This document shows positions 1 to 64,000 of a DNA stretch of 64,000 bases, piece after piece. The translations under genes were made by a program, and so were the position numbers. Location of the stretch: NCBI GenBank assembly GCA_903855995.1, contig CAIOAN010000007.1, positions 1-64,000 on the forward strand, in the 5' to 3' direction. The stretch is from an uncultured Opitutia bacterium (GTDB lineage Bacteria > Verrucomicrobiota > Verrucomicrobiia > Opitutales > UBA953). The stretch's first letter is position 1; every line of letters begins with the position of its first letter. The notes beneath the pieces were generated by a model. The model had not been told where the DNA came from. It made no database searches and saw nothing but the letters and a program-made list of their open reading frames with translations.

Positions 1-1
1 C

Positions 2-940
2 CGCAATTCCGCGCAACTCGGAGTCTTCTCTGCCGAGGATATCACCGCCGGCCTGGCCTCCCAGCGCTTCCTCGCTTCCGATTTGGGCTGGCGCGAGGGC
101 ATGTCCGCCTGGACCCCGCTCGGTGATTGGGCTGAATTCCGGGCGTCGATCCCGTACGTTCCTCCTTCTGCGGCGAGCGGGCCAGGCGACGTTGCCCCCG
201 TCTTGACCGGGACGACTTTTCCTTGGGAGATATCCAAGAGCTTTTCTTCGGCCTACGCTTCTTTCCTGGCTCTGATTCGTGATCCGGCTGCTATCCTCGC
301 CGGCGCCAGATTGGAATTTGTCACAACGCTCCAACTCGTCTGGCTCATTCTTTTCGTCGCTTCGGTCTTCTCGGTCGTCGGCGGCATCATCCATGCGGAA
401 GCGCTGGCGCAGGCTATGCGTACGGCCGGAGCTCAGTTGTCAGCTGGTGCGTCCAAGATTCCGGGCCCCATGGGCCAGGCTTTCGCCAAGGTGGCAGAAT
501 ATTTCTCCAATACGAAAGCCAAGGAGTTTGGGGAAGTGGTGATGCAGGTCCTGCTGGTGGTGGCGGCCCAGCCGCTTTACTACTTGCTGATTGGATTGAT
601 TCAGTGGCTCGGGTTGCGCTTATTGGGTTTATTCGGGGTGAAGTCCTGCAAGACTCCTGAGTTGGGCCGAACGGCCATCGCGGGCATGCTTGGCCACGTC
701 CTTTTAGGGGCGATTTTATGCCCAGTCGCTTTGTTGAGCCCGCAGGGCCTGATGCAACAAATGGCCTCCGTAATAATCTTCATCGTCGGGGTTGTTCTCT
801 ACTGCCGTGTCGTGGGAGGGGCCTTGCGGATCAATCCGTGGGTAGTGTTCGGTTCAGCGGTCCTCCTCTATGTTACGGTATCCTGTTGTTGTGGTTGCGG
901 GCTGGCGGCCATCGTCGGGTCGGCGCTTTCCTTGGGCTGA
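2..940 (+). CDS. GYF_2-domain membrane protein, 5' truncated by window edge
   Basis: Reading frame is open to the window start; N-terminal ...QLGVFSAEDITAGLASQRFLASDLGWREGMSAWTPL resembles a GYF_2 domain, followed by several hydrophobic segments (Yip1-like layout). Confidence 0.65.
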   Translation, partial: RNSAQLGVFSAEDITAGLASQRFLASDLGWREGMSAWTPLGDWAEFRASIPYVPPSAASGPGDVAPVLTGTTFPWEISKSFSSAYASFLALIRDPAAILAGARLEFVTTLQLVWLILFVASVFSVVGGIIHAEALAQAMRTAGAQLSAGASKIPGPMGQAFAKVAEYFSNTKAKEFGEVVMQVLLVVAAQPLYYLLIGLIQWLGLRLLGLFGVKSCKTPELGRTAIAGMLGHVLLGAILCPVALLSPQGLMQQMASVIIFIVGVVLYCRVVGGALRINPWVVFGSAVLLYVTVSCCCGCGLAAIVGSALSLG

Positions 941-943
941 CCG

Positions 944-1366
944 GTGTTTAGGCTGATCCGCAGACCGGCCTATCCGGGCGAGCTCAATCACGAGCTCGTC
1001 TGGCCGGCGGCATTCGTCGGCGGGGCCGTGTTTGCTTGGGGTTGGTTCCTATCCGGCCTCCAACTGCCCCAGTGCGTTTTTATGCGGGTGACTGGGTTGC
1101 CCTGTCTCGGCTGCGGCGGTACGCGGTGCGCGCGCCATCTCGTCCATCTGGATTTCGGGCAGGCCTTTCTCTTTCACCCGGGATTCTTCCTGGTCGTCAT
1201 GGTGGCGGCGCTTTGGACGATTCATTCGGCTTTGTTTTGGCTAAGTCGTGATAAGCTGCGACTGCGGCTCGCGCTCGATGACGCCCAGGCCCGCCGCTGG
1301 CGGATGGTCTTCATCGCCTTGCTTGTCATTCACTGGGCGTGGCAGTGTTACTACCTCACCCGCTGA
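944..1366 (+). CDS. DUF2752 membrane protein
   Basis: ORF 140 aa; motif GLPCLGCGGTRCARHLVHLDFGQAFLFHP typical of DUF2752; start is GTG. Confidence 0.75.
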   Translation: MFRLIRRPAYPGELNHELVWPAAFVGGAVFAWGWFLSGLQLPQCVFMRVTGLPCLGCGGTRCARHLVHLDFGQAFLFHPGFFLVVMVAALWTIHSALFWLSRDKLRLRLALDDAQARRWRMVFIALLVIHWAWQCYYLTR

Positions 1367-2313
1367 TGTTGAAGAATCTGCTTAGGTTTCTCGCATGGGT
1401 CGCCGCTCTCGTCCTGCTGGCGACGGGGGCGGTCGGGCTAGTCTACTACTGCTCCGAACGTCCGCAGAAAATGGCCATCGAGCACCGGGTGCTCGATGTG
1501 GTCGACACAATCCGCGAGGACGGCACTTCGCCCAAGAAAGTGGTCGGAGCGCTGGATCGCCTCGCTGACCAGACGGAAGTCATCAAGGGCGACATCGTTC
1601 CCGCCCCCGAGCCGGATCGTAACGCCACGGCACCTTACGGCGAGCCGGCCGATCATCTGGGGTTAAAGCGCCTGGTGAATCGCGGCTACTCTGTCGGGTA
1701 CGACGAATCGTTACCCTCTCCCCGGTGGTCTTCTTACCGGGTATTCCCTTATAAGGAAGTGCACCGAGACCGTCCCTCCAGTTTCAAACCCGATCCGCGC
1801 ACGGATGCCCGCGTGGTGACTTCCGAATATGTCCGCTCAGGCTATGATCGGGGCCACCTGTCGCCCAACTACGCGATTTCAGTCTGCTACGGAGAAGAGG
1901 CCCAGAAGGAAACCTTCTTGCTCAGTAATGTCGTGCCGCAATTACACGCCCTTAACGCTGGCCTTTGGAAGGATATGGAGCAGCGCGTGGTGAGGCGCTA
2001 CGTCGAGCGCTATGGCATCGTCTGGGTGCAGGTCGGCCCGGTCTTCACCTCCCCGGCGGAGAAGAAGGTGGGCCGCCTGCCCGTGCCTTCGTCGTTTTGG
2101 ATGGTGATCTCAGAGTATGAGGAAGCCCAGCATGGCATCCGGGCCATCGCTTATCTCGTGCCGCACGAAGAGAAGTGGCGCGACGCCGAACTGACGCGTT
2201 ACGTCGTGAGCATTCGCCGGATCGAGCAGCTAACCGGCCTGGATTTTTTCCCGAAGCTACCGAAGGCGACGCAGGATCGGCTGGAATCAACGGCCGCGCC
2301 GCGCGCTTGGTGA
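1366..2313 (+). CDS. Membrane-anchored DNA/RNA non-specific endonuclease (NUC1 family)
   Basis: ATG overlaps upstream TGA (TGATG); N-terminal TM; YDRGHLSPNYA (DRGH motif) and downstream ...LSNVVPQLHALNAGLWKDME (conserved NxxxQ..LNxxxW). Confidence 0.85.
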   Translation: MLKNLLRFLAWVAALVLLATGAVGLVYYCSERPQKMAIEHRVLDVVDTIREDGTSPKKVVGALDRLADQTEVIKGDIVPAPEPDRNATAPYGEPADHLGLKRLVNRGYSVGYDESLPSPRWSSYRVFPYKEVHRDRPSSFKPDPRTDARVVTSEYVRSGYDRGHLSPNYAISVCYGEEAQKETFLLSNVVPQLHALNAGLWKDMEQRVVRRYVERYGIVWVQVGPVFTSPAEKKVGRLPVPSSFWMVISEYEEAQHGIRAIAYLVPHEEKWRDAELTRYVVSIRRIEQLTGLDFFPKLPKATQDRLESTAAPRAW

Positions 2314-3237
2314 CGGCAGTTCGCGTCGCAGGTCGCCGGCATGGATCAGGCAGACGCAGTCGGCGCCATCGGCCGTCGGTAACCACATGATGGGGAGCTT
2401 CGGCCACGCCTGATGCATCGCTTTCTGGAGGCCGCCGACCTCGATGACGAGGATGCCGTGAGGCTTCAGCAGTTCGCGTGCTTGAACGAGCAGCTTGCGG
2501 ATAACATCGAGCCCGTCTTTGCCTGAGACCAGTGAGCCTTTCGGTTCCTTCTTAAACTCGGCGGGCAGGCCACGGTAGATGCCTTCAGGCTCGTACGGCG
2601 GATTACTGAGGATGAGGTCAAGCTGCGGCCCCTTAAGCAGCGCGGACATCGTATCTGTCTCGTGCAGGGCGATCCGCTTGGCGAGCTTGTGGTCGGCGAC
2701 ATTGAGCTTCGCCACTTCCAGCGCCGGTGCGGAAAGGTCGGTCGCGTGGACGTGTGCCTTCGGGAAGCGCTTGGCCAGGAGAACCGCGAGGCAGCCCGAA
2801 CCCGTGCAGATATCGGCCACGTCCGTGATTTGACCGGCCGGCGGCAGCCATTGCGGAATTGCTTCCGGGATGAGTTCGACGAAATACGACCGCGGGATGA
2901 TGACGCGCTCATCGATGCGGAAGCGCAGGCCGCCCAGCCAGGCCTCGCCGACAAGATATCCCGTCGGGATGCGGTCGAAGACCCGTCGCTCTACGAGGCT
3001 TAGGAACGCCGACTTCTCCTTGGCGGTGAGCGCCCGGGTGAAACATCGGGGAAGCTTTTCCCAGGCCAGACCGGTGGCGTACCCCATGAGCGTCAGGGAT
3101 TCCTCCTCGGCGTTCACGAAGCCTTGTCCGTGCGCGATGCCGGCCGACTTGAACAGCTTGTTGGCGAAGCGTAAACAATCACCGCCCGTTTTGAGGCGGG
3201 CGGTGGTGGCGGGCGTCGGGCGCGTGGGGGCGCTCAT
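2287..3237 (-). CDS. prmB: Protein N5-glutamine methyltransferase, PrmB/HemK family
   Basis: NPPYEPEG motif; VADICTGSGCLAVLLAKRFP SAM-binding motif; N-terminal layout like PrmB. Confidence 0.8.
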   Translation of the reverse strand: MSAPTRPTPATTARLKTGGDCLRFANKLFKSAGIAHGQGFVNAEEESLTLMGYATGLAWEKLPRCFTRALTAKEKSAFLSLVERRVFDRIPTGYLVGEAWLGGLRFRIDERVIIPRSYFVELIPEAIPQWLPPAGQITDVADICTGSGCLAVLLAKRFPKAHVHATDLSAPALEVAKLNVADHKLAKRIALHETDTMSALLKGPQLDLILSNPPYEPEGIYRGLPAEFKKEPKGSLVSGKDGLDVIRKLLVQARELLKPHGILVIEVGGLQKAMHQAWPKLPIMWLPTADGADCVCLIHAGDLRRELPSPSARRGR

Positions 3238-3255
3238 CGGCGGCGGCGGGGCCGC

Positions 3256-4632
<1,377 letters not shown>

Positions 4633-4648
4633 GCTCGGCAGTCGGCGT

Positions 4649-5113
4649 TCAGCCGATCTTCACGCGGAAGAGAGGCTGGCCGAATTCGACCGAGGTACCA
4701 TTGGCGACGAGGCACTCGACCACCGTGCCTGCAATCTCCGACTGGATTTCGTTCATCACCTTCATGGCCTCGATGATGCAGACCACGGAATCGACCTTGA
4801 TGGGTGAACCGACGGCGACGAAGGGGGGATTCTCCGGGGAGGGGGTGGCGTAGTAGGTGCCGACCATAGGGGAGGTCACCAGCTTGATGCTGGGGTCCGC
4901 CGCCGCCGGAGTTGCCGGGGCTGCCGGGGCCGCCGCTACAGGGGCGGGAGCCGCTGCCACAGGGGCAAGGGCGACCGGGGCTGCTGCCGGGGCCGCACGG
5001 CCGGGGAGGTCGCGCTTGATGCGGAGCTTGAATTCTTGATCCTGGATTTCGAATTCGGAAAGGTCCGATTTCTTCATCAAATCCACGACTTGTTTAATCT
5101 TATTTAGGTCCAA
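4649..5113 (-). CDS. accB: Biotin carboxyl carrier protein
   Basis: 154 aa; biotinylation motif [12 protein letters not shown]; Ala/Pro-rich linker. Confidence 0.96.
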
Positions 5114-5178
5114 GGTTATGTCCTCCGTGAGGGGGTGGACCTCTCTGATACAGGGCTCAGGGGGGGTAAATCAATCCC

Positions 5179-7896
5179 TCATTCCGAAATCTCGGCAGGA
5201 ATTTTACCTAAGTTGCTATCAGTGTTAGACTTAATGATATCTTTTAAGGACGGAAGGGCGGTGATATCAGGCTTGGAAATAGGCCCTTTTACTTTGATTT
5301 TCGTCAAGCCAACCAGGGTTCGATTGAGGTTGATTAGGTCCAGCGGGTTGAAACCTCCCTGCCTGGGGATCGAGAAGTCGCCCACGAAATCCAGGGTGGG
5401 TCTGGCTAGGTCGACTTCCCCCTTTAAGCTCAGGCGTGATTTCGGCCCGCTCAGCAGGAGGTCTGGAAAGTATGCCCGGCCCTTCAAGCACCCGAAAGTG
5501 CCAGTGGCCTTGGTCAAATCGTAGGTGGTGGCGTCGACGCCAATAGCCTCCAGTACCGTCGAGAGAACTCCAAGCAGGCGCACTTTTTTCAGTTCCGGGT
5601 CGACGAGGGTGTAGCGCCCCCGCCCGCTCATCAGCAAGGGTTGGTCGAGGTTGAGCTGGCCCTTGAAGTTCAGGTCCAGGGTCGCCGGCGCCGCCCTCTT
5701 CGGGAGCTCGGCGGCCGCTTTGGCACCGCTGAGTTCGCTGACCAGTCGCGTGATGGCCGCGGGGTCACAACCCTTGAGCCCTAACTCAATATGTGTCTGG
5801 TGAAGCGGGTCGCCCTTCAGCCTGACCTCGGCAGTACCGCCAGCGAGCCCTAGGTCCGCCTTGATCACCATGACCCCTTCCGAGGTTTCGGTGTTCACTT
5901 TCAGGTCTTTCCCCGTGACACCCCAGGCCTTGAAGTCCCCCGCGCAGGTGATGGCGGCATGCACGGTGGGGGTCTTTCCGGCGGGCGTCACTTCGAGTTC
6001 AAATCGGTGATCGGCCGGCAGGGATAATCCTTTGAGAGCTTCGCCGAATTCCTTGCCAGCACAGCGAGCGGCAATCCACGGCTGGAGGTTCCCGGATGCT
6101 TTCACGACCGGTCCGGCGAGCGCCAAGGGCTTTGACCAATCCCAGGTCGCCGTGCCATCGACAAAGCCATCGGCCTCGGTGGTTCCTCCGGCCAGGTGAT
6201 GGAGTCCGATAGAAGTGCGGGCTGGATTGGCATCGACACTTACTTCGACCCGGCGGAATGGTGCGCCCATGAAATCGAAGCGTTCTAGTAAGACCCGCCC
6301 GCCCACGATGCTCTGCTCCGAGCCCCAGCGACTTTCGACGTCAATGAAGGCGTAGGGATGTTCGCGGGACTTGAGTAGTTTCCAGAGGCCCACCCACCAT
6401 TCGCCTAGCACTTGGTCCAGTGAGGCCGGAGCGAGGTCGCCGTGCAGGTGCAGGACAAAGGCGCCGCCGACGGCCACGGCGCAGTCTGCCTCACCGGTCA
6501 CGGAGGCCAAGTGCAGGTCGCGAAGGTGCAAGGGATAGGGTTGGCGATGGGGCTGAAAATCGAACCGCGTCGTCAGGGGCAGGGCTTTGTCCGGTGAAAT
6601 CGCCGCGGCTGAAAGACCCAGCCCGCTGAATCCCGTGCACGAGGCTTCGCCGCTCACGGCCAGCACCTGATGGCGGCTGTCGGTGGTCATGGTGAAATCG
6701 CGGAGGAGCAGGTCGCCGGTGATGTCAATCTGCGCCGCCCGCAGGATTTTTCCGACGGCGGGAAGGGCGGCGAATTCAGCGGCTACGAGCCGGGCGTGGT
6801 CGATGCGCAGGGAGGCATCGCCTAGCGGTGTCAGGCGGCAGCGCCCGTCGGCGAAAGTGCCTCCGGAGATAAGGTGGAAGTCGACGTCCGCTCCGCCGGC
6901 GGAGGACGGAGTCGCTGTCAAAGCCGCCCGGGAAATCGGCAGACCGGCTCCGATGATATGGGTGGCGGAGAGGGTGATGCGCGTCTCGGTCAGCTTCGCG
7001 GCGCCTTGGATTTTCACACGGAGATCATGCCCCGAAAATTCTCGCCACGCGGCCTCCTCGGCGGCGCCCTCGGCACTCCATTTTAAGATCTGCCCATCTC
7101 GGTTCAATTGCAGTGCCCCGCGCAGGGCGAGTGAGCGGACCTGGATGAGGCCCAGTTTTTGGTCAGCCCAGTCGTTGCCCATCAACGCATGTGCGGAAAG
7201 TTCGGCTCCGCCGACGCTGTCGCCGGCACACTGGATACCGATCGTCGCTCCGCCCGAACGTTCCGCTACCGCGAGCGTGTTCTCTATATGCCCGAGGATA
7301 CTGGCGATATTCTTAACCAGCGAGGCTGGGGCGGCCTGCGGCCTGCGCGATCCGAATTGCAGCATCGCGGCGGGGATCTCACCGCTCACATTGCAGGTGA
7401 GCTTCCCGGCGCGGACCTGCACGGAACGCAGGATTAGCCAGCGGCCTTCACTGGCGATGTCGATGACGATTTCCTCCGTCAGGGCGCGGCGTTCGCCGGC
7501 GACGGAGACGGAGGCGGGGCACCACAGACGCGCGCCGCTGATGCGGAGCCGAGTCGGTTCGGCCTGCCCGACCAGCAACTGTGTGGGATTGAGCCCAAGC
7601 TCAAGATGCGAGGCGGTGAAGATTTCGCCGGTGAGTCCTTCGATGCCGACAGAGAGGTCATCGGCCGCGATGGTCAGGTCGGGCAGCACCCAGAGGTTAC
7701 GGGCCTGGAGGCGCACGCCTTCTTTCGCAAGACGCTCCACGAGCATGTCCGCGACAAAGTCGGGCATTCTCATGGGCCGGTCGAGCGTCGCGACCCACCA
7801 GAGCGTCAGCTGTGCCGGTAACAGGAGGAGCAGGCACGTGTTCGTCAGCCCGCGCAGGAACCTGCGAAAGGGAGAACTGGCTGGCCGCGCTTTCAT
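5179..7896 (-). CDS. AsmA-like / translocation-module-like large periplasmic protein
   Basis: 905 aa, N-terminal TM, AsmA-like C-terminal region (LNRTLVGLTKIKVKGPISKPDI). Confidence 0.6.
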   Translation of the reverse strand: MKARPASSPFRRFLRGLTNTCLLLLLPAQLTLWWVATLDRPMRMPDFVADMLVERLAKEGVRLQARNLWVLPDLTIAADDLSVGIEGLTGEIFTASHLELGLNPTQLLVGQAEPTRLRISGARLWCPASVSVAGERRALTEEIVIDIASEGRWLILRSVQVRAGKLTCNVSGEIPAAMLQFGSRRPQAAPASLVKNIASILGHIENTLAVAERSGGATIGIQCAGDSVGGAELSAHALMGNDWADQKLGLIQVRSLALRGALQLNRDGQILKWSAEGAAEEAAWREFSGHDLRVKIQGAAKLTETRITLSATHIIGAGLPISRAALTATPSSAGGADVDFHLISGGTFADGRCRLTPLGDASLRIDHARLVAAEFAALPAVGKILRAAQIDITGDLLLRDFTMTTDSRHQVLAVSGEASCTGFSGLGLSAAAISPDKALPLTTRFDFQPHRQPYPLHLRDLHLASVTGEADCAVAVGGAFVLHLHGDLAPASLDQVLGEWWVGLWKLLKSREHPYAFIDVESRWGSEQSIVGGRVLLERFDFMGAPFRRVEVSVDANPARTSIGLHHLAGGTTEADGFVDGTATWDWSKPLALAGPVVKASGNLQPWIAARCAGKEFGEALKGLSLPADHRFELEVTPAGKTPTVHAAITCAGDFKAWGVTGKDLKVNTETSEGVMVIKADLGLAGGTAEVRLKGDPLHQTHIELGLKGCDPAAITRLVSELSGAKAAAELPKRAAPATLDLNFKGQLNLDQPLLMSGRGRYTLVDPELKKVRLLGVLSTVLEAIGVDATTYDLTKATGTFGCLKGRAYFPDLLLSGPKSRLSLKGEVDLARPTLDFVGDFSIPRQGGFNPLDLINLNRTLVGLTKIKVKGPISKPDITALPSLKDIIKSNTDSNLGKIPAEISE

Positions 7897-9734
7897 CGGC
7901 CGGCTTCGTTCAGAAGGGGAATCAGGATTTCCGCCAGGCCAGTATCGAGGATGAAGTCATCTTCATCGGCCTCGTCATGCAGCAGGAGGGAGCGGGTGTT
8001 GAAGGGTGCGGAACAAAGGTAGGTGCGGAACGTCTCGCTCGCGGCGGCTCCGCCGGTCGTGGCTTGGTCGGTGACGCGCAGCTCAAACTTCCAATCACCA
8101 GCACCGACATCGCGGCCCGGGAAGTCGGCGGCTTTTACTTCCGCCAGCCCGGCGGCCAGGCGGCGGGCGTTCACCGGATCGAGTCGTCCGTTGCCGGCCC
8201 AATTACCGTCGGGGCCGAGGCGTGCTTCGCCGAGCACCTTGCCTTCGGGGCGGGTCATCAGGCGGAGGCCGCTGACTTTCGCGCCTTGTGGAAGCTCCGC
8301 GACGGTGCGCTTGCGCCACGCCTGCGGCTCGACGTTCTGCTGGCCGCCTTTGAGCAGTGAGACATCGCAGAGAGCGGCGAGCGGCGAGCCCTTGGCGTGC
8401 ACGATCCGTGTGCCGGCGTTCTTCTCCGGGTCGTCGGTGAAGGTGAGTATGATGCGTTCCGCCCCGAATTCGAGTTCGAGGGATTGCAATGAGGTCGTGC
8501 CGGGGTTCGCCAGCGCCATGACAGCGGGCACCGTGGCGCCGCTCGGTGAATCGGATTTACGGCGGGCCGCGCGGAGCTGGGATACTCCTTCAAGGAAGCG
8601 GCCGACGATGCGGGAGTCCGCTTCGCGGCGCTTGGTCGCCGTCGATCCCGGGGCGACGGGAATTTCCCAGCGAGCCTCGCCGCCGGTGCCTTCCAGTCGG
8701 TGCAGGGTGATGGAGCGTCCTGCCGACGCGATGGTGAAGCCGGTCACTAGCGCCGGGTCGAAGTCGGCCGGGCGCGTGGCGGCGAGCGCTTCGCGCGGGT
8801 GGAACCAATCTTCGAGCGCGCGGGCTTCGACCAGGAAGACGGACGCATTGTCCTCGAGTTTGGCGCACAGGAGCGCCGGCGCGCCCGGCGCAGGTTTGCC
8901 GACCAGCAAGACTTGGCGGCGAGCGTTTCCCTCGATGACGATGCGCAGTGTGGGATTGGCAAGGCCTGTGGCCGCATCTTCGAGGGCGACGAATTTATTC
9001 GCGCGCAGGTTCGTGAGCTCCGCGATGCTCTTGCTCGTCGCATCGGCGTCGGCGAGCGCGTCATAAGGCGTTTCGAAGCGCCATTCCGCCAGCAGGGTCT
9101 TATGGCCGGGGCGCGGCCGGGCTTCGGAGGTGATGGCGGTAACGGCGTCGGCCTCCTTGCTGTGTTGGCGGACCGAGAGCGCGCGGGCCTCGAAATCGGC
9201 AATCTCAAAAATCTTATCTACGCGGTAGCTCTCTGACTTTGATTCTAGCGCGGCGGCCATCGCCTCGGGCAGGGGGATGATACGCTTGCCGTCCTCGGTG
9301 AGGAGGAAGTGGTGCCGGGTCGAGGGTTGCACGCCGATCTTCACTTCGACGGACGGGCCTGCCTCCGCCGTGACCTTCAGGATCCAGCGTGGGCTCGCGA
9401 GACCATAGGCCTCCAGCCCGGCGCCATTGGTCTTGGCTTCGCTGGCCAGAAATCCGCTGTCGGCGCTGATGAAGCGAAGTTCATCGAGCAATCGCTGGAC
9501 CGACCAAATGTTCGCCGGCCAGTCAAACGGCTCGGTGACGCGCCAGGCGGAATTTCGTTTCTCGAGCACGACGCGCTCAGAACCTTCGCTCAGGCTAACC
9601 TTCGCCGGGGTGGCGGGGAACAGCAGGGCCTGGTTCGCGGCGATGGGCTGGTGGCTGTACGTGGCCTTCCACAGCAGACCGAAGGCGATCAGGTTGGCGA
9701 CCAGCAAGATGACGGTGGTGCGGGAAATCCGCAT
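7893..9734 (-). CDS. DUF4340 domain-containing protein
   Basis: 613 aa; N-terminal TM; repeated W..V.P.W...V..LL..L pattern typical of DUF4340; next to GldG-like gene. Confidence 0.75.
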   Translation of the reverse strand: MRISRTTVILLVANLIAFGLLWKATYSHQPIAANQALLFPATPAKVSLSEGSERVVLEKRNSAWRVTEPFDWPANIWSVQRLLDELRFISADSGFLASEAKTNGAGLEAYGLASPRWILKVTAEAGPSVEVKIGVQPSTRHHFLLTEDGKRIIPLPEAMAAALESKSESYRVDKIFEIADFEARALSVRQHSKEADAVTAITSEARPRPGHKTLLAEWRFETPYDALADADATSKSIAELTNLRANKFVALEDAATGLANPTLRIVIEGNARRQVLLVGKPAPGAPALLCAKLEDNASVFLVEARALEDWFHPREALAATRPADFDPALVTGFTIASAGRSITLHRLEGTGGEARWEIPVAPGSTATKRREADSRIVGRFLEGVSQLRAARRKSDSPSGATVPAVMALANPGTTSLQSLELEFGAERIILTFTDDPEKNAGTRIVHAKGSPLAALCDVSLLKGGQQNVEPQAWRKRTVAELPQGAKVSGLRLMTRPEGKVLGEARLGPDGNWAGNGRLDPVNARRLAAGLAEVKAADFPGRDVGAGDWKFELRVTDQATTGGAAASETFRTYLCSAPFNTRSLLLHDEADEDDFILDTGLAEILIPLLNEAGR

Positions 9735-9740
9735 GAGCCC

Positions 9741-11249
9741 TTAACTTCTGCGTCGCCACACGGAAACCGCAAGCCCGAGTGCGAGGACGACGAGCGGAAC
9801 GCAGAGAAAACGAATGGCCAGAGCCCAGAAGTCCGCGGCGGTGGCGTTGAGCTGATATTCGCCTTCGGTGCGGGCGGGCAGGGAGACGGCGCGGTCTCGG
9901 TCCGTCAGCCAGGCGGCGCACTGGGTCATGAATGAGCGGTTACCGCCGCGGTTGAGCCGCAGATTGGCGGCGATTTCGGAGGAGCCGACGACGACCAGTC
10001 TCCCGCCCGCCCCGCCTACGCCCTTGCGGATGCCGGTGGCGCGTTCCGCCGCTGCCACCAGACAGACCGGGCCGGGTTGATCGCGGGCTGGATCGAATCT
10101 GGGCGGCCGACGGCTTTGGTCGGTCTGCCCCCAGGCCTTGTCGGAGGAGAAGACCAACTGCCAGACGCCCAAGGTGCTGTCAGGCGCGCTCGCTTCGTCG
10201 AAGCGGGCGGGTCGCAGGCGTGAGGCAATCAGCGGAAGATCCTGGTCTTTCAATACCTTGGTGAGCGGATGCGGGCGCTCTTCGAGCCTGCGTAGCGCGA
10301 TATCGCCGTCGGTCGTGCGGCGCGAGGCGTCGGGCTCTTGCAATTCGGCGTCGGGCGTGAAAATCGCCCATTCGGTCAGCAGGGGTTCGAGTCCGTGTTC
10401 GCGGCCAGGGTCGAGCAGCGCGAGCACGCGTCCGTTGCGCTCATAGAGGTAATTGCGCAGATGGGCATTTTCTTTGACCGAGAACGGCGTGAGCGGCCCG
10501 GCGATCAAAACCATCGCCGCATCCCGCGGAATCTCCGTGGAGGTGGCGAGGTCGAGCTGCTTGACCTCGAAGTTCCGGTTGCGAAGCTGGCGCGAGAGCA
10601 GGGACATGCCGCGGGCGGGCGAGGCGTCTTCGACCCCGAGTTCGCCATGGCCGCGGGTGACATAGCAGACGGCCGCCTTATCTTCCGTGATTTCAATGAG
10701 CGCCGAGGTGATGGCTTCCTCGCCGCGGAAACTGCCGCCGGTGGTCACGAGCTCGCGGTAGCTGATATACTTCGCGCGCGTGCCGCAGGAGAGGACCAGC
10801 GCAATGGTGGCGTCGGGTGGTCCGTGGCGTGCGGCGAGCTCCGAGAGTAGCGGGGCGTTGCGGCCGTCGCCCGCGTTGGCGACGGAGAACCAGGCGGCGC
10901 CGTCCCGGCTCGATTCCACCACGTAGGAGTCGAGCAACTTGAAGAGGCGGGCGCGGATGGCCTGGGCGGCGTCGGATTTATCGGTCGTGACAACGACGGC
11001 CTTCACCCAGCCTTTGTTGCGGCCGATACCGACGGGGCTGCGGCGGCCGGCGGCGCGCACGGTCTCCGCGGATTCCGCCGCCAGCGAATGCCGTCGATTG
11101 GCGGTGATGTCCTGGCGGACGCGGAATTCCGGCAGCGAGGCGAGGAAGTTCACGACCAGTGCGAGTGCGATCGCGAGAATCGCCTGAGTGGCACGGTTGA
11201 GGCGGCGCACGGGGCGCACGGCGCCGAAATCATCACGAAGGGGCGCCAT
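9741..11249 (-). CDS. GldG-family ABC-type auxiliary protein
   Basis: 502 aa; RQDITANRRHSLAAESAETVRA and TRGHGELGVEDASP; TM at both ends. Confidence 0.8.
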   Translation of the reverse strand: MAPLRDDFGAVRPVRRLNRATQAILAIALALVVNFLASLPEFRVRQDITANRRHSLAAESAETVRAAGRRSPVGIGRNKGWVKAVVVTTDKSDAAQAIRARLFKLLDSYVVESSRDGAAWFSVANAGDGRNAPLLSELAARHGPPDATIALVLSCGTRAKYISYRELVTTGGSFRGEEAITSALIEITEDKAAVCYVTRGHGELGVEDASPARGMSLLSRQLRNRNFEVKQLDLATSTEIPRDAAMVLIAGPLTPFSVKENAHLRNYLYERNGRVLALLDPGREHGLEPLLTEWAIFTPDAELQEPDASRRTTDGDIALRRLEERPHPLTKVLKDQDLPLIASRLRPARFDEASAPDSTLGVWQLVFSSDKAWGQTDQSRRPPRFDPARDQPGPVCLVAAAERATGIRKGVGGAGGRLVVVGSSEIAANLRLNRGGNRSFMTQCAAWLTDRDRAVSLPARTEGEYQLNATAADFWALAIRFLCVPLVVLALGLAVSVWRRRS

Positions 11250-11250
11250 G

Positions 11251-12012
11251 TTATTCCTGACCCTCCACGGCGAGTATCGCTAACCCCAGGCAGAGCAGGG
11301 TGCCGGTGCCGTATAGCACGAGCGGCCGTGAGTCCACGATGCCAGAGGTGAAGTCCTGCAGATGGGCGAAGGTGCGCAGGTGGGCGGCCGGTTCGGTCAG
11401 CCAGCCGAGCCACTCCCAGCTTTCAATCGGCAGCGAATCCAACGCGCCGCCGGCGGCGGTCAGTGCGAGGAGGCTGATGAAGGCGAGCAGCGCCGCGAGG
11501 GCTGCGGAGCGCGTGACGCAGCTGCAGAGGATGCCGATGGCCACGTGCATCAGTCCGCTGACGGCGATGAAGCAGAGTCCGCCCCAGAGCGCGGCGGGAT
11601 CACTCAGGCGGGCGTCGCCAGGCGTGCCGAGTCGCTGCTGGGTCAGCAGCGGGAAGAGCGTGAACAGTAACCAGAAGACCACCCAGATGATCCATGACGA
11701 AAGGAACTTCGCCCACACCACGGCTGCGGTGCTCGCCGGGGTGGTGAGCAACGCGGAGAGCGTGCCAGAACGCCGCTCCTCGGCGAAGCTGCGCATCGTG
11801 AGCAGCGGGAGCACGCACAGTAGTGGCAGCCAGAAGAACCAGAGACTGATCTCATTCGGGGTACGGTCGCCGGCGACGCGGCTTGATTCGAGCAGCGCGA
11901 AGAAATGAATCCCGCCCATCAGCGCGAGGAACAGGCCGGCGGCGGCCCAGGTGTTCCAGGACAACAGGGCCGAGCGCAGCTCGTGGGCGAGAAGGGTGCG
12001 GAAGTGTCGCAT
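11251..12012 (-). CDS. ABC-2 transporter permease (GldF-like)
   Basis: Start chosen at MRHFRTLLAHELRSALLSWNTW, overlapping the ATPase stop; hydrophobic ABC-2 permease; N-terminal extension in the ORF track is out-of-frame ATPase sequence. Confidence 0.85.
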   Translation of the reverse strand: MRHFRTLLAHELRSALLSWNTWAAAGLFLALMGGIHFFALLESSRVAGDRTPNEISLWFFWLPLLCVLPLLTMRSFAEERRSGTLSALLTTPASTAAVVWAKFLSSWIIWVVFWLLFTLFPLLTQQRLGTPGDARLSDPAALWGGLCFIAVSGLMHVAIGILCSCVTRSAALAALLAFISLLALTAAGGALDSLPIESWEWLGWLTEPAAHLRTFAHLQDFTSGIVDSRPLVLYGTGTLLCLGLAILAVEGQE

Positions 12013-12998
12013 CAGGGGCGGCGGTTCTCGCCGGGGGTGCGGCGCGTGGCGGCGAGGAAGATGTCCTCGAGGCCGAATTTCTCTTCTGCGATCTCGCGGA
12101 GCGGGATGCCCGCCGCGATGAGCCCGCCGGCTAGTACCTCGCGCGCGGCCGAGCCGGCCGGTAGGCTCACGCGGTAGGTATTCTGGCCCTCGATGGAAGC
12201 CGTGAGGCTGACGACGGCGGCGGGATCCATGCCGGCGCAGGCGGCTTGCAGGGCGGCCTGGGTGGCGCGGCTCACGATGGTGAAACTGCAACCGGGCAAT
12301 AGCTCGCGCCGGAGATCTTCGGTGCGCCCTTGGGCGACGAGTCGGCCGCGGTTGATGATGACGACCTTATCGCAGACTTGCTCCACCTCATGCAGGATAT
12401 GGCTGGAGATGAGTACGGCCATCTTGCCGCGGAGCGAACGGATGAGATCGCGGATGCCAAGGATTTGATGCGGGTCGAGTCCGATGGTCGGCTCGTCGAG
12501 GATGACGACCTTCGGCTCAGCGAGCAGGGCGTCGGCGATACCGACCCGCTGGCGGAAACCTTTCGAAAGCTGGCCGATCAGTCGGCCAGCCGCTCGGCGC
12601 GTCAAATCGCAGTCTTCCATGACCTTATCGACGCGTTCGCCGACGCGCTTGGGGTCCACGTCCTTCAGTCTGGCGCGGAGCGTAAGATATTCTTCCACGC
12701 GCAAATCCTCCGGGAGTGGGTTGTTCTCCGGCATGTAGGCCATGTGGTGTTTGGCACCAGAGGGGTCGAGCGCCACGGAGACGCCCCAGATGGCCGCGCG
12801 GCCGGAGGTGCCTGACATGGTGCCGGAGAGAATCCGCATCGTCGTCGACTTGCCGGCTCCGTTCGGGCCCAGGAAGCCGACGATTTCCCCGGGCGCCACG
12901 GAGAAACTCAAGTCCTCGATCGCGGTGAGCGAGCCATAGCGCTTGGTGAGCCTTTCGGCGACCACGGCGGCTTCTGGCGTCGGCGCAGCTTCGTTCAT
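12012..12998 (-). CDS. ABC transporter ATP-binding protein (GldA-like)
   Basis: Walker A GPNGAGKSTT, LSKGFRQRVGIADALL signature, VVILDEPTIGLDP Walker B; start MNEAAPTPEAAVVAERLTKRYG. Confidence 0.92.
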   Translation of the reverse strand: MNEAAPTPEAAVVAERLTKRYGSLTAIEDLSFSVAPGEIVGFLGPNGAGKSTTMRILSGTMSGTSGRAAIWGVSVALDPSGAKHHMAYMPENNPLPEDLRVEEYLTLRARLKDVDPKRVGERVDKVMEDCDLTRRAAGRLIGQLSKGFRQRVGIADALLAEPKVVILDEPTIGLDPHQILGIRDLIRSLRGKMAVLISSHILHEVEQVCDKVVIINRGRLVAQGRTEDLRRELLPGCSFTIVSRATQAALQAACAGMDPAAVVSLTASIEGQNTYRVSLPAGSAAREVLAGGLIAAGIPLREIAEEKFGLEDIFLAATRRTPGENRRP

Positions 12999-13167
12999 TT
13001 GAGTGGCACCAGAGGTGTGGGTTTCGGCCCCGTCAGCACGGTGCGAACGGGGTTTCAAAAGACACGCCGAACCCCCTGTATTGGCAAGGACAATAGAGCC
13101 GCGGCTGGCTCGGAACCTCTTGCGAAATGTCGGCCCGGAGTCGTTAATGGCCACACCCCTCTCCGTC

Positions 13168-15693
13168 ATGAAAAACCTCCGCGTACTCTCGGTCGCCTGC
13201 CTGTCTGTCATTGCCGTCGGCCTCTGGGCCGAACCTAAGTCCGAACTCGCGGCACGTCGCCCGGGCGAGGATGTCGACACGGCGGCGGTTCGCCTGCGGC
13301 CGAGCCTGGCTCCCGGTGCCGATCTATTGTTTAACGGCTGGGGTGTTTCCCCTGCCGGGGCTCATGTCAGCTGCGGCGACATGGGGCTGAAGATGGTCAT
13401 CGCTCCCGATAAGAAGGCGGTCCTGACGGTCTGCGCGGGTTATAACAAGCAGGGCGTGAACATTATCAGCCTGGATGAGCGACACGAGGCGGTTTTCCTG
13501 CCGCTCAAGGAGTCTTTCAACGGCCTCGTGTTCAGTCCCGATGGTACGAGGTTCTATGTCAGCGGTGGCGACACGGGTACGATCCACGTCTTTGATTATA
13601 AAGACGGGAAGGCGATGTTCGCCCGGGAGGTGAAGCCGAATCCTCAGGCCAAGCAGGTCTTTCTGGCTGGCCTGGCCGTCGATGCGGCCTCCGGCGCGAT
13701 TTTTGCCTGCAACGAGGGGGGTAATGAACTCTGGCAGCTTGATCCCGCGACGTTGTTGGTCAGCAAGGTGATTGCGGTCGCGCAACATCCCCACTCGGTC
13801 GTGGTCGGCGGCGACGGCAAACATTTATATGTCTCCAACTGGGGTAGTCGCAGCGTCAGCATTATCGAATTAACTAAGTTCACGCGCGTGCGCGACATCA
13901 CCGTGGGCATCCGCCCCAATGACATGGTGGTCGCCCCCGATGGCCGCCTGTTCGTCGCCTGCTCGGGTGATAACTCGGTGCACGTGATCCAGACGGGTAA
14001 GCTGGAGAAGCCAGGCGAGGCCGCAGGCCCGACCCGCCGCCTTTGGGAAGGCGCCCGCGAAGTGATCGCCACCGGCCTTTATCCGCAGTCCCCCGAGGGC
14101 AGCACGCCGTGCGGCCTAGCGCTGTCGCCCGATGGCAAGACGCTCTTCGTCGCCAATGCCGACAATAACGCGGTCATGGTGGTCGATGTCACCGGCAACC
14201 TGATGGAAGAAGCCCAGGACCGCGGCGAGATGATCGCGCTCGTCAACGGCTTCATCCCCGTCGGCTGGTATCCGACCTCCGTCGCGGTTTCACCCGATAA
14301 CAAGTTCCTGTTGGTCGCTAATGGCAAGGGGCTGACGTCGCGTGCGAATTTCCCGGCCCAGAACGCTAAGCCCAACAAGTTGCACAATGGCATGACCTTT
14401 GATCATCCGGGTAAGACCTTCGAGGGCTCGGTCTCCTTCATCGCCAAACCCGATGCGAAGCAGATGGCGGCTTATACCCGCCAGGTCCGCCTCAATTCCC
14501 CATATCATCCCTCCCAGCTCCACGCCGCCTCGATTCCGAGCGACGGCGCCATCCCTGCCAAGGTCGGCGACCCTTGCCCGATCAAGCACGTGCTCTACAT
14601 CATCAAGGAAAACCGCACCTATGACCAGGTGCTCGGCGACATGAAGGACGCTCAAGGCCGACCGATCGGCAATGGCGAGCCCAAGCTCACCATGTATGGC
14701 GAAAAAATCTCGCCTAACCACCATCAGCTCGCCCGCGAATTCGCCCTGCTCGACAACCTCTATTGCAACAGCGAGGTGAGCGTCGACGGCCATAGTTGGA
14801 CCGATGCTGCGATGGCGACGGACTTCAATCAGCGCTCCTGGATCATGTCATATTCGGCACACGGAAAACTCTTCGGCAACGACGAGATGGAGACGCCTGC
14901 GAACGGCTATCTGTGGGATCTCTGCAGCCGCCATGGCCTCAGTTATCGTAATTATGGCGAAGGCGCTCAGCGCGTGCCTTCCGCCAATCGCGGCGTCTGG
15001 AAGCGTTCCGCCCGCAACAAGAGTTCGCGCGACATGGATCTCGCCCAGAACTGGATCGATGATCTCCACGCCGCGGAGAAGGACGACTCGCTGCCGCGCT
15101 TCACCATCATGTCGCTGGGCGAGGATCATACGGCCGGCACCACGGCCGGGAGTTTCACCCCCGAGGCCTGCGTGGGCAGTAATGATCTCGGCCTCGGTCG
15201 GATCATCGAGGCGGCTAGTCGCAGTAAGTATTGGAAGGAGATGGCGATCTTCGTCATCGAGGATGACACACAGAACGGCCCCGACCACGTCGACGCCCAT
15301 CGTACGATCGGCTACGTGGTCAGCCCGTACTGCAAGCGCGGGATCGTCGACAGCACGCTCTACACCCAGGCGAGTATGATCCGTACGATCGAACTCATCC
15401 TCGGGCTTCCTCCACTGACGCAGTACGACGCCTCGGCGACGCCGATGTTTAGCCTCTTTCAGAAGGAGCCGAACCTGACGCCTTACGCGGCACTCACGCC
15501 GACCATCGATCTTAACGCGAAGAATGCCAAGAAGAGTGCGTTTTCCGAACGTTCTGGAAAGATGGATTTTGCCGAATACGACCGGGCGCCCGAGGATGAG
15601 CTCAATCGCATCCTCTGGGCGGTCGCCCACCCCGGTGAAGCATACCCGACGCCGATTCACCGCGCCCTCTTCACGCAGCCGGTGGAGAGATAA
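13168..15693 (+). CDS. YVTN beta-propeller plus phosphoesterase family secreted protein
   Basis: Signal peptide MKNLRVLSVACLSVIAVGLWA; YVTN-type repeats (HLYVSNWGSRSVSIIE, TLFVANADNNAVMVVD); phosphoesterase region (KHVLYIIKENRTYDQVLGDM). Confidence 0.85.
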   Translation: MKNLRVLSVACLSVIAVGLWAEPKSELAARRPGEDVDTAAVRLRPSLAPGADLLFNGWGVSPAGAHVSCGDMGLKMVIAPDKKAVLTVCAGYNKQGVNIISLDERHEAVFLPLKESFNGLVFSPDGTRFYVSGGDTGTIHVFDYKDGKAMFAREVKPNPQAKQVFLAGLAVDAASGAIFACNEGGNELWQLDPATLLVSKVIAVAQHPHSVVVGGDGKHLYVSNWGSRSVSIIELTKFTRVRDITVGIRPNDMVVAPDGRLFVACSGDNSVHVIQTGKLEKPGEAAGPTRRLWEGAREVIATGLYPQSPEGSTPCGLALSPDGKTLFVANADNNAVMVVDVTGNLMEEAQDRGEMIALVNGFIPVGWYPTSVAVSPDNKFLLVANGKGLTSRANFPAQNAKPNKLHNGMTFDHPGKTFEGSVSFIAKPDAKQMAAYTRQVRLNSPYHPSQLHAASIPSDGAIPAKVGDPCPIKHVLYIIKENRTYDQVLGDMKDAQGRPIGNGEPKLTMYGEKISPNHHQLAREFALLDNLYCNSEVSVDGHSWTDAAMATDFNQRSWIMSYSAHGKLFGNDEMETPANGYLWDLCSRHGLSYRNYGEGAQRVPSANRGVWKRSARNKSSRDMDLAQNWIDDLHAAEKDDSLPRFTIMSLGEDHTAGTTAGSFTPEACVGSNDLGLGRIIEAASRSKYWKEMAIFVIEDDTQNGPDHVDAHRTIGYVVSPYCKRGIVDSTLYTQASMIRTIELILGLPPLTQYDASATPMFSLFQKEPNLTPYAALTPTIDLNAKNAKKSAFSERSGKMDFAEYDRAPEDELNRILWAVAHPGEAYPTPIHRALFTQPVER

Positions 15694-15704
15694 GCGCTCG
15701 CCCC

Positions 15705-15762
15705 GTTACCCGCCCATGAAAAAGCCCCGGTGTTTGCCGGGGCTTTTTCATGGGCGGGTAAC
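15705..15762. terminator. Bidirectional intrinsic terminator, 26-bp perfect inverted repeat
   Basis: gttacccgcccatgaaaaagccccgg / tgtttg / ccggggctttttcatgggcgggtaac between convergent genes; A/T tracts on both sides of the GC core. Confidence 0.9.
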
Positions 15763-15766
15763 AGGC

Positions 15767-16480
15767 TTACTTCGCGGCCGGCGCGAGGAGCGCGGGCTCG
15801 GACTGCACGAGCATTTCCTTGTCGCTCTTCCACACATGGCCGGCGCGCAGGCGCTTATCCATTGTGTTGAGCCATTTGGAGGCGGTCGCGGCATCGCCCT
15901 TGGCGATCGCGATGTTGGCGAGCGTGAGCATTGCGAAGCCGCGCAGGGTTTCGGGGGCGCTGACATCATCGGCGACCGCGGCGATGGCGGCGCTAGCTTT
16001 GGGGTCGCCGGTTTCCTGGAGGGAGAGGGCGGAGTAGAGGCGGGCGCGGACGCCGAGCGCGTTAACGGCCGGAGCCTTGCCCGCGAGACCGGCCAGACGG
16101 CTGGCCTCATCGTAAGCCTTGGCCGCTTCGGCGAACTTGTTGGCTTTCTTGAGGTCGTCGCCGACTTCGATCATGGCGACGGCGGCGGAGGGTTCACCTG
16201 GGTGGCGGCCGGCGAAAGCGCGGCGGGCGGATTCATCCTGGCAGGCGGTATATTCTTCGCCGATGGCATCCTTGCGGGCTTCGTTCCAGAAATAGAAGGC
16301 GAGGTAGCCGAGGATGCCGACCACGACGGCGGTGGTGGTGCGCACGATGGTGCCCTTGTTTCGCTCCCAGAAGAGCCAAAGGCGGTCTTCGGCGTCGGCA
16401 TTGACGAAATCCTCATCGACAATGACCAGATTACGGTCGTCGCCGGCCGGGGGCTGATTGTTGGAACTGGCGTCAGGCAT
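15767..16480 (-). CDS. Tetratricopeptide-like (YfgM-type) membrane-anchored protein
   Basis: 237 aa; single TM, helical repeat region, ...YDEASRLAGLAGKAPAVNALGVRARLYSALSLQETGDPKAS. Confidence 0.55.
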   Translation of the reverse strand: MPDASSNNQPPAGDDRNLVIVDEDFVNADAEDRLWLFWERNKGTIVRTTTAVVVGILGYLAFYFWNEARKDAIGEEYTACQDESARRAFAGRHPGEPSAAVAMIEVGDDLKKANKFAEAAKAYDEASRLAGLAGKAPAVNALGVRARLYSALSLQETGDPKASAAIAAVADDVSAPETLRGFAMLTLANIAIAKGDAATASKWLNTMDKRLRAGHVWKSDKEMLVQSEPALLAPAAK

Positions 16481-16579
16481 GGGGGGTAAACCCTTGCCAT
16501 GTGTCGGATTGTGTCAACCCCCGCCTCCCCCTGCTCCGTGCTTGTCCCCGCCTGCGGGAGGGTAATCATCCGAAGACAC

Positions 16580-18508
16580 ATGAGCGCTTCCGCCGCTATT
16601 CTTGCCTCCCTTAAGACAGCCCAGTCTCAGGGTCGAATTTCCCCCTCCAGCCTCGCTAATGCGGGGGATTGGCTTCGTTCCGGCGCCCTGCCGGTCGAGG
16701 CGGTCGCCACCCTTCAGGATCTCTGTGCCCGGGAAGCTTGGGCTGAACTTGAAGACCGATTCTACAAGGGCATCGCCTTCGGGACCGGGGGGATGCGCGG
16801 CCGCACGGTCGGACGGGTCTCCGCCGCCAACGAACTGGATGACCAAGGCCTACCCCTCCGTGCCGCCGTCGGCTCGGCGTGTCTTAACGACATCAACGTG
16901 CTGCGCGCGGTTCTCGGCCTGTGGAAGCACGTCTCCGCCACCCAGCCCGGCGCCCGCTTGGTGGTCGCTCATGATGTCCGCCATTTCTCTCGCCACTTCG
17001 CCGAACTCATCACCTCTGCCTGGACTGAACTCGGGGGCGAGGCGTTCCTGTTCGCGGGCCCACGTTCGACCCCTCAACTGAGTTTCACGGTTCGTCATCT
17101 CGGTGCGCATGCGGGCGTCGTGATCACCGCGAGCCATAATCCTTCGCACGACAATGGCTTCAAGTGCTGCCTCGCGGACGGCGGCCAGGTGCTGCCTCCT
17201 CATGACGCCGCCATCGTCGCGGAAGTCGGCAAGTTGGGCCCGCAGGATGTCGCCCCTTTCCTGGAGAAGAATCTCGCCCGCGTGCAGACGGTCACCGCGG
17301 CCGCCGAAGATGCCTACCTCGCCCGCGTCGCCGGCGTCGTTCTCGACCCCGAAGTGATTTCGCGCCACACGCCCAAGGTCGTTTACACAAACGTCCACGG
17401 CACGGGCGATGTGATGGTCGTGCCCGCCCTGCGCCGCGTGGGTATCGATCCGCATGTGGTCGAAGAGCAGCGGGAGCACGATGGCCGCTTCCCAACCGTC
17501 GCTTCGCCCAATCCGGAAAACGCTAGCACCTTCGCCCTCGCGCTGAAGCTGGCCGAGGAAGTCGGTGCCGACTTGGTCCTCGCGACGGATCCCGATGCGG
17601 ATCGCGTCGGGGTGGCTTGTCCGCTGCCCGCCGGCGGCTTCCGCCTGCTTAATGGCAATGAAGTAGCGGCCTTACTGACGGAGTTCCGTATTTCTTCGCT
17701 CAAGGACGCAGGTATCCTGCCGGCCGCTGGCTCGCCCAACGCCGCGGTGGTCAAATCGCTCGTGACCACGCCATTGGTCGCCGCCATCTGCGCCCGGCAT
17801 GGCATCCGCTGTGTGGAGACGCTCGTCGGCTTCAAATGGATCGCCCGCAAGCTCGAGAAGTGGTCCCGTCGCCTGGCAGACGGCGCCGGCCTCGAGGCGC
17901 CGGCCTTGCCCCTGCGTCGCCGCGCCCCTTTGGCCCTTCGCCACTCGACGCTCTTCCTGCTCGGCGCAGAAGAGAGCTACGGCTATCTCGCGGATGACGC
18001 CGTCCGCGACAAGGATGCCAATGCGACCGTGGTCATGTTGTGCGAGTTCGCCGCGCTGCTCCGCTCACGCGGCCGCACGCTGCTCGATGCGCTCGACGTG
18101 CTCCATCTCAGCCATGGCGCGCATCACGAAGACCTGCTGAATCTTTCTTTCGAGGGCGCCGAGGGTGCCGCCTGCATCCGCCGCATCGTCGCTTCCTGGC
18201 GCTCGTCGCCGCCGACGTCGGTGGATGGCTCCAAGGTCGTCCGCCTGATCGATTACGAGCGCGACAAGGTCGAAGATGCCGAGGGTGACCGCGTACCCCC
18301 TGAGGAATTCATCCTCGCGGAACTCGCCGACGGCCGCCGTATCGCGGTCCGCGCCTCGGGCACGGAGCCTAAGGCGAAGTTTTATTCCTTCGCGAAAGCA
18401 GCGGTGGCGGACGCGGATGATCTTCCTGCGGCCCGCGAGCGCGCCCGTCAATCCGCCCTCAGTCTCCGTGCCTGGCTTGAGACCGACGCCAAGCGCCGCG
18501 CGAAATAA
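16580..18508 (+). CDS. Phospho-sugar mutase (phosphoglucomutase/phosphomannomutase family)
   Basis: ITASHNPSHDNGFK catalytic Ser motif; ATDPDADRVGVA metal-binding motif; ASGTEPKAKFY. Confidence 0.93.
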   Translation: MSASAAILASLKTAQSQGRISPSSLANAGDWLRSGALPVEAVATLQDLCAREAWAELEDRFYKGIAFGTGGMRGRTVGRVSAANELDDQGLPLRAAVGSACLNDINVLRAVLGLWKHVSATQPGARLVVAHDVRHFSRHFAELITSAWTELGGEAFLFAGPRSTPQLSFTVRHLGAHAGVVITASHNPSHDNGFKCCLADGGQVLPPHDAAIVAEVGKLGPQDVAPFLEKNLARVQTVTAAAEDAYLARVAGVVLDPEVISRHTPKVVYTNVHGTGDVMVVPALRRVGIDPHVVEEQREHDGRFPTVASPNPENASTFALALKLAEEVGADLVLATDPDADRVGVACPLPAGGFRLLNGNEVAALLTEFRISSLKDAGILPAAGSPNAAVVKSLVTTPLVAAICARHGIRCVETLVGFKWIARKLEKWSRRLADGAGLEAPALPLRRRAPLALRHSTLFLLGAEESYGYLADDAVRDKDANATVVMLCEFAALLRSRGRTLLDALDVLHLSHGAHHEDLLNLSFEGAEGAACIRRIVASWRSSPPTSVDGSKVVRLIDYERDKVEDAEGDRVPPEEFILAELADGRRIAVRASGTEPKAKFYSFAKAAVADADDLPAARERARQSALSLRAWLETDAKRRAK

Positions 18509-18514
18509 TCTCCC

Positions 18515-18745
18515 ATGCGTTTTATCCTGCTTCCTTCGGTTCTTCTGCTCATCGGATGCGCCACGCCGGCGAACGACCGTTCTTTCCTCACCGAGAAGAC
18601 GCCCGCCGCCGCGGCCATCTCCGGCCAGCCGGCTACTGAAGGCACGCTCGAAGATCGGGTACGCTCGGCCAACGAGAAGAATGACCAGCGCCTACTCAAG
18701 GGCGATTGGCGCGCAGTGAAGCCGGCGGTCGGCCCTCAGCCCTGA
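18515..18745 (+). CDS. Small lipoprotein
   Basis: MRFILLPSVLLLIGCATP lipobox; 76 aa. Confidence 0.6.
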   Translation: MRFILLPSVLLLIGCATPANDRSFLTEKTPAAAAISGQPATEGTLEDRVRSANEKNDQRLLKGDWRAVKPAVGPQP

Positions 18746-19843
18746 TCAACGAACGGCTCCGCCGGCGAGCAGCGCGCGGATCGCGGCTTCTTCCGGCACC
18801 GCATCCGAGGTGCTGGCGGAGCCTATGCCGTCTTGCAGTACGAAGCGCAGTTTGCCGCCGCGCACCTTCTTGTCGCGGCGCATCGCGGAGAGCATGGGAT
18901 CCAGCGGGAGAGGGGCGCGGAGTCGGGTCGGGAGCTGATGTGCTGCGATGACGGCTTCGATCTGTTCGGCTTGGGCGGAGGTGCAATGCTTCAACTCCGC
19001 GGAAAGCCGGGCGGCCATGACGAGGCCGATGGCGACGGCTTCACCGTGTAGATAAGTGCCGTAGCCGGCGGTGGCTTCGATGGAATGTCCGAAAGTGTGC
19101 CCGAGGTTGAGCAGGGCGCGTCCGCCCTGGGCGCTGGTCTCGCGCTCATCGCCGGCCACGACGGCAGCCTTGATCTCCACGCAGCGACGGATGACGCGGG
19201 CAAGCAGTGGATGATTCCACGCCATGGGGGCGTTCTGCTCGAGCAGGCCAAAGAGGTCGGCGTCGGCCAGGAGGCCGTGCTTGATGACCTCGGCCATGCC
19301 GGCGGCGAATTCGCGCGGCGGCAGCGTGGCGAGCAAATCGGTGTCGGCCCAGACGGCGGCTGGCTGATGGAAATTGCCGACGAGATTCTTACCGGCGGCG
19401 AGATTGATGCCGGTCTTCCCGCCGACGGAGCTGTCTACCATCGCGAGGAGGGTCGTGGGAATCTGATAGAAATCCACGCCGCGCTGGTAGGAGGCCGCGG
19501 CAAAACCCGTGAGATCGCCGATGACACCGCCGCCGAGCGCGAAGACCGCGCCGTCGCGGGCGATGCCGTTGCCAGCGAGAAAATCCCAGACGCGAGCGAG
19601 TTCCGCCGCGGACTTGGCCGTCTCGCCGTCTTGCGCGGTGATGAGCACCGGCATGAACTTCGCCAGTTCCTGCGTCAGCTCCGGCAGTGCAGCCGCGACG
19701 CCCGGAGAGGTAATCGTCGCGCACTTCTGGCCGGCGGCCACCCGCGCAGCGGCGATGGCGAGCACTTCGCGGCGCAGGCCAGGGCCGATGCGCACGGGGT
19801 AGGAGCGGGCTCCTAGTTCGACGGTGACTGTCTCGGCCGGCAT
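18746..19843 (-). CDS. aroB: 3-dehydroquinate synthase
   Basis: GGGVIGDLTGFAAASYQRGVDFYQIPTTLLAMVDSSVGGKTGIN. Confidence 0.97.
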   Translation of the reverse strand: MPAETVTVELGARSYPVRIGPGLRREVLAIAAARVAAGQKCATITSPGVAAALPELTQELAKFMPVLITAQDGETAKSAAELARVWDFLAGNGIARDGAVFALGGGVIGDLTGFAAASYQRGVDFYQIPTTLLAMVDSSVGGKTGINLAAGKNLVGNFHQPAAVWADTDLLATLPPREFAAGMAEVIKHGLLADADLFGLLEQNAPMAWNHPLLARVIRRCVEIKAAVVAGDERETSAQGGRALLNLGHTFGHSIEATAGYGTYLHGEAVAIGLVMAARLSAELKHCTSAQAEQIEAVIAAHQLPTRLRAPLPLDPMLSAMRRDKKVRGGKLRFVLQDGIGSASTSDAVPEEAAIRALLAGGAVR

Positions 19844-19885
19844 GAACCCACGCTGGGGTGCGCGGGTCCGGCTGGCAAGACAACC

Positions 19886-20794
19886 TCACTCGGCCAAGCC
19901 GAGGATGGAGTGGGCGAAGGCCTTGGCGTCAAAGGGCTGCAGGTCCGCCGGTTGTTCGCCGACGCCGATGAAACGCACGGGGACACCGAGTTCGCGGACG
20001 ATGGCGACGAGCGCGCCGCCGCGAGCCGTGCCGTCGAGCTTGGTGACGATGAGGCCCGAGAGGCCCACCGCCTCATGGAAAACCTTGGCTTGTTCGATCG
20101 AGTTCGCACCGAGCGAGCCGTCGATGACGAGCCACTTCTCGTGCGGTGCGCCGGCGTGAGCCTTGGCGGTCACGCGGACGACTTTGCGCAACTCTTCGAG
20201 CAGGTGCGCCTTGGTGTGCAGTCGGCCGGCGGTATCAAGGATGACGATGTCGCAAGCGCGCGCCACGCCGGCTTTCACGGCATCGAAGGCTACCGCCGCG
20301 GGGTCGGCACCGGCCGCACCGCCGACGACTTGGACGTCGAGGCGATCGGCCCAAGCGGAGAGTTGTTCGCCCGCCGCGGCGCGGAAGGTGTCGCAGGCGC
20401 CGAGCAGGCAGGTGCGATTTTCCTGTCCCCAGCGCCAAGCGAGTTTCGCCGCCGTGGTCGTCTTGCCAGCGCCGTTGACGCCTAGGAGCATGATCACCCG
20501 AGGCTTGGCGGTGTCGACGGTGGTGGAAGGTGTCTCGCCGCCGAGCGCTTTCACGATGACGGCGGCCGCCGCTTCGGAAGGGCTGGCCTTGCGCAGGCCC
20601 GCATCGGCTTTCCAAGCGGCTTGGGCAGCGGCCACGATTTCCCCCGAGGTGGCCGGGCCGAAATCAGCTGCGATGAGGCGCTCGCGGAGTTGCTCCGCCG
20701 AGGTCGCATCCATCGGGCGCGCGAGCAGGTTGGCGACGGCTTCCGCCGTGCGGCTCAGGCCAGACTTCAGTCGTTCAAAGAAGCCGCCAGCCAT
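19886..20794 (-). CDS. ftsY: Signal recognition particle receptor FtsY
   Basis: GVNGAGKTTTAAKLA; DTFRAAAGEQL; DTAGRLHTK; TKLDGTARGGA. Confidence 0.96.
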   Translation of the reverse strand: MAGGFFERLKSGLSRTAEAVANLLARPMDATSAEQLRERLIAADFGPATSGEIVAAAQAAWKADAGLRKASPSEAAAAVIVKALGGETPSTTVDTAKPRVIMLLGVNGAGKTTTAAKLAWRWGQENRTCLLGACDTFRAAAGEQLSAWADRLDVQVVGGAAGADPAAVAFDAVKAGVARACDIVILDTAGRLHTKAHLLEELRKVVRVTAKAHAGAPHEKWLVIDGSLGANSIEQAKVFHEAVGLSGLIVTKLDGTARGGALVAIVRELGVPVRFIGVGEQPADLQPFDAKAFAHSILGLAE

Positions 20795-20797
20795 CGT

Positions 20798-21580
20798 TCA
20801 ATTCCCTTCGGCTTTGCGCGGATCGCGGCCCAGCTCTTCCTTATAGCTGTCCAGGATGCCGTTCACGAAGCGCTTGGACTCGTCGGTCGAGAATTCTTTG
20901 GCGATGTCGACGGCCTCGTTGATGCTGACGACCGGGGGGATGTCGGTGCGGCGCATCAGTTCGAAGATGGCGACGCGCAGGATCGCGAGATCGACCCGGG
21001 CGATGCGGGCGAAGGCCCAGTTCTTGGCATACTTGCCGATGACTTCGTCGATGAGGGTGACATCGCGGATCACGCCTTGGATCAGTTCCTCGGCGAAGGA
21101 AAAGTAGTCTCGGGGTTTCTCGCGTTCGGAGAAAAGATCGAACAGCGCGGTGACCATGTCCGCATGGCGCTGTACTTCCCAGGAACAGAGGAACTGCATG
21201 GCCAGGACGCGGTTGTCATGGCGGCGGTTACGCTTCGCGGGGGCGGCGGCCGGATCCGGCACGACCGGTTCGTCGGGGGCGGCGATGCTGATCTCAATGC
21301 CCGTCGGGAGGTTGATGCGGCGCATCACGTCGACGGTCTGCGCCGAGGAGTTGATAATCTCGATGTTGCGACGATGCCCCCGGACCTCGTCTTGGTCGGC
21401 TGAGCGGTAGACCTCGATTTGCGAAGGCAGCGGGAAGGGGCCGGAGATGCGTGCACCGGTGGGCGTCACGCTGGCGACGATATCCGAGGCGCATTGGTCG
21501 ACCATGCGGTAATCGATGCCCTTGATACGGATGCGTATCTTAGCGCGAGCGGAAGGGGAAATGGTAGATTCGGTGTCCAT
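20798..21580 (-). CDS. nusB: S10(NusE)-like domain fused to transcription antitermination factor NusB (260 aa)
   Basis: One continuous ORF. Residues ~14-99 match S10: KIRIRIKGIDYRMVDQCASDIVASVTPTGARISGPFPLP...TVDVMRRINLPTGIEISI; residues ~121-260 match NusB: RVLAMQFLCSWEV...ARIARVDLAILRVAIFELMRRTDIPPVVSINEAVDIAKEFSTDESKRFVNGILD. ATG at 21580 overlaps the ribH TGA. Confidence 0.9.
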   Translation of the reverse strand: MDTESTISPSARAKIRIRIKGIDYRMVDQCASDIVASVTPTGARISGPFPLPSQIEVYRSADQDEVRGHRRNIEIINSSAQTVDVMRRINLPTGIEISIAAPDEPVVPDPAAAPAKRNRRHDNRVLAMQFLCSWEVQRHADMVTALFDLFSEREKPRDYFSFAEELIQGVIRDVTLIDEVIGKYAKNWAFARIARVDLAILRVAIFELMRRTDIPPVVSINEAVDIAKEFSTDESKRFVNGILDSYKEELGRDPRKAEGN

Positions 21581-22116
21581 CAGTTCTGGGCAAAGGGTTC
21601 GGTACCGCCGCGCTTGCGCTCCTCGTCCTCGACTTGGTCGAGGCGCTCTCCGAGCGTGATGCGGTGGCGGGCCATGGTCAGGGCGGCGTGGCCAAATTCG
21701 GTGCCGCGGTCGAGCGCCCCCTGGCAGCGTTCGATCGCCTGTGCCCGGGTGTTGGTGACGATGATGCCGTTGATCACGGCGACTTCGGCGCGCAGGGCGA
21801 CGTCCTGCAGGGCCTTGGCGGTCGAGTGGGCGATGATCTCGTGGTGCGGGGTGTCGCCGGCGATGACGACGCCGAGGCCGATGACGCAATCGTAGTCGCC
21901 CGACATGGCTACCATGTAGGCAGCGTAAGGAATCTCACCCGAGCCCGGGACGTCGATCTGGCGGATATTGTCCTCCGACACGTTGGCGGCGCGGAGGGTC
22001 TTGACTAAGTTCCGACGCAGGTCCTCGACCAGTTCCCCGTTGTAGCCCGCCGCCACGATGGCGAAACGGAGTTCGGCGCCGTCGATGGCGTCAGGGATGG
22101 GCTTGTCTTGGCTCAT
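21580..22116 (-). CDS. ribH: 6,7-dimethyl-8-ribityllumazine synthase
   Basis: VPGSGEIPYAA; GLGVVIAGDTPHHEII; start MSQDKP at 22116. Confidence 0.95.
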   Translation of the reverse strand: MSQDKPIPDAIDGAELRFAIVAAGYNGELVEDLRRNLVKTLRAANVSEDNIRQIDVPGSGEIPYAAYMVAMSGDYDCVIGLGVVIAGDTPHHEIIAHSTAKALQDVALRAEVAVINGIIVTNTRAQAIERCQGALDRGTEFGHAALTMARHRITLGERLDQVEDEERKRGGTEPFAQN

Positions 22117-22185
22117 GGCAGAAGAACGAAGGGCCGATGGAGGGGTTTCCGACCCGACCTGCAAGCGGAAAGAGCAGGACTTGCC

Positions 22186-23262
22186 TCAGAACGGGACCTG
22201 TTCGACGATTTCGAGCCCGTAGCCGCTGAGGCCTACCACTTTGCGCGGGTTGTTCGTGATGAGACGGATGCGGCGCAGGCCGATGTGCGAGAGGATCTGC
22301 GCCCCGATGCCGTAATCGCGCGCATCCATGGAGCCGAGGCGCACGCCATCCTGATCCGCCTGCATGCCGCCGAAAGGTTGAGTGACGTGAACGATGACGC
22401 CGCGGCCGGCCTGGGCGACCGCTTCGAAGCTGGAAGCAAGTGATTCACCGGAGCCGAAGGCGCTGCCGTGGAATAAGTCGCCGAGGAGGTTTTCCCGCTG
22501 CACTCGGACGAGGGTCGGCGATTCATCCGGTTGGCCAAGCGTGAACGCGAGGTGCTGGCGGCCATCGGGTAGAGACCGGTAGACGCGCAGCTGGAATTCT
22601 CCCCACGCTGATTTGAACGGGGTTTCGGCGATGAGTTCAACCAGACGTTCGCGGCGGTGGCGGAATTCGATGAGCTGCGCGATGGAAATCATATGCAACC
22701 CGAACTTCTTCTTAAGTTCGACGAGTTCCGGAAGGCGCGCCATCGAACCGTCTTCGTTCAGGATTTCGCAGATGACGCCGCTGGGGTGCAACCCGGCCAG
22801 CGAAGCGAGGTCGACGGCGGCTTCCGTATGCCCCGCCCGCTGGAGCACGCCACCGGGTCGGGCGAGCAGCGGGAAGATGTGGCCGGGTTGCACGAGTTCC
22901 TCCGGCTTCGCCTGCGGGTCCGCGAGGATCGCGATGGTCTTGGCGCGGTCATAGGCGGAGATGCCGGTGGAGATGCCTTCCGCGGCATCCACGGAAACAG
23001 CGAACGCGGTGCGCTGGGACTCGCGGTTCTCAGGTACCATCTGGGAGATACCCAGCCGACGCAGCTGGTGCTCGACGGTTGGCACGCAGATGAGTCCGCG
23101 CGCATGGCGGATCATCATGTTGACGGTTTCGGGCGTGGCCTTCGCGGCCGCCATCACGAGGTCACCCTCGTTCTCGCGGTTCTCGTCGTCGGTCACGATG
23201 ACGAGCTTCCCGGCGGCGATATCCGCAAGGGCTTCCTCGATGGTGTCGAAGGGCTCGTTCAT
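22186..23262 (-). CDS. DHBP synthase with degenerate GTP cyclohydrolase II-like C-terminal domain (RibBX-like)
   Basis: N-term VTDDENRENEGDLVMAA...MIRHARGLICVP intact RibB; C-term RIRLITNNPRKVVGLSGYGLEIVEQVPF is GCHII-like but has no zinc-binding Cys. Confidence 0.9.
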   Translation of the reverse strand: MNEPFDTIEEALADIAAGKLVIVTDDENRENEGDLVMAAAKATPETVNMMIRHARGLICVPTVEHQLRRLGISQMVPENRESQRTAFAVSVDAAEGISTGISAYDRAKTIAILADPQAKPEELVQPGHIFPLLARPGGVLQRAGHTEAAVDLASLAGLHPSGVICEILNEDGSMARLPELVELKKKFGLHMISIAQLIEFRHRRERLVELIAETPFKSAWGEFQLRVYRSLPDGRQHLAFTLGQPDESPTLVRVQRENLLGDLFHGSAFGSGESLASSFEAVAQAGRGVIVHVTQPFGGMQADQDGVRLGSMDARDYGIGAQILSHIGLRRIRLITNNPRKVVGLSGYGLEIVEQVPF

Positions 23263-23266
23263 AAAA

Positions 23267-23299
23267 GAGGGAGGTTCGAACTTGGTCGTAACCTCCCTC
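23267..23299 (-). promoter_or_regulatory. 10-bp stem hairpin immediately upstream of the RibBX-like start codon
   Basis: gagggaggtt / cgaacttggtcgt / aacctccctc; on the minus strand followed by tttt then ATG. Confidence 0.5.
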
Positions 23300-23349
23300 G
23301 GTGCAAGCGGGGAGATGGGTCCCAGCCTGTAAAATCGCCCGCCGGGCGC

Positions 23350-24090
23350 TTATTTCGTAGCGGCGGCCTTACCTTTGGCCTTTCCCTTGGCGGCTCCGGG
23401 TGCGGCGGGAGCCGGCGCGGCTTTCATGGCTTCGGCAATCTTGACGCTCGCTTCCTTCCAGGTGGCCTTAGGTTCGGCCTTGGCGCTCCAGATACTAAAG
23501 TTACGGAAGGTCGCTGACTGACCGCCGCAGGTGAAGCCGGGGTTGGCTTTCTCAGCCTTGAATAATTCGTTGCTGCCGAAGCCGCTGATTTTGCCGTCAA
23601 TCGTCGCGACCATGGTGTCGCCGACCATCTCGAGCACGACGCTGTGCCAGGAGCCGGCTTCGAACGCCTGCGCCTGATTTAGGAATACGACGGCTTTATC
23701 AGGGCCGTCATGGTCATGGTCGTCTTTCTGGATGCGCAGGGCGGCCGGCGTGATCATCACGCGGGCGACGTGCTCCTTGGCGTCGTTGATGCTGAGGGAG
23801 ATCGACTTGGCGCCGTCGAAGCGGAACTCAAAGGAGGCCACGAAATCCTGGAGCTTCATGGGCACGCGACTGGCGGCACCGTGACTATCGGCCGGCAGTT
23901 CCTCGACGTGGATACCTTCGGGGGTGCGCTCCCATTTGCCTTTCGCGATCTTCCATTCGGCGCCCTTGGTGTCCTTGGTGAGGGCATCATGTAGAATCTC
24001 CTTGTCCGGTTGCGCGAGCAGGGTGGCGGGCGCTTCGGCGGCGCAGAGCGGAGAGACCAGAGCGAGGAGGGCGAGGAGGCGAAGTGACAT
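23350..24090 (-). CDS. Secreted DUF1080/concanavalin-like-fold protein
   Basis: Signal peptide MSLRLLALLALVSPLCAAEA; ...ASFEFRFDGAKSISLSINDAKEHVARVMI...WHSVVLEMVGDTMVATIDG. Confidence 0.55.
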   Translation of the reverse strand: MSLRLLALLALVSPLCAAEAPATLLAQPDKEILHDALTKDTKGAEWKIAKGKWERTPEGIHVEELPADSHGAASRVPMKLQDFVASFEFRFDGAKSISLSINDAKEHVARVMITPAALRIQKDDHDHDGPDKAVVFLNQAQAFEAGSWHSVVLEMVGDTMVATIDGKISGFGSNELFKAEKANPGFTCGGQSATFRNFSIWSAKAEPKATWKEASVKIAEAMKAAPAPAAPGAAKGKAKGKAAATK

Positions 24091-24140
24091 GAGGGTGGGG
24101 TGTTCTAATAGAACAGCGGAAAGCGCCGATGGTTGCGGAT

Positions 24141-26606
24141 TTATTCGTAGGCCAGCTGGGCGGAGGCCTTGGTTGCGGCCGAGGAGACCGTGCGGACCCA
24201 ATAGGCGTTGACCCACGCGGGGAAGGCGTGGGACAGCTTGGCTCCGGGGGGCAGCTTGAAGCTCTGGTAGGCCGCGAAGCGGCCATCGCCGGCGGCATCG
24301 AGCTCGACGGTAATGGTCGTCTCGACCTCGCCATGGTTCTCGAGCGTGAGCGTCTTGTGGTCGTAGCCGGTCATGAGGTAGGGGTCCGAGGGTTGGCCGG
24401 CGACGACGACGCTGTTCTTCCAGGGGCCACCGTGTCCGCGCGGCTTACCGAGCTTCCAGAGATCATCAATCGCACCGACCCACACCGCGGCCTGTCCATC
24501 GTCGGAGCGGATGATGTGACGGTTGTCGGACTTGGCTGCGTCATTGACGCCGGTGAGGACAAGCAGGCCGCGATACGAGCAGAAGTCGTGGGCGGCGACT
24601 GCGCTGGTGGCGATCGGCCGGATGCGCACGGCGCCGCCGGCGTTGAGCGCAGGGAGTTCGTAGAAGGTCCCGTGGGCCTGGAAGAGGTCTCGCTCGGTGA
24701 CGGCCTCGCGTGCCTTGCGCAGGGTGCTCTTTGCCAGCAGTCCGTCGAAGCCCGCGAATTCCGAGCGCGGCAGGCGCCAGTGGGTCTGGCGTTCGACGTA
24801 GATGACGGAGGCATCGTCGGCGGTGACGACGCCCTTCGGAATCTCGGTGTTCTTCAGGTAAAATTCGCGCACCTTGGCGTCGGGATTCTTCACGAGTTTC
24901 ATCTCGGCGTTGAGTTCATAGAAGTCTCCCGGCGTCGTTTCGCCGTCGGTCATCTTCGCGCTCAGTACGCCCAGTGTCCGGGTGTTGCCGCCGCGCGTCA
25001 GCACGAACGCCCCGAGGGAGTCCTTGTCGGCGACGGTGCTTAGGCCTTCGAAAATCGCATCCACCATCGTTCCGCGCGGGTCCGCATTCGCATACTGGAA
25101 CAGGGCGGTACCTTGCGTGAGATCGCGACTGGAGGTCACCCGCACCCACGCGCCTTGCAGGGTCTCGGGGAGTTCGAGCCATGAGCCTGCGTCGCCTGCG
25201 GCGACCTTGGTGACCAGCGCCGCCGTCCAGTTGCCATCCCCGCGAGTATCGACCTCGAGGGTGAAGGTCGTTTCCTTGGCGCCGTCGTGTCCGAGGAAGA
25301 CCGCGCGTTTGGAGAAGCCTGCGAGCAGGAACGCATCCGAAGGTGCGCCGGCCTTGATGGGTTCGTGCACCCAGACGCCGCCGTGACCGAGCGGCGGGCC
25401 GAGTTTATCCGGTGTGTCGAGCGAGGTGAACCAAAGGTTCGACTGCGACTGTCCGGGGGCGCTGAGCGTGCCCTTGATCGGACGTTTATTCAGGAACTCC
25501 GACTTGGCGGCGTCATCGCAGCCGAAGACGAGGCGTTCATTCCAGCGGGCGAAGTCGCCGATGATTTTCAGGTACGTTGAGCGCGGCGCGATGCCTGCGG
25601 AGTGCTTGGCGGAGAAGTCGGCCGGGAAATTCCAGAACATGCCGTGCATGGTCATGAGCATGCGCCCGGGCTCGCCAACTTCGCGAATGCGCGGCCATTC
25701 GGTGTTCCAGCCGTGGGCACCATCATAAGTGTGGCTGGCTTTCGGCAGGCGGTAGCTGGTCCACTTGCCTTCCTCCATGACCATTAGGATGAGCGAGCGG
25801 TAATCCCAGCCGATGGTCCATAGCGGGTCCTTTTCAGGATGGGGGTTGCCGCGGATCCCGCCGGGCCCGGTGACTTCGGTGAATTGGTTGCGACGGATGA
25901 GCGACCAGTTGCCTTCGCCGTTCCAGGAGCCGAGCGCACCACTGACGATCGTGGGGTCGGTGAGGGCTAGGGGGGAGCGCTCGCCATTGTTGGCCAGGAC
26001 CAATTGCCCCTGCCCGGAATAAAGACCCTTGCCGTGGTAGCCGGGCAAGGTGGAGGTGATCGTCGCCGGATTCACCTCGGCGGTCTGGCCAGGCTTGGGC
26101 TTGTTCATGATTTCCTTGATCAGGCCTTTCACGAGGAGCGTGTGGACGTCGACCTCGTAGAGCCCGTCTTCCATCGTGGCGTAGTAGATCTTGTTCGCAG
26201 GGTCCGTCAGGTGGCGGGCGTTACCGGTGAGTCTTCCGGGCATCAGCTGCGGCGGGATCACCCGCACATTACGCCGGGCGTCGATGATGTAGGGCCCGAT
26301 GAACAGCTGATTAGATTCTGCATGGATGAGACGGTTCGCCGGCGTGCCGCCGACGCTTTCCGGCCGCACGATCTGCTGGAGCTCTGGGGTGATTTCATAA
26401 AGTTTATCGCTCGAGCCGTAAGGCAGGTGTGGGCCGTAGGAGATGACCCAAAGCCGGTCCGCCCAAGGCACGACGGCGCCCGTGCCGCATTCGCCCTCGT
26501 TGTTGTGGGTGGCGAGATTCGGATAGATGCCGGACCACTCCTGCGGGGCGGCGCCGGCCGCGGCGGTGAGCAGGCAGAGGACGAGGCGGAGAAGACGCGA
26601 GGGCAT
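24141..26606 (-). CDS. Large secreted protein with internal duplication, unknown function
   Basis: Signal peptide MPSRLLRLVLCLLTAAAGAA; ~821 aa; two related ~100 aa+ segments (GHGGVW...SDAFLLAGF / GHGGPW...SDPYLMTGY). Confidence 0.6.
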   Translation of the reverse strand: MPSRLLRLVLCLLTAAAGAAPQEWSGIYPNLATHNNEGECGTGAVVPWADRLWVISYGPHLPYGSSDKLYEITPELQQIVRPESVGGTPANRLIHAESNQLFIGPYIIDARRNVRVIPPQLMPGRLTGNARHLTDPANKIYYATMEDGLYEVDVHTLLVKGLIKEIMNKPKPGQTAEVNPATITSTLPGYHGKGLYSGQGQLVLANNGERSPLALTDPTIVSGALGSWNGEGNWSLIRRNQFTEVTGPGGIRGNPHPEKDPLWTIGWDYRSLILMVMEEGKWTSYRLPKASHTYDGAHGWNTEWPRIREVGEPGRMLMTMHGMFWNFPADFSAKHSAGIAPRSTYLKIIGDFARWNERLVFGCDDAAKSEFLNKRPIKGTLSAPGQSQSNLWFTSLDTPDKLGPPLGHGGVWVHEPIKAGAPSDAFLLAGFSKRAVFLGHDGAKETTFTLEVDTRGDGNWTAALVTKVAAGDAGSWLELPETLQGAWVRVTSSRDLTQGTALFQYANADPRGTMVDAIFEGLSTVADKDSLGAFVLTRGGNTRTLGVLSAKMTDGETTPGDFYELNAEMKLVKNPDAKVREFYLKNTEIPKGVVTADDASVIYVERQTHWRLPRSEFAGFDGLLAKSTLRKAREAVTERDLFQAHGTFYELPALNAGGAVRIRPIATSAVAAHDFCSYRGLLVLTGVNDAAKSDNRHIIRSDDGQAAVWVGAIDDLWKLGKPRGHGGPWKNSVVVAGQPSDPYLMTGYDHKTLTLENHGEVETTITVELDAAGDGRFAAYQSFKLPPGAKLSHAFPAWVNAYWVRTVSSAATKASAQLAYE

Positions 26607-26651
26607 GGGGGGACTTTTTACCACGGTCGGCCCGTGGCAATAGTAAGAAGA

Positions 26652-28280
26652 TTATTGAAGCAGCCACGCGAAGGCCAGCCACAGGAGCAAAGCCGCGGCC
26701 GGGCCGCCGAGCAGGCGGCGGACCGACTTAGCTTCGGCCTGAAGCAGGAACACCGCCGTCATCAGCGCACCGCCTGCCGGACCCAGCCATGGCCGTGCCA
26801 AGGCGAGGTGGATGTTCATCGACGGGACGAGGGCGCAGACCTCGGCGCCCCAGGTCATCGCATGAAGGCACGCGGCCGCCGCACCGTTGAGCCAGAGGCC
26901 TGGCCAGAGCAGCCAGTCGCTCACGCTGCACGCGGTCGACGCCATGCCGAGGATGAGCGGAATTTCAGAGAGCGGCACGAGCACGAGATTGACGAAGAGC
27001 CCGCCCCAGCTCGCGCTTCCGAATAATCCGAGCGTAAGCGGGGTGCCAGCGAGCGTCGCGGCGCACGAGATGCAGAGTCCGCTGAGAAGGAACTTCCGCA
27101 GCCACCAGCGGAGGCGTTGCGCCGCCGTGCGGCTGCCGACCGGAGTCAGGCGTTCTTCTTCCGACGGCAGTGTGCAGAGCCGCGCGGCCGGCCCCCCGGC
27201 GGTGATGAGTCCGAGCACGGCAATATAACTCAATTGGAACCCGGCGTCCGTGCAGGCCTCGGGGCTGATGAGCAAGGTCGCCGCGCAGGCCAGTGCCAGG
27301 GATTGCAACGCGGGCGTCGAGCGTTCGCCGACTTGCCCGCCCCAGATGAATGCGGCCATAATCCATGCCCGGACAGAGGAAGGTGATGCGCCGGTAATCT
27401 CCACGTAAATCCAGAGCAGGCCCAAGACGGCGATACCCGCAGGGATCGCGGGGAGTCGCAAGCGCTTCGCGACCCACAAGAGCGCCGCCGTCATACCCGC
27501 GATATGTAATCCGCTGATGGCAAAAAGGTGGAGGGTACCCGTGGTCATGAACGCCGCCTTGGCCTCGGCGGGCAGAAGTGAGGTGCGCCCGAGCATGGTT
27601 GCGGCAAGCAACGCGCCGCCCTCCTCATCCTTCCACGGCAATCTCCGGAGCCATTGTTCGAGCCGCGTCTCCTGTGTCTGACACCATGTGCTGAAACGCG
27701 TGGGTGGGGCGAGTACGCCGAGGTTGCGTCCGCCACTGAGCCGTAAGGTCGCGCCTTGGCTGGCGACCCAAGCGTCAAACCCCTGCGGGTTGATCGGCAA
27801 TGCTTCGATGTGTCCGGCGATCATGAGTTCCGCACCGTCCGCTGGGCAGGCTCCGTGGACGGAGAGGGCCACCCGCCGGCGAAAAAGCCCGCCGTCGCGG
27901 TCGGTGATCACGCCGAGTCCGGTCCAGCCCTCGCCGGTTTTCCGCGGCGCGGCGTGTTCGACAAGGACAGGGAGCTCTGCGAAATTGCGATGCAGCGGCG
28001 GACGGTTTTGCGGCGGCATCTTCAATTGATGCCAAGCCGCCCCGAAAAGAATTCCCGCGAGGGCGATGGCGATGAGGCAGATCCGTTCGTGGCGGGAAGT
28101 CAGCCAGGCGGCAAGTGCCGCACCCGCACCGACCAGGAGGCACGGCCCGGGGGAGACCGACCAGCCCGCGTCGAGCGAACAGCCCATCAGGAGAGGCAAG
28201 GCCAGCCAAAGCGCTGGGGTGTGCCCGAACCGGGAGGGGGTCAGTGAGGAATCTTGATCCAGGGGGTCGGGCCGTGCCAT
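26652..28280 (-). CDS. ComEC/Rec2 family competence protein, lacking the C-terminal MBL domain
   Basis: DUF4131-like N-term and competence-domain core: FMTTGTLHLFAISGLHIAGMTAALLWVAKRL, ASPSSVRAWIMA; ends after the last TM. Start uncertain (28280 assumed). Confidence 0.85.
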   Translation of the reverse strand: MARPDPLDQDSSLTPSRFGHTPALWLALPLLMGCSLDAGWSVSPGPCLLVGAGAALAAWLTSRHERICLIAIALAGILFGAAWHQLKMPPQNRPPLHRNFAELPVLVEHAAPRKTGEGWTGLGVITDRDGGLFRRRVALSVHGACPADGAELMIAGHIEALPINPQGFDAWVASQGATLRLSGGRNLGVLAPPTRFSTWCQTQETRLEQWLRRLPWKDEEGGALLAATMLGRTSLLPAEAKAAFMTTGTLHLFAISGLHIAGMTAALLWVAKRLRLPAIPAGIAVLGLLWIYVEITGASPSSVRAWIMAAFIWGGQVGERSTPALQSLALACAATLLISPEACTDAGFQLSYIAVLGLITAGGPAARLCTLPSEEERLTPVGSRTAAQRLRWWLRKFLLSGLCISCAATLAGTPLTLGLFGSASWGGLFVNLVLVPLSEIPLILGMASTACSVSDWLLWPGLWLNGAAAACLHAMTWGAEVCALVPSMNIHLALARPWLGPAGGALMTAVFLLQAEAKSVRRLLGGPAAALLLWLAFAWLLQ

Positions 28281-28780
28281 GTGCGGAGGCCTTCGCCTCC
28301 GATGGACAAGGCGCCGACTTCCCGAATGAGCGAACTCCAGGCCGGCTGACTGGCGAGGGTGGGGTCTTGAAGGAGATTCCTTAGGGGAATCACGACGAAG
28401 CCCCGGGAGGACCACCTAGGATGGGGTAGGGTGACCGTCGCGCTATCCCATTTTCCCCCTTCATAGAAGAGCAGGTCTATATCGATAGTCCGCGGGCCGT
28501 TACGGTTTTCGGTCCGCTGCCGGCCGAGCTCGCGCTCAATCTTCAAGGTTTCAGTCAATAGTTCGTCAGGTTTTAAACTGCAAACTATTGATATACAGAT
28601 GTTTAAGAAGTTAGGTTGGTCACTGTAGCCAACTGGATCCGAATCAACAGCCAGCGAGATGGCTAAGACCCGGGTCGCGGGAATTTGGCCGATGAGACGG
28701 ATGGCCAGGGCCAGGTTTTCCGCCCGTTGGCCGAGATTGCTCCCCAGTCCTAAAATGAACTGGTGGGCCGAGGCGTTCAC
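28241..28780 (-). CDS. folK: 2-amino-4-hydroxy-6-hydroxymethyldihydropteridine diphosphokinase
   Basis: LGSNLGQRAENL; FLNICISIV; RTENRNGPRTIDIDLLFYEG; LPHPRWSSRGFVVIPL. Confidence 0.93.
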   Translation of the reverse strand: MNASAHQFILGLGSNLGQRAENLALAIRLIGQIPATRVLAISLAVDSDPVGYSDQPNFLNICISIVCSLKPDELLTETLKIERELGRQRTENRNGPRTIDIDLLFYEGGKWDSATVTLPHPRWSSRGFVVIPLRNLLQDPTLASQPAWSSLIREVGALSIGGEGLRTWHGPTPWIKIPH

Positions 28781-29199
28781 GCCCGCTCGCGCCGGATTTT
28801 TACCGAAATGGCGTCGAATTCCGCAGCCACGGGGGCGAACGGCTTGGTGACCTCGACCGTGACGGCTTTAACGACCCCAAAAGTGCCCAGAATCCGCGCC
28901 GCAATCTGTTGGGCGAGGGTCTCGATCAAGTACACGGGTTTTCCAGTGAGCTGCCCTTCGACAGTGCGGATGACTTCGGCGTAATCGACGGTCAGTTTGA
29001 GGTCGTCGCCGGCCGCCGCGGGGCGGGTGTCGACCTCCATGTCGACGGAGACGGTGAAACGCTGGCCGAGGCGTTTTTCCTCGGGCAGGGCGCCGTGGTG
29101 TCCGAACGACTTGATACCGGCTATCCTGATGATGTCCACGCCCCGATGAATGCCCGCCCGCACCGCCCCTGCAAGCGCCTTCCCTTCGACCTCCCGCAA
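28777..29199 (-). CDS. folB: Dihydroneopterin aldolase
   Basis: [36 protein letters not shown]; overlaps folK start; exact start uncertain. Confidence 0.88.
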
Positions 29200-29258
29200 T
29201 TGTTAGAAGTCCCCACTTGACCACCCTTCCAAGGGTCGCTGACAGTCCGCGGAACACT

Positions 29259-32200
29259 ATGCCTAAGAGGACCGATATACGCTCAATCCTCATCATCGGC
29301 TCGGGACCGATCATCATCGGCCAGGCTTGCGAGTTCGATTATTCCGGCACCCAGGCGTGCAAGGCGCTTCGCGAGGAAGGGTACCGCGTGATTCTGGTGA
29401 ACTCCAATCCCGCCACGATTATGACGGACCCGGAGACGGCGGATGTCACCTACGTGGAACCCCTCACGGTGGAATCAGTGGAACGTATCATTGCCAAAGA
29501 GAAGCCCGATGCACTGCTCCCGACGCTCGGCGGCCAGACGGCGCTCAATCTTTCCCTCAAGCTCGCCCGCACCGGTATCCTCAAGAAATATGGCGTCGAA
29601 CTGATCGGCGCGAAGGAAGAGGCGATCGAGCGCGGCGAAGACCGCGAGATCTTCAAGAAACTGATGCTCGAGATCGGTCTCGATGTGCCGCGCTCCCGTG
29701 TCGTGAAGTCGCTCGACGGCGCCCGCGAGACGATCGCCCTCATTGGCGGCGAATTCCCGGTCATCATCCGCCCGTCCTACACGCTCGGCGGCACGGGCGG
29801 CGGCATCGCCTACAACAAAGAAGAATTCGAACGCATGGCCCAGGCCGGTCTCGACGCCTCGCCGGTCCATGAGGTCCTCATCGAGGAATGTCTCCTGGGC
29901 TGGAAGGAATATGAGATGGAAGTGATGCGCGACCATAAGGATCAGTGCGTCATCATCTGCTCAATCGAGAACTTCGACCCGATGGGCGTCCACACGGGCG
30001 ATTCCATCACCGTGGCCCCCGCGCTCACGTTGACCGACAAGGAATACCAGCTGATGCGCGACGCTTCGTTCGCCGTCATTCGGGCCGTGGGCGTTGAGAC
30101 GGGCGGCTCCAACATCCAGTTCTCCGTCAACCCGGCCAACGGCCGCATGATCGTCATCGAGATGAATCCGCGCGTGTCGCGCTCGTCGGCCCTCGCCTCC
30201 AAGGCCACGGGCTTCCCGATTGCGAAGATTGCCGCCAAACTCGCGGTGGGCTACTCACTCGACGAGCTGCAAAACGATATCACGAAGTCCACGCCGGCCT
30301 GCTTTGAGCCGACGATTGATTACGTCGTTACCAAGATCCCCCGCTTCACGTTCGAGAAGTTCGTCGGCGCCGACACCACGCTGACCTCCGCGATGAAGTC
30401 CGTCGGCGAAGCGATGGCCATCGGCCGCACTTTCAAGGAATCCTTCCAGAAGGCCCTGCGCTCCCTTGAAATCGGCGCCTGGGGTTTCGGTTGCGGCGGC
30501 AAGTTCGGCGATGACTCCTTCGCCGACGTCACGGAAATCCGCGCGCGGCTCGCCCGCCCGAATCCCGAGCGGCCGTTCTTCGTCCGCTACGCGATGCTCG
30601 CGGGCCTGACGGAGAAGGAAATCTTTGACCTGTCCAAGATCGATCCGTGGTTCCTGCGCCAGCTGCGCGGCATCGTCGATATCGAGCTCGCCCTCAAGAC
30701 CGCCGGTAAATCTGTCGGCACCGACCTGCTCCGCCAAGCGAAGGAAGCCGGCTTCGCCGATCGTCAGATCGCCCATGCGACAGGCCTGACCCCTTCTTCG
30801 GTCTATTCCCAGCGCAACGCCGCCGGCATCAAGACGGTCTTCCGCCTAGTCGACACCTGTGCCGCGGAATTCGAATCCTTCACCCCGTATTTTTACTCGT
30901 CCTACGGCGATGAGTCCGAAGTCCGACCTTCCACGAAGAAGAAGGTGATGATCCTCGGCGGTGGCCCGAATCGCATCGGCCAGGGTATCGAGTTCGACTA
31001 CTGCTGTGTGCACGCCTCCTACGCGCTGCGCGCCGCGGGTTACGAGACGGTGATGGTGAATTCCAACCCCGAGACGGTCTCGACCGACTACGACACTTCC
31101 GACCGGCTTTATTTCGAGCCGCTCACGCTCGAGGATATTCTCGAAATCTACCGCACGGAGAAGTGCGTCGGTGCGATCGTCCAGTTCGGCGGCCAGACGC
31201 CGCTTAATTTAGCGGCCGACCTTGAGGCCAACGGCGTCACCATCGTCGGCACCTCGCCCGCGAGCATCGCGCTCGCCGAGGACCGCCAGCAATTCAAAGA
31301 CATCCTCATCGAACTCGGCATCCGCCAGCCGGTCAACAAGACCGCCCTCTCGGCGGAAGAAGCCTACCAGGCCGCCGAAGAAATCGGCTTCCCGGTCCTG
31401 CTCCGCCCGTCCTTTGTGCTTGGCGGACGCGGCATGTTCATCGTTTACGGCATGGACGAATTAAAGTCCGTCGTCCGCGAGGCCTTCGACGTCGCCCCCG
31501 GTAAGCCCGTGCTCCTCGACAAGTTCCTCGAGGACGCCATCGAACTCGATGTCGACGCGATCTCCGACGGTGAGACGACCGTCATCGGCGGCATGCTGGA
31601 ACACGTCGAACACGCGGGCGTGCACTCCGGCGATGCCGGCATGGTGCTGCCCCCGCACACCCTTTCCCCGGCCCTCATCGATGAAGTCCGCCGCCTCACG
31701 CATTCCTTGGCAAAACGCCTTAAGGTTGTCGGGCTGATGAATATCCAGTTTGCGATCAAGGATGGCATTGTCTTCATGCTCGAAGTGAATCCGCGCGCGT
31801 CACGCACGATTCCCTTCGTGTCGAAGGCCATCGGCGTGCCGCTCGCGAAGCTGGCTTCGCTGTGCATGCTCGGCGATAAACTGAAGAATCATAATTTCAC
31901 CAAGGAGATCCGCCCGCCTTATTGGTCCGTCAAAGAGTCGGTCTTCCCGTTCAGCCGCTTCCCCGGCGCACCCGTCGCGCTATCTCCCGAGATGCGCTCC
32001 ACGGGCGAGGTCATGGGGGTCGACGATGATCTGGGCATGGCCTACGCCAAGGCGCAGATGGCCGCGCAGCCGGCGCTCCCGACGACAGGTAATGCCTTCC
32101 TCTCCGTGAAGGATCGCGATAAGGACGGCGCGGTCGCCGTCGCCCGCGAACTTTCCAAGCTCGGCTTCAATATCTACTCCACGAGCGGAACCGCCGCCGC

Positions 32201-32501
32201 CCTCGAGGCCGCCGGCGTGAAGGTCAACAAACTTGGCAAGATCTCCGAAGGCGCCCGCCCTAACGTGCTCGACCTCCTGAAGAACGGCCAGCTACAGATG
32301 ATCGTGAACACCGCCGCCGGCATGCTGCCCCGCAAGGATGAGAACGCGATGCGCTCCGAGGCTGTTCTCCGCGGCGTCTATATGGCTTCCACGATGAACG
32401 CCGCCCGGGCCGCCGTGCAGGGCATCACTTCCCTCCGGAATCACCCCCTCACAGTAAGTTCTTTGCAGGAGCACGCAAAGGTGCTTCCCCCGAAGGCCTG
32501 A
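29259..32501 (+). CDS. carB: Carbamoyl-phosphate synthase large subunit
   Basis: [37 protein letters not shown]; two ATP-grasp halves; full length. Confidence 0.98.
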
Positions 32502-32523
32502 TTCGGGTAGGAACCCCTTTCCC

Positions 32524-33294
32524 ATGAAATACCCCGCCCTCGCTGCGCTGGCCGTCGCCGTCGCGTCCCTCCATGCCGCCGATGAGGCGAAGCCCGCCGC
32601 CGCCGCTCCCGCTGACGCCGTCCATGCCGCTCTTACCCCCGCAAAAATCGTGAAACCGCTCACCCCTGAACAGGTCAAACAGGCCTGGACCATGCTTGGC
32701 TTCTCCATCGCCAGCCAGTCCCCCATGCCGCAAGTCAACTCGCAGCTCGACCTGAGCGACGAAGAGCTCGAACTCTTCCTCGCCGGCGTCCGCCAAGCGA
32801 TCCGCGGCGATAAGCCGAAGTTCAACCCTGCCGAACTGGGTGAAGGTGCCGACGCTCTCTTTGAAGAGCGCGTGAAGGCCAAGGCTGGCAAGTGGGGCAA
32901 GACAAACGAAGAATTCCTGGCCAAGGTCGATGCGGATAAGTCGGTGACGAAGACTGCCTCGGGTCTCCGCTACAAGATCCTGGCCGCCGGCTCCGCCGTG
33001 AAGCCCACCGCCGCTTCTACGGTGAAGTGCCGCTACACGGGCAAGCTCGTCGACGGTAAGGTTTTCGACTCCACCACGACCCGCAACAATGAGCCGACCG
33101 AGTTCCCCCTCAGCGGCGTGATCCCGGCTTGGACCGAGGGCGTCCAGCTCATCGGCGTCGGCGGTAAGATCGTCCTCTATTGCCCTTCGGCCATCGGCTA
33201 CGGCAAGCAGGGTCAGGGTCCGATCCCGGGTGACTCCGTCCTCGAATTCGAAGTCGAGCTCGTCGAGATTTCGGCCACTGCGAAGGCCAAGTAA
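32524..33294 (+). CDS. FKBP-type peptidyl-prolyl isomerase
   Basis: Signal peptide; VKCRYTGKLVDGKVFDSTTTR...GVIPAWTEGVQLIGVGGKIVLYCPSAIGYG. Confidence 0.93.
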   Translation: MKYPALAALAVAVASLHAADEAKPAAAAPADAVHAALTPAKIVKPLTPEQVKQAWTMLGFSIASQSPMPQVNSQLDLSDEELELFLAGVRQAIRGDKPKFNPAELGEGADALFEERVKAKAGKWGKTNEEFLAKVDADKSVTKTASGLRYKILAAGSAVKPTAASTVKCRYTGKLVDGKVFDSTTTRNNEPTEFPLSGVIPAWTEGVQLIGVGGKIVLYCPSAIGYGKQGQGPIPGDSVLEFEVELVEISATAKAK

Positions 33295-33318
33295 GTCTTC
33301 TCCCCAGGCTTATTTCAC

Positions 33319-33350
33319 GCGGCGCACCGTTCGGTGCGCCGCTTTGCTTT
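33319..33350 (+). terminator. Intrinsic terminator after FKBP gene
   Basis: gcggcgcacc gttc ggtgcgccgc tttgcttt, 10-bp perfect stem. Confidence 0.75.
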
Positions 33351-33393
33351 ACGCGGGGAACAAAGTGTGCCTAATGAGGTACTTACCCCGTTC

Positions 33394-34953
33394 ATGCGCT
33401 GCGTTTTGACAATGGCCTTCCTGGTCTCGGCTGCCCTTTGGGCTGCCGAACCGACTCGGCCTGCGTCCGCCGTCGCGGCCTCGATTCCTCTCACGCTTTC
33501 CTCGGCGGTCGACCGAGCTTTACTCAATAATCTCGGCCTGGCCGTCACGCGGCTCTCGGCTTTCAACGCTCTCGATTCCATCGATTCCGCGCAGTCGATC
33601 TTCGACCCGACCTTCAGTTGGACGAATACGCTCTCGGGTCTCCGCACGCCGACAGAAATCGCCGCTGGCACGCTGGCCGAACGCAGCTACCTTTCCAGCG
33701 TCGGCCTCGGGCAGAAATTCAGTTGGGGCGGTACGCTCTCCGTCAGCGCGGGCGTCACGCGCGCCTGGGGTGAGTCCGGCGATCTCGGCACGCCTTCTTA
33801 TTATAGTTTCGGGACGACGGTGGCCTACACGCAGCCGCTGCTCTCCGGTGGCTGGCAGGTGGCCAATTTGACGGCGCTCATCTCGGCCCGGCAGGGTGCC
33901 CTGCGCGGCCGGCTGACGTTGCGCGCCGCAACGCTGGATTTAATCCGGGATACGGAAATCTCCTACTGGTCGCTCTCCGGCGCCCGTACGCTGGTCGCCC
34001 TATGCGAGACGAGCCTCCGCTCCTCGGAGTCGTTGCTCGCCCAAGTGAAGGCGAAGCGCGCGCTCGGCGATGCGACGCTGCTTGAGGAACTGCAGGCGGC
34101 GGCAGATGTCTCGAGCCAGCGCGTAGCGGTGCTCAACGCGCATCAATCCGTCGACAGCGCCGAGATGTCGCTGCGCCGCACACTCGGGCGTGGGAATGTC
34201 GTCGATGATATCGAGAAATCCCTGGTGGTCTCCGAGCTGCCGGCAGACGTGATCGCGGCACCGGATGCTTTCCAGCCTTGGTTGCGCACGGCGGCGGCCT
34301 TCGATTTCGACACGGCCATCCAGCTGACGAATCTGGCGACGGCGGACGCGGTCGTCGATCAGGCTCGGCAGAACGACCAGCCGAGTCTCAACCTCACGGT
34401 GGGTGGCTCCAGCTACGGAGACCCCGCACTCGGATTTTCGGGCGGCTATGATGCCCTCCGGCATCAGGCTGGCTGGAGCAACTCGGCTTCCTTGGTCCTG
34501 AGCTTCCCGTTGGGCTTCCGCGGTTCGGAGGCGACGCTACGCTCTGCCACCCGCGCCCGCCGGCAGGCGGAGCTGCAATTGGCCGACGTCCGGCAGACGC
34601 TGGTCTTCAACGCGCGGGCTGCCTGGCGCGATCTGGAGGCCGCGCGGGCTCGCGTGACCGCCTCCGCCGCCACCTTGGACCTGCAGCGTAAATCTTACGA
34701 AGGCGAACGCGCGCGTTACGCCGCCGGCCAGTCAAGCATTCTGCTCGTGTTGCAATCGCAGGCGGCGCTCGATTCAGCTCAGGTCAGCTGGCTGCAGGCG
34801 CTGCTCGACGCCCGCGTCGCCTCCGCTCGCGTCGCCCGGCTGGACGGCACGATTCTGCCCCGCCATGGCTTTAAGATGGAAGCCTTGGAGCAGAAGGTCG
34901 GCGCGGGCGTCGGCCCGGCCGATCCGCTCCCGCCCCTCACCGACTCTCAATGA
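33394..34953 (+). CDS. TolC family outer membrane protein
   Basis: Signal peptide MRCVLTMAFLVSAALWA; TolC-type helical repeats with ARAAWRDLEAARARVTASAATLDLQRKSYEGERARYAAGQSS. Confidence 0.85.
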   Translation: MRCVLTMAFLVSAALWAAEPTRPASAVAASIPLTLSSAVDRALLNNLGLAVTRLSAFNALDSIDSAQSIFDPTFSWTNTLSGLRTPTEIAAGTLAERSYLSSVGLGQKFSWGGTLSVSAGVTRAWGESGDLGTPSYYSFGTTVAYTQPLLSGGWQVANLTALISARQGALRGRLTLRAATLDLIRDTEISYWSLSGARTLVALCETSLRSSESLLAQVKAKRALGDATLLEELQAAADVSSQRVAVLNAHQSVDSAEMSLRRTLGRGNVVDDIEKSLVVSELPADVIAAPDAFQPWLRTAAAFDFDTAIQLTNLATADAVVDQARQNDQPSLNLTVGGSSYGDPALGFSGGYDALRHQAGWSNSASLVLSFPLGFRGSEATLRSATRARRQAELQLADVRQTLVFNARAAWRDLEAARARVTASAATLDLQRKSYEGERARYAAGQSSILLVLQSQAALDSAQVSWLQALLDARVASARVARLDGTILPRHGFKMEALEQKVGAGVGPADPLPPLTDSQ

Positions 34954-36056
34954 AGAATAAGAAACTTATCATCAGCCTACTCGTCGTGGCCCTGGGCCTC
35001 GGCGGCTGGTATGCCTGGTCCACCAAGCTGGGCCGAGGCGGACGCAAGGGCGGCGGGTCGTCGCCAGCCAGCCCGCTCGAGGCGGTCGTCGCCTTGCGCG
35101 ATATCGAGGAGACGGTGGACGCCGCCGGTTTCGTCCGCCCGGTGCTTTTCAGCGACATCAAGGCCGAGGTCAGCGGCAAGATTAACAAGATTCACGTCAA
35201 GGACGGCATGCTCGTCAAAAAGGGTGCACCATTGCTCGAACTGGATCCGATTCTGGTGAAGGCCGATGAGGATGAAGCGCGCCAGAATGTGCAGCTCCAG
35301 CAGCTGAATCTTGAAAAGACGACCCGCGACTTCAAGCGCGCGGAAGCGCTGCGGGCCCAGGGCTTTGTCTCGGATCGCGAGCATCAGGATGCCCGCACGG
35401 CGTTCGAGGTCGCCAAGCTTCAGCGCGATGTCGCCCAGGCTCGGCTCGATAAGGCGGAGGAGAACACCCGCAAGACCATCATCACCGCGCCGCACGACGG
35501 TATGGTCTCCGACTCCAATGCGCTGGTGGAAGGGCAGGTCGTCATCGGCGCCCAATCCATCAACAGCGGCACGGCGCTCATGCGCGTCTCGAATGTCAGC
35601 ATTCTCCGCGTCGACCTGAACTTGAATGAGTTCGCGGCGACCCGCGTACACCTCGGCACGGATGCGGTGATCTCATTCGATTCGATTCCCGGACTGACCA
35701 AGAAAGGGAAGGTTTCTTTCCTCGCCCCGTTCGGCACCCCGGACGCCAAGACGCCGGATCTCCGCGTCTTTCCCTGTCAGGTCTCCTTCTCCGCGGGCGA
35801 GGGCGCCCGCCCGGGCATCAGCGCCAACATTTCCGTGCTTATCGCAAAGGATGTGAAGTGTGTCTCCGTGCCAGTCTCGGCCATCTTCGTCGAGGGTAAC
35901 GAGCGCATCGCCTATGTGAAGGACGCCGAAGGTGAATGGCAGCGCCGGGTCATCAAGCTGGGCCTGAGTGACGCGGGCTGGTCTCAGGTGAAGTCGGGTC
36001 TCTCTCCGGGTGAGACCGTCAGCCTCATCCGCCCCTCTGCGCCGCCCGTCCGCTGA
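34950..36056 (+). CDS. Periplasmic adaptor subunit (MacA/HlyD family)
   Basis: N-terminal TM; VSGKINKIHVKDGMLVKKGAPLLELDP lipoyl-like region; coiled coil. Confidence 0.9.
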   Translation: MKNKKLIISLLVVALGLGGWYAWSTKLGRGGRKGGGSSPASPLEAVVALRDIEETVDAAGFVRPVLFSDIKAEVSGKINKIHVKDGMLVKKGAPLLELDPILVKADEDEARQNVQLQQLNLEKTTRDFKRAEALRAQGFVSDREHQDARTAFEVAKLQRDVAQARLDKAEENTRKTIITAPHDGMVSDSNALVEGQVVIGAQSINSGTALMRVSNVSILRVDLNLNEFAATRVHLGTDAVISFDSIPGLTKKGKVSFLAPFGTPDAKTPDLRVFPCQVSFSAGEGARPGISANISVLIAKDVKCVSVPVSAIFVEGNERIAYVKDAEGEWQRRVIKLGLSDAGWSQVKSGLSPGETVSLIRPSAPPVR

Positions 36057-36743
36057 ATGGGCTCGCTCTTCACGATCCGTGGCCTGCGCAAGGCCTACCA
36101 CATGGGGGATGAGACCGTCCATGCCTTGGATGGCGTGGATCTGGATTTTGAGCGTGGCGAGTATATCGCCATCCTGGGGCCGTCGGGCTCCGGCAAATCC
36201 ACGCTGATGCATATTCTCGGGTTCATGGACCAGCCGACGGAAGGCAGCATCGTCTTCGAGGGCGAGGAGGTCTCCTCGTTGAGCGCCGACCGCCGCGCGT
36301 GGTATCGCTCCAATCGCGTGGGCTTTGTCTTTCAGTCGTTCAACTTGTTGCCGCGCCTCACGGTGCTGGAGAACGTCGCCCTGACTCTGCTCTATCGCGA
36401 TGACTCCAATCGCGAGACCAATGAAGCCGCCGCCAAATTCGCCCTGGAGCGCGTGGGGATGTCGCACCGTCTCGACCATCGTCCCTCGCAGCTTTCCGGC
36501 GGCGAGCGTCAGCGTGTGGCGATCGCCCGCGCCATCGTGGGCAACCCCTCGATCGTCTTCGCCGACGAACCCACGGGCAATCTCGATGTGAAGAATGTCG
36601 ACCGCATCCTTGACCTGCTCGGTTCCCTTCTCGCGGAAGGCATCACGGTCGTGCTGGTCACCCACGATCTCGGGGTCGCCGCCAAGGCCCGCCGCGTCAT
36701 CTCCATGCGGGCCGGGAAGGTGCAGGAGGATCGCCAACAATGA
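36057..36743 (+). CDS. ABC transporter ATP-binding protein (MacB/LolD type)
   Basis: GPSGSGKSTLMHILGFMD; LSGGERQRVAIARAI; VFADEPTGNLD. Confidence 0.95.
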   Translation: MGSLFTIRGLRKAYHMGDETVHALDGVDLDFERGEYIAILGPSGSGKSTLMHILGFMDQPTEGSIVFEGEEVSSLSADRRAWYRSNRVGFVFQSFNLLPRLTVLENVALTLLYRDDSNRETNEAAAKFALERVGMSHRLDHRPSQLSGGERQRVAIARAIVGNPSIVFADEPTGNLDVKNVDRILDLLGSLLAEGITVVLVTHDLGVAAKARRVISMRAGKVQEDRQQ

Positions 36744-38026
36744 AGATTTTCGACCGCCTCCGTCCGGCCGTCATCAACGGGCTCCGTGAACTTCAGGCCA
36801 ACAAGGTGCGCTCCTTGCTGTCGATGTCAGGCATCATCCTCGGCGTGGCGTCGCTGGTCGCGATGGTCACGGTCGTCCAGGGTATGGTTGGTAATTTCCG
36901 CCAGTTCGTCGATGCGATGGGCGGCATCGAGAAAATCGCGGTTGACCGCCAGTCGCTACCGAAGGAGCAGGAACACCTGGCCGAACTTTCCGAAGGGATG
37001 ACGCTGCGTGACGTCGAGCAGATCCGCGCGACAATCCCCCTCATCCGCAACATCTCCCCCGAGGTGCGCGTGGGTTACGAGAAGGTTGTCTACGAGGGCC
37101 ATGAGGCCATCACGCTCATCCTGGGCTGCACGCCCGATTACCTGCCGGTCGCCAAGCGCTGGGTCGATCCGGAGCAGGGTCGCTTCATCAGCGACCTGGA
37201 CATCCTGCACCGCACCGACGTGGTCGTGCTGGGCTCCTCCATCGCCGCCGAGCTTTTTCCTCCCAACGTCGATCCGCTCGGCAAGGTGATTCGCGTGAAG
37301 GGCAAGCGTTTCGTGGTAGTCGGCCTGCTCAATAACATCGAAGGCTCCGGCATGCAGGTACGTTCCGCGAATTCCAAGGGCGGGAGCGGCATGTGGCGCT
37401 GGCGTAACAGCGGGGTCTACATTCCCGTCTCCACGGCGACCGCTAAGTTCACGGGCAATGACCACCTCACCGGTCTCGGCCTGCGGATCGGTGACGCCAA
37501 CGACCTGCAGAACACCGTCGATCAGCTGGAGCGCTCCTTGCTCCAGATGCATAACGGGCTGAAGGATTTCAATATCTCGACCAACGAGGAGACGCTGGAG
37601 TCCTTCAGGAAGACCGAGTCCGCCTTCAAGCTTTCGCTGGGCGGCGTGGCGGGGATTTCTCTCTTCATCGGCGGCATCGGCATCATGAACGTGATGCTAG
37701 CCTCCATCAACGAACGCATCCGGGAGATCGGCGTACGCAAAGCGGTCGGCGCGCGCGGCTCCGACCTGTTTCTGCAGTTCCTCGCCGAGGCGGCGGTGAT
37801 CTCGGTGATGGGAGGTATCATCGGCCTGTCGGTCTCGATGGGCATCGTCTGGCTGATGAACTTCATCCTGATCCAGGCCATCCCGACGCAGGCCGTGGCC
37901 ACCTTGGATTGGAAGATTATGGCCCAAGGTTTGGGCTTCTCGGTGATTGTCGGCCTCGTCGCCGGTGTCTATCCTGCCCTCCGCGCCGCCAAGCTCGACC
38001 CCATCGAAGCCCTCCGACACGAATGA
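36740..38026 (+). CDS. MacB-type ABC transporter permease (FtsX family)
   Basis: N-term LRELQANKVRSLLSMSGIILGVASLVAMV; C-term INERIREIGVRKAVGARGSDLFLQFLAEA. Confidence 0.93.
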   Translation: MKIFDRLRPAVINGLRELQANKVRSLLSMSGIILGVASLVAMVTVVQGMVGNFRQFVDAMGGIEKIAVDRQSLPKEQEHLAELSEGMTLRDVEQIRATIPLIRNISPEVRVGYEKVVYEGHEAITLILGCTPDYLPVAKRWVDPEQGRFISDLDILHRTDVVVLGSSIAAELFPPNVDPLGKVIRVKGKRFVVVGLLNNIEGSGMQVRSANSKGGSGMWRWRNSGVYIPVSTATAKFTGNDHLTGLGLRIGDANDLQNTVDQLERSLLQMHNGLKDFNISTNEETLESFRKTESAFKLSLGGVAGISLFIGGIGIMNVMLASINERIREIGVRKAVGARGSDLFLQFLAEAAVISVMGGIIGLSVSMGIVWLMNFILIQAIPTQAVATLDWKIMAQGLGFSVIVGLVAGVYPALRAAKLDPIEALRHE

Positions 38027-38874
38027 GATTCCTCCTCCCCGCGTTGCTCGCCGCCCTCACGCTCGCGGCTGAACCCCAGCTGTCTTTTGACGTCTTCCCC
38101 GGCCAGCCGCCTGGTGAGACACTGAAGATGAAAGAAGGGCAGGACCCGCACGGGACAATCTCGCCGGGACATCGCGGCAATGTCTTCACCCCCGAACTGA
38201 CGCCGTGGCCTTCGCCCCGTCCGAATGCCCCCCTCATCCTGGTCTGCCCCGGCGGCGGCTACAACGGCCTAGCCGACGGACATGAAGGCGCCGAAGTGGC
38301 GAAGCGCCTCAACGCTTTCGGATGTTCCGCCGTCATCCTTCGCTATCGCGTGCCGCGCCGCGACCCGCAGCGCCCTTGGGTCGTCCCCTTGCTCGACGCC
38401 CGCGCCGCGCTGGAGATCGTCCGTGCCCGCGCCAAGGAATGGAACGCCGATCCCAAGAAGATCGGGATTCTCGGCTTCTCCGCCGGAGGTAATCTCGCCG
38501 CGCGCGCGGCCTACTCGCCGTCCGACGTCGCCGTGCCTCGTCCGGATTTCGCGGTGTTGATCTACCCGGCCTACCTCTTCGATAAGGACCAGCCCGACGG
38601 CGTCCTGCGTGAAGGTCCCGAAGGCGTCGTGCCTCCGAAGGGACCTAAGCCCGTGCCGGCTTTCTTCGCCCACAGCGCCGATGACCGTTACCCGGCCGAA
38701 GGCTCGATGGCCCTCGCCGCCAAGCTGAAGTCCCTCGGAGGTTCCGCCGAAGTCCATGTCTGGGTCAAGGGTGGCCATGGCTGGGGCGCGACGGACCGTT
38801 GCGAAGCTGCCAAGGTCTGGACGGATACCCTCCGCGCCTGGCTCATCGACCAGAAGTTCCTCGCCCCTCTCTGA
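38023..38874 (+). CDS. Secreted alpha/beta hydrolase (acetyl esterase-like), copy 1
   Basis: Signal peptide; ILVCPGGGYNGLADGHEGAEVAKRL; GFSAGGNLAARAAY; ATG overlaps permease stop. Confidence 0.88.
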   Translation: MRFLLPALLAALTLAAEPQLSFDVFPGQPPGETLKMKEGQDPHGTISPGHRGNVFTPELTPWPSPRPNAPLILVCPGGGYNGLADGHEGAEVAKRLNAFGCSAVILRYRVPRRDPQRPWVVPLLDARAALEIVRARAKEWNADPKKIGILGFSAGGNLAARAAYSPSDVAVPRPDFAVLIYPAYLFDKDQPDGVLREGPEGVVPPKGPKPVPAFFAHSADDRYPAEGSMALAAKLKSLGGSAEVHVWVKGGHGWGATDRCEAAKVWTDTLRAWLIDQKFLAPL

Positions 38875-38882
38875 ACTTTCCC

Positions 38883-39734
38883 ATGAAGACCACGCTCCTT
38901 GCCTGCCTGCTGTTCGCCGCCCTCGGCGCCGAATCCCTGCCGCCTGCTCCCGTCTGGGATGCGGCACCGCCCGCCGAGACCCGGAAGCAGAAACCCGGCA
39001 CCGACCCCAAGGGTGTCGTGAACGAGAAAGGCTTTCGTTCCGAAGTGATGATCCCCGAGTTCGTCGCCTGGCCGGCGGCCCAGCCTGGCGCGCCGATCAT
39101 CATCGTCTGTCCCGGCGGCGGTTACAGCTTCCTCGCCGAGGAGCATGAGGGCGCTGAAGTCGCCCGTCGCCTCAACAAGCTCGGCGTCGCCGCCGTGGTC
39201 CTGCGTTACCGTGTCCCGCGTCGCGACAACGAGAAGCCGTGGGTCGTCCCGGTGATCGACGCCCGCCGCATGGTCCAGATTGTGCGTGAGCGAGCCAAGG
39301 AATGGAACGCGGACCCGAAGAAGGTCGGCATCCTCGGCTTCTCCGCCGGCGGCAACCTTGCCGCCCGCGTGGCTTATTCTCCCGCCGAAGCCGACGCCGC
39401 TCGCCCGGACTTCGCCGTGATGGTCTACCCCGCCTATCTTTTTGAGAAGGACAAGCCCGACAGCACCTTGCGCGACGGTCCGGACGGCGTGATCCCGACC
39501 AAGGGCACGAAGCCCGTCCCGGCGTTCTTCGCCCACAGCGCCGATGACGGTTACCCCGCCGAAGGCTCGATGGCCCTCGCCAAGGTCCTGAAGTCGATGG
39601 GCGGCTCCACCGAGGTGCACGTCTGGGCCAAGGGCAGTCACGGCTGGGGCGCGACCGACCGTTGCGAGGCCTCCCGCAAGTGGACCGACCTGCTGGGCGC
39701 GTGGATGGTCGAACAGGGCTTCCTCAAGCGCTGA
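38883..39734 (+). CDS. Secreted alpha/beta hydrolase (acetyl esterase-like), copy 2
   Basis: Same architecture as the preceding gene: IIVCPGGGYSFLAEEHEGAEVARRL; GFSAGGNLAARVAY. Confidence 0.88.
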   Translation: MKTTLLACLLFAALGAESLPPAPVWDAAPPAETRKQKPGTDPKGVVNEKGFRSEVMIPEFVAWPAAQPGAPIIIVCPGGGYSFLAEEHEGAEVARRLNKLGVAAVVLRYRVPRRDNEKPWVVPVIDARRMVQIVRERAKEWNADPKKVGILGFSAGGNLAARVAYSPAEADAARPDFAVMVYPAYLFEKDKPDSTLRDGPDGVIPTKGTKPVPAFFAHSADDGYPAEGSMALAKVLKSMGGSTEVHVWAKGSHGWGATDRCEASRKWTDLLGAWMVEQGFLKR

Positions 39735-39755
39735 TCGTCCCGTTCATCAGCCAAT

Positions 39756-39783
39756 AAAAAAGCCGCCCGGATGGGCGGCTTTT
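39756..39783. terminator. Intrinsic (likely bidirectional) terminator
   Basis: aaaaaagccgcccggatgggcggctttt between convergent genes. Confidence 0.85.
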
Positions 39784-39802
39784 GTTTGGGCGGCAAGTCC
39801 GC

Positions 39803-40309
39803 TTAGAACTTGAAGCGGAGACCAGCCGAGGACTGCCAGCTGTTGACGGACTTCTTCACGCCGCCAGCGAGTTCCTGGACGTCGTAGACCTCGGCGTTGC
39901 GCTCGGTGAGGATCACGTCGACCGTGTCAGAGACGCGGAAGGACATGCCGACGAAGAGGTTCGTGGTCATGGCGTTCTTGGAGTTCATGCTGGCACCAGA
40001 GAACCAGACGTTGCCGACGCCCGCGCCGATGAAGGGGCGGATGCTGCCGTTGCCGTTGAGTTCGTAGGTGAGGTCGAGGGACGCGGCACGAGCGGTGGCG
40101 TCGACGGCACCGGTGGAGACGTACTTGCTGGAGCTGAGGTTCAGGCCCAAGTGGAACTCGTTGTTGAGCTGGGTCCCGATGCCGACGCCGACGATGGCGT
40201 TGGAATCGTAGCCCGAGGGGCTGGCGGCGCCAACGTTGACGTCGAGCGTGAGGGCGGAGGCGGCAGCAGCCATCAGAGGGAGGACTGCGAGGGAGGTCAG
40301 GGTTTTCAT
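39803..40309 (-). CDS. Small outer-membrane beta-barrel protein
   Basis: Signal peptide MKTLTSLAVLPLMAAAASA; alternating beta-strand pattern ending in aromatic SSAGLRFKF. Confidence 0.7.
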   Translation of the reverse strand: MKTLTSLAVLPLMAAAASALTLDVNVGAASPSGYDSNAIVGVGIGTQLNNEFHLGLNLSSSKYVSTGAVDATARAASLDLTYELNGNGSIRPFIGAGVGNVWFSGASMNSKNAMTTNLFVGMSFRVSDTVDVILTERNAEVYDVQELAGGVKKSVNSWQSSAGLRFKF

Positions 40310-40362
40310 GGGGAAGTGTTAGATTGGAGCGGGCGGGGGTCCTGTAAAGTCAGAAGGGCGCC

Positions 40363-40968
40363 TTACTTGGACGATTCTCCAACTATCTCGACACTAGTGA
40401 TTTCCACCCGTTCGGTGGGGGTCGAGCCTTCCATGCCCACGCAGGGGATGGTGGCGATCTTGTTGAGGACCTCCTCCCCGGCGACCAGCTTGCCGAAGGC
40501 CGTATATTTATTATTCAAGAAAGAGGCGTCGCCGTGGCAGACGAAGAACTGGCTGCCGGCGCTGTCCGGGTCGCTCGAGCGGGCCATCGAAAGGACGCCG
40601 CGTACGTGGGCGCGGTTATTGAACTCGGCTTTGACCATGTAGCCGGGGCCGCCGGTGCCGGGGACGCCGCGGGCGCCGACCTTAGAGTTAGGGCAGCCGC
40701 CCTGGATCATGAAGCCCTTGATGATGCGGTGGAACGCGGTGCCGTTATAGAACTTCTCGCGCGAGAGCTTGAGGAAATTGTCCACGGTGCGAGGCGCCAC
40801 GTCGGGCCAGAACTCGACGGTCATGTCGCCGTAATTAGTGTGGATGATGGCGCGCGGGGCGTCAGGGGCTTTGGTTTCTTTCATTTGGTCTTGGTTATTG
40901 CAGGAGGAGAGGGTGAGGCCGACGACGACGGCCAGGAGGGAAAACAGGCTGAGGCGAAGGGCTTTCAT
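40363..40968 (-). CDS. Cyclophilin-type peptidyl-prolyl isomerase, lipoprotein
   Basis: Lipobox VVVGLTLSSCNN; FHRIIKGFMIQGGCPN; SMARSSDPDSAGSQFFVCHGDASFLNNKYTAFGKLV. Confidence 0.93.
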   Translation of the reverse strand: MKALRLSLFSLLAVVVGLTLSSCNNQDQMKETKAPDAPRAIIHTNYGDMTVEFWPDVAPRTVDNFLKLSREKFYNGTAFHRIIKGFMIQGGCPNSKVGARGVPGTGGPGYMVKAEFNNRAHVRGVLSMARSSDPDSAGSQFFVCHGDASFLNNKYTAFGKLVAGEEVLNKIATIPCVGMEGSTPTERVEITSVEIVGESSK

Positions 40969-41056
40969 GCCTGTCAGCCAAGCCTGCCCGCCCCTCGCCG
41001 CAACCCCAAACCTCCGCTTGCCACCCCGCCTTTCGGGGGGCAGGGTGGCCCCACAC

Positions 41057-41257
41057 ATGCGTGTCACCGTCAACGATGAGCCCCGGGAGACAGCCGCCCA
41101 GACGCTGGCTGACCTCCTGCGCGAGCTCGGCATCGACCAGGAGCCAGCCGTCGCCGCCGCCCTGGACGCCCAAGTGGTTCCCCGCTCCCGCTGGGCCGCC
41201 CAGCCGCTCGCCGAGGGCGCCCAGATTCTCGTGATTCGCGCCGCCCAGGGCGGCTGA
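41057..41257 (+). CDS. thiS: Sulfur carrier protein ThiS
   Basis: 67 aa, MRVTVNDEPRETAAQTLADLLRELGI...AQGG with C-terminal GG, in thi cluster. Confidence 0.85.
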   Translation: MRVTVNDEPRETAAQTLADLLRELGIDQEPAVAAALDAQVVPRSRWAAQPLAEGAQILVIRAAQGG

Positions 41258-41267
41258 CCTCCTTTAT

Positions 41268-41945
41268 ATGTTCAAATTCATCAAAGGTCTCTTCGTCGGC
41301 GAGCCGGAAGCCCCGGCTCCGGCTAATCTCGTGCTGCTGACACCTAACGACGGCAACTGGGATCCGAAGATGGTCCGTCGCCTGTTCGATGCCGGCCTCT
41401 CCCGACTCCACGTCCAGATCCGCAAGGATTGGGAACGTCGCCACTACGAACAGTTCCTCCGCACGATCCCCGAGGCCTATTGGTCGCGCATCATCCTTGG
41501 CGAAGAGCCGAGCCTCGTGGAATCCCACAAACTCGGCGGCTTCCAGATGCACCCCGGTGAACGCATCCCGCGTCAATGGCCCAAGCACGCCGCGGTCAGC
41601 GCGAAGTGCCATGACTACGACGAGCTCCGCTCGACGGACAAGGGTTGCGGCTACGTCTTCCTGACGCCGATCTTCGAATCGGTTTCAAAGAAGGACCACC
41701 GCCCGCGCCGCACGCTCCGCGAATACGAGGTGATTCTCCAGCGCTGGAAGGCCGAAGGCGGCTGCCCAGTGCACGCCCTTGGCGGCGTCACGCCGAAGAA
41801 CGCCGCGCAGGTCCGCGCGATGGGCTTCGACGGTATTGCTTTCATCGGCTCGGTCTGGAAGCAGCCAGACCCGGTCCGCGCCTTTATTGATCTCGAGCGC
41901 GCCTGGGCGGGTAAAGAGATGCGCAAGTTGAAGCGCAAGTACTAG
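41268..41945 (+). CDS. ThiE/TenI-fold protein (thiamine phosphate synthase-like, possibly thiazole tautomerase)
   Basis: GYVFLTPIFESVSKKDHRP and HALGGVTPKNAAQVRAMGFDGIAFIGSVW; diverged N-terminal motifs. Confidence 0.75.
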   Translation: MFKFIKGLFVGEPEAPAPANLVLLTPNDGNWDPKMVRRLFDAGLSRLHVQIRKDWERRHYEQFLRTIPEAYWSRIILGEEPSLVESHKLGGFQMHPGERIPRQWPKHAAVSAKCHDYDELRSTDKGCGYVFLTPIFESVSKKDHRPRRTLREYEVILQRWKAEGGCPVHALGGVTPKNAAQVRAMGFDGIAFIGSVWKQPDPVRAFIDLERAWAGKEMRKLKRKY

Positions 41946-41948
41946 GCC

Positions 41949-42563
41949 GTGTTTCCGCGCCTGCAGTTCCTCACGCTCGACGCGTCACCGCTCGCCCACC
42001 GGGCGCAGGCGCTGGCAGCGCTGGAAGGCGGCGTCCGCTGGATTCAGCTGCGCGCCAAACACCTTTCCGAAGATGTCTGGGTCGCGGAGGCCGCTGCGAT
42101 CGCTGAACTCTGCCGCGACTACGGCGCGACGTTCATCGTCAACGATTCGCCGCAGGTGGCGCTCCGCGCCGAAGCGGATGGCGTGCATCTGGGCGGCGAT
42201 GATGCCTCGCCCGCCGAAGCCCGCCGAGTGCTCGGCGATTTCGCCCTCGTGGGCGTGACGTTGAACGAACCGGCGCACCTCGCGCGAATGCAAGGCGTGC
42301 GCGTCGATTACGCGGGCGTCGGCCCTTTCCGCCACACGGCGAGTAAACAGAAGCTCGCCGCGATCCATACCGCTGAATCCCTCGCGGCCCTCATCACCGC
42401 CGCCGCCCCGCTGCCATGCTTCGCCATCGGCGGCGTGACGGCCGCGGACTGGCCGGCGCTCCGCGCCCTCGGTGCCCATGGCATCGCGGTCAGCGGCGCC
42501 ATCGCCTTGGCGACCGACCCGGTTTCGGCCGCGAAATCGTTGGTCGAAGCGGTGTCCGCCTAG
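41949..42563 (+). CDS. thiE: Thiamine phosphate synthase
   Basis: [54 protein letters not shown] start. Confidence 0.85.
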
Positions 42564-42618
42564 GTTTCGGATGCGAGGGCTGGACAAGCCCGCCTCCGTT
42601 CGGATTGTGCAAGCAACG

Positions 42619-43386
42619 ATGTCCTCGCTCCGTATCGCTGACCGTACCTTCGCCTCGCGCCTCTTCACGGGCACGGGCAAGTACGCTTCCGCCGCGCAGC
42701 TCCGCGCGGTGCTCGACGCCTCCGGCGCCGAGGTGGTGACGATGGCGATCAAGCGGGTGCGCTTCGGCGCCAAAGATGACGGCATCCTCTCCGCGCTCGA
42801 TCCGCAGAAGCATCTGATCTTGCCAAATACTTCCGGCGTACGCACGGCCAAGGAAGCGATCTTCGCCGCCGAACTCGCCCGCGAGGCGCTCGGTACTTCC
42901 TGGTTGAAACTCGAAATCCACCCGGACCCGAAGTACCTGATGCCGGATCCGATCGAGACCCTTGAGGCCTGTCGCGAACTGGTGAAGAAGGGTTTCACGG
43001 TCCTGCCCTATATCCACGCCGACCCGGTCCTCGCGAAGCGCCTCGAAGAAGTCGGTGCCGCTGCGGTCATGCCGCTGGGCGCACCGATCGGCTCGAACCG
43101 CGGCCTGCTCTCCCGTGACTTCCTGCGCATCATCATCGAACAGGCCCGTGTGCCGATCATCGTCGACGCCGGCCTAGGGGCTCCTTCGCACGCCGCGGAA
43201 GCTTTGGAGATGGGCGCGGATGCGGTGTTGGTGAACACGGCGATCGCCTCCTCGGGGGACCCCATCGCGATGGCCCGCGCCTTTCGCCTTGCGGTTGAAG
43301 CTGGTCGCACGGCCCGCGAAGCCGGCTTGGGCTCTGGCTCCGAGCAGGCCGTGCCGACATCGCCGCTCACGGGTTTCCTCGACTGA
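42619..43386 (+). CDS. thiG: Thiazole synthase
   Basis: [72 protein letters not shown]. Confidence 0.95.
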
Positions 43387-43390
43387 TCCG

Positions 43391-44146
43391 ATGGCCGCGA
43401 AGCCTGGCAGAATCCGCGCCGACGAACTGCTGCTGAAGCTGTCGCTGGCCCCGACGCGTTCGGTTGCGCAGGCACTCATCCTGGCGGGCAAGGTGCGCTC
43501 GGGTCCCGACGCCGTCGTCAACAAGCCCTCACAGTCCTTTCCTGAAGATGCGGTGCTGATTGTCGATCAGCCTCCGCGCTTCGTCTCGCGCGGCGGGGAG
43601 AAGCTCGAAGGTGCACTCGATCATTTTAAGATTCCCGTCGAGGGTCTCCACGGCCTCGATATCGGCGCTTCGACCGGTGGCTTCACCGATTGCCTGCTTC
43701 AGCGTGGTGTGGTGAGCATGACGTGTGTCGACGTCGGTACGGCCCAGCTCCATTCGAAGCTGCGCAATGATCCGCGCATTAAGAATCTCGAGAAGTTCAA
43801 CGCGCGTGAGATCAACACCGTCGAGCTACCACACCGGACCTATGGAATCGTGGTGATGGACCTTTCGTTCATCTCTTTGAGGTTGGTGCTGCCGGCCGCC
43901 TGGGAGCGGACAGGGAAGGGCGGGCATTTGATTGCGCTCATCAAGCCGCAGTTCGAGGCGACGCGGGCTGAGGCCGACAAGGCACAGGGGATCATCAAGG
44001 ACCCAGTCATCCATGCCCGCGTGGTCGATGGCCTGACCACCTCCATTCAGTCGCTTCCCGGCGCCCAGGTTCTCGGGGTGATTCCCTCTCCGATCGAAGG
44101 CCGGGACGGGAATAAAGAGTTCCTGATCGCCGTCAAAAGGGCCTGA
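43391..44146 (+). CDS. tlyA: TlyA family rRNA (cytidine-2'-O)-methyltransferase
   Basis: N-terminal S4-like region; [36 protein letters not shown]. Confidence 0.92.
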
Positions 44147-44172
44147 ATGTGGCCTAAAAAGGGCTATAGGTT

Positions 44173-44193
44173 GGGATAGGGCTAGGGTTAGGG
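44173..44193 (+). promoter_or_regulatory. G-quadruplex candidate (telomere-like GGGNNN repeats)
   Basis: gggatagggctagggttaggg: four GGG runs with 3-nt loops, followed by T6; C-run block at 44238-44265. Confidence 0.5.
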
Positions 44194-44331
44194 TTTTTTA
44201 GAAAAGAGCCAAATTGGGTTTATTTCCGTCATTTCTACCCCTACCCCCATCCCTATCCCTCCCCCTGCGCCTGTGGCGCATCCCTATTTCTCCTTGCCCT
44301 CGGCCTTCCGCCTCTTACTTCAAAACCTCCC

Positions 44332-44526
44332 ATGACCACCGAAGGTAAGCTCAAGCGCTCCCGCAACCCCCTCGACTTCGATTTCACCGAACCCGAGGCC
44401 CTGACGCGTTACGTCACCGAGACGGGTAAGATCCTGCCCCGCAAACTGACCGGCCTCACCGCCCGCCAGCAGCGTCATATTTCGAAGGCCGTTAAGCGCG
44501 CCCGGAATATGATCACGATGAAGTAA
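44332..44526 (+). CDS. rpsR: 30S ribosomal protein S18
   Basis: [34 protein letters not shown]. Confidence 0.93.
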
Positions 44527-44551
44527 GCCGTCCACGCGACGTCTTCCCCCG

Positions 44552-44576
44552 GGCCGCCTTTTCAGGCGGCCTTTTT
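44552..44576 (+). terminator. Intrinsic terminator after rpsR
   Basis: ggccgcc ttttca ggcggcc ttttt. Confidence 0.85.
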
Positions 44577-44593
44577 GTTGGCCGCGTAGGGGG

Positions 44594-45643
44594 TTGCCCC
44601 TGAAGGCTGGTCGCCGTAAATCTAACGGGACTTTTCCACCCGGCTCGCCAATCTCCGTCTTCGCCTTGTCCGCCCCGCTTCCCAGTCTGCTGACCGCCAC
44701 CGAACTTCCTCGGGCCGCTGAGTTGTTGCGCCAAGGCGAGTGCGTGGCGCTCCCGACGGAGACGGTCTACGGTCTGGCGGCCGATGCGCGGAATGAAAAG
44801 GCGCTGGCCCAAGTTTTTGCGATCAAGGGCCGGCCGCTCCTCGACCCACTCATCGTGCATGTGCTCGATCTCGCGGCCTTGGCCGAAGTCGCCGAGCCGG
44901 ATCCGCGCCTTGCGAAGCTCGCCCATCTCTGGCCGGGGCCGCTCACGGTGGTGCTCCGACGTAAGTCCGGCGTGCCCGACCTGGTCACGGCGGGTAAGTC
45001 GACGGTCGCCGTGCGTATCCCGGCGCACCCGCTGTTCCGCGAGGTGCTGCGTCTTGCGGGCTGTCCGCTCGCCGCCCCGAGCGCCAATCCTTTTGGCTAC
45101 GTGAGCCCGACCAAGGCCGAACACGTCCGCACATCGCTAGGCGAAGGCTGCCCGTGGATCGTCGACGGCGGCGCCTGCCAGCACGGACTAGAATCGACGA
45201 TTCTTGATCTTTCTGCGCCCGACCGCGCCCGCCTGCTGCGCCCTGGGCCAGTTTCGCTGGAGACCCTTCGTGAACTACTGGGCGAAGTCGAAGTAATCAC
45301 GCGTGCCGCGAGCCCGCACGCAGCTCAAGATGCCCCGGGCATGCTCGAGCGCCATTACAGCCCGGCCACCCGCGTTGCGCTTTTTCCGCACGGCACCCTT
45401 CCGGTCATCGCCAACCTGCGCTCGGCAATTCTTTTCATCGGCCGACGGGCCGCTCCGCCGGCGAACGCCGATGTCTTCCTGCTTTCTGAATCAGGTTCGG
45501 TCGAAGAGGCTGCGCACAATCTTTTCGACCTTCTGCGTCAACTCGACGCCCGCGGTTACGCGACTATCCACGCTGAACTGGCCGCTCCCGCAGGCCTCGG
45601 CGCGGCTTATAACGACCGCCTGACGCGCGCCGCCGCCCGCTGA
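44594..45643 (+). CDS. L-threonylcarbamoyladenylate synthase (Sua5 type with C-terminal domain)
   Basis: GECVALPTETVYGLAADARNEKALAQVFAIKGRPLLDPLIVH; C-terminal APGMLERHYSPATRV; exact start uncertain. Confidence 0.9.
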   Translation: MPLKAGRRKSNGTFPPGSPISVFALSAPLPSLLTATELPRAAELLRQGECVALPTETVYGLAADARNEKALAQVFAIKGRPLLDPLIVHVLDLAALAEVAEPDPRLAKLAHLWPGPLTVVLRRKSGVPDLVTAGKSTVAVRIPAHPLFREVLRLAGCPLAAPSANPFGYVSPTKAEHVRTSLGEGCPWIVDGGACQHGLESTILDLSAPDRARLLRPGPVSLETLRELLGEVEVITRAASPHAAQDAPGMLERHYSPATRVALFPHGTLPVIANLRSAILFIGRRAAPPANADVFLLSESGSVEEAAHNLFDLLRQLDARGYATIHAELAAPAGLGAAYNDRLTRAAAR

Positions 45644-46488
45644 TGCAGAACTTGCTCGAGACGCTGAAGAAGGCCGCGGAATTCCTCGCCCGTAAAGGAC
45701 TGGAAAAACCACGCGTCGAAGCCGAACACCTCTTCGCCGCTGGCCTGGGATTGAAGCGACTCGACCTTTATCTGCAGTTTGAACGTCTGCTTAATGAGGA
45801 GGAAGTGAAGCGCCTTCGCGACCTGACCGTCCGCCGTGGCAATCGCGAGCCCCTGCAACATATCACGGGCAAGGTGGAGTTTCGCGAACTCGTCTTGAAA
45901 TCCGATAAGCGCGCGTTGATCCCGCGTCCGGAGACCGAAGAGCTGATTGATCGCGCCCTGGAACTTTTTCCGCAAGATCAGGCCGTGCGCGTCCTGGATC
46001 TCGGCACGGGTTCTGGCGCCATCGCGCTGGCACTGGCCTCGGAGCGGCCACTCTGGAAAATCGATGCGGTTGACCGTTCGGCCGAAGCCTTGACGCTGGC
46101 ACGTGAGAACGCCGATCTGCTCGGTCTGGCCGTGCGCGTGAATTTCGCAGAGTCGGACTGGTTCTCCGCGGTGACGGATGCTTACGACCTTATCATCTCG
46201 AACCCGCCCTATCTCACAGAAGCCGAAGTCGCCGTCGCTGACCCAGAGGTGCGCGAGTTTGACCCGAAGTCTGCCTTGGTCGCCGCGGAAGACGGGCTCG
46301 CTGATTTAAGAAAAATCTTGGAAGGTGCCGCGAAGCATTTGCGCCCGGGTGGTTGGGTGTTCTGCGAAACGGGCATCGACCAGCACGTCGCTTTGGCGGA
46401 CTTGTCCGCGAAGCTCGGTTACGTGGAAGCCTCCGGCCTGCCCGACATGAGCGGCCGACCCCGTTTCTGGAAAGCGAAGAAAGCGTAG
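45643..46488 (+). CDS. prmC: Release factor N5-glutamine methyltransferase
   Basis: PLQHITGKVEFRELVLKSDKRALIPRPETEELID; DLGTGSGAIALALA; ISNPPYL. Confidence 0.93.
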   Translation: MQNLLETLKKAAEFLARKGLEKPRVEAEHLFAAGLGLKRLDLYLQFERLLNEEEVKRLRDLTVRRGNREPLQHITGKVEFRELVLKSDKRALIPRPETEELIDRALELFPQDQAVRVLDLGTGSGAIALALASERPLWKIDAVDRSAEALTLARENADLLGLAVRVNFAESDWFSAVTDAYDLIISNPPYLTEAEVAVADPEVREFDPKSALVAAEDGLADLRKILEGAAKHLRPGGWVFCETGIDQHVALADLSAKLGYVEASGLPDMSGRPRFWKAKKA

Positions 46489-46511
46489 TTCGAGGACCAT
46501 CTTTTGTTTTG

Positions 46512-46569
46512 GGTAGGGTCGGCACTGCGTGCCGACCTAGCTAGGTCAGCACGCAGTGCTGACCCTACC
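46512..46569. repeat. Paired palindromic extragenic repeat (head-to-head REP-like)
   Basis: ggtagggtcggcactgcgtgccgacctag / ctaggtcagcacgcagtgctgaccctacc; 29-bp arms, 27/29 complementary; each arm contains its own 7-bp hairpin. Confidence 0.85.
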
Positions 46570-46623
46570 TAGGGGCGAGAACCCGTCTTGCCCTTCGGCG
46601 TCCCTTGCCTCTTTAGTACCCTC

Positions 46624-48153
46624 ATGTCCCAGCAGCCCGCCACCAAACCGAAGACCGCCATCACCCCGACCCGCCAGGAAGACTATCCCGAATGGTATCT
46701 TCAGGTGATCAAGCACGCCGACCTGGCCGAGAACAGCCCGGTCCGCGGTTGCATGGTGATTAAGCCTTGGGGCTACGCCCTCTGGGAAAATATCCACCGC
46801 GACCTCGACGAGATGTTCAAGGAGACCGGCCATGTGAACGCTTATTTCCCGCTCTTCATCCCGGTTAGCTACATTCAGAAGGAAGCCGCCCACGTCGATG
46901 GTTTTGCCAAGGAATGTGCGGTCGTCACCCACTCGCGCCTCGAGATGGGCCCCGATGGTAAGCTCGTCCCCGCCGGCGAACTCGAAGAGCCGCTCATCGT
47001 CCGCCCGACTTCCGAGACGATCATCGGCGAGACTTATTCGAAGTGGGTCCAGTCCTACCGCGATCTGCCAATCCTGATCAACCAGTGGGCCAATGTCGTC
47101 CGCTGGGAGATGCGCACGCGCCTCTTCCTTCGCACCGCCGAGTTCCTCTGGCAGGAAGGCCACACGGTGCACGCGACCGAAGCCGAGGCCGTCGAAGAGA
47201 CGAATAAGATGCTCCAGGTCTACGCGGACTTCGCCGAGAACTACATGGCGATGCCGGTGATCATGGGCCGCAAGACCGAAGGCGAACGCTTTCCGGGCGC
47301 CGTCGACACGCTCTGCATCGAATCGATGATGCAGGATCGCAAGGCCCTCCAGGCGGGTACCTCGCACTACCTCGGGCAGAATTTCGCCAAGTCCTGCAAT
47401 ATCCAGTTCCAGGACGAGAAGGGCACCCAACAGTTTGCGCACACGACCTCATGGGGGGTGTCCACTCGCCTTATCGGGGGCATGATTATGACGCACTCCG
47501 ATGATGATGGTTTCGTCGCACCCCCCCGCCTCGCCCCGCAGCACGTGGTGATCATCCCGATTTATAAGGACGACGCCACGAAGGCCGACATTCTTGCCTA
47601 TTGCCAGTCGCTCCAAAAGGAACTCGCCGCCCAGCGCTTCCATGACCGCAAGATCGTCGTGACGATCGACAACCGCGACATCCGCGGCGGCGATAAGGTC
47701 TGGGGTTGGATCAAGAAGGGCGTCCCAGTCCGCGTCGAAGTGGGCCCGCGTGACATGGCCGCCAACGCGGTCTTCGCCGCCCGTCGCGATACCGGCGAGA
47801 AGGCCGGCGTCCCCCGTGCCGAATTCGTCTCCGGCATCGTCGCCCGTCTGCAATCCATCCAGGATAATCTCCTCGCCCGCGCCAAGGCCCATCGCGCCGA
47901 ACATACCCGCGAAATCAATAGTTGGGATGAGCTCAAGGCGTTCTTCACGCCGAAAAATGCCGAGAAAGCCGAAATCCACGGCGGTTTCGCGCTGTGCCAC
48001 TGGAACGGCTCCAAGGCCGTTGAGAAGCGCCTCAAGGACGAGCTTAAGGTCACCATCCGCTGCATCCCCCTCGACGCCAAGGACGAGCCTGGCAAGTGCG
48101 TCGTCACCGGCGAGCCCAGCGCCCGCCGCGTGGTGATGGCGAAGGCCTACTAA
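46624..48153 (+). CDS. proS: Prolyl-tRNA synthetase (short, archaeal/eukaryotic-like type)
   Basis: YPEWYLQVIKHADLAENSPVRGCMVIKPWGYALWE; RPTSETIIGETYSKWVQSYRDLPILINQWANVVRWEMRTRLFLRTAEFLWQEGH. Confidence 0.95.
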   Translation: MSQQPATKPKTAITPTRQEDYPEWYLQVIKHADLAENSPVRGCMVIKPWGYALWENIHRDLDEMFKETGHVNAYFPLFIPVSYIQKEAAHVDGFAKECAVVTHSRLEMGPDGKLVPAGELEEPLIVRPTSETIIGETYSKWVQSYRDLPILINQWANVVRWEMRTRLFLRTAEFLWQEGHTVHATEAEAVEETNKMLQVYADFAENYMAMPVIMGRKTEGERFPGAVDTLCIESMMQDRKALQAGTSHYLGQNFAKSCNIQFQDEKGTQQFAHTTSWGVSTRLIGGMIMTHSDDDGFVAPPRLAPQHVVIIPIYKDDATKADILAYCQSLQKELAAQRFHDRKIVVTIDNRDIRGGDKVWGWIKKGVPVRVEVGPRDMAANAVFAARRDTGEKAGVPRAEFVSGIVARLQSIQDNLLARAKAHRAEHTREINSWDELKAFFTPKNAEKAEIHGGFALCHWNGSKAVEKRLKDELKVTIRCIPLDAKDEPGKCVVTGEPSARRVVMAKAY

Positions 48154-48165
48154 TCCTCTGCGTCA

Positions 48166-48191
48166 GGTAGGGGCAGCACCGCGTGCTGCCC
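48166..48191. repeat. Single REP-like palindrome of the same family
   Basis: ggtaggggcagcaccgcgtgctgccc; 8-bp stem gggcagca/tgctgccc; same GGTAGGG head as 46512 copy. Confidence 0.75.
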
Positions 48192-48216
48192 TCGGTGTCT
48201 CTGGGCAGGGTGGCCT

Positions 48217-49401
48217 TTAGCCGCCCGTCGCGCCGGCTTCGCCGTCGTTGAACTTGAGGCGGAGTTTGCGGCCGGCGGTGACGTCTTTGCTGGAGGAGAT
48301 CACGGTGCCGTCGGCATCGCGGACGATGGAGTATCCGCGGGAGAGGATGGATTCGAAACCGGCTGACTGCAGGCGCTTGCCGAGTTGATTCAGCTTCTCG
48401 CGCGTGACGCCGAGGCGTGCCTTGGGTGAGAGACGGTGCAGTTCGCTGCCGAGCTCGGAAAGGGTATGACGATAGGTCGCGATGGTTTCTTGGGCGGCGC
48501 CATCGAGGCGTTCGTTCAGCAGGTCGAGATCCTGGAAGAGGGATTGGAGTTTCGCCTTTGGTGAATAACGCGCGAGCTCGGCGGCGAGCAGTTTTAGTTT
48601 TTCACGTAACTTAATCTGGCCGGAGACGATGAGCTCCGCGGCGGCGGTCGGGGTCTCGGCGCGCTTATCCGCGGCGAAATCGCACAGGGTGAAGTCCGTC
48701 TGGTGGCCGACGGCGGAGATGACGGGCGTCTTGCTCGCACGCACGGCGCGCACGAGGGCTTCGTCGTTGAAGCCCCAGAGATCTTCCATCGAGCCTCCGC
48801 CGCGGCCGACGACGATGAGGTCGATCCCCGGGATGGCGTTCGCGAGTTTCAGGCCGTGAATGATGGAGCCCGGGCAGGTCTCGCCCTGTACGCGCGCGGG
48901 CACGAGCCAGGCCGTGCCGCTCCAGCCACGCGTCTTCAGGACTTCGGTGAAGTCATGCCAGACTGCGCCGCTCTCAGAGGTGATGAAGGCGACGACTTTG
49001 GGGAAGTCGGGCAGGGTGCGCTTATTCGCTTCGTCAAACAAGCCTTCGGCTTTCAGTTTCTCCTGCAGCTCCTTGAACTTCTGGAAGAGGTCCCCTTCGC
49101 CAGCCTGCTTCATCGAGTCCACCATCAGCGAGAGTTTGCCGGAAGGGGCGTAGATATCGGCCTTGGCCTTGAGGATGACTTTCACGCCGTCGCCCATCGC
49201 AAACTTCACCCAGCGCGCCTGGTAGCTCAGGAGCACGCAGGCGAGCGTCGCTCCGCTATCCTTAATCGAGAAGTAGTGGTGCCCGGACGAATAATGTTTG
49301 TAGCCCGAGATTTCCCCGACGACTTCGACGGTCCCGATGCGATTCACCGTGCCCTTGAGGACGTCCGAAAGCTCGCTGACGGTGAGGGGCGCCGAAGACA
49401 T
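48217..49401 (-). CDS. xseA: Exodeoxyribonuclease VII large subunit
   Basis: VSELSDVLKGTVNRIGTVEVVGEISGYKHYSSGHHYFSIKD; VGRGGGSMEDLWGFNDEALVRAVRASKTPVISAVGHQTDFTLCDFAADKRAETPTAAAE. Confidence 0.97.
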   Translation of the reverse strand: MSSAPLTVSELSDVLKGTVNRIGTVEVVGEISGYKHYSSGHHYFSIKDSGATLACVLLSYQARWVKFAMGDGVKVILKAKADIYAPSGKLSLMVDSMKQAGEGDLFQKFKELQEKLKAEGLFDEANKRTLPDFPKVVAFITSESGAVWHDFTEVLKTRGWSGTAWLVPARVQGETCPGSIIHGLKLANAIPGIDLIVVGRGGGSMEDLWGFNDEALVRAVRASKTPVISAVGHQTDFTLCDFAADKRAETPTAAAELIVSGQIKLREKLKLLAAELARYSPKAKLQSLFQDLDLLNERLDGAAQETIATYRHTLSELGSELHRLSPKARLGVTREKLNQLGKRLQSAGFESILSRGYSIVRDADGTVISSSKDVTAGRKLRLKFNDGEAGATGG

Positions 49402-49452
49402 GCTGGAAGATTCAAGGATTCGCCGTCGAAGGGCAAGCGGTCTCGGGCTGTA

Positions 49453-49546
49453 TTGGGTAGGGCGTGGCTCTCCGTGCCCGCCGTTGGCCTGATGAGAATC
49501 TGATTTTGCTCGCGAACGGACGGCTCGGAGAGCCGTCCCTACCCAA
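49453..49546. repeat. 94-bp inverted-repeat element with TTGGGTAGGG/CCCTACCCAA ends
   Basis: 10-bp perfect terminal inverted repeats and extended imperfect arms with CTCTCCG-loop hairpins; between xseA and the following gene. Confidence 0.8.
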
Positions 49547-49616
49547 GGCAGGCCTCACTGCCTTGGGGTTTGCCTCCCAGTTTGCCATCGGGCCTTTCCT
49601 TCCTTTCATTACTGAT

Positions 49617-50480
49617 ATGAAAATCGCATTCGTGGGCACCGGGGTGATGGGCAAGAGCATGGTCGCGAACCTGCTCAAGGCTGGCCATGAGGTCACGGTC
49701 TACACCCGCACGAAGGCTAGGGCGGAAGATCTCTTCGCGCTGGGGGCTAAGTGGGCTGCTTCGCCGGCCGAGGCCGCCCGTGGCGTCGATGCGGCGATTT
49801 CGATGGTGGGCTACCCGAACGACGTCGAAGAAGTCTGGCGTGGCCCGCAGGGCTTCATGAACACCGCTAAGCCAGGCTGCGTGCTCATTGATATGACCAC
49901 CTCGAGCCCAGCGCTGGCCCGCTCGCTTGCTGCCGAGGCTTCGGCGAAAGGCTTTGGCCCGCTCGATGCACCCGTCTCGGGCGGCGATCGTGGCGCCCGC
50001 GAAGGCACGTTGACCATCATGGTCGGCGGGTCGCCGAAGGATTATGATTTCGCCCAGCCGCTCTTCGCGGCGATGGGCAAGACGATCGTCCTTCAGGGCG
50101 CGCCCGGCACCGGCCAGCTCTGCAAACTCGCGAACCAGATCGGGATCGCCTCCGGCATGATCGCTATGTCGGAGGCCCTGGCTTTCGCCCATGCGACGGG
50201 CCTCAATCTCGAGACCACGCTGCGCTCGATCTCGGGCGGCGGCGCATCGAGTTGGGCTTTGCTTAACCTCGCTCCCCGCGTGCTCAAGGGCGACTTCGCA
50301 CCGGGCTTCTACGTCAAACATTTCGTGAAGGACATCGGCCTCTCGCTCGACGTCTGTCGCGAGCAAGGCATCAGGCTGCCCGGCCTCGAACTCGCCGCGA
50401 AACTCTACGGCGAAGTTGTCGCCGCCGGCGAAGGCGATTCCGGTACGCAAGCATTGGCGCGGCGGTATTTTCAGACATGA
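49617..50480 (+). CDS. NAD(P)-dependent oxidoreductase (3-hydroxyisobutyrate dehydrogenase family)
   Basis: MKIAFVGTGVMGKSMVANLLKAGHEVTVYTRT; DAPVSGGDRGAREGTLTIMVGG. Confidence 0.93.
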   Translation: MKIAFVGTGVMGKSMVANLLKAGHEVTVYTRTKARAEDLFALGAKWAASPAEAARGVDAAISMVGYPNDVEEVWRGPQGFMNTAKPGCVLIDMTTSSPALARSLAAEASAKGFGPLDAPVSGGDRGAREGTLTIMVGGSPKDYDFAQPLFAAMGKTIVLQGAPGTGQLCKLANQIGIASGMIAMSEALAFAHATGLNLETTLRSISGGGASSWALLNLAPRVLKGDFAPGFYVKHFVKDIGLSLDVCREQGIRLPGLELAAKLYGEVVAAGEGDSGTQALARRYFQT

Positions 50481-50489
50481 GAGACAATT

Positions 50490-50635
50490 TCAGGTGACGG
50501 GTGACGGGCACGGGAGCCGGGAGTTCAGGCTCCGGCCGTTCGGGAATCAGCCGCGGGAACCCGAAGCCGATGGCTGAAGGCTGAACAGCCGACTCCTGAG
50601 GGGCCGATGCCCTGGTGGCCGTCACCCGACACCTA
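50490..50635 (+). repeat. ~140-bp dispersed repeat, copy L1
   Basis: Shares gagttcaggctccggccgttcggg..tcagccgcggga.cccgaagccgat...gccgatgccctgg with the reverse complement of 53062-53200; imperfect inverted termini. Confidence 0.8.
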
Positions 50636-50654
50636 AGAATAGATACAGCTATGT

Positions 50655-50679
50655 CGTGACGCGGTCCCGACCCTACCTG
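50655..50679 (-). repeat. REP-like palindrome of the GGTAGGG family
   Basis: reverse complement ggtagggtcgggaccgcgtcacgac. Confidence 0.65.
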
Positions 50680-50733
50680 AGGCAGCTGCTTCGCAGCAGT
50701 TCACCATGACAGCATACCGCCCACGCCTCCCTC

Positions 50734-52173
50734 CTACACCCCTGGCGCTTCGATCGGCGGCACGGCGCGCAATTGCACGCTGTCGATGACGGTCGGGCCT
50801 AGAATCACGTTGGTCACGATGACGAGCACCTGACCGGGTACGCAGTGGCCTTCGTCGCGGAGGCGTTCCAGGGCGAGCGTGATGTTGTCTTCCGCCTTGG
50901 GGCGGAACTTGGTCTGAAAGGAGGCCACCCCCCAGAGGAGGCCCATCTTGCGATGGACGGTTTCCTCTTCCATGAAGGCGTAAATCGGGCAGCCGACGGC
51001 GCGGAGCGAGGAAAGCGTGCGCGGGACGTCGCCGTTGCGGGTGAAGGCGATGATGCCGGTGTTGCCGAGGTCCTGGGCGAGGCCGGCGGCGGCGCGGAGG
51101 AGTTTGATCTTCGGGGTTTCGTTGGGCTGCTCAGCGGAAAGGATGCGCGGGAGTTCGTTCTCGGTCGTGGAAGCGATGCGAGCCATCACTTCGACGCAGC
51201 GGATCGGATGCTTACCAGTGGTGGTCTCGCCCGAAAGCATGACCGAGTCGGCTTTCTCGAGCACGGCGTTGGAGACGTCGGTGACCTCGGCGCGCGTGGG
51301 CACTGGATTCTGAATCATCGACTCAAGCATGTGCGTCGCGACGATCACCGGCTTGCGGCAGGCGATGGCCATGGCGACGGCGCGGCGCTGGATGAGTGGC
51401 AAGGTCTCGTAGGGAATTTCTATGCCGAGGTCACCGCGTGCGACCATCAGGGCGTCGGTGGCTTCGAGAATCGAGCCGAGGTGTTCGATCGCGGACTGGT
51501 CCTCGATTTTGGAGATGATGTGCGCCTTGGATTCGTGCTGTGCGAGCAGGGTGCGGAGCGCATACACGTCGGCGGCTTCGCGGACGAAGGACAACGCGTA
51601 GAAGTCGACGCCGACTTCGCAGCCGACGGCCACGTCGTCACGGTCTTTGTCCGTGAGGGCAGGGAGGTCGACTTTTACGCCGGGCAGATTGATGTGGCGG
51701 CGGCTGCCGAGCGGTCCGGGCTGTTCGACTTTGCAACGCAGGCGATCCTTCAGCTGTTCCAAGACCCGAAGCTGGATGAGGCCGTTGTCGACCAAGACGA
51801 CGCCCCCGACCGGTACGGCCGAGATCATCTTGGGGTAGTTGGTCGGAATCACCAAAATATCTCCCTCGGCCTTGGCTTCCTCGGATCCCGTCACGTCGAC
51901 GAGCTGATCCACCGCTAGCTGGGCGGCCTCTTTACGGGCACCCGTGCGGATTTCAGGGCCTTTGATGTCCATCATCACCGAGAGCTCCTTCTTCATGCGC
52001 TTGCAGACCTTGCGGACGCGGGCGACGGTCTTGCGCACCCACTCGTGGTCGGCGTGCGCCATGTTCAGGCGGACGACGTCAGCACCGGCGGTGATGATCG
52101 CTTCCAGCTGGGCCTCGGATTCCGTGGCCGGCCCGATGGTGAAAGTGATGCGCGTGTGACGGAAGGATTTCAC
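50734..52173 (-). CDS. pyk: Pyruvate kinase
   Basis: MDIKGPEIRTG; VARGDLGIEIPYETLPLIQRRAVAMA; KPVIVATHMLESMIQNPVPTRAEVTDVSNAVLEKADSVMLSGETTTGKHPI. Confidence 0.96.
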   Translation of the reverse strand: MKSFRHTRITFTIGPATESEAQLEAIITAGADVVRLNMAHADHEWVRKTVARVRKVCKRMKKELSVMMDIKGPEIRTGARKEAAQLAVDQLVDVTGSEEAKAEGDILVIPTNYPKMISAVPVGGVVLVDNGLIQLRVLEQLKDRLRCKVEQPGPLGSRRHINLPGVKVDLPALTDKDRDDVAVGCEVGVDFYALSFVREAADVYALRTLLAQHESKAHIISKIEDQSAIEHLGSILEATDALMVARGDLGIEIPYETLPLIQRRAVAMAIACRKPVIVATHMLESMIQNPVPTRAEVTDVSNAVLEKADSVMLSGETTTGKHPIRCVEVMARIASTTENELPRILSAEQPNETPKIKLLRAAAGLAQDLGNTGIIAFTRNGDVPRTLSSLRAVGCPIYAFMEEETVHRKMGLLWGVASFQTKFRPKAEDNITLALERLRDEGHCVPGQVLVIVTNVILGPTVIDSVQLRAVPPIEAPGV

Positions 52174-52248
52174 AGCATTTATGACAACTTATGACGTGTG
52201 GAGATGCAAGGGAAAGAACACCCCAGCAATCGGCATAAAATGGTGATT

Positions 52249-52857
52249 TTACGGCACTCTTTCCGCTTCAAGGTCTCGCTTGGCCTTCATGCGCTCTTCA
52301 AAGAACGTCGTTTGCTCGAACGGCCATGGATTCCCCGCCTTCAGTTTCCAGCCGCCATGCGTTTCGACATGCGTCCGCGTCCATTCGAAGTAATCCGCGT
52401 CGTCGGTCCGGAAGTGCAGGCTGGCGCCCGGCCCGGCCCGCTTGGCCAGGAGGTCCAGGCTGGATGCTTGGATGAAGCGGTTCTTGTGATGCTTCTTCTT
52501 CGGCCACGGATCGGGATAGAGGATGAAAATCTTTTCCAGAAAGATCTCCCCAGGCAGCGCTTCGAGGAATTCCATGGCCTCCGCTTTGAGGAAGATGACG
52601 TTGTCGAGCTTGCCGAGCGTCTGTTTGCGGACGGAGCGCTCGACCCGGTGAGTGATCAGATCGATGCCCACGCAGAATTCATCGGCATGGGCCGCAGCGT
52701 AGGCGGCCAGCCAGTGGCCGTGTCCGCAGCCGAGTTCAAAGGTGATGCCGGTCCGACCCGCCAAGGCCGCGGCCAAGGTGGCTCCCAGGCGGGCGACATT
52801 GGCCGACCGGCGGGCCTCCGCCCATTCCTTGCCCATGACTTTCGTGTGTTCCGGCAT
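52249..52857 (-). CDS. trmB: tRNA (guanine-N7-)-methyltransferase
   Basis: FELGCGHGHWLAAYAAAH; IFILYPDPWPKKKHHKNRFIQ; start MPEHTKVMGKEW. Confidence 0.93.
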   Translation of the reverse strand: MPEHTKVMGKEWAEARRSANVARLGATLAAALAGRTGITFELGCGHGHWLAAYAAAHADEFCVGIDLITHRVERSVRKQTLGKLDNVIFLKAEAMEFLEALPGEIFLEKIFILYPDPWPKKKHHKNRFIQASSLDLLAKRAGPGASLHFRTDDADYFEWTRTHVETHGGWKLKAGNPWPFEQTTFFEERMKAKRDLEAERVP

Positions 52858-52908
52858 CGAGGGGGTTAAGAGGGAAAGGGAGGAGGGAGGCAAGAGAGCC
52901 AATGAATC

Positions 52909-52936
52909 GAGTATGGAGTATCGAGTATGGAGTATT
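52909..52936. repeat. 7-bp tandem repeat (GAGTATN)4
   Basis: GAGTATG GAGTATC GAGTATG GAGTATT. Confidence 0.9.
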
Positions 52937-52980
52937 GGGGGAAGATGGCGTTTCGGGTGGCGGGTCGCGCCCCTGCCAGC

Positions 52981-53043
52981 GGCTGACCGGGCCGGTCAGC
53001 CCTACCCAAGTCGGCACTGTCGTGAGGCGATCCCGACCCTACC
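52981..53043. repeat. Two same-orientation REP-like palindromes in tandem
   Basis: ggctgaccgg g ccggtcagcc ctaccc (52981-53007) then gtcgtgaggcgatcccgaccctacc (53019-53043). Confidence 0.7.
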
Positions 53044-53061
53044 CGAGGCCGGGGATGTGCT

Positions 53062-53200
53062 TTAGGTGCCAGGTGACAGCCCCCAGGGCATCGGCCACTC
53101 AGGGGTCGGCCTTTCAGCCATTGGCTATCGGCTTCGGGATCCCGCGGCTGACCCCCGAACGGCCGGAGCCTGAACTCCAGTGCCCTCACCTGTCATCCGA
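53062..53200 (-). repeat. ~140-bp dispersed repeat, copy L2 (inverted relative to L1)
   Basis: Reverse complement aligns along its length with 50490-50635. Confidence 0.8.
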
Positions 53201-53318
53201 TAAAGGTTCACCCCAGCCAATCATCCGGTCTCCGGCTTCCCTTTAATTGGTGCCTCTGGGCGTGCTGGGAATAACTCCGGCTTCCCTCGCTGGGGTGCTT
53301 GGAGTCTCTTGAGGGCCT

Positions 53319-53756
53319 ATGGCCAAGGTAGACATCGAGATCGTCCAGAAAGTCCTCAAAGAGAGCGGGGTCGACGTGCGCGTCGCCGCCGCGATCTTGA
53401 ACCAAATTCGCGAAGCCGCCGCCGAAGAAGTCGTCGAGCGCGAGAAGCCCGCGAAGAAGCAGATGCTCGTGCTGGTGAGCGAACCCGAAGAGGGCTTGCC
53501 GAAAGACCTCACCGGCTGGGTCGTCCAGCTGCTCGAGGACGATGACCCTGCGGAAGTCTCCGCCAAGATCGTTGATGTCGCCAAGGCTTTCAACGAATCC
53601 CCGAAGGGCCAGCGTCTGCCGGTCGATTCTTTCGGCGATGCCGTGCAGAGTATCTCCGGGAAACTTTTCAAGGAGAGTGATCTGTGGATCAAGACGCGCG
53701 AGCCGGTGCGCATCATTCCGGTGAAGAACACGATCGGCCGCCGCCGGCGCGATTGA
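53319..53756 (+). CDS. Conserved hypothetical small protein
   Basis: 145 aa, MAKVDIEIVQKVLKESGVDVRVAAAILNQIREAAAEE; no family recognised; plausible start. Confidence 0.65.
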   Translation: MAKVDIEIVQKVLKESGVDVRVAAAILNQIREAAAEEVVEREKPAKKQMLVLVSEPEEGLPKDLTGWVVQLLEDDDPAEVSAKIVDVAKAFNESPKGQRLPVDSFGDAVQSISGKLFKESDLWIKTREPVRIIPVKNTIGRRRRD

Positions 53757-53887
53757 ATCTGTTCACCTGAACGTCTTTTTTGGAACAATACTTCCGCTAA
53801 TAGCGAATTTAGATGCGGTTTTTGCCTCCGTAGGCAGGCGGATTGGACTCGCATCGGCGGGAGCCATTCCGCAACCTTTGCCCCTAT

Positions 53888-55075
53888 ATGAAGTTCAAAA
53901 ACTTCCCAATCTATCGCATCGAGTGGGTGACCTCTGCCTTCCTCATCGGTACGGCCTTCCTTTCGTTGACGGTGGTGCCCTGGTTCCTTTGGACCCAGTT
54001 CAACCTGCCGGCCGACGCCGCCAATAAGGTCCACGGCTGGGGTTTCGTCTGGGCGTTGTTCGTCTTTTATTACTACGCCACGGGCTTTGGGATCACCCTG
54101 GGCTACCACCGCCTTTTCTCTCATATTTCCTTCAAGGCCAAGTGGCCGGTGAAACTCTTCGTGCTCCTTTTCGGCGCCGCTTCTTTCGAAAATTCTGCCC
54201 ATGATTGGTGCGCCGACCACCGTGTCCACCACAAGCACGTGGATGAAGACGAAGACCCGTATGATATCTCCAAAGGCTTCTTTTACGCCCATATCGGCTG
54301 GTTACTGTTCCGCCTGAAGCCGCCGGCCCCCATTACGAACGTCAAGGATCTCGAGGCCGATCCTCTCGTGATGTGGCAGCACCGCTACGTCCAATGGATC
54401 GGCGCATTCGTGGGCTTCGTCTGCCCGGCCGCCCTCGGCTACGGTTTCGCCCTGCTCATGGGGTACACCAATCCCGGCATGACCGCCCTCGCCGCCTTCC
54501 TTATCGCGGGCCTGCTTCGCACGGTCGTCGTCCAGCAGGGCACCTTCTGCATCAACTCGCTCTGCCACATGATCGGCCGCCAGCCGTATTCCACCGATCA
54601 CAGCGCCCGCGACAGCGGCCTGGTGGCGCTCCTCACCTTCGGCGAGGGCTATCATAACTATCACCATGAGTTCCAGCACGACTACCGTAACGGCGTGAAG
54701 GGCTGGCAGTTCGATCCGACGAAGTGGATCATCTGGACGCTTTCGAAGGTTGGCCTCACGGAAGACCTCCGTCGCGTGCCCGACTCCCGCATCATGGCCG
54801 CCGAACTGAAAGAGAAGAGCCGCACGCTCGGCCGTGATATCGATTCCCTCGCCGCCCGTCTGGATGAGCGCTCCCGCGAATTGAAGGCGAAGACGATCGC
54901 CGCCGCCCACGAGCTTGCGCTCGAACTCTCCCGCCGCGCCGAAGCCCTCAAGGAATCCGCCGCGACGAAGGCCGAAGTGGCCCAGGAAACGATGGCCGAA
55001 CTCCGTGGTCTCCTCGATCAGGCGGCTTCGTATCTCGAAGCCCTCCGTCGCGCGAGCGCCGGTTCCGCGGCCTAA
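53888..55075 (+). CDS. Acyl-CoA/fatty acid desaturase with C-terminal coiled-coil extension
   Basis: Histidine boxes HRLFSH, HRVHHKHVDEDEDP, EGYHNYHHEF; C-terminal Ala/Glu/Lys/Arg-rich helix. Confidence 0.92.
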   Translation: MKFKNFPIYRIEWVTSAFLIGTAFLSLTVVPWFLWTQFNLPADAANKVHGWGFVWALFVFYYYATGFGITLGYHRLFSHISFKAKWPVKLFVLLFGAASFENSAHDWCADHRVHHKHVDEDEDPYDISKGFFYAHIGWLLFRLKPPAPITNVKDLEADPLVMWQHRYVQWIGAFVGFVCPAALGYGFALLMGYTNPGMTALAAFLIAGLLRTVVVQQGTFCINSLCHMIGRQPYSTDHSARDSGLVALLTFGEGYHNYHHEFQHDYRNGVKGWQFDPTKWIIWTLSKVGLTEDLRRVPDSRIMAAELKEKSRTLGRDIDSLAARLDERSRELKAKTIAAAHELALELSRRAEALKESAATKAEVAQETMAELRGLLDQAASYLEALRRASAGSAA

Positions 55076-55545
55076 GCGCCAGCCTGGCCGGCCAGTTCTT
55101 TCATCAGTTCGAGGACCCGTGCCTCGATCTGAGGAAGGGCGTCGGTGGGGTCCGCGAAGTCGATGTCGTGCACGGTCCAGTAATCAATCCGGTCCGCCCA
55201 TTCAGGGTGGGATTGCAGCATCATGGCGTAATGCTCGTCCTTCTTGAGGGCGATGGTGCGGTGCGCCCGCTCGAGATCTTCCCGGCGAAGCTGGGTCGGC
55301 TCGGTTCCGGTATGGTCCAGCGGAATGCCTAGTTCCTTGAGGCGCCTCTCGGTGTCCCGGGAGATGCGGGTGGGCTCATCTGCCACCAAGGAGGTGAGCA
55401 AGCCGCGCGAAAAAGCCCGCGCGGGGTGCCCGATCCGGCGGGTGTGCCAGTTGAACAAGGCCTCGGCATGGCGGCTTCGATAGAAGTTGCCGGTGCAGAC
55501 AAACAGGAAAAGGGGGCCAGAATCTGCGCTTGTGCGTTGCGGCAT
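55072..55545 (-). CDS. Low-molecular-weight protein tyrosine phosphatase-like protein
   Basis: LFVCTGNFYRSRHAEALFN (CX5RS active-site motif). Confidence 0.8.
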   Translation of the reverse strand: MPQRTSADSGPLFLFVCTGNFYRSRHAEALFNWHTRRIGHPARAFSRGLLTSLVADEPTRISRDTERRLKELGIPLDHTGTEPTQLRREDLERAHRTIALKKDEHYAMMLQSHPEWADRIDYWTVHDIDFADPTDALPQIEARVLELMKELAGQAGA

Positions 55546-55580
55546 GCTAGGTAGAGTCCCCGCAACCTAACCTCCTCGCC

Positions 55581-55835
55581 ATGGTACGCAATCTGTTCAT
55601 TCTCTCCCTTCTCTCCCTCGTCGTCGCCGGTTGCATGGGCCCTAAGAAGGGTCCGTCCGCTGTCACCGACGGTGGTGTCGACACGGGTCTCGTGTCCACG
55701 GGTCTGACCCCGGTCAATACGGCGCCTGCGCCGGCTTCCACCCTCGTTCCCGACGCCGACCCGGTCGCTCCGGCCAAGAAGGCCCCGGCTAAGTCGAAGG
55801 GCAAGTTGCCCATCAAGAACGCCGGCGACAAGTAA
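55581..55835 (+). CDS. Small lipoprotein
   Basis: MVRNLFILSLLSLVVAGCMG lipobox; Ala/Pro/Lys-rich. Confidence 0.6.
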   Translation: MVRNLFILSLLSLVVAGCMGPKKGPSAVTDGGVDTGLVSTGLTPVNTAPAPASTLVPDADPVAPAKKAPAKSKGKLPIKNAGDK

Positions 55836-55845
55836 GCCTTACAGC

Positions 55846-56775
55846 TTACATCAATGACACTTCGGTGACGAAGGTGTCGACCTGCCCGGGCTCCGCAAAA
55901 CGGAGCCCGTTCTTATGTTCAGGGCTGTTGGGCGGGCCCATCCAAGGTTCGACGCAATAGAACGGCGCCTCGGGGTCCGCGGTCCAGGTGACGACGGTCG
56001 CCCAGCTGCCCGGAATCGCTTCCTCGCCGACTTTCACGGTGATGTCCTCTTCGCCGGACTTGGGTCCGAAACTGAGCGTGGCGGATTTGAGGTTGGTAAA
56101 AATACAGTCGGAGAGATGTGCGTTGTCGAAACCGATTTCGGTCGCGCCTTTGAGTTCGGCGAAGGGCACGAGTTTTCCGTCGGCGGCGTGCCGCCACTGT
56201 TTCTTGGACGGGATCTTGATCACGTAATCGCGTCGGCTCAGACCGGCATGCCACGGGAGCGTGAAATAGAAATGATGCCCGGCGCACCACGGCAGGGGCT
56301 TGGTGTCGCGGTTCTCGAATTCAAACGTGATCCGAAGGAAGAGTTCGAGGAAATCGAAACGGATCCGGAAGTCATACGCGAAGGGATAGCAGTTCCGCCC
56401 GCGCTCATCCTGGATCATCCGCACGACGGCGTACTTGGGGCCGCTTTCGATGATTTCAAAGGCGGAATCACGGGCGAAGCCGTGCTGCGGCATGGGGCGC
56501 TTGACGCCGTCCGCAGCCTTCCAGACGAACTTCTCGCCGTCGGCATAATTGCGCCCCATGAAGGGAAAGAGAATCGGATTTCCGCCGCGCACGGGGCCGA
56601 TTTTGTCGAGCTCCATGGGTGCGCCTTCGGGCCAGAAAAGGATTTCGCGATGCCCGGTGGGCACGTCGAGCTTCCAACGCAGCAACCGCGCTCCGCGCGT
56701 CAGGCAGGTCTCATAGGTGGAGGCTCCGACCTTCCATCGTTCCATGGGCACGCCGTTCTCTTCGTAGCTCTGCAT
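55846..56775 (-). CDS. Aldose 1-epimerase family protein
   Basis: GNPILFPFMGRNYADG; PMPQHGFARDSAFEI; CAGHHFYFTLPW; VEPWMGPPNSPEHKNG. Confidence 0.82.
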   Translation of the reverse strand: MQSYEENGVPMERWKVGASTYETCLTRGARLLRWKLDVPTGHREILFWPEGAPMELDKIGPVRGGNPILFPFMGRNYADGEKFVWKAADGVKRPMPQHGFARDSAFEIIESGPKYAVVRMIQDERGRNCYPFAYDFRIRFDFLELFLRITFEFENRDTKPLPWCAGHHFYFTLPWHAGLSRRDYVIKIPSKKQWRHAADGKLVPFAELKGATEIGFDNAHLSDCIFTNLKSATLSFGPKSGEEDITVKVGEEAIPGSWATVVTWTADPEAPFYCVEPWMGPPNSPEHKNGLRFAEPGQVDTFVTEVSLM

Positions 56776-56820
56776 GACGGGAGCAAACGCGGCCGCGGCT
56801 CGGTGGCAAACGCGGACTTC

Positions 56821-57633
56821 CTAGCGGCGCGGCGGACGGGGCCAGAACGCCGAGACGCGGCGCTGGTAGTCCGCATAGGCGGGCCCTTTGGAACTGAGCA
56901 GCTGCCGCTCGGTCAGGGGTACGCCGGTCACACGGGTGAGCAGGTAATACATGATGGCGACGCACGCCAGGCCCGGGATGCCGCGGTAGGTGGCGTTGTA
57001 ACTCATCAGGAGGAAACCGACCCACACGAGCCACTCGCCGAAATAATTAGGATGCCGGCTCCAGGCCCACAGCCCGCGCGCGCAGACTTTTCCCTTGTTG
57101 GCGGCATCCTTCTTGAACGCCGCGAGCTGGGCGTCCGCCAGGCCCTCGATCACCAGCGCGGCGCCGACCACGCCGAGCCCGAGCCAATGGATGAGCCGGG
57201 CCGGGCTGGCGGCGCCGTACGGGCTCGACGCAAGCAACGGGAGGCAGAGCAGGGCGAGCGCGACCGCTTGGACGAAATAAAAGTAGGCCATCTGCTGCGG
57301 CATCCGCTCGCCCGCCTCGGCGCGCATCTGCACGTAGCGCCCGTCTTCCACGTCGAGATGGCCGAGCACGCGCACCGCAAGATGCGTGCCGAGCCGCAGG
57401 CTCCAGAGCACCGTCGCCCCGGCCATGAGCACCCCTTGTCCGCCGAGGGGCATGACGCCGACGTGCACGTAAAGCATCCGGAGCCCGACCAGGGCGAAGC
57501 CGTACGACCAGGCGACGTCCACAATCGACCAGTTGTTGATCCGCTTGGCGATCAGCCAGCAGCCGGCGAAGTAGGCGCAGGCCAGCGCGAGCAGCGCCAG
57601 AAAATCAAAGCCGAGATCAAACCAGGGACTCAT
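56821..57633 (-). CDS. DUF1295 / steroid 5-alpha-reductase-like membrane protein
   Basis: GLWAWSRHPNYFGEWLVWVGF motif near C-terminus; multiple TMs. Confidence 0.85.
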   Translation of the reverse strand: MSPWFDLGFDFLALLALACAYFAGCWLIAKRINNWSIVDVAWSYGFALVGLRMLYVHVGVMPLGGQGVLMAGATVLWSLRLGTHLAVRVLGHLDVEDGRYVQMRAEAGERMPQQMAYFYFVQAVALALLCLPLLASSPYGAASPARLIHWLGLGVVGAALVIEGLADAQLAAFKKDAANKGKVCARGLWAWSRHPNYFGEWLVWVGFLLMSYNATYRGIPGLACVAIMYYLLTRVTGVPLTERQLLSSKGPAYADYQRRVSAFWPRPPRR

Positions 57634-58106
57634 GCGGGGTTCTTCTTCATGAAGCGGCGAAAGAGGGCCCGCAGGCCGAAGTTCAGGAGCCAGGCGGCAG
57701 CGGGTGCGATGAGCAGCCAACCGATGATGCCATGGACGTAGGCCATCCAGAACTTCTGAAAGAAAACGACCAACGAATCGTCATACTGTTTTTTGATGGC
57801 TTCGTAGGTCAGTACGATATGCCGCGAGCCGGTCACGGTCTCCCCTATCCGCATGAACGGAATCATGAGCGCCACCTGCAGGACGAAACTTCCATGGTTG
57901 ACGATCTGCATCACCACATGGTTCAGACGAAAGAGTCGGCCGGCGACGACACACCCGAGGGTGGTCGTGCCGATGAGGGGGTTGACGGCGATGGCGAGGC
58001 TGACCGACACCGACGCGGCGACTCCTTCCGGCGTGGCGCCTTGCTGTAATTCCGCGACGAGCGGATCACGCACCTTGCGGCGCAGCCAATCAGAGAGGCG
58101 TCCCAT
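57630..58106 (-). CDS. DUF2062 membrane protein
   Basis: ATPEGVAASVSVSLAIAVNPLIGTTTLGCVVAGRLFRLNHVVMQIVN. Confidence 0.75.
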   Translation of the reverse strand: MGRLSDWLRRKVRDPLVAELQQGATPEGVAASVSVSLAIAVNPLIGTTTLGCVVAGRLFRLNHVVMQIVNHGSFVLQVALMIPFMRIGETVTGSRHIVLTYEAIKKQYDDSLVVFFQKFWMAYVHGIIGWLLIAPAAAWLLNFGLRALFRRFMKKNPA

Positions 58107-58490
58107 TCACCGAGCCTTACGCGTGAAGAAGACCTTGCCAAGGTCGGTCTCGCCTTTCGCGCCGGACAGGCAGAGCAGGGCGTAGGCGGCGATGGCGAAA
58201 TTCCCGAGGAGCATTACGGCCACGAACCAGCCGAGGCGCACCCCGATGCTCCGCTCGCGCCAAGCGACATATAGCCAGAAGGCCATGAAGCCGAAATAGG
58301 CGTCGAACATCGTGGCGAGGCCCCACGGTTCGCTGCACACGGTGACGTAACCGCCGACCACGTTGATGCCCTTGCCGTGATATTCGGGGAGCGGGCTGAG
58401 CGAAGGCGCGACGCACGCATGCCACGAGACCCAGGTCATGGCGGCCAGGACGACGATGAAATAGAGGATGAGGGCGCGACGAGAGGTCAT
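58107..58490 (-). CDS. Small integral membrane protein
   Basis: 127 aa, TM-rich, PWGLATMFDAYFGFMAFWLYVAWRE. Confidence 0.6.
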   Translation of the reverse strand: MTSRRALILYFIVVLAAMTWVSWHACVAPSLSPLPEYHGKGINVVGGYVTVCSEPWGLATMFDAYFGFMAFWLYVAWRERSIGVRLGWFVAVMLLGNFAIAAYALLCLSGAKGETDLGKVFFTRKAR

Positions 58491-58561
58491 GCCGCTAACC
58501 TATAAGATAATTCTCCAAACGCAAATCCCCACCTCTCTCAACATTCTATTCTCTCACCGCT

Positions 58562-58596
58562 CAACGGCGGGCTCGGAGAGCCACGCCCTACGCAAG
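58562..58596. repeat. REP-like half element (matches one arm of 49453-49546)
   Basis: caacggcgggctcggagagccacgccctacgcaag versus ccaacggcgggcacggagagccacgccctacccaag on the minus strand of the 49.5 kb copy. Confidence 0.75.
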
Positions 58597-58677
58597 GCCC
58601 CCCTGCGGCGGCTTGTCTCTCCCTCTACTCCATACTCTCTCCGGCCACCTCGCGGCTCCGCCGCGCCAGGGAAGGGG

Positions 58678-58715
58678 GACGGCTCTCCGAGCCGTCCGTT
58701 CGCGGACAGATTCCC
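58678..58715. repeat. REP-like half element (matches the other arm of 49453-49546)
   Basis: gacggctctccgagccgtccgttcgcggacagattccc; hairpin gacggct/ctccg/agccgtc. Confidence 0.75.
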
Positions 58716-58741
58716 ACGCGACGCATCGCGCCGCGCTCTGG

Positions 58742-58781
58742 CCAACCAGCCAACTGGTCAACTTGTCAACCTGCCAGCTCG
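58742..58781. repeat. 8-bp period degenerate tandem repeat (YCAACNNG)n
   Basis: ccaaccag ccaactgg tcaacttg tcaacctg ccagctcg; related block at 58876-58902. Confidence 0.7.
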
Positions 58782-58922
58782 TGTCAGTCTTGCCCACCAG
58801 CCAACTAACGCTGCTTCATCTGATCAACCGAGCCTCCGTGCCTCTAGTTCATCTGCACCCTGCCTCCCTTGCCCCCCAGCCAACTGGTCAACGGATCAAC
58901 TAACGCCGCGGCCTTCGCCGCC

Positions 58923-60134
58923 CTATCCCTTCCGATTCGGCCGCACATACACGGCCTGTACGACCCCGATATTACGGTGCTCGAAGGCGGCCTGGCAGTA
59001 GCGGAAATAGAGCCGCCACTTACGGATGAAGCGCTCGTCGAAGCCCATGCTTCGGACCTTGTCCAGGTTGGCTTCGAAAGCCCGACACCACGCATCGAGG
59101 GTGCGCGCGTAGTCGCGGCCGAACTCCTCGAGGCGGTCCAGCTGGAAGCCGCTCTCCTGGGTCATGAGGTCGCCGACGCGGTTGATCGAAAGGAGGAGCG
59201 AGCCGGGGAAGATATGCTTCTGGATGAAATCCACGCCGTCGCGGAACTGCGCGTAGCGGCTGTCGGGGCAGGTGATGTACTGGAACGCGGCGATGCCATC
59301 GGGTTGGAGCAGGCGCCCGATCGAACCGCAGAAGGCGGGCAGGTATTTATGGCCGAGGGCTTCCATCATCTCGATGGAGACGCACTTGTCGTAGATTCCC
59401 TGATGGTCGCGGAAATCCTCAAGCTTCACGGTGATGCGGTCGGCGAGGCCAGCGGCCTTGATGCGCTCGACGGCAAGGTCGTGCTGCGCCTGGGAGATGG
59501 TGAGCGAGGTGACCCGGCACCCATATTTTTTCACGGCATGCAGGGCCCAGCCGCCCCAGCCGGTACCAATCTCGATGACGTGGTCCGTGGGCTTGAGCTG
59601 TAGGAATCGGCACAGGGCTTCGTTCTTATTCGTCTGGGCCTGCTCCAATGAGTCGGTACCTTCCCAGCGCGCCGAGGAATACATCATCGAGGGATCAAGA
59701 AACAGGCGGAAAAAATCATTGGAGACATCATAGTGCTCCGAGATATTGCGCCGGACGGTTTTCTTGTCGTTGGGCCGCAGGAGGTGGCCGATACGGTCGG
59801 CAATCCGGAACAGGCCGACGCCCAGCGCCTTGCGCGCGGAGCCCGACATGCCCGGGGTCTGGTCGATGTTCTCGATGAAGAAGCCGATGAGGGCGTTGAG
59901 GTCCGGCGAATCCCATTCGCCTTCCATGTAGCCTTCGGTGAGGCCGATGTCGGCGGCGAGCATGATGCGCCGGAAGGCGTTGTCGTCGGTGATGTGCATG
60001 CTCGCGCCGCCCTGGGCCCGCGCCTCGCCGATCACGAGTTCGGTGCCCTCGGGCAGGCGCAGCGTGAGCCGGCCTTTTTTCAGTTTGGCCAGCTCGGCGA
60101 GGACGAGACGGCGGGCGAGTGAAGGATTAGTCAT
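58923..60134 (-). CDS. cfa: Cyclopropane-fatty-acyl-phospholipid synthase family
   Basis: HYDVSNDFFRLFLDPSMMYSSARWEGTDSLEQAQ; IEIGTGWGGWALHAVKKYGCRVTSLTIS. Confidence 0.95.
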   Translation of the reverse strand: MTNPSLARRLVLAELAKLKKGRLTLRLPEGTELVIGEARAQGGASMHITDDNAFRRIMLAADIGLTEGYMEGEWDSPDLNALIGFFIENIDQTPGMSGSARKALGVGLFRIADRIGHLLRPNDKKTVRRNISEHYDVSNDFFRLFLDPSMMYSSARWEGTDSLEQAQTNKNEALCRFLQLKPTDHVIEIGTGWGGWALHAVKKYGCRVTSLTISQAQHDLAVERIKAAGLADRITVKLEDFRDHQGIYDKCVSIEMMEALGHKYLPAFCGSIGRLLQPDGIAAFQYITCPDSRYAQFRDGVDFIQKHIFPGSLLLSINRVGDLMTQESGFQLDRLEEFGRDYARTLDAWCRAFEANLDKVRSMGFDERFIRKWRLYFRYCQAAFEHRNIGVVQAVYVRPNRKG

Positions 60135-60978
60135 GTCGGCCGGTAAGTTCGGAAGTGGGATGCCGCAGGTTGCGCTGCAGCGCAATGTCGTCCCCCTTGC
60201 GGCGGAACGGAAGTCTTTTTGCCAGCCATAGCCAGGCGGCGTGCAGGTGGATGAGCACGACGACTTTCAGGATGAGCAACGGCGACTTGAGCGTCAGCCA
60301 GAGGAGCCGTCCGCCGGTGAGTGGCACCTGCCGGCCGGTCCAGGCGCTGAGGAGCGTCTTGCGGCCGCCTTCGTAATGATCGACGGTCAGCCCAAGGCGC
60401 TCCCCAGGCAGTCGCAGGGTGAATTCGAATTCAGTATCGAGGGCGGAGAAGGGCGAGACGTAGAACCGCTTCGGCGCCCGGAGTTGGAGGTACGCCTGGC
60501 CCTCGGCGTCCTGTTTGAGGCATTCGGCACCGAGGAACCAGGCCTTGCGCTCGCCGAACGTATTATGGACCTCGGCGATGCCGCTGGTCAGCGCACCATC
60601 GACGGTGATCAGGAAGAAGACGACCGGGTTGTAGGATTTTCCAAAGGCTCGCGGCATGGCGACGAGGGTGATCTGCGCGGCGGCTGGCACGGGCTGACCC
60701 TGCGCCGCGCAGAAGGCCCGCACGCGGGCGCCGAGTCGATCGCCGTGCTGGCCGAAAGAGACCTCCGTGCCTTCCGGCTGGAAAACCCTCGCCGCCGGCA
60801 GGAAATCGCCGTCGCGGAATGAATAAGGCGACCAGGCCCGGCCGAGCATCCATTGACCGGCCCGAATCTTTTCGATTTCTTCTACATCGACCGCGAAGGC
60901 GAACGCCCCATGCGTAAACTGGTGCTGCTTCGGCCAGAGCCGCGCATGCATCACGCTCGCATCATAGAGTCGGGCCAT
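60127..60978 (-). CDS. DUF1365 domain-containing protein
   Basis: VMHARLWPKQHQFTHGAFAFAVDVEEI; FGKSYNPVVFFLITVDG; EVHNTFGERKAWFL. Confidence 0.9.
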   Translation of the reverse strand: MARLYDASVMHARLWPKQHQFTHGAFAFAVDVEEIEKIRAGQWMLGRAWSPYSFRDGDFLPAARVFQPEGTEVSFGQHGDRLGARVRAFCAAQGQPVPAAAQITLVAMPRAFGKSYNPVVFFLITVDGALTSGIAEVHNTFGERKAWFLGAECLKQDAEGQAYLQLRAPKRFYVSPFSALDTEFEFTLRLPGERLGLTVDHYEGGRKTLLSAWTGRQVPLTGGRLLWLTLKSPLLILKVVVLIHLHAAWLWLAKRLPFRRKGDDIALQRNLRHPTSELTGRHD

Positions 60979-61067
60979 CGGCGGCACGGTTGGAAGGAAT
61001 GCCGCCGGGTGCAAGCCCCTCACGCCGAAACCTTGCTAAACCGCCCGCCTTTGGCATAACTCCTCGG

Positions 61068-62354
61068 GTGGCCACCTCCGACGCATTCGGTGTCAGCATT
61101 TTCACCCTCGCTGCGTCGGGCGGTTTTCTGCTGTTGGCCCTGAACGCCGGTCGGAAGCGCCGCCTGCTCGACGACACGCCGGTCTCCAAGGCCCTGGGCG
61201 TCTTCGTCGGCGAAGTCGAAGTCGAAGGGCTCTGCGTGCGTCAGGATCCTTACACGAGCTACCTCGCGGAGCGGCCATGCGTGCTCTACAGTTGGTCGAT
61301 CTGCGAGCACTGGCGCCGCGCCCACGAAGAGACTTATACGGACGACAAGGGCAACACCCGCACCCGCACGGTCATCGTCCATGGTTCGGATGTCATCGCC
61401 TCCGGCGGCCGTCAGGCGGGATTCTATCTGCAGGATGAGACGGGCTTCGTCTGGGTCGAGCCCGCGGGCGCGGACCTGGAGACCGTCACGATGTTCAGCG
61501 AGGATGCCGACGAGGGCGACGCACTCTACTACGGTAAGGGACCGTCGGAAGCGGTCGATGGCTCGACCGGTCAACGTACTTTCTCCGAATCCGGCCTGCC
61601 GATCGGGACCAAGCTTTTCATCCGCGGTCGGGCCAGCGAACGCCCCGATATCGTGGCGGCCCAGATCAAACGCGAGGACAAGGCGGATATGTTCATTATC
61701 ACGCCGCGCGGCGAAAAAGCCGTGAGCGACGGCAAGGCGACGGCCTACGTGCTCTGGAATATCATCGGGGCGCTCTGCGCTGGTGCTTTCGCTTCGACGC
61801 TTTTCGCGAGCCATGCGGTGAGCCCCGGCCCCGGCCCGATGTCCGTCGGGGTGCTGCTCTACCTCGTCGCCCTGAGCTTCGGCTGGGTCTGGATGGTCTT
61901 CAATAGCCTCGTCGGCGTGCGCAACCGGGTGCAGCTCGCGCAGTCGCTCATCGACGTGCAGCTCAAGCGCCGTGCGGACCTCATCCCGCGTCTGGTCAAC
62001 TGCCTCGCGGGCTACCGCGCCCACGAGGCCTCGGTGCTGGCGATGGTCGCCCGCCTCCGCGCTGAAGCCGCTTCCTCCGGCGTCTCCGCGGTGAGCCCGT
62101 CGCTCATCGCGATCCAGGAGCAATACCCCGACCTCAAGGCGATGGATTCTTTCAATAGCCTGAGCAGCCATCTCATCGAGACCGAGCAGCGCATCGCGCT
62201 GGCCCGTAATTATTATAACGACAGCGTGACGTTCTATAATACGCGGATTCAGCGCGTGCCAGATGCCTACGTCGCCCGGATTGTGTCCATGCAGCCAGCT
62301 GAACTCTTCCAAGCCCAGGGTTTCGAGCGCGTGGCGGTGGGCGTGAAGTTTTAG
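61068..62354 (+). CDS. GIDE-LemA fusion membrane protein, copy 1
   Basis: N-term TM, GIDE-like region (EVEGLCVRQDPYTSYLAERPCVLYSWSICEHW...), two TMs, LemA region (FNSLVGVRNRVQLAQSLIDVQLKRRADLIPRLVNCLAGY); GTG start. Confidence 0.8.
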   Translation: MATSDAFGVSIFTLAASGGFLLLALNAGRKRRLLDDTPVSKALGVFVGEVEVEGLCVRQDPYTSYLAERPCVLYSWSICEHWRRAHEETYTDDKGNTRTRTVIVHGSDVIASGGRQAGFYLQDETGFVWVEPAGADLETVTMFSEDADEGDALYYGKGPSEAVDGSTGQRTFSESGLPIGTKLFIRGRASERPDIVAAQIKREDKADMFIITPRGEKAVSDGKATAYVLWNIIGALCAGAFASTLFASHAVSPGPGPMSVGVLLYLVALSFGWVWMVFNSLVGVRNRVQLAQSLIDVQLKRRADLIPRLVNCLAGYRAHEASVLAMVARLRAEAASSGVSAVSPSLIAIQEQYPDLKAMDSFNSLSSHLIETEQRIALARNYYNDSVTFYNTRIQRVPDAYVARIVSMQPAELFQAQGFERVAVGVKF

Positions 62355-62387
62355 CGGCCCACTTGCGAAGGCGCCCCGGTTGGGCAT

Positions 62388-63695
62388 ATGGCTGGGATGG
62401 TCCTCTGTAGTTTAGAAGGCGAACCCCTTGGGCTGGCGGTTTTAGTTGTGCTCGTCGGCTTGGGGCTATCGCTCCGGGCTGAGCGGAAACGCCGCTTGAT
62501 GGAAGATACCCCCTTGAGCAAGGCCCTCGGTGTTTTTATTGGCGAGGTAGCCCTTGAGGGGGTCTGCTATCTCGAGAAACCGCTGGTGGCCCCGCTTTCA
62601 GGCCAGCCTTGCGTGAGGTATACCTGGTCCGTCTCTGAACACTGGGAACGCGAGGAAAAGGAAACTTATACCGATGACGAAGGACGCACCAAGACGCGCA
62701 TGGTCACGTGCTATGGCTCGGATGAAATTGCGAGCGGCGAGAAGGACGGCGGCTTCTACCTCCGCGACGAAACGGGAGCCGTCTGGGTTGATCCACAGGG
62801 TGCGCCGATCGAGACCACCTGCCTCTTCAGCGAAGAGGCCAGTCGCGGCGATGCCCTCTACTACTCCAAGGGAAGCCGGCGAGCGGTCGAGGGTTCGACG
62901 GGGGAGCGTACTTTTGAAGAGTACGGGCTACTCGTTGGGACCCCTCTATTCGTACGCGGCCGGGCGAGCGAACGACGCGATGTCGTCGCCGCGCAAATCA
63001 AGCCGGCGGCGAAAACGGATATTTTCATCATCACGACGCGGACGGCGAAAGCAGTGAGCGCGGAGTGGCGCGAGGCCGCCCGCTTCTGGGGTGTCGTCGG
63101 CGCACTGCCCCCGTTGGGACTCGGCGGGATGCTCGTTATGATGGCGGGCTACGGAAGTTCTCGCTGGCTGTATCCGTTGGCCGTTCTTCCCGTCGCGCTT
63201 TATCTGCTGTTATATTCGGGGGGCTGGGCCTGGATGGCCTTCAATAGTCTGATTGGGTTGCGGCAGCGGGTCTACCAGGCGTCTTCGCTTATCGATGTGC
63301 AGCTCAAGCGCCGCGCGGATCTCATCCGGCGTTTCGTCGCGTGCGTGCAGGGCTTCCGCGAACATGAGGCCTCCGTGCAGACGCTGCTGGCCGCAGCCCG
63401 GGCGCAGGTAGGCGGCGATCCGCTCAAGGCGCTCGCCCCAGGGATCCTCGCGGTCATCGAAAGCTACCCGGAGATTCGCGCCCAGGGTCTCTTCAATGAT
63501 TTGAGTAAGCAACTCATCGAGACGGAAGACCGCATCGCCTTGGCCCGCGGTTATCATAATAACATCGCGACCTTTTATAATACCCGCCTTGAGCGTATTC
63601 CGGACAGCTACCTTGCGAACTTCGTTAAGATGAAGCCGGAACCTTTGTTCGAGGCCGAAGGCTTCACTTACCATCCGTCGGCCGTGGCCTTCTGA
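62388..63695 (+). CDS. GIDE-LemA fusion membrane protein, copy 2
   Basis: Same architecture and many shared blocks with copy 1 (GVCYLEKPLVAPLSGQPCVRYTWSVSEHWEREEKETYTDDEGRTKTR; SSLIDVQLKRRADLIRRFVACVQGF). Confidence 0.8.
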   Translation: MAGMVLCSLEGEPLGLAVLVVLVGLGLSLRAERKRRLMEDTPLSKALGVFIGEVALEGVCYLEKPLVAPLSGQPCVRYTWSVSEHWEREEKETYTDDEGRTKTRMVTCYGSDEIASGEKDGGFYLRDETGAVWVDPQGAPIETTCLFSEEASRGDALYYSKGSRRAVEGSTGERTFEEYGLLVGTPLFVRGRASERRDVVAAQIKPAAKTDIFIITTRTAKAVSAEWREAARFWGVVGALPPLGLGGMLVMMAGYGSSRWLYPLAVLPVALYLLLYSGGWAWMAFNSLIGLRQRVYQASSLIDVQLKRRADLIRRFVACVQGFREHEASVQTLLAAARAQVGGDPLKALAPGILAVIESYPEIRAQGLFNDLSKQLIETEDRIALARGYHNNIATFYNTRLERIPDSYLANFVKMKPEPLFEAEGFTYHPSAVAF

Positions 63696-64000
63696 TTAGG
63701 CTACCCACGCGTCGCGGCCGAGCAGCTGCGAGCACAGGCGGTGCGCCGACCAAAAGCCGTCTTCGTGGAAGCCGTAACGCTGCCATGCCCCGGTGAAATG
63801 CACCCGCGCCCCAAGCCGAGCGTTGAGCGCGGGAATCTCCGCCTGGGCCGCGACGGCTTCGAGCGAGAAGAGCGGATGCTCGACGGGGATCTGGCGGATG
63901 ATCTTGGCGGGGTCGACTTGCTCGGGGTGATTGATGGTGACGACGAAGTCGCCCTGGTCCGTCAGGCCCTGCAGGGAATTCATCCAGTAGTGCGTCGAGG
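63696..64000 (-). CDS. NAD(P)/FAD-dependent oxidoreductase (COG2907-like), 5' truncated by window edge
   Basis: C-terminal YWMNSLQGLTDQGDFVVTINHPEQVDPAKIIRQIPVEHPLFSLEAVAAQAEIPALN...VHFTGAWQRYGFHEDGFWSAHRL; frame open to window end. Confidence 0.85.
   Translation of the reverse strand, partial: STHYWMNSLQGLTDQGDFVVTINHPEQVDPAKIIRQIPVEHPLFSLEAVAAQAEIPALNARLGARVHFTGAWQRYGFHEDGFWSAHRLCSQLLGRDAWVA

Follow-up and report, generated by a model that had tools for sequence, protein, structure and literature searches.

Introduction

NusE is a textbook example of a ribosomal protein that also works in transcription, and because ribosomal S10 is essential, its two jobs are hard to separate. Residue V57 at the tip of the ribosome-binding loop of S10 contacts helix 31 of 16S rRNA, and deleting it impairs the growth of E. 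coli (PMC8249722). NusE on its own is unstable and aggregates, so laboratories use loop-deleted NusE together with NusB (PMC4642336; PMC6370827), and NusB, once bound, keeps S10 out of the ribosome (PMC10931766). On the NusB side, Tyr18, E75 and E81 form parts of the NusE-facing pocket (PMC9820117). Our literature searches, made in open-access sources, returned no report of an S10-NusB fusion. Here we describe a gene from an uncultured Opitutia bacterium that encodes both partners in a single chain, with the S10 part shortened at the ribosome-binding loop.

Results

One reading frame encodes S10 and NusB

The window (the whole stretch of DNA analyzed, 64,000 nucleotides of contig CAIOAN010000007.1) contains a single open frame of 260 amino acids on the minus strand of 20798-21580, with its start at 21580; on the plus strand this interval is interrupted by a stop codon (Table 1). 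The first-pass annotation had placed a one-frame S10 plus NusB protein of this length here, and both Pfam domains are indeed significant; the strand, which it had not given, is minus, and it did not mention the loop deletion, the confinement to a single genus, the two apparent losses or the altered NusB interface reported below. The gene order is ribBA-ribH-fusion-ftsY with all genes co-directional, and ribH is the neighbor at other fusion loci too. The fusion ATG overlaps the ribH stop, as had been noted, by one shared base (TGATG). It had also been proposed that no good internal start precedes the NusB part: a GTG does exist at codon 107, but no conserved internal start for a free NusB was found in the linker across the fusions, some of which have none at all. 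The linker is the fastest-evolving segment of the protein in comparisons of close relatives. The fusion also occurs in named public records, among them CAIRLQ010000323.1 at 97% identity. A frameshift, assembly error or binning artefact separating the halves was ruled out by the complete one-frame fusion in 39 different genomes.

Table 1 Features of the S10-NusB fusion locus, in window coordinates.
Feature	Position	Strand	Basis
S10-NusB fusion gene, complete, 260 aa	20798..21580	-	Domain matches; kept complete in 39 genomes
S10 (NusE)-like domain, residues 14-100	21281..21541	-	Pfam PF00338, E 6.9e-13; S10/NusE fold in model
Site of lost ribosome-binding loop, residues about 59-63	21392..21406	-	Alignment
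Pro/Ala-rich linker, residues 101-116	21233..21280	-	Low confidence in structure model; fastest-changing
NusB domain, residues 117-258	20807..21232	-	Pfam PF01029, E 3.8e-31; sole NusB of genome
Cys132, equivalent of E. coli NusB Tyr18, NusE interface	21185..21187	-	Tally; interface from PMC9820117
ftsY, immediately downstream of fusion	19886..20794	-	ORF list; neighbors of other fusion loci
ribH (6,7-dimethyl-8-ribityllumazine synthase), upstream	21580..22164	-	ORF listed from TTG, true start uncertain
ribBA-like gene, upstream of ribH	22186..23262	-	ORF; function read from sequence

Both halves were identified by independent profiles. Residues 16-99 match Pfam Ribosomal_S10 (PF00338) with 49.1 bits against a cut-off of 21.2, and residues 122-246 match Pfam NusB (PF01029) with 108.7 bits against a cut-off of 23.1. 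The NCBIfam model nusB (TIGR01951) scores 130.7 bits, above its cut-off of 88.35, and rpsJ_bact (TIGR01049) gives 64.9 bits (E 6e-18), just below the equivalog cut-off of 72.75. A sequence search of the PDB returned S10/NusE matches over residues 11-100 and NusB matches over residues 113-249. The S10 and NusB assignments of the first-pass annotation therefore stand, and they extend to the homologs, in which the S10 part is unmistakable: both domains are significant in 39 of 39 fusions.

The structure model of the fusion, built on alignment A5, is folded in both halves (mean pLDDT 86, pTM 0.85); it replaced an earlier model on alignment A4, in which NusB was poor (pLDDT 58). In a Foldseek search the first half matched S10/NusE chains. 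Target TM-scores were 0.89-0.90 for the short NusE chains from NusB and NusG complexes (3r2c, 2kvq; 79-80 residues), and most full ribosomal S10 chains scored about 0.76. The second half matched NusB (3imq_A, 3d3b_A, 1tzv) with an rmsd of about 2. A chance resemblance to S10 was ruled out by the Pfam, NCBIfam, PDB sequence and Foldseek matches. The pTM of 0.85, the sole pointer to the relative placement of the halves, suggests that they take up a fixed arrangement.

The fused S10 has lost its ribosome-binding loop

When the fusions were aligned with E. coli S10 and the separate rpsJ product, the ribosome-binding loop was 9-17 residues short in all of them, and the position of V57 was gone. The fused S10 of the window is about 10 residues shorter at the loop than the separate rpsJ product. 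The loop is almost entirely absent from one fusion, that of G068, whose S10 half is very divergent, and it is intact in every separate S10 examined in the family.

The window's genome (2.66 Mb in 13 contigs, 97% complete) encodes one NusB, which is the fusion, and two S10 proteins. The second S10 is the product of an ordinary, full-length rpsJ with a complete loop in the str/S10 operon, where the first-pass annotation had advised looking for it; the gene order, with names read from the translations, is rpsL-rpsG-fusA-rpsJ-rplC-rplD-rplW-rplB. The single NusB match and the presence of rpsJ in the S10 operon rule out a hidden second NusB or a missing rpsJ. Besides nusG, the same genome has a weaker NusG-family match (G000:C9:97120-97527, L269), possibly a specialized NusG paralog.

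These data bear on whether the fused S10 enters some ribosomes and brings NusB to the 30S subunit, as part of a specialized ribosome or as an assembly factor. NusB and NusE do promote 30S maturation in E. coli as well (PMC4807359), but the rRNA-contacting loop is short or gone in every fusion, a full S10 is retained separately, and complex formation with NusB keeps S10 off the ribosome (PMC10931766); we regard ribosome entry as highly improbable.

In the genomes sampled, the fusion is confined to one genus

The genus of the window consists of uncultured, mostly freshwater bacteria; public records of relatives mostly carry uncultured Opitutae or Verrucomicrobia MAG titles, many with lake-like isolate names. 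Two public records with this Opitutae gene (L127, L144) bear the names Akkermansia muciniphila and Polynucleobacter meluiroseus in their titles and are apparently misnamed MAGs. Among the 56 genomes of the genus, 39 have the complete fusion between ribH and ftsY, in two it is cut by contig ends (G153, G162) and nine encode NusB as a separate protein lacking S10 (G019, G128, G154, G164, G165, G174, G182, G196, G199); the remaining six were placed in none of these classes.

Within the family (80 genomes) the fused S10 was seen in this genus only. In G146, which belongs to a different genus, an additional full-length S10 lies at the edge of what looks like a duplicate contig. A survey of the phylum, also suggested by the first-pass annotation, gave the same picture: in a sample of 390 genomes, matches containing both halves came only from the window's genus, and a second S10 was present only in the two fusion carriers, every other genome having one or none. 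Two genomes of genus g47 listed as 100% complete (G066, G543) have no S10 match; a sister genome has one.

Evolutionary history and selection

The history of the fusion was read from a tree of RibH, NusB and FtsY. The fusion carrier G068 branches as sister to all other members of the genus (support 91), and species with a separate NusB fall at two positions: a clade of eight genomes (support 100), and G019, the exact placement of which is weakly supported. The simplest reading of this sequence tree suggests one gain of the fusion followed by two losses. In the S10 tree the separate S10s group apart from the fused S10s (support 91), consistent with a single origin of the fused copy. Since it was apparently lost twice, members of the genus can do without the fusion. 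The eight genomes of the clade that lacks the S10 half (G128, G154, G164, G165, G174, G182, G196, G199) are small assemblies of 1.2-1.5 Mb, and the G019 assembly is 2.3 Mb.

Both halves are under purifying selection. Among close relatives, median dN/dS was 0.068 in the S10 half and 0.042 in the NusB half; at larger distances the values were about 0.28 and about 0.1, respectively. Constraint thus acts on both halves, with the S10 half evolving more quickly than the NusB half. The fused S10 also evolves faster than the separate S10. R25 and D28, in the first helix, are among the residues that are invariant in fused as well as separate S10. The two apparent independent losses and the very divergent S10 half of G068 would fit an S10 half that is an evolutionary passenger of little function, tolerated until it is deleted. 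We consider this very unlikely given that dN/dS is far below 1, the frame is open in 39 genomes, and the invariant residues persist across deep divergence.

The NusE-facing surface of NusB is altered in most fusions

The position of E. coli NusB Tyr18 holds Tyr or Phe in all 45 separate NusBs examined and is altered in 28 of the 39 fusions (Cys in 27, Val in one), a change that the tree places in at least two events. E75 varies in separate NusBs too and was dropped as a marker, so that only Tyr18 was used to follow the interface. The Tyr18 change may mean that NusB has adapted to a tethered partner, or that tethering has relaxed the constraint on this position; taken with the faster S10 half, it could also mean a weakened interface.

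Both of these features, the altered Tyr18 in most fusions and an S10 half that outpaces the separate S10, would also fit a built-in blocker, in which the S10 half fills the S10 site of NusB without engaging RNA polymerase or NusG and so yields an inhibited or regulated NusB. We judge such a blocker unlikely: the genome has no second NusB that could take over the usual role, the S10 half is under strong purifying selection, and the residues that it has in common with ribosomal S10 stay invariant.

A boxA-like motif in rRNA leaders

The assembly of the window's genome contains no 16S gene or rRNA operon, and boxA was therefore read in relatives. The boxA-like motif CGGTTCTTTGAGAG is conserved, as a sequence match only, in 28 rRNA-leader loci of the genus, which include one species with a separate NusB (G199) and two with no fusion state called (G173, G187); one locus, L226, has an A variant ending in GAAAG. 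In G162, the one locus with a mapped 16S start, the motif lies about 200 nt upstream of 16S. In L218 and related leader loci a hairpin, whose sequence differs between lineages, stands just before the motif. Hairpin followed by motif is the boxB-boxA order known from rRNA operons. The consensus fold of this hairpin contains only one two-sided change.

Discussion

We put at roughly 0.8 the probability that the fusion is a single-chain NusE-NusB factor dedicated to antitermination and rRNA transcription and divorced from the ribosome. The presence, conservation and loop loss of the fusion are observed; the proposed function is deduced from what NusB and NusE are known to do. It is also probable that evolution has split S10 in two, with one copy serving only the ribosome and a loop-less, NusB-fused copy serving only transcription, so that antitermination is uncoupled from the pool of free S10.

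In the proposed course of events, a duplicate of rpsJ would have become attached to the N-terminal end of nusB in the ancestral lineage of the genus, and the attached copy would have lost its ribosome-binding loop. The S10 half would dock on its own NusB half as NusE does in E. coli, and the chain would reach boxA of the nascent pre-rRNA pre-assembled, with the exposed face of S10 contacting RNA polymerase and NusG. The ribosome would use the separate S10 only, and antitermination would no longer depend on, or compete for, free S10. NusB and a NusE-type S10 are encoded 1:1 in one chain, which would make the product an obligate 1:1 module, and perhaps a constitutive one, as the first-pass annotation had proposed.

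If this reading is true, nature appears to have separated the two jobs of NusE, leaving one S10 for the ribosome and fixing one loop-less S10 to NusB. It makes testable whether rRNA antitermination senses free S10 and which S10 surfaces serve transcription alone, and the species of the genus that have returned to a separate NusB provide a natural comparison.

Three described systems help to place the fusion. With the E. coli NusB-NusE complex on boxA it has in common the two folds, the presumed contact between the partners and a boxA-like rRNA leader; the E. coli partners, however, are separate chains and their NusE is ribosomal S10 itself, whereas the fusion is one chain with a private copy of S10. 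The bL31A/bL31B paralogs (PMC10931766) resemble the fused S10 in that a ribosomal protein is encoded twice, but both bL31 copies still serve in the ribosome, which the fused S10 appears unable to do. In its loss of the loop the fusion resembles the engineered complex of NusE-delta (S10-delta-loop) with NusB (PDB 3imq; PMC4642336). That complex is a two-chain laboratory construct, whereas in the fusion the loop was lost naturally and the chains are joined; the fusion would be a natural counterpart of the engineered NusE-delta:NusB complex.

Follow-up and report, generated by a model that had tools for sequence, protein, structure and literature searches.

The stretch of DNA analysed here (64,000 nucleotides, called the window below) comes from an Opitutales genome and carries, on its minus strand, a gene in which an S10/NusE-like domain is fused to a NusB domain. 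The features discussed here are:

19886-20794, minus strand: ftsY, downstream neighbour of the fusion
20798-21580, minus strand: S10-NusB fusion gene, 260 aa (P0001; translation of 21580-20798)
20816-21232, minus strand: NusB domain, residues 117-255, with the basic N-terminus RNRRHDNR
21233-21280, minus strand: linker rich in Pro and Ala, residues 101-116, modelled with low confidence
21281-21541, minus strand: S10/NusE-like domain, residues 14-100, with 55% identity to rpsJ of the same genome
21383-21421, minus strand: shortened loop QIEVYRSADQDEV, residues 54-66, in place of a 23-residue ribosome-binding loop
21580-22116, minus strand: ribH, upstream neighbour, whose stop codon overlaps the fusion start codon
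L001:1492-1800, minus strand: canonical rpsJ, 102 aa, in the S10 operon between fusA (upstream) and rplC and rplD (downstream)

The start codon of the fusion and the stop codon of ribH share the sequence TGATG, and ftsY begins after a 3-nt gap from the fusion stop. The order ribH-nusB-ftsY is common to genomes with the fusion and to outgroups that have none.

Pfam places a Ribosomal_S10 match at residues 16-99 (6.9e-13; 49.1 bits against a cut-off of 21.2) and a NusB match at residues 122-246 (3.8e-31). The NusB part also passes the NCBIfam equivalog TIGR01951 (130.7 bits against 88.35) and, judged by score, is a member of the NusB family. The fused S10 falls below both rpsJ equivalog cut-offs (TIGR01049, 64.9 against 72.75; NF001861, 69.8 against 85), unlike the genome's own rpsJ, which passes the two. 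Because it falls short of these cut-offs and of the canonical loop, the S10 part is an S10 fold that is not classed as ribosomal uS10.

The assembly (13 contigs, 97.4% complete) contains exactly two S10 genes, the fusion and the canonical rpsJ, and the fusion is its sole nusB. An earlier note, made from the letters of the window alone, had reasoned that a genome with no other rpsJ would have to use the fusion in its ribosomes; a separate, intact rpsJ is present in the S10 operon, with a ribosome-binding loop of 23 aa (DISRLTVNRSPHVDKKSMDQFEI).

The same note had aligned the fusion by eye with S10 of E. coli and proposed that about 10 residues of this loop were missing, 13 residues standing in place of 23 between flanks that line up without gaps. 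The 13 residues lie exactly at the coordinates that it gave. Alignment to the genome's own rpsJ gives a single 10-residue gap over LTVNRSPHVD (plus or minus one residue) with colinear flanks, so that the fused loop has 13 aa compared to 23 aa. Independent alignments with rpsJ of the same genome, the same family and the same order agree that the gap sits in the ribosome-binding loop; a gap outside it would have spoken against the note.

The shortening is general among the fusions. The long loop with SPHV is absent from all 36 that were aligned, the window's included; theirs measures 13-14 aa, or 8 aa in the genome G299, and its length is constant within fusion clades. None of the canonical rpsJ sequences examined, 65 of the order and that of E. 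coli, has lost the loop. Taking as invariant the rpsJ positions with the same residue in at least 97% of these 66 sequences, the fusions retain 13% of such positions in the loop, compared to 59% in the N-terminal flank and 56% in the C-terminal flank. The residual 13-residue hairpin has a net charge of -3, that of the loop of the genome's own rpsJ being 0.

The note had further stated that a loop-deleted S10 was used for E. coli NusB-S10 structures, and the PDB chains bear this out: in 3d3b, 3imq and 2kvq, residues 46-67 of NusE are replaced by Ser. NusE engineered to lack 46-67 was folded in complex with NusB (PMC4642336). The suggestion that evolution made the same cut holds for its place, the natural gap falling within the engineered segment, and not for its extent: evolution removed 10 residues (15 in G299), whereas the engineered deletion took out 22 and put in one.

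The loop is likewise missing from the structural models, a check that had been proposed with the original observation. The AlphaFold2 model of the window fusion (pLDDT 85, pTM 0.85) has strands at 44-57 and 66-76 that form a short hairpin at the site of the former loop, and the G299 model (pTM 0.84) has strands at 44-56 and 59-69. Foldseek matches of the fusion model include chains of S10 and of NusB; in the E. coli NusB-S10(delta loop) structures, both partners are hit. The S10 domain is thus predicted to fold as S10, with a short beta-hairpin replacing the long loop. It would dock in the groove of the NusB to which it is joined; for the arrangement of the two domains, the models give pTM only.

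G299 itself (L006:1498-2244, minus strand) is the deepest-branching fusion and has a highly diverged S10 domain whose fold is still predicted.

Among 388 genomes sampled across the phylum, matches to both domains without internal stops were found only in the window genome and G299, which belong to the same genus, so that in this sample the fusion is confined to one Opitutales genus. Within the genus, 37 of 55 genomes, all 37 species-level, have the full fusion, one more (G390) has it split over two contig-end fragments, and nine have a NusB without the S10 domain (G102, G439, G436, G411, G433, G401, G402, G419 and G391; L005 and L179-L186). No NusB domain was found in three further genomes of the genus, G407, G414 and G438 (74-87% complete), probably owing to assembly gaps. 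A survey of 327 genomes from the order tabulated a second S10 for this genus only, G581 apart. G581, from another family, shows one further match each to S10 and to the NusB domain (L227, L228), the latter in a 487-aa frame that is possibly RsmB; contamination is possible. Outside the phylum, phage and plasmid records gave no match spanning 80% of the query, and no relative was found in viral contigs.

Nearly all the genus genomes compared are metagenome bins, and in such mostly metagenome-assembled material faulty assembly, the wrong frame or an error in setting the gap by eye could mimic a shortened fusion. This artefact, to which we attach virtually no probability, is refuted by the recurrence of the same fusion in 37 species-level genomes with low dN/dS, and by the concordant placement of the gap in independent alignments.

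In a tree of S10 proteins, the fused domains nest in the rpsJ clade of the genus and its sister genus (support 99/97), and 35 of them form one clade (95/91); the G299 domain is a long branch of unsure placement. By this tree, the fused S10 is derived from the lineage's own rpsJ. Trees, synteny and alignment together document a duplication of rpsJ, its in-frame insertion and the deletion of the loop tip.

A tree of RibH, NusB and FtsY recovers the genus as one clade, in which G299 splits first (98/95), and on it three changes are required to explain the distribution of the fusion, for which one gain plus two losses is the best reading. Eight of the nine genomes without the S10 domain form one clade, all of 1.2-1.5 Mb. 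The distance from the ribH stop to the NusB core is 46-55 nt in the nine; typical fusions have 347-355 nt there, and G299 has 322 nt. The losses are therefore clean in-frame excisions of about 300 bp and not erosion. Two losses inside one genus show that the S10 part can be done without; we regard it as useful, though replaceable. Since two lineages dropped the domain, the pattern also suggests that ribosomal S10 can still act as NusE in them.

Over 23 species, dN/dS of the S10 part is 0.14 (median) or 0.18 (by sums), which corresponds to purifying selection; that of the NusB part is 0.05, a stronger constraint. The S10 part evolves faster than both NusB and rpsJ. This faster rate, the 15 loop residues missing from G299 and the double loss would also suit a decaying remnant of the duplication and fusion, retained merely as an N-terminal extension. 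We regard such decay as unlikely: dN/dS stays at about 0.14-0.18 across the 23 species, loop length is fixed inside clades, both models, G299 included, fold with high confidence, and the domain was lost by clean in-frame excision with no erosion.

For S10, the residues that contact NusB are H15, R16, D19 and V26 (PMC8341153), equivalent to Y24, R25, D28 and V35 in the window protein. The equivalents of R16 and D19 are retained in 36/36 fusions. V26 corresponds to V, I or A, and H15 to Y, F or H, Y being already present in most canonical S10s examined. In the rpsJ of fusion genomes, conservation as seen by eye on alignments is too high to judge relaxation at the NusE residues.

On the NusB side, we examined the reported S10-contact positions Y18, L22, E75 and E81. 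The E81 equivalent is D in all 37 fusions and that of L22 is V, I or L in 33 of them. The other two have shifted: Y18 is replaced by Cys in 25/37 fusions and by Val in G299, compared to Y or F in 36/36 non-fused NusBs, and E75 by Gly or Ala in 27/37. Part of this pattern reflects phylogenetic clustering. In the window fusion the Y18 equivalent is C132 (codon 21185-21187, minus strand), a Cys shared with 24 other fusions. Going by the shifted Y18 and E75 positions, the interface in cis may have been rewired or weakened, and the drift is a sign either of ongoing rewiring now that both partners share a chain or of ribosomal S10 having ceased to be the partner.

Such drift of S10-contact residues in fused NusBs only (Y18 to C or V, E75 to G or A), together with the fact that the S10 domain can go while NusB stays, would also be compatible with a domain that acts as an autoinhibitor or buffer, filling the NusB groove, barring ribosomal S10 and lowering or conditioning antitermination. 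We doubt this explanation. All the fusions retain the S10 residues R16, D19, R68, H70 and R72, and their S10 part is under purifying selection. Moreover, S10 is described as the part that contacts NusG, RNA polymerase and SuhB (PMC10250234, PMC4642336), and a docked S10 is therefore expected to be productive.

The retention of R68, H70 and R72 in 36/36 fusions, along with most of the core, could instead point to a double role as a ribosomal protein, in which the fusion brings S10 to the nascent 30S or makes specialised ribosomes. This we hold to be very improbable. No fusion has an uncut ribosome-binding loop, and K30, R31 and P79, invariant in canonical S10, are altered in most of them. Docking on NusB keeps S10 off the ribosome (PMC10931766). 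Finally, nearly all fusion genomes have a separate rpsJ, the exceptions being incomplete assemblies.

On the most economical reading, the fusion is probably a cis-assembled NusB-NusE module for rRNA antitermination that is kept off ribosomes, while rpsJ serves the ribosome. With rather less assurance, we also favour describing it as a natural transcription-only NusE, a paralogue without the ribosome plug which, tethered to NusB, uncouples antitermination from the pool of ribosomal S10. The earlier note was right about the anatomy of the fusion; its functional claim, that the protein is transcription-only and unable to occupy the ribosomal S10 site, is one that we too infer from the sequence.

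At the stem of the genus, rpsJ was duplicated, the copy came to stand in frame between ribH and nusB, and the tip of its ribosome-binding loop was lost. In the cis-assembled module, the S10 domain would use its usual alpha1/beta2 face to occupy the groove of the NusB to which it is tethered. The two would form a permanent 1:1 NusB-NusE, able to bind boxA-type RNA and to couple to RNA polymerase and NusG in rRNA antitermination. Two things should keep the fusion out of the 30S head, the missing loop and the docking on NusB, which blocks association with the ribosome; the intact rpsJ would supply the ribosomes. As a result, antitermination would be insulated from the free pool of ribosomal S10, and one protein relieved of two jobs.

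Neither the window genome nor any of the 55 genus genomes yielded a 16S rRNA gene, and there is therefore no rrn leader in which to seek boxA. Even assemblies that are 97-99% complete in 8-13 contigs show none, possibly through a gap in binning.

S10 is the textbook protein with two jobs, one in the ribosome and one in transcription antitermination, and this lineage appears to have divided them between two genes. The deletion hits the same loop that structural biologists took out by hand. The fusion resembles NusB-S10(delta loop) of E. coli (PDB 3d3b, 3imq, 2kvq) in pairing a loop-less S10 1:1 with NusB in the same folds, but it is natural, a single chain, and shortened by 10 residues (15 in G299) instead of 22; its S10 is moreover a diverged paralogue, with an intact rpsJ elsewhere. 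It shares its two protein families and the conserved R16 and D19 contacts with the canonical NusB-NusE(S10) of rrnTAC, where, however, ribosomal S10 itself moonlights as NusE, in place of a dedicated paralogue covalently joined to NusB. Duplication followed by specialisation of one copy is also known for RfaH and LoaP (from NusG) and for bL31B (from bL31A). Nonetheless, bL31B still enters the ribosome, which the fused S10 would not, and RfaH and LoaP act at selected operons with no fusion to a Nus partner, whereas the fused S10 is joined to NusB.

We found no report of a natural S10-NusB fusion in the open-licence literature. For biochemistry, the fusion supplies NusB and NusE in one chain. 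Its clade, in which the fused state occurs beside a further-shortened and a reverted one, makes it testable whether sharing S10 with the ribosome is a regulatory link or thrift. If true, one origin and two reversals would amount to a natural experiment on why S10 moonlights.

Finally, the named relatives are mostly freshwater Opitutae metagenome bins, the habitat being inferred from record titles. Two records labelled Akkermansia muciniphila and Polynucleobacter (L094 and L109) carry the Opitutales fusion and look misnamed.
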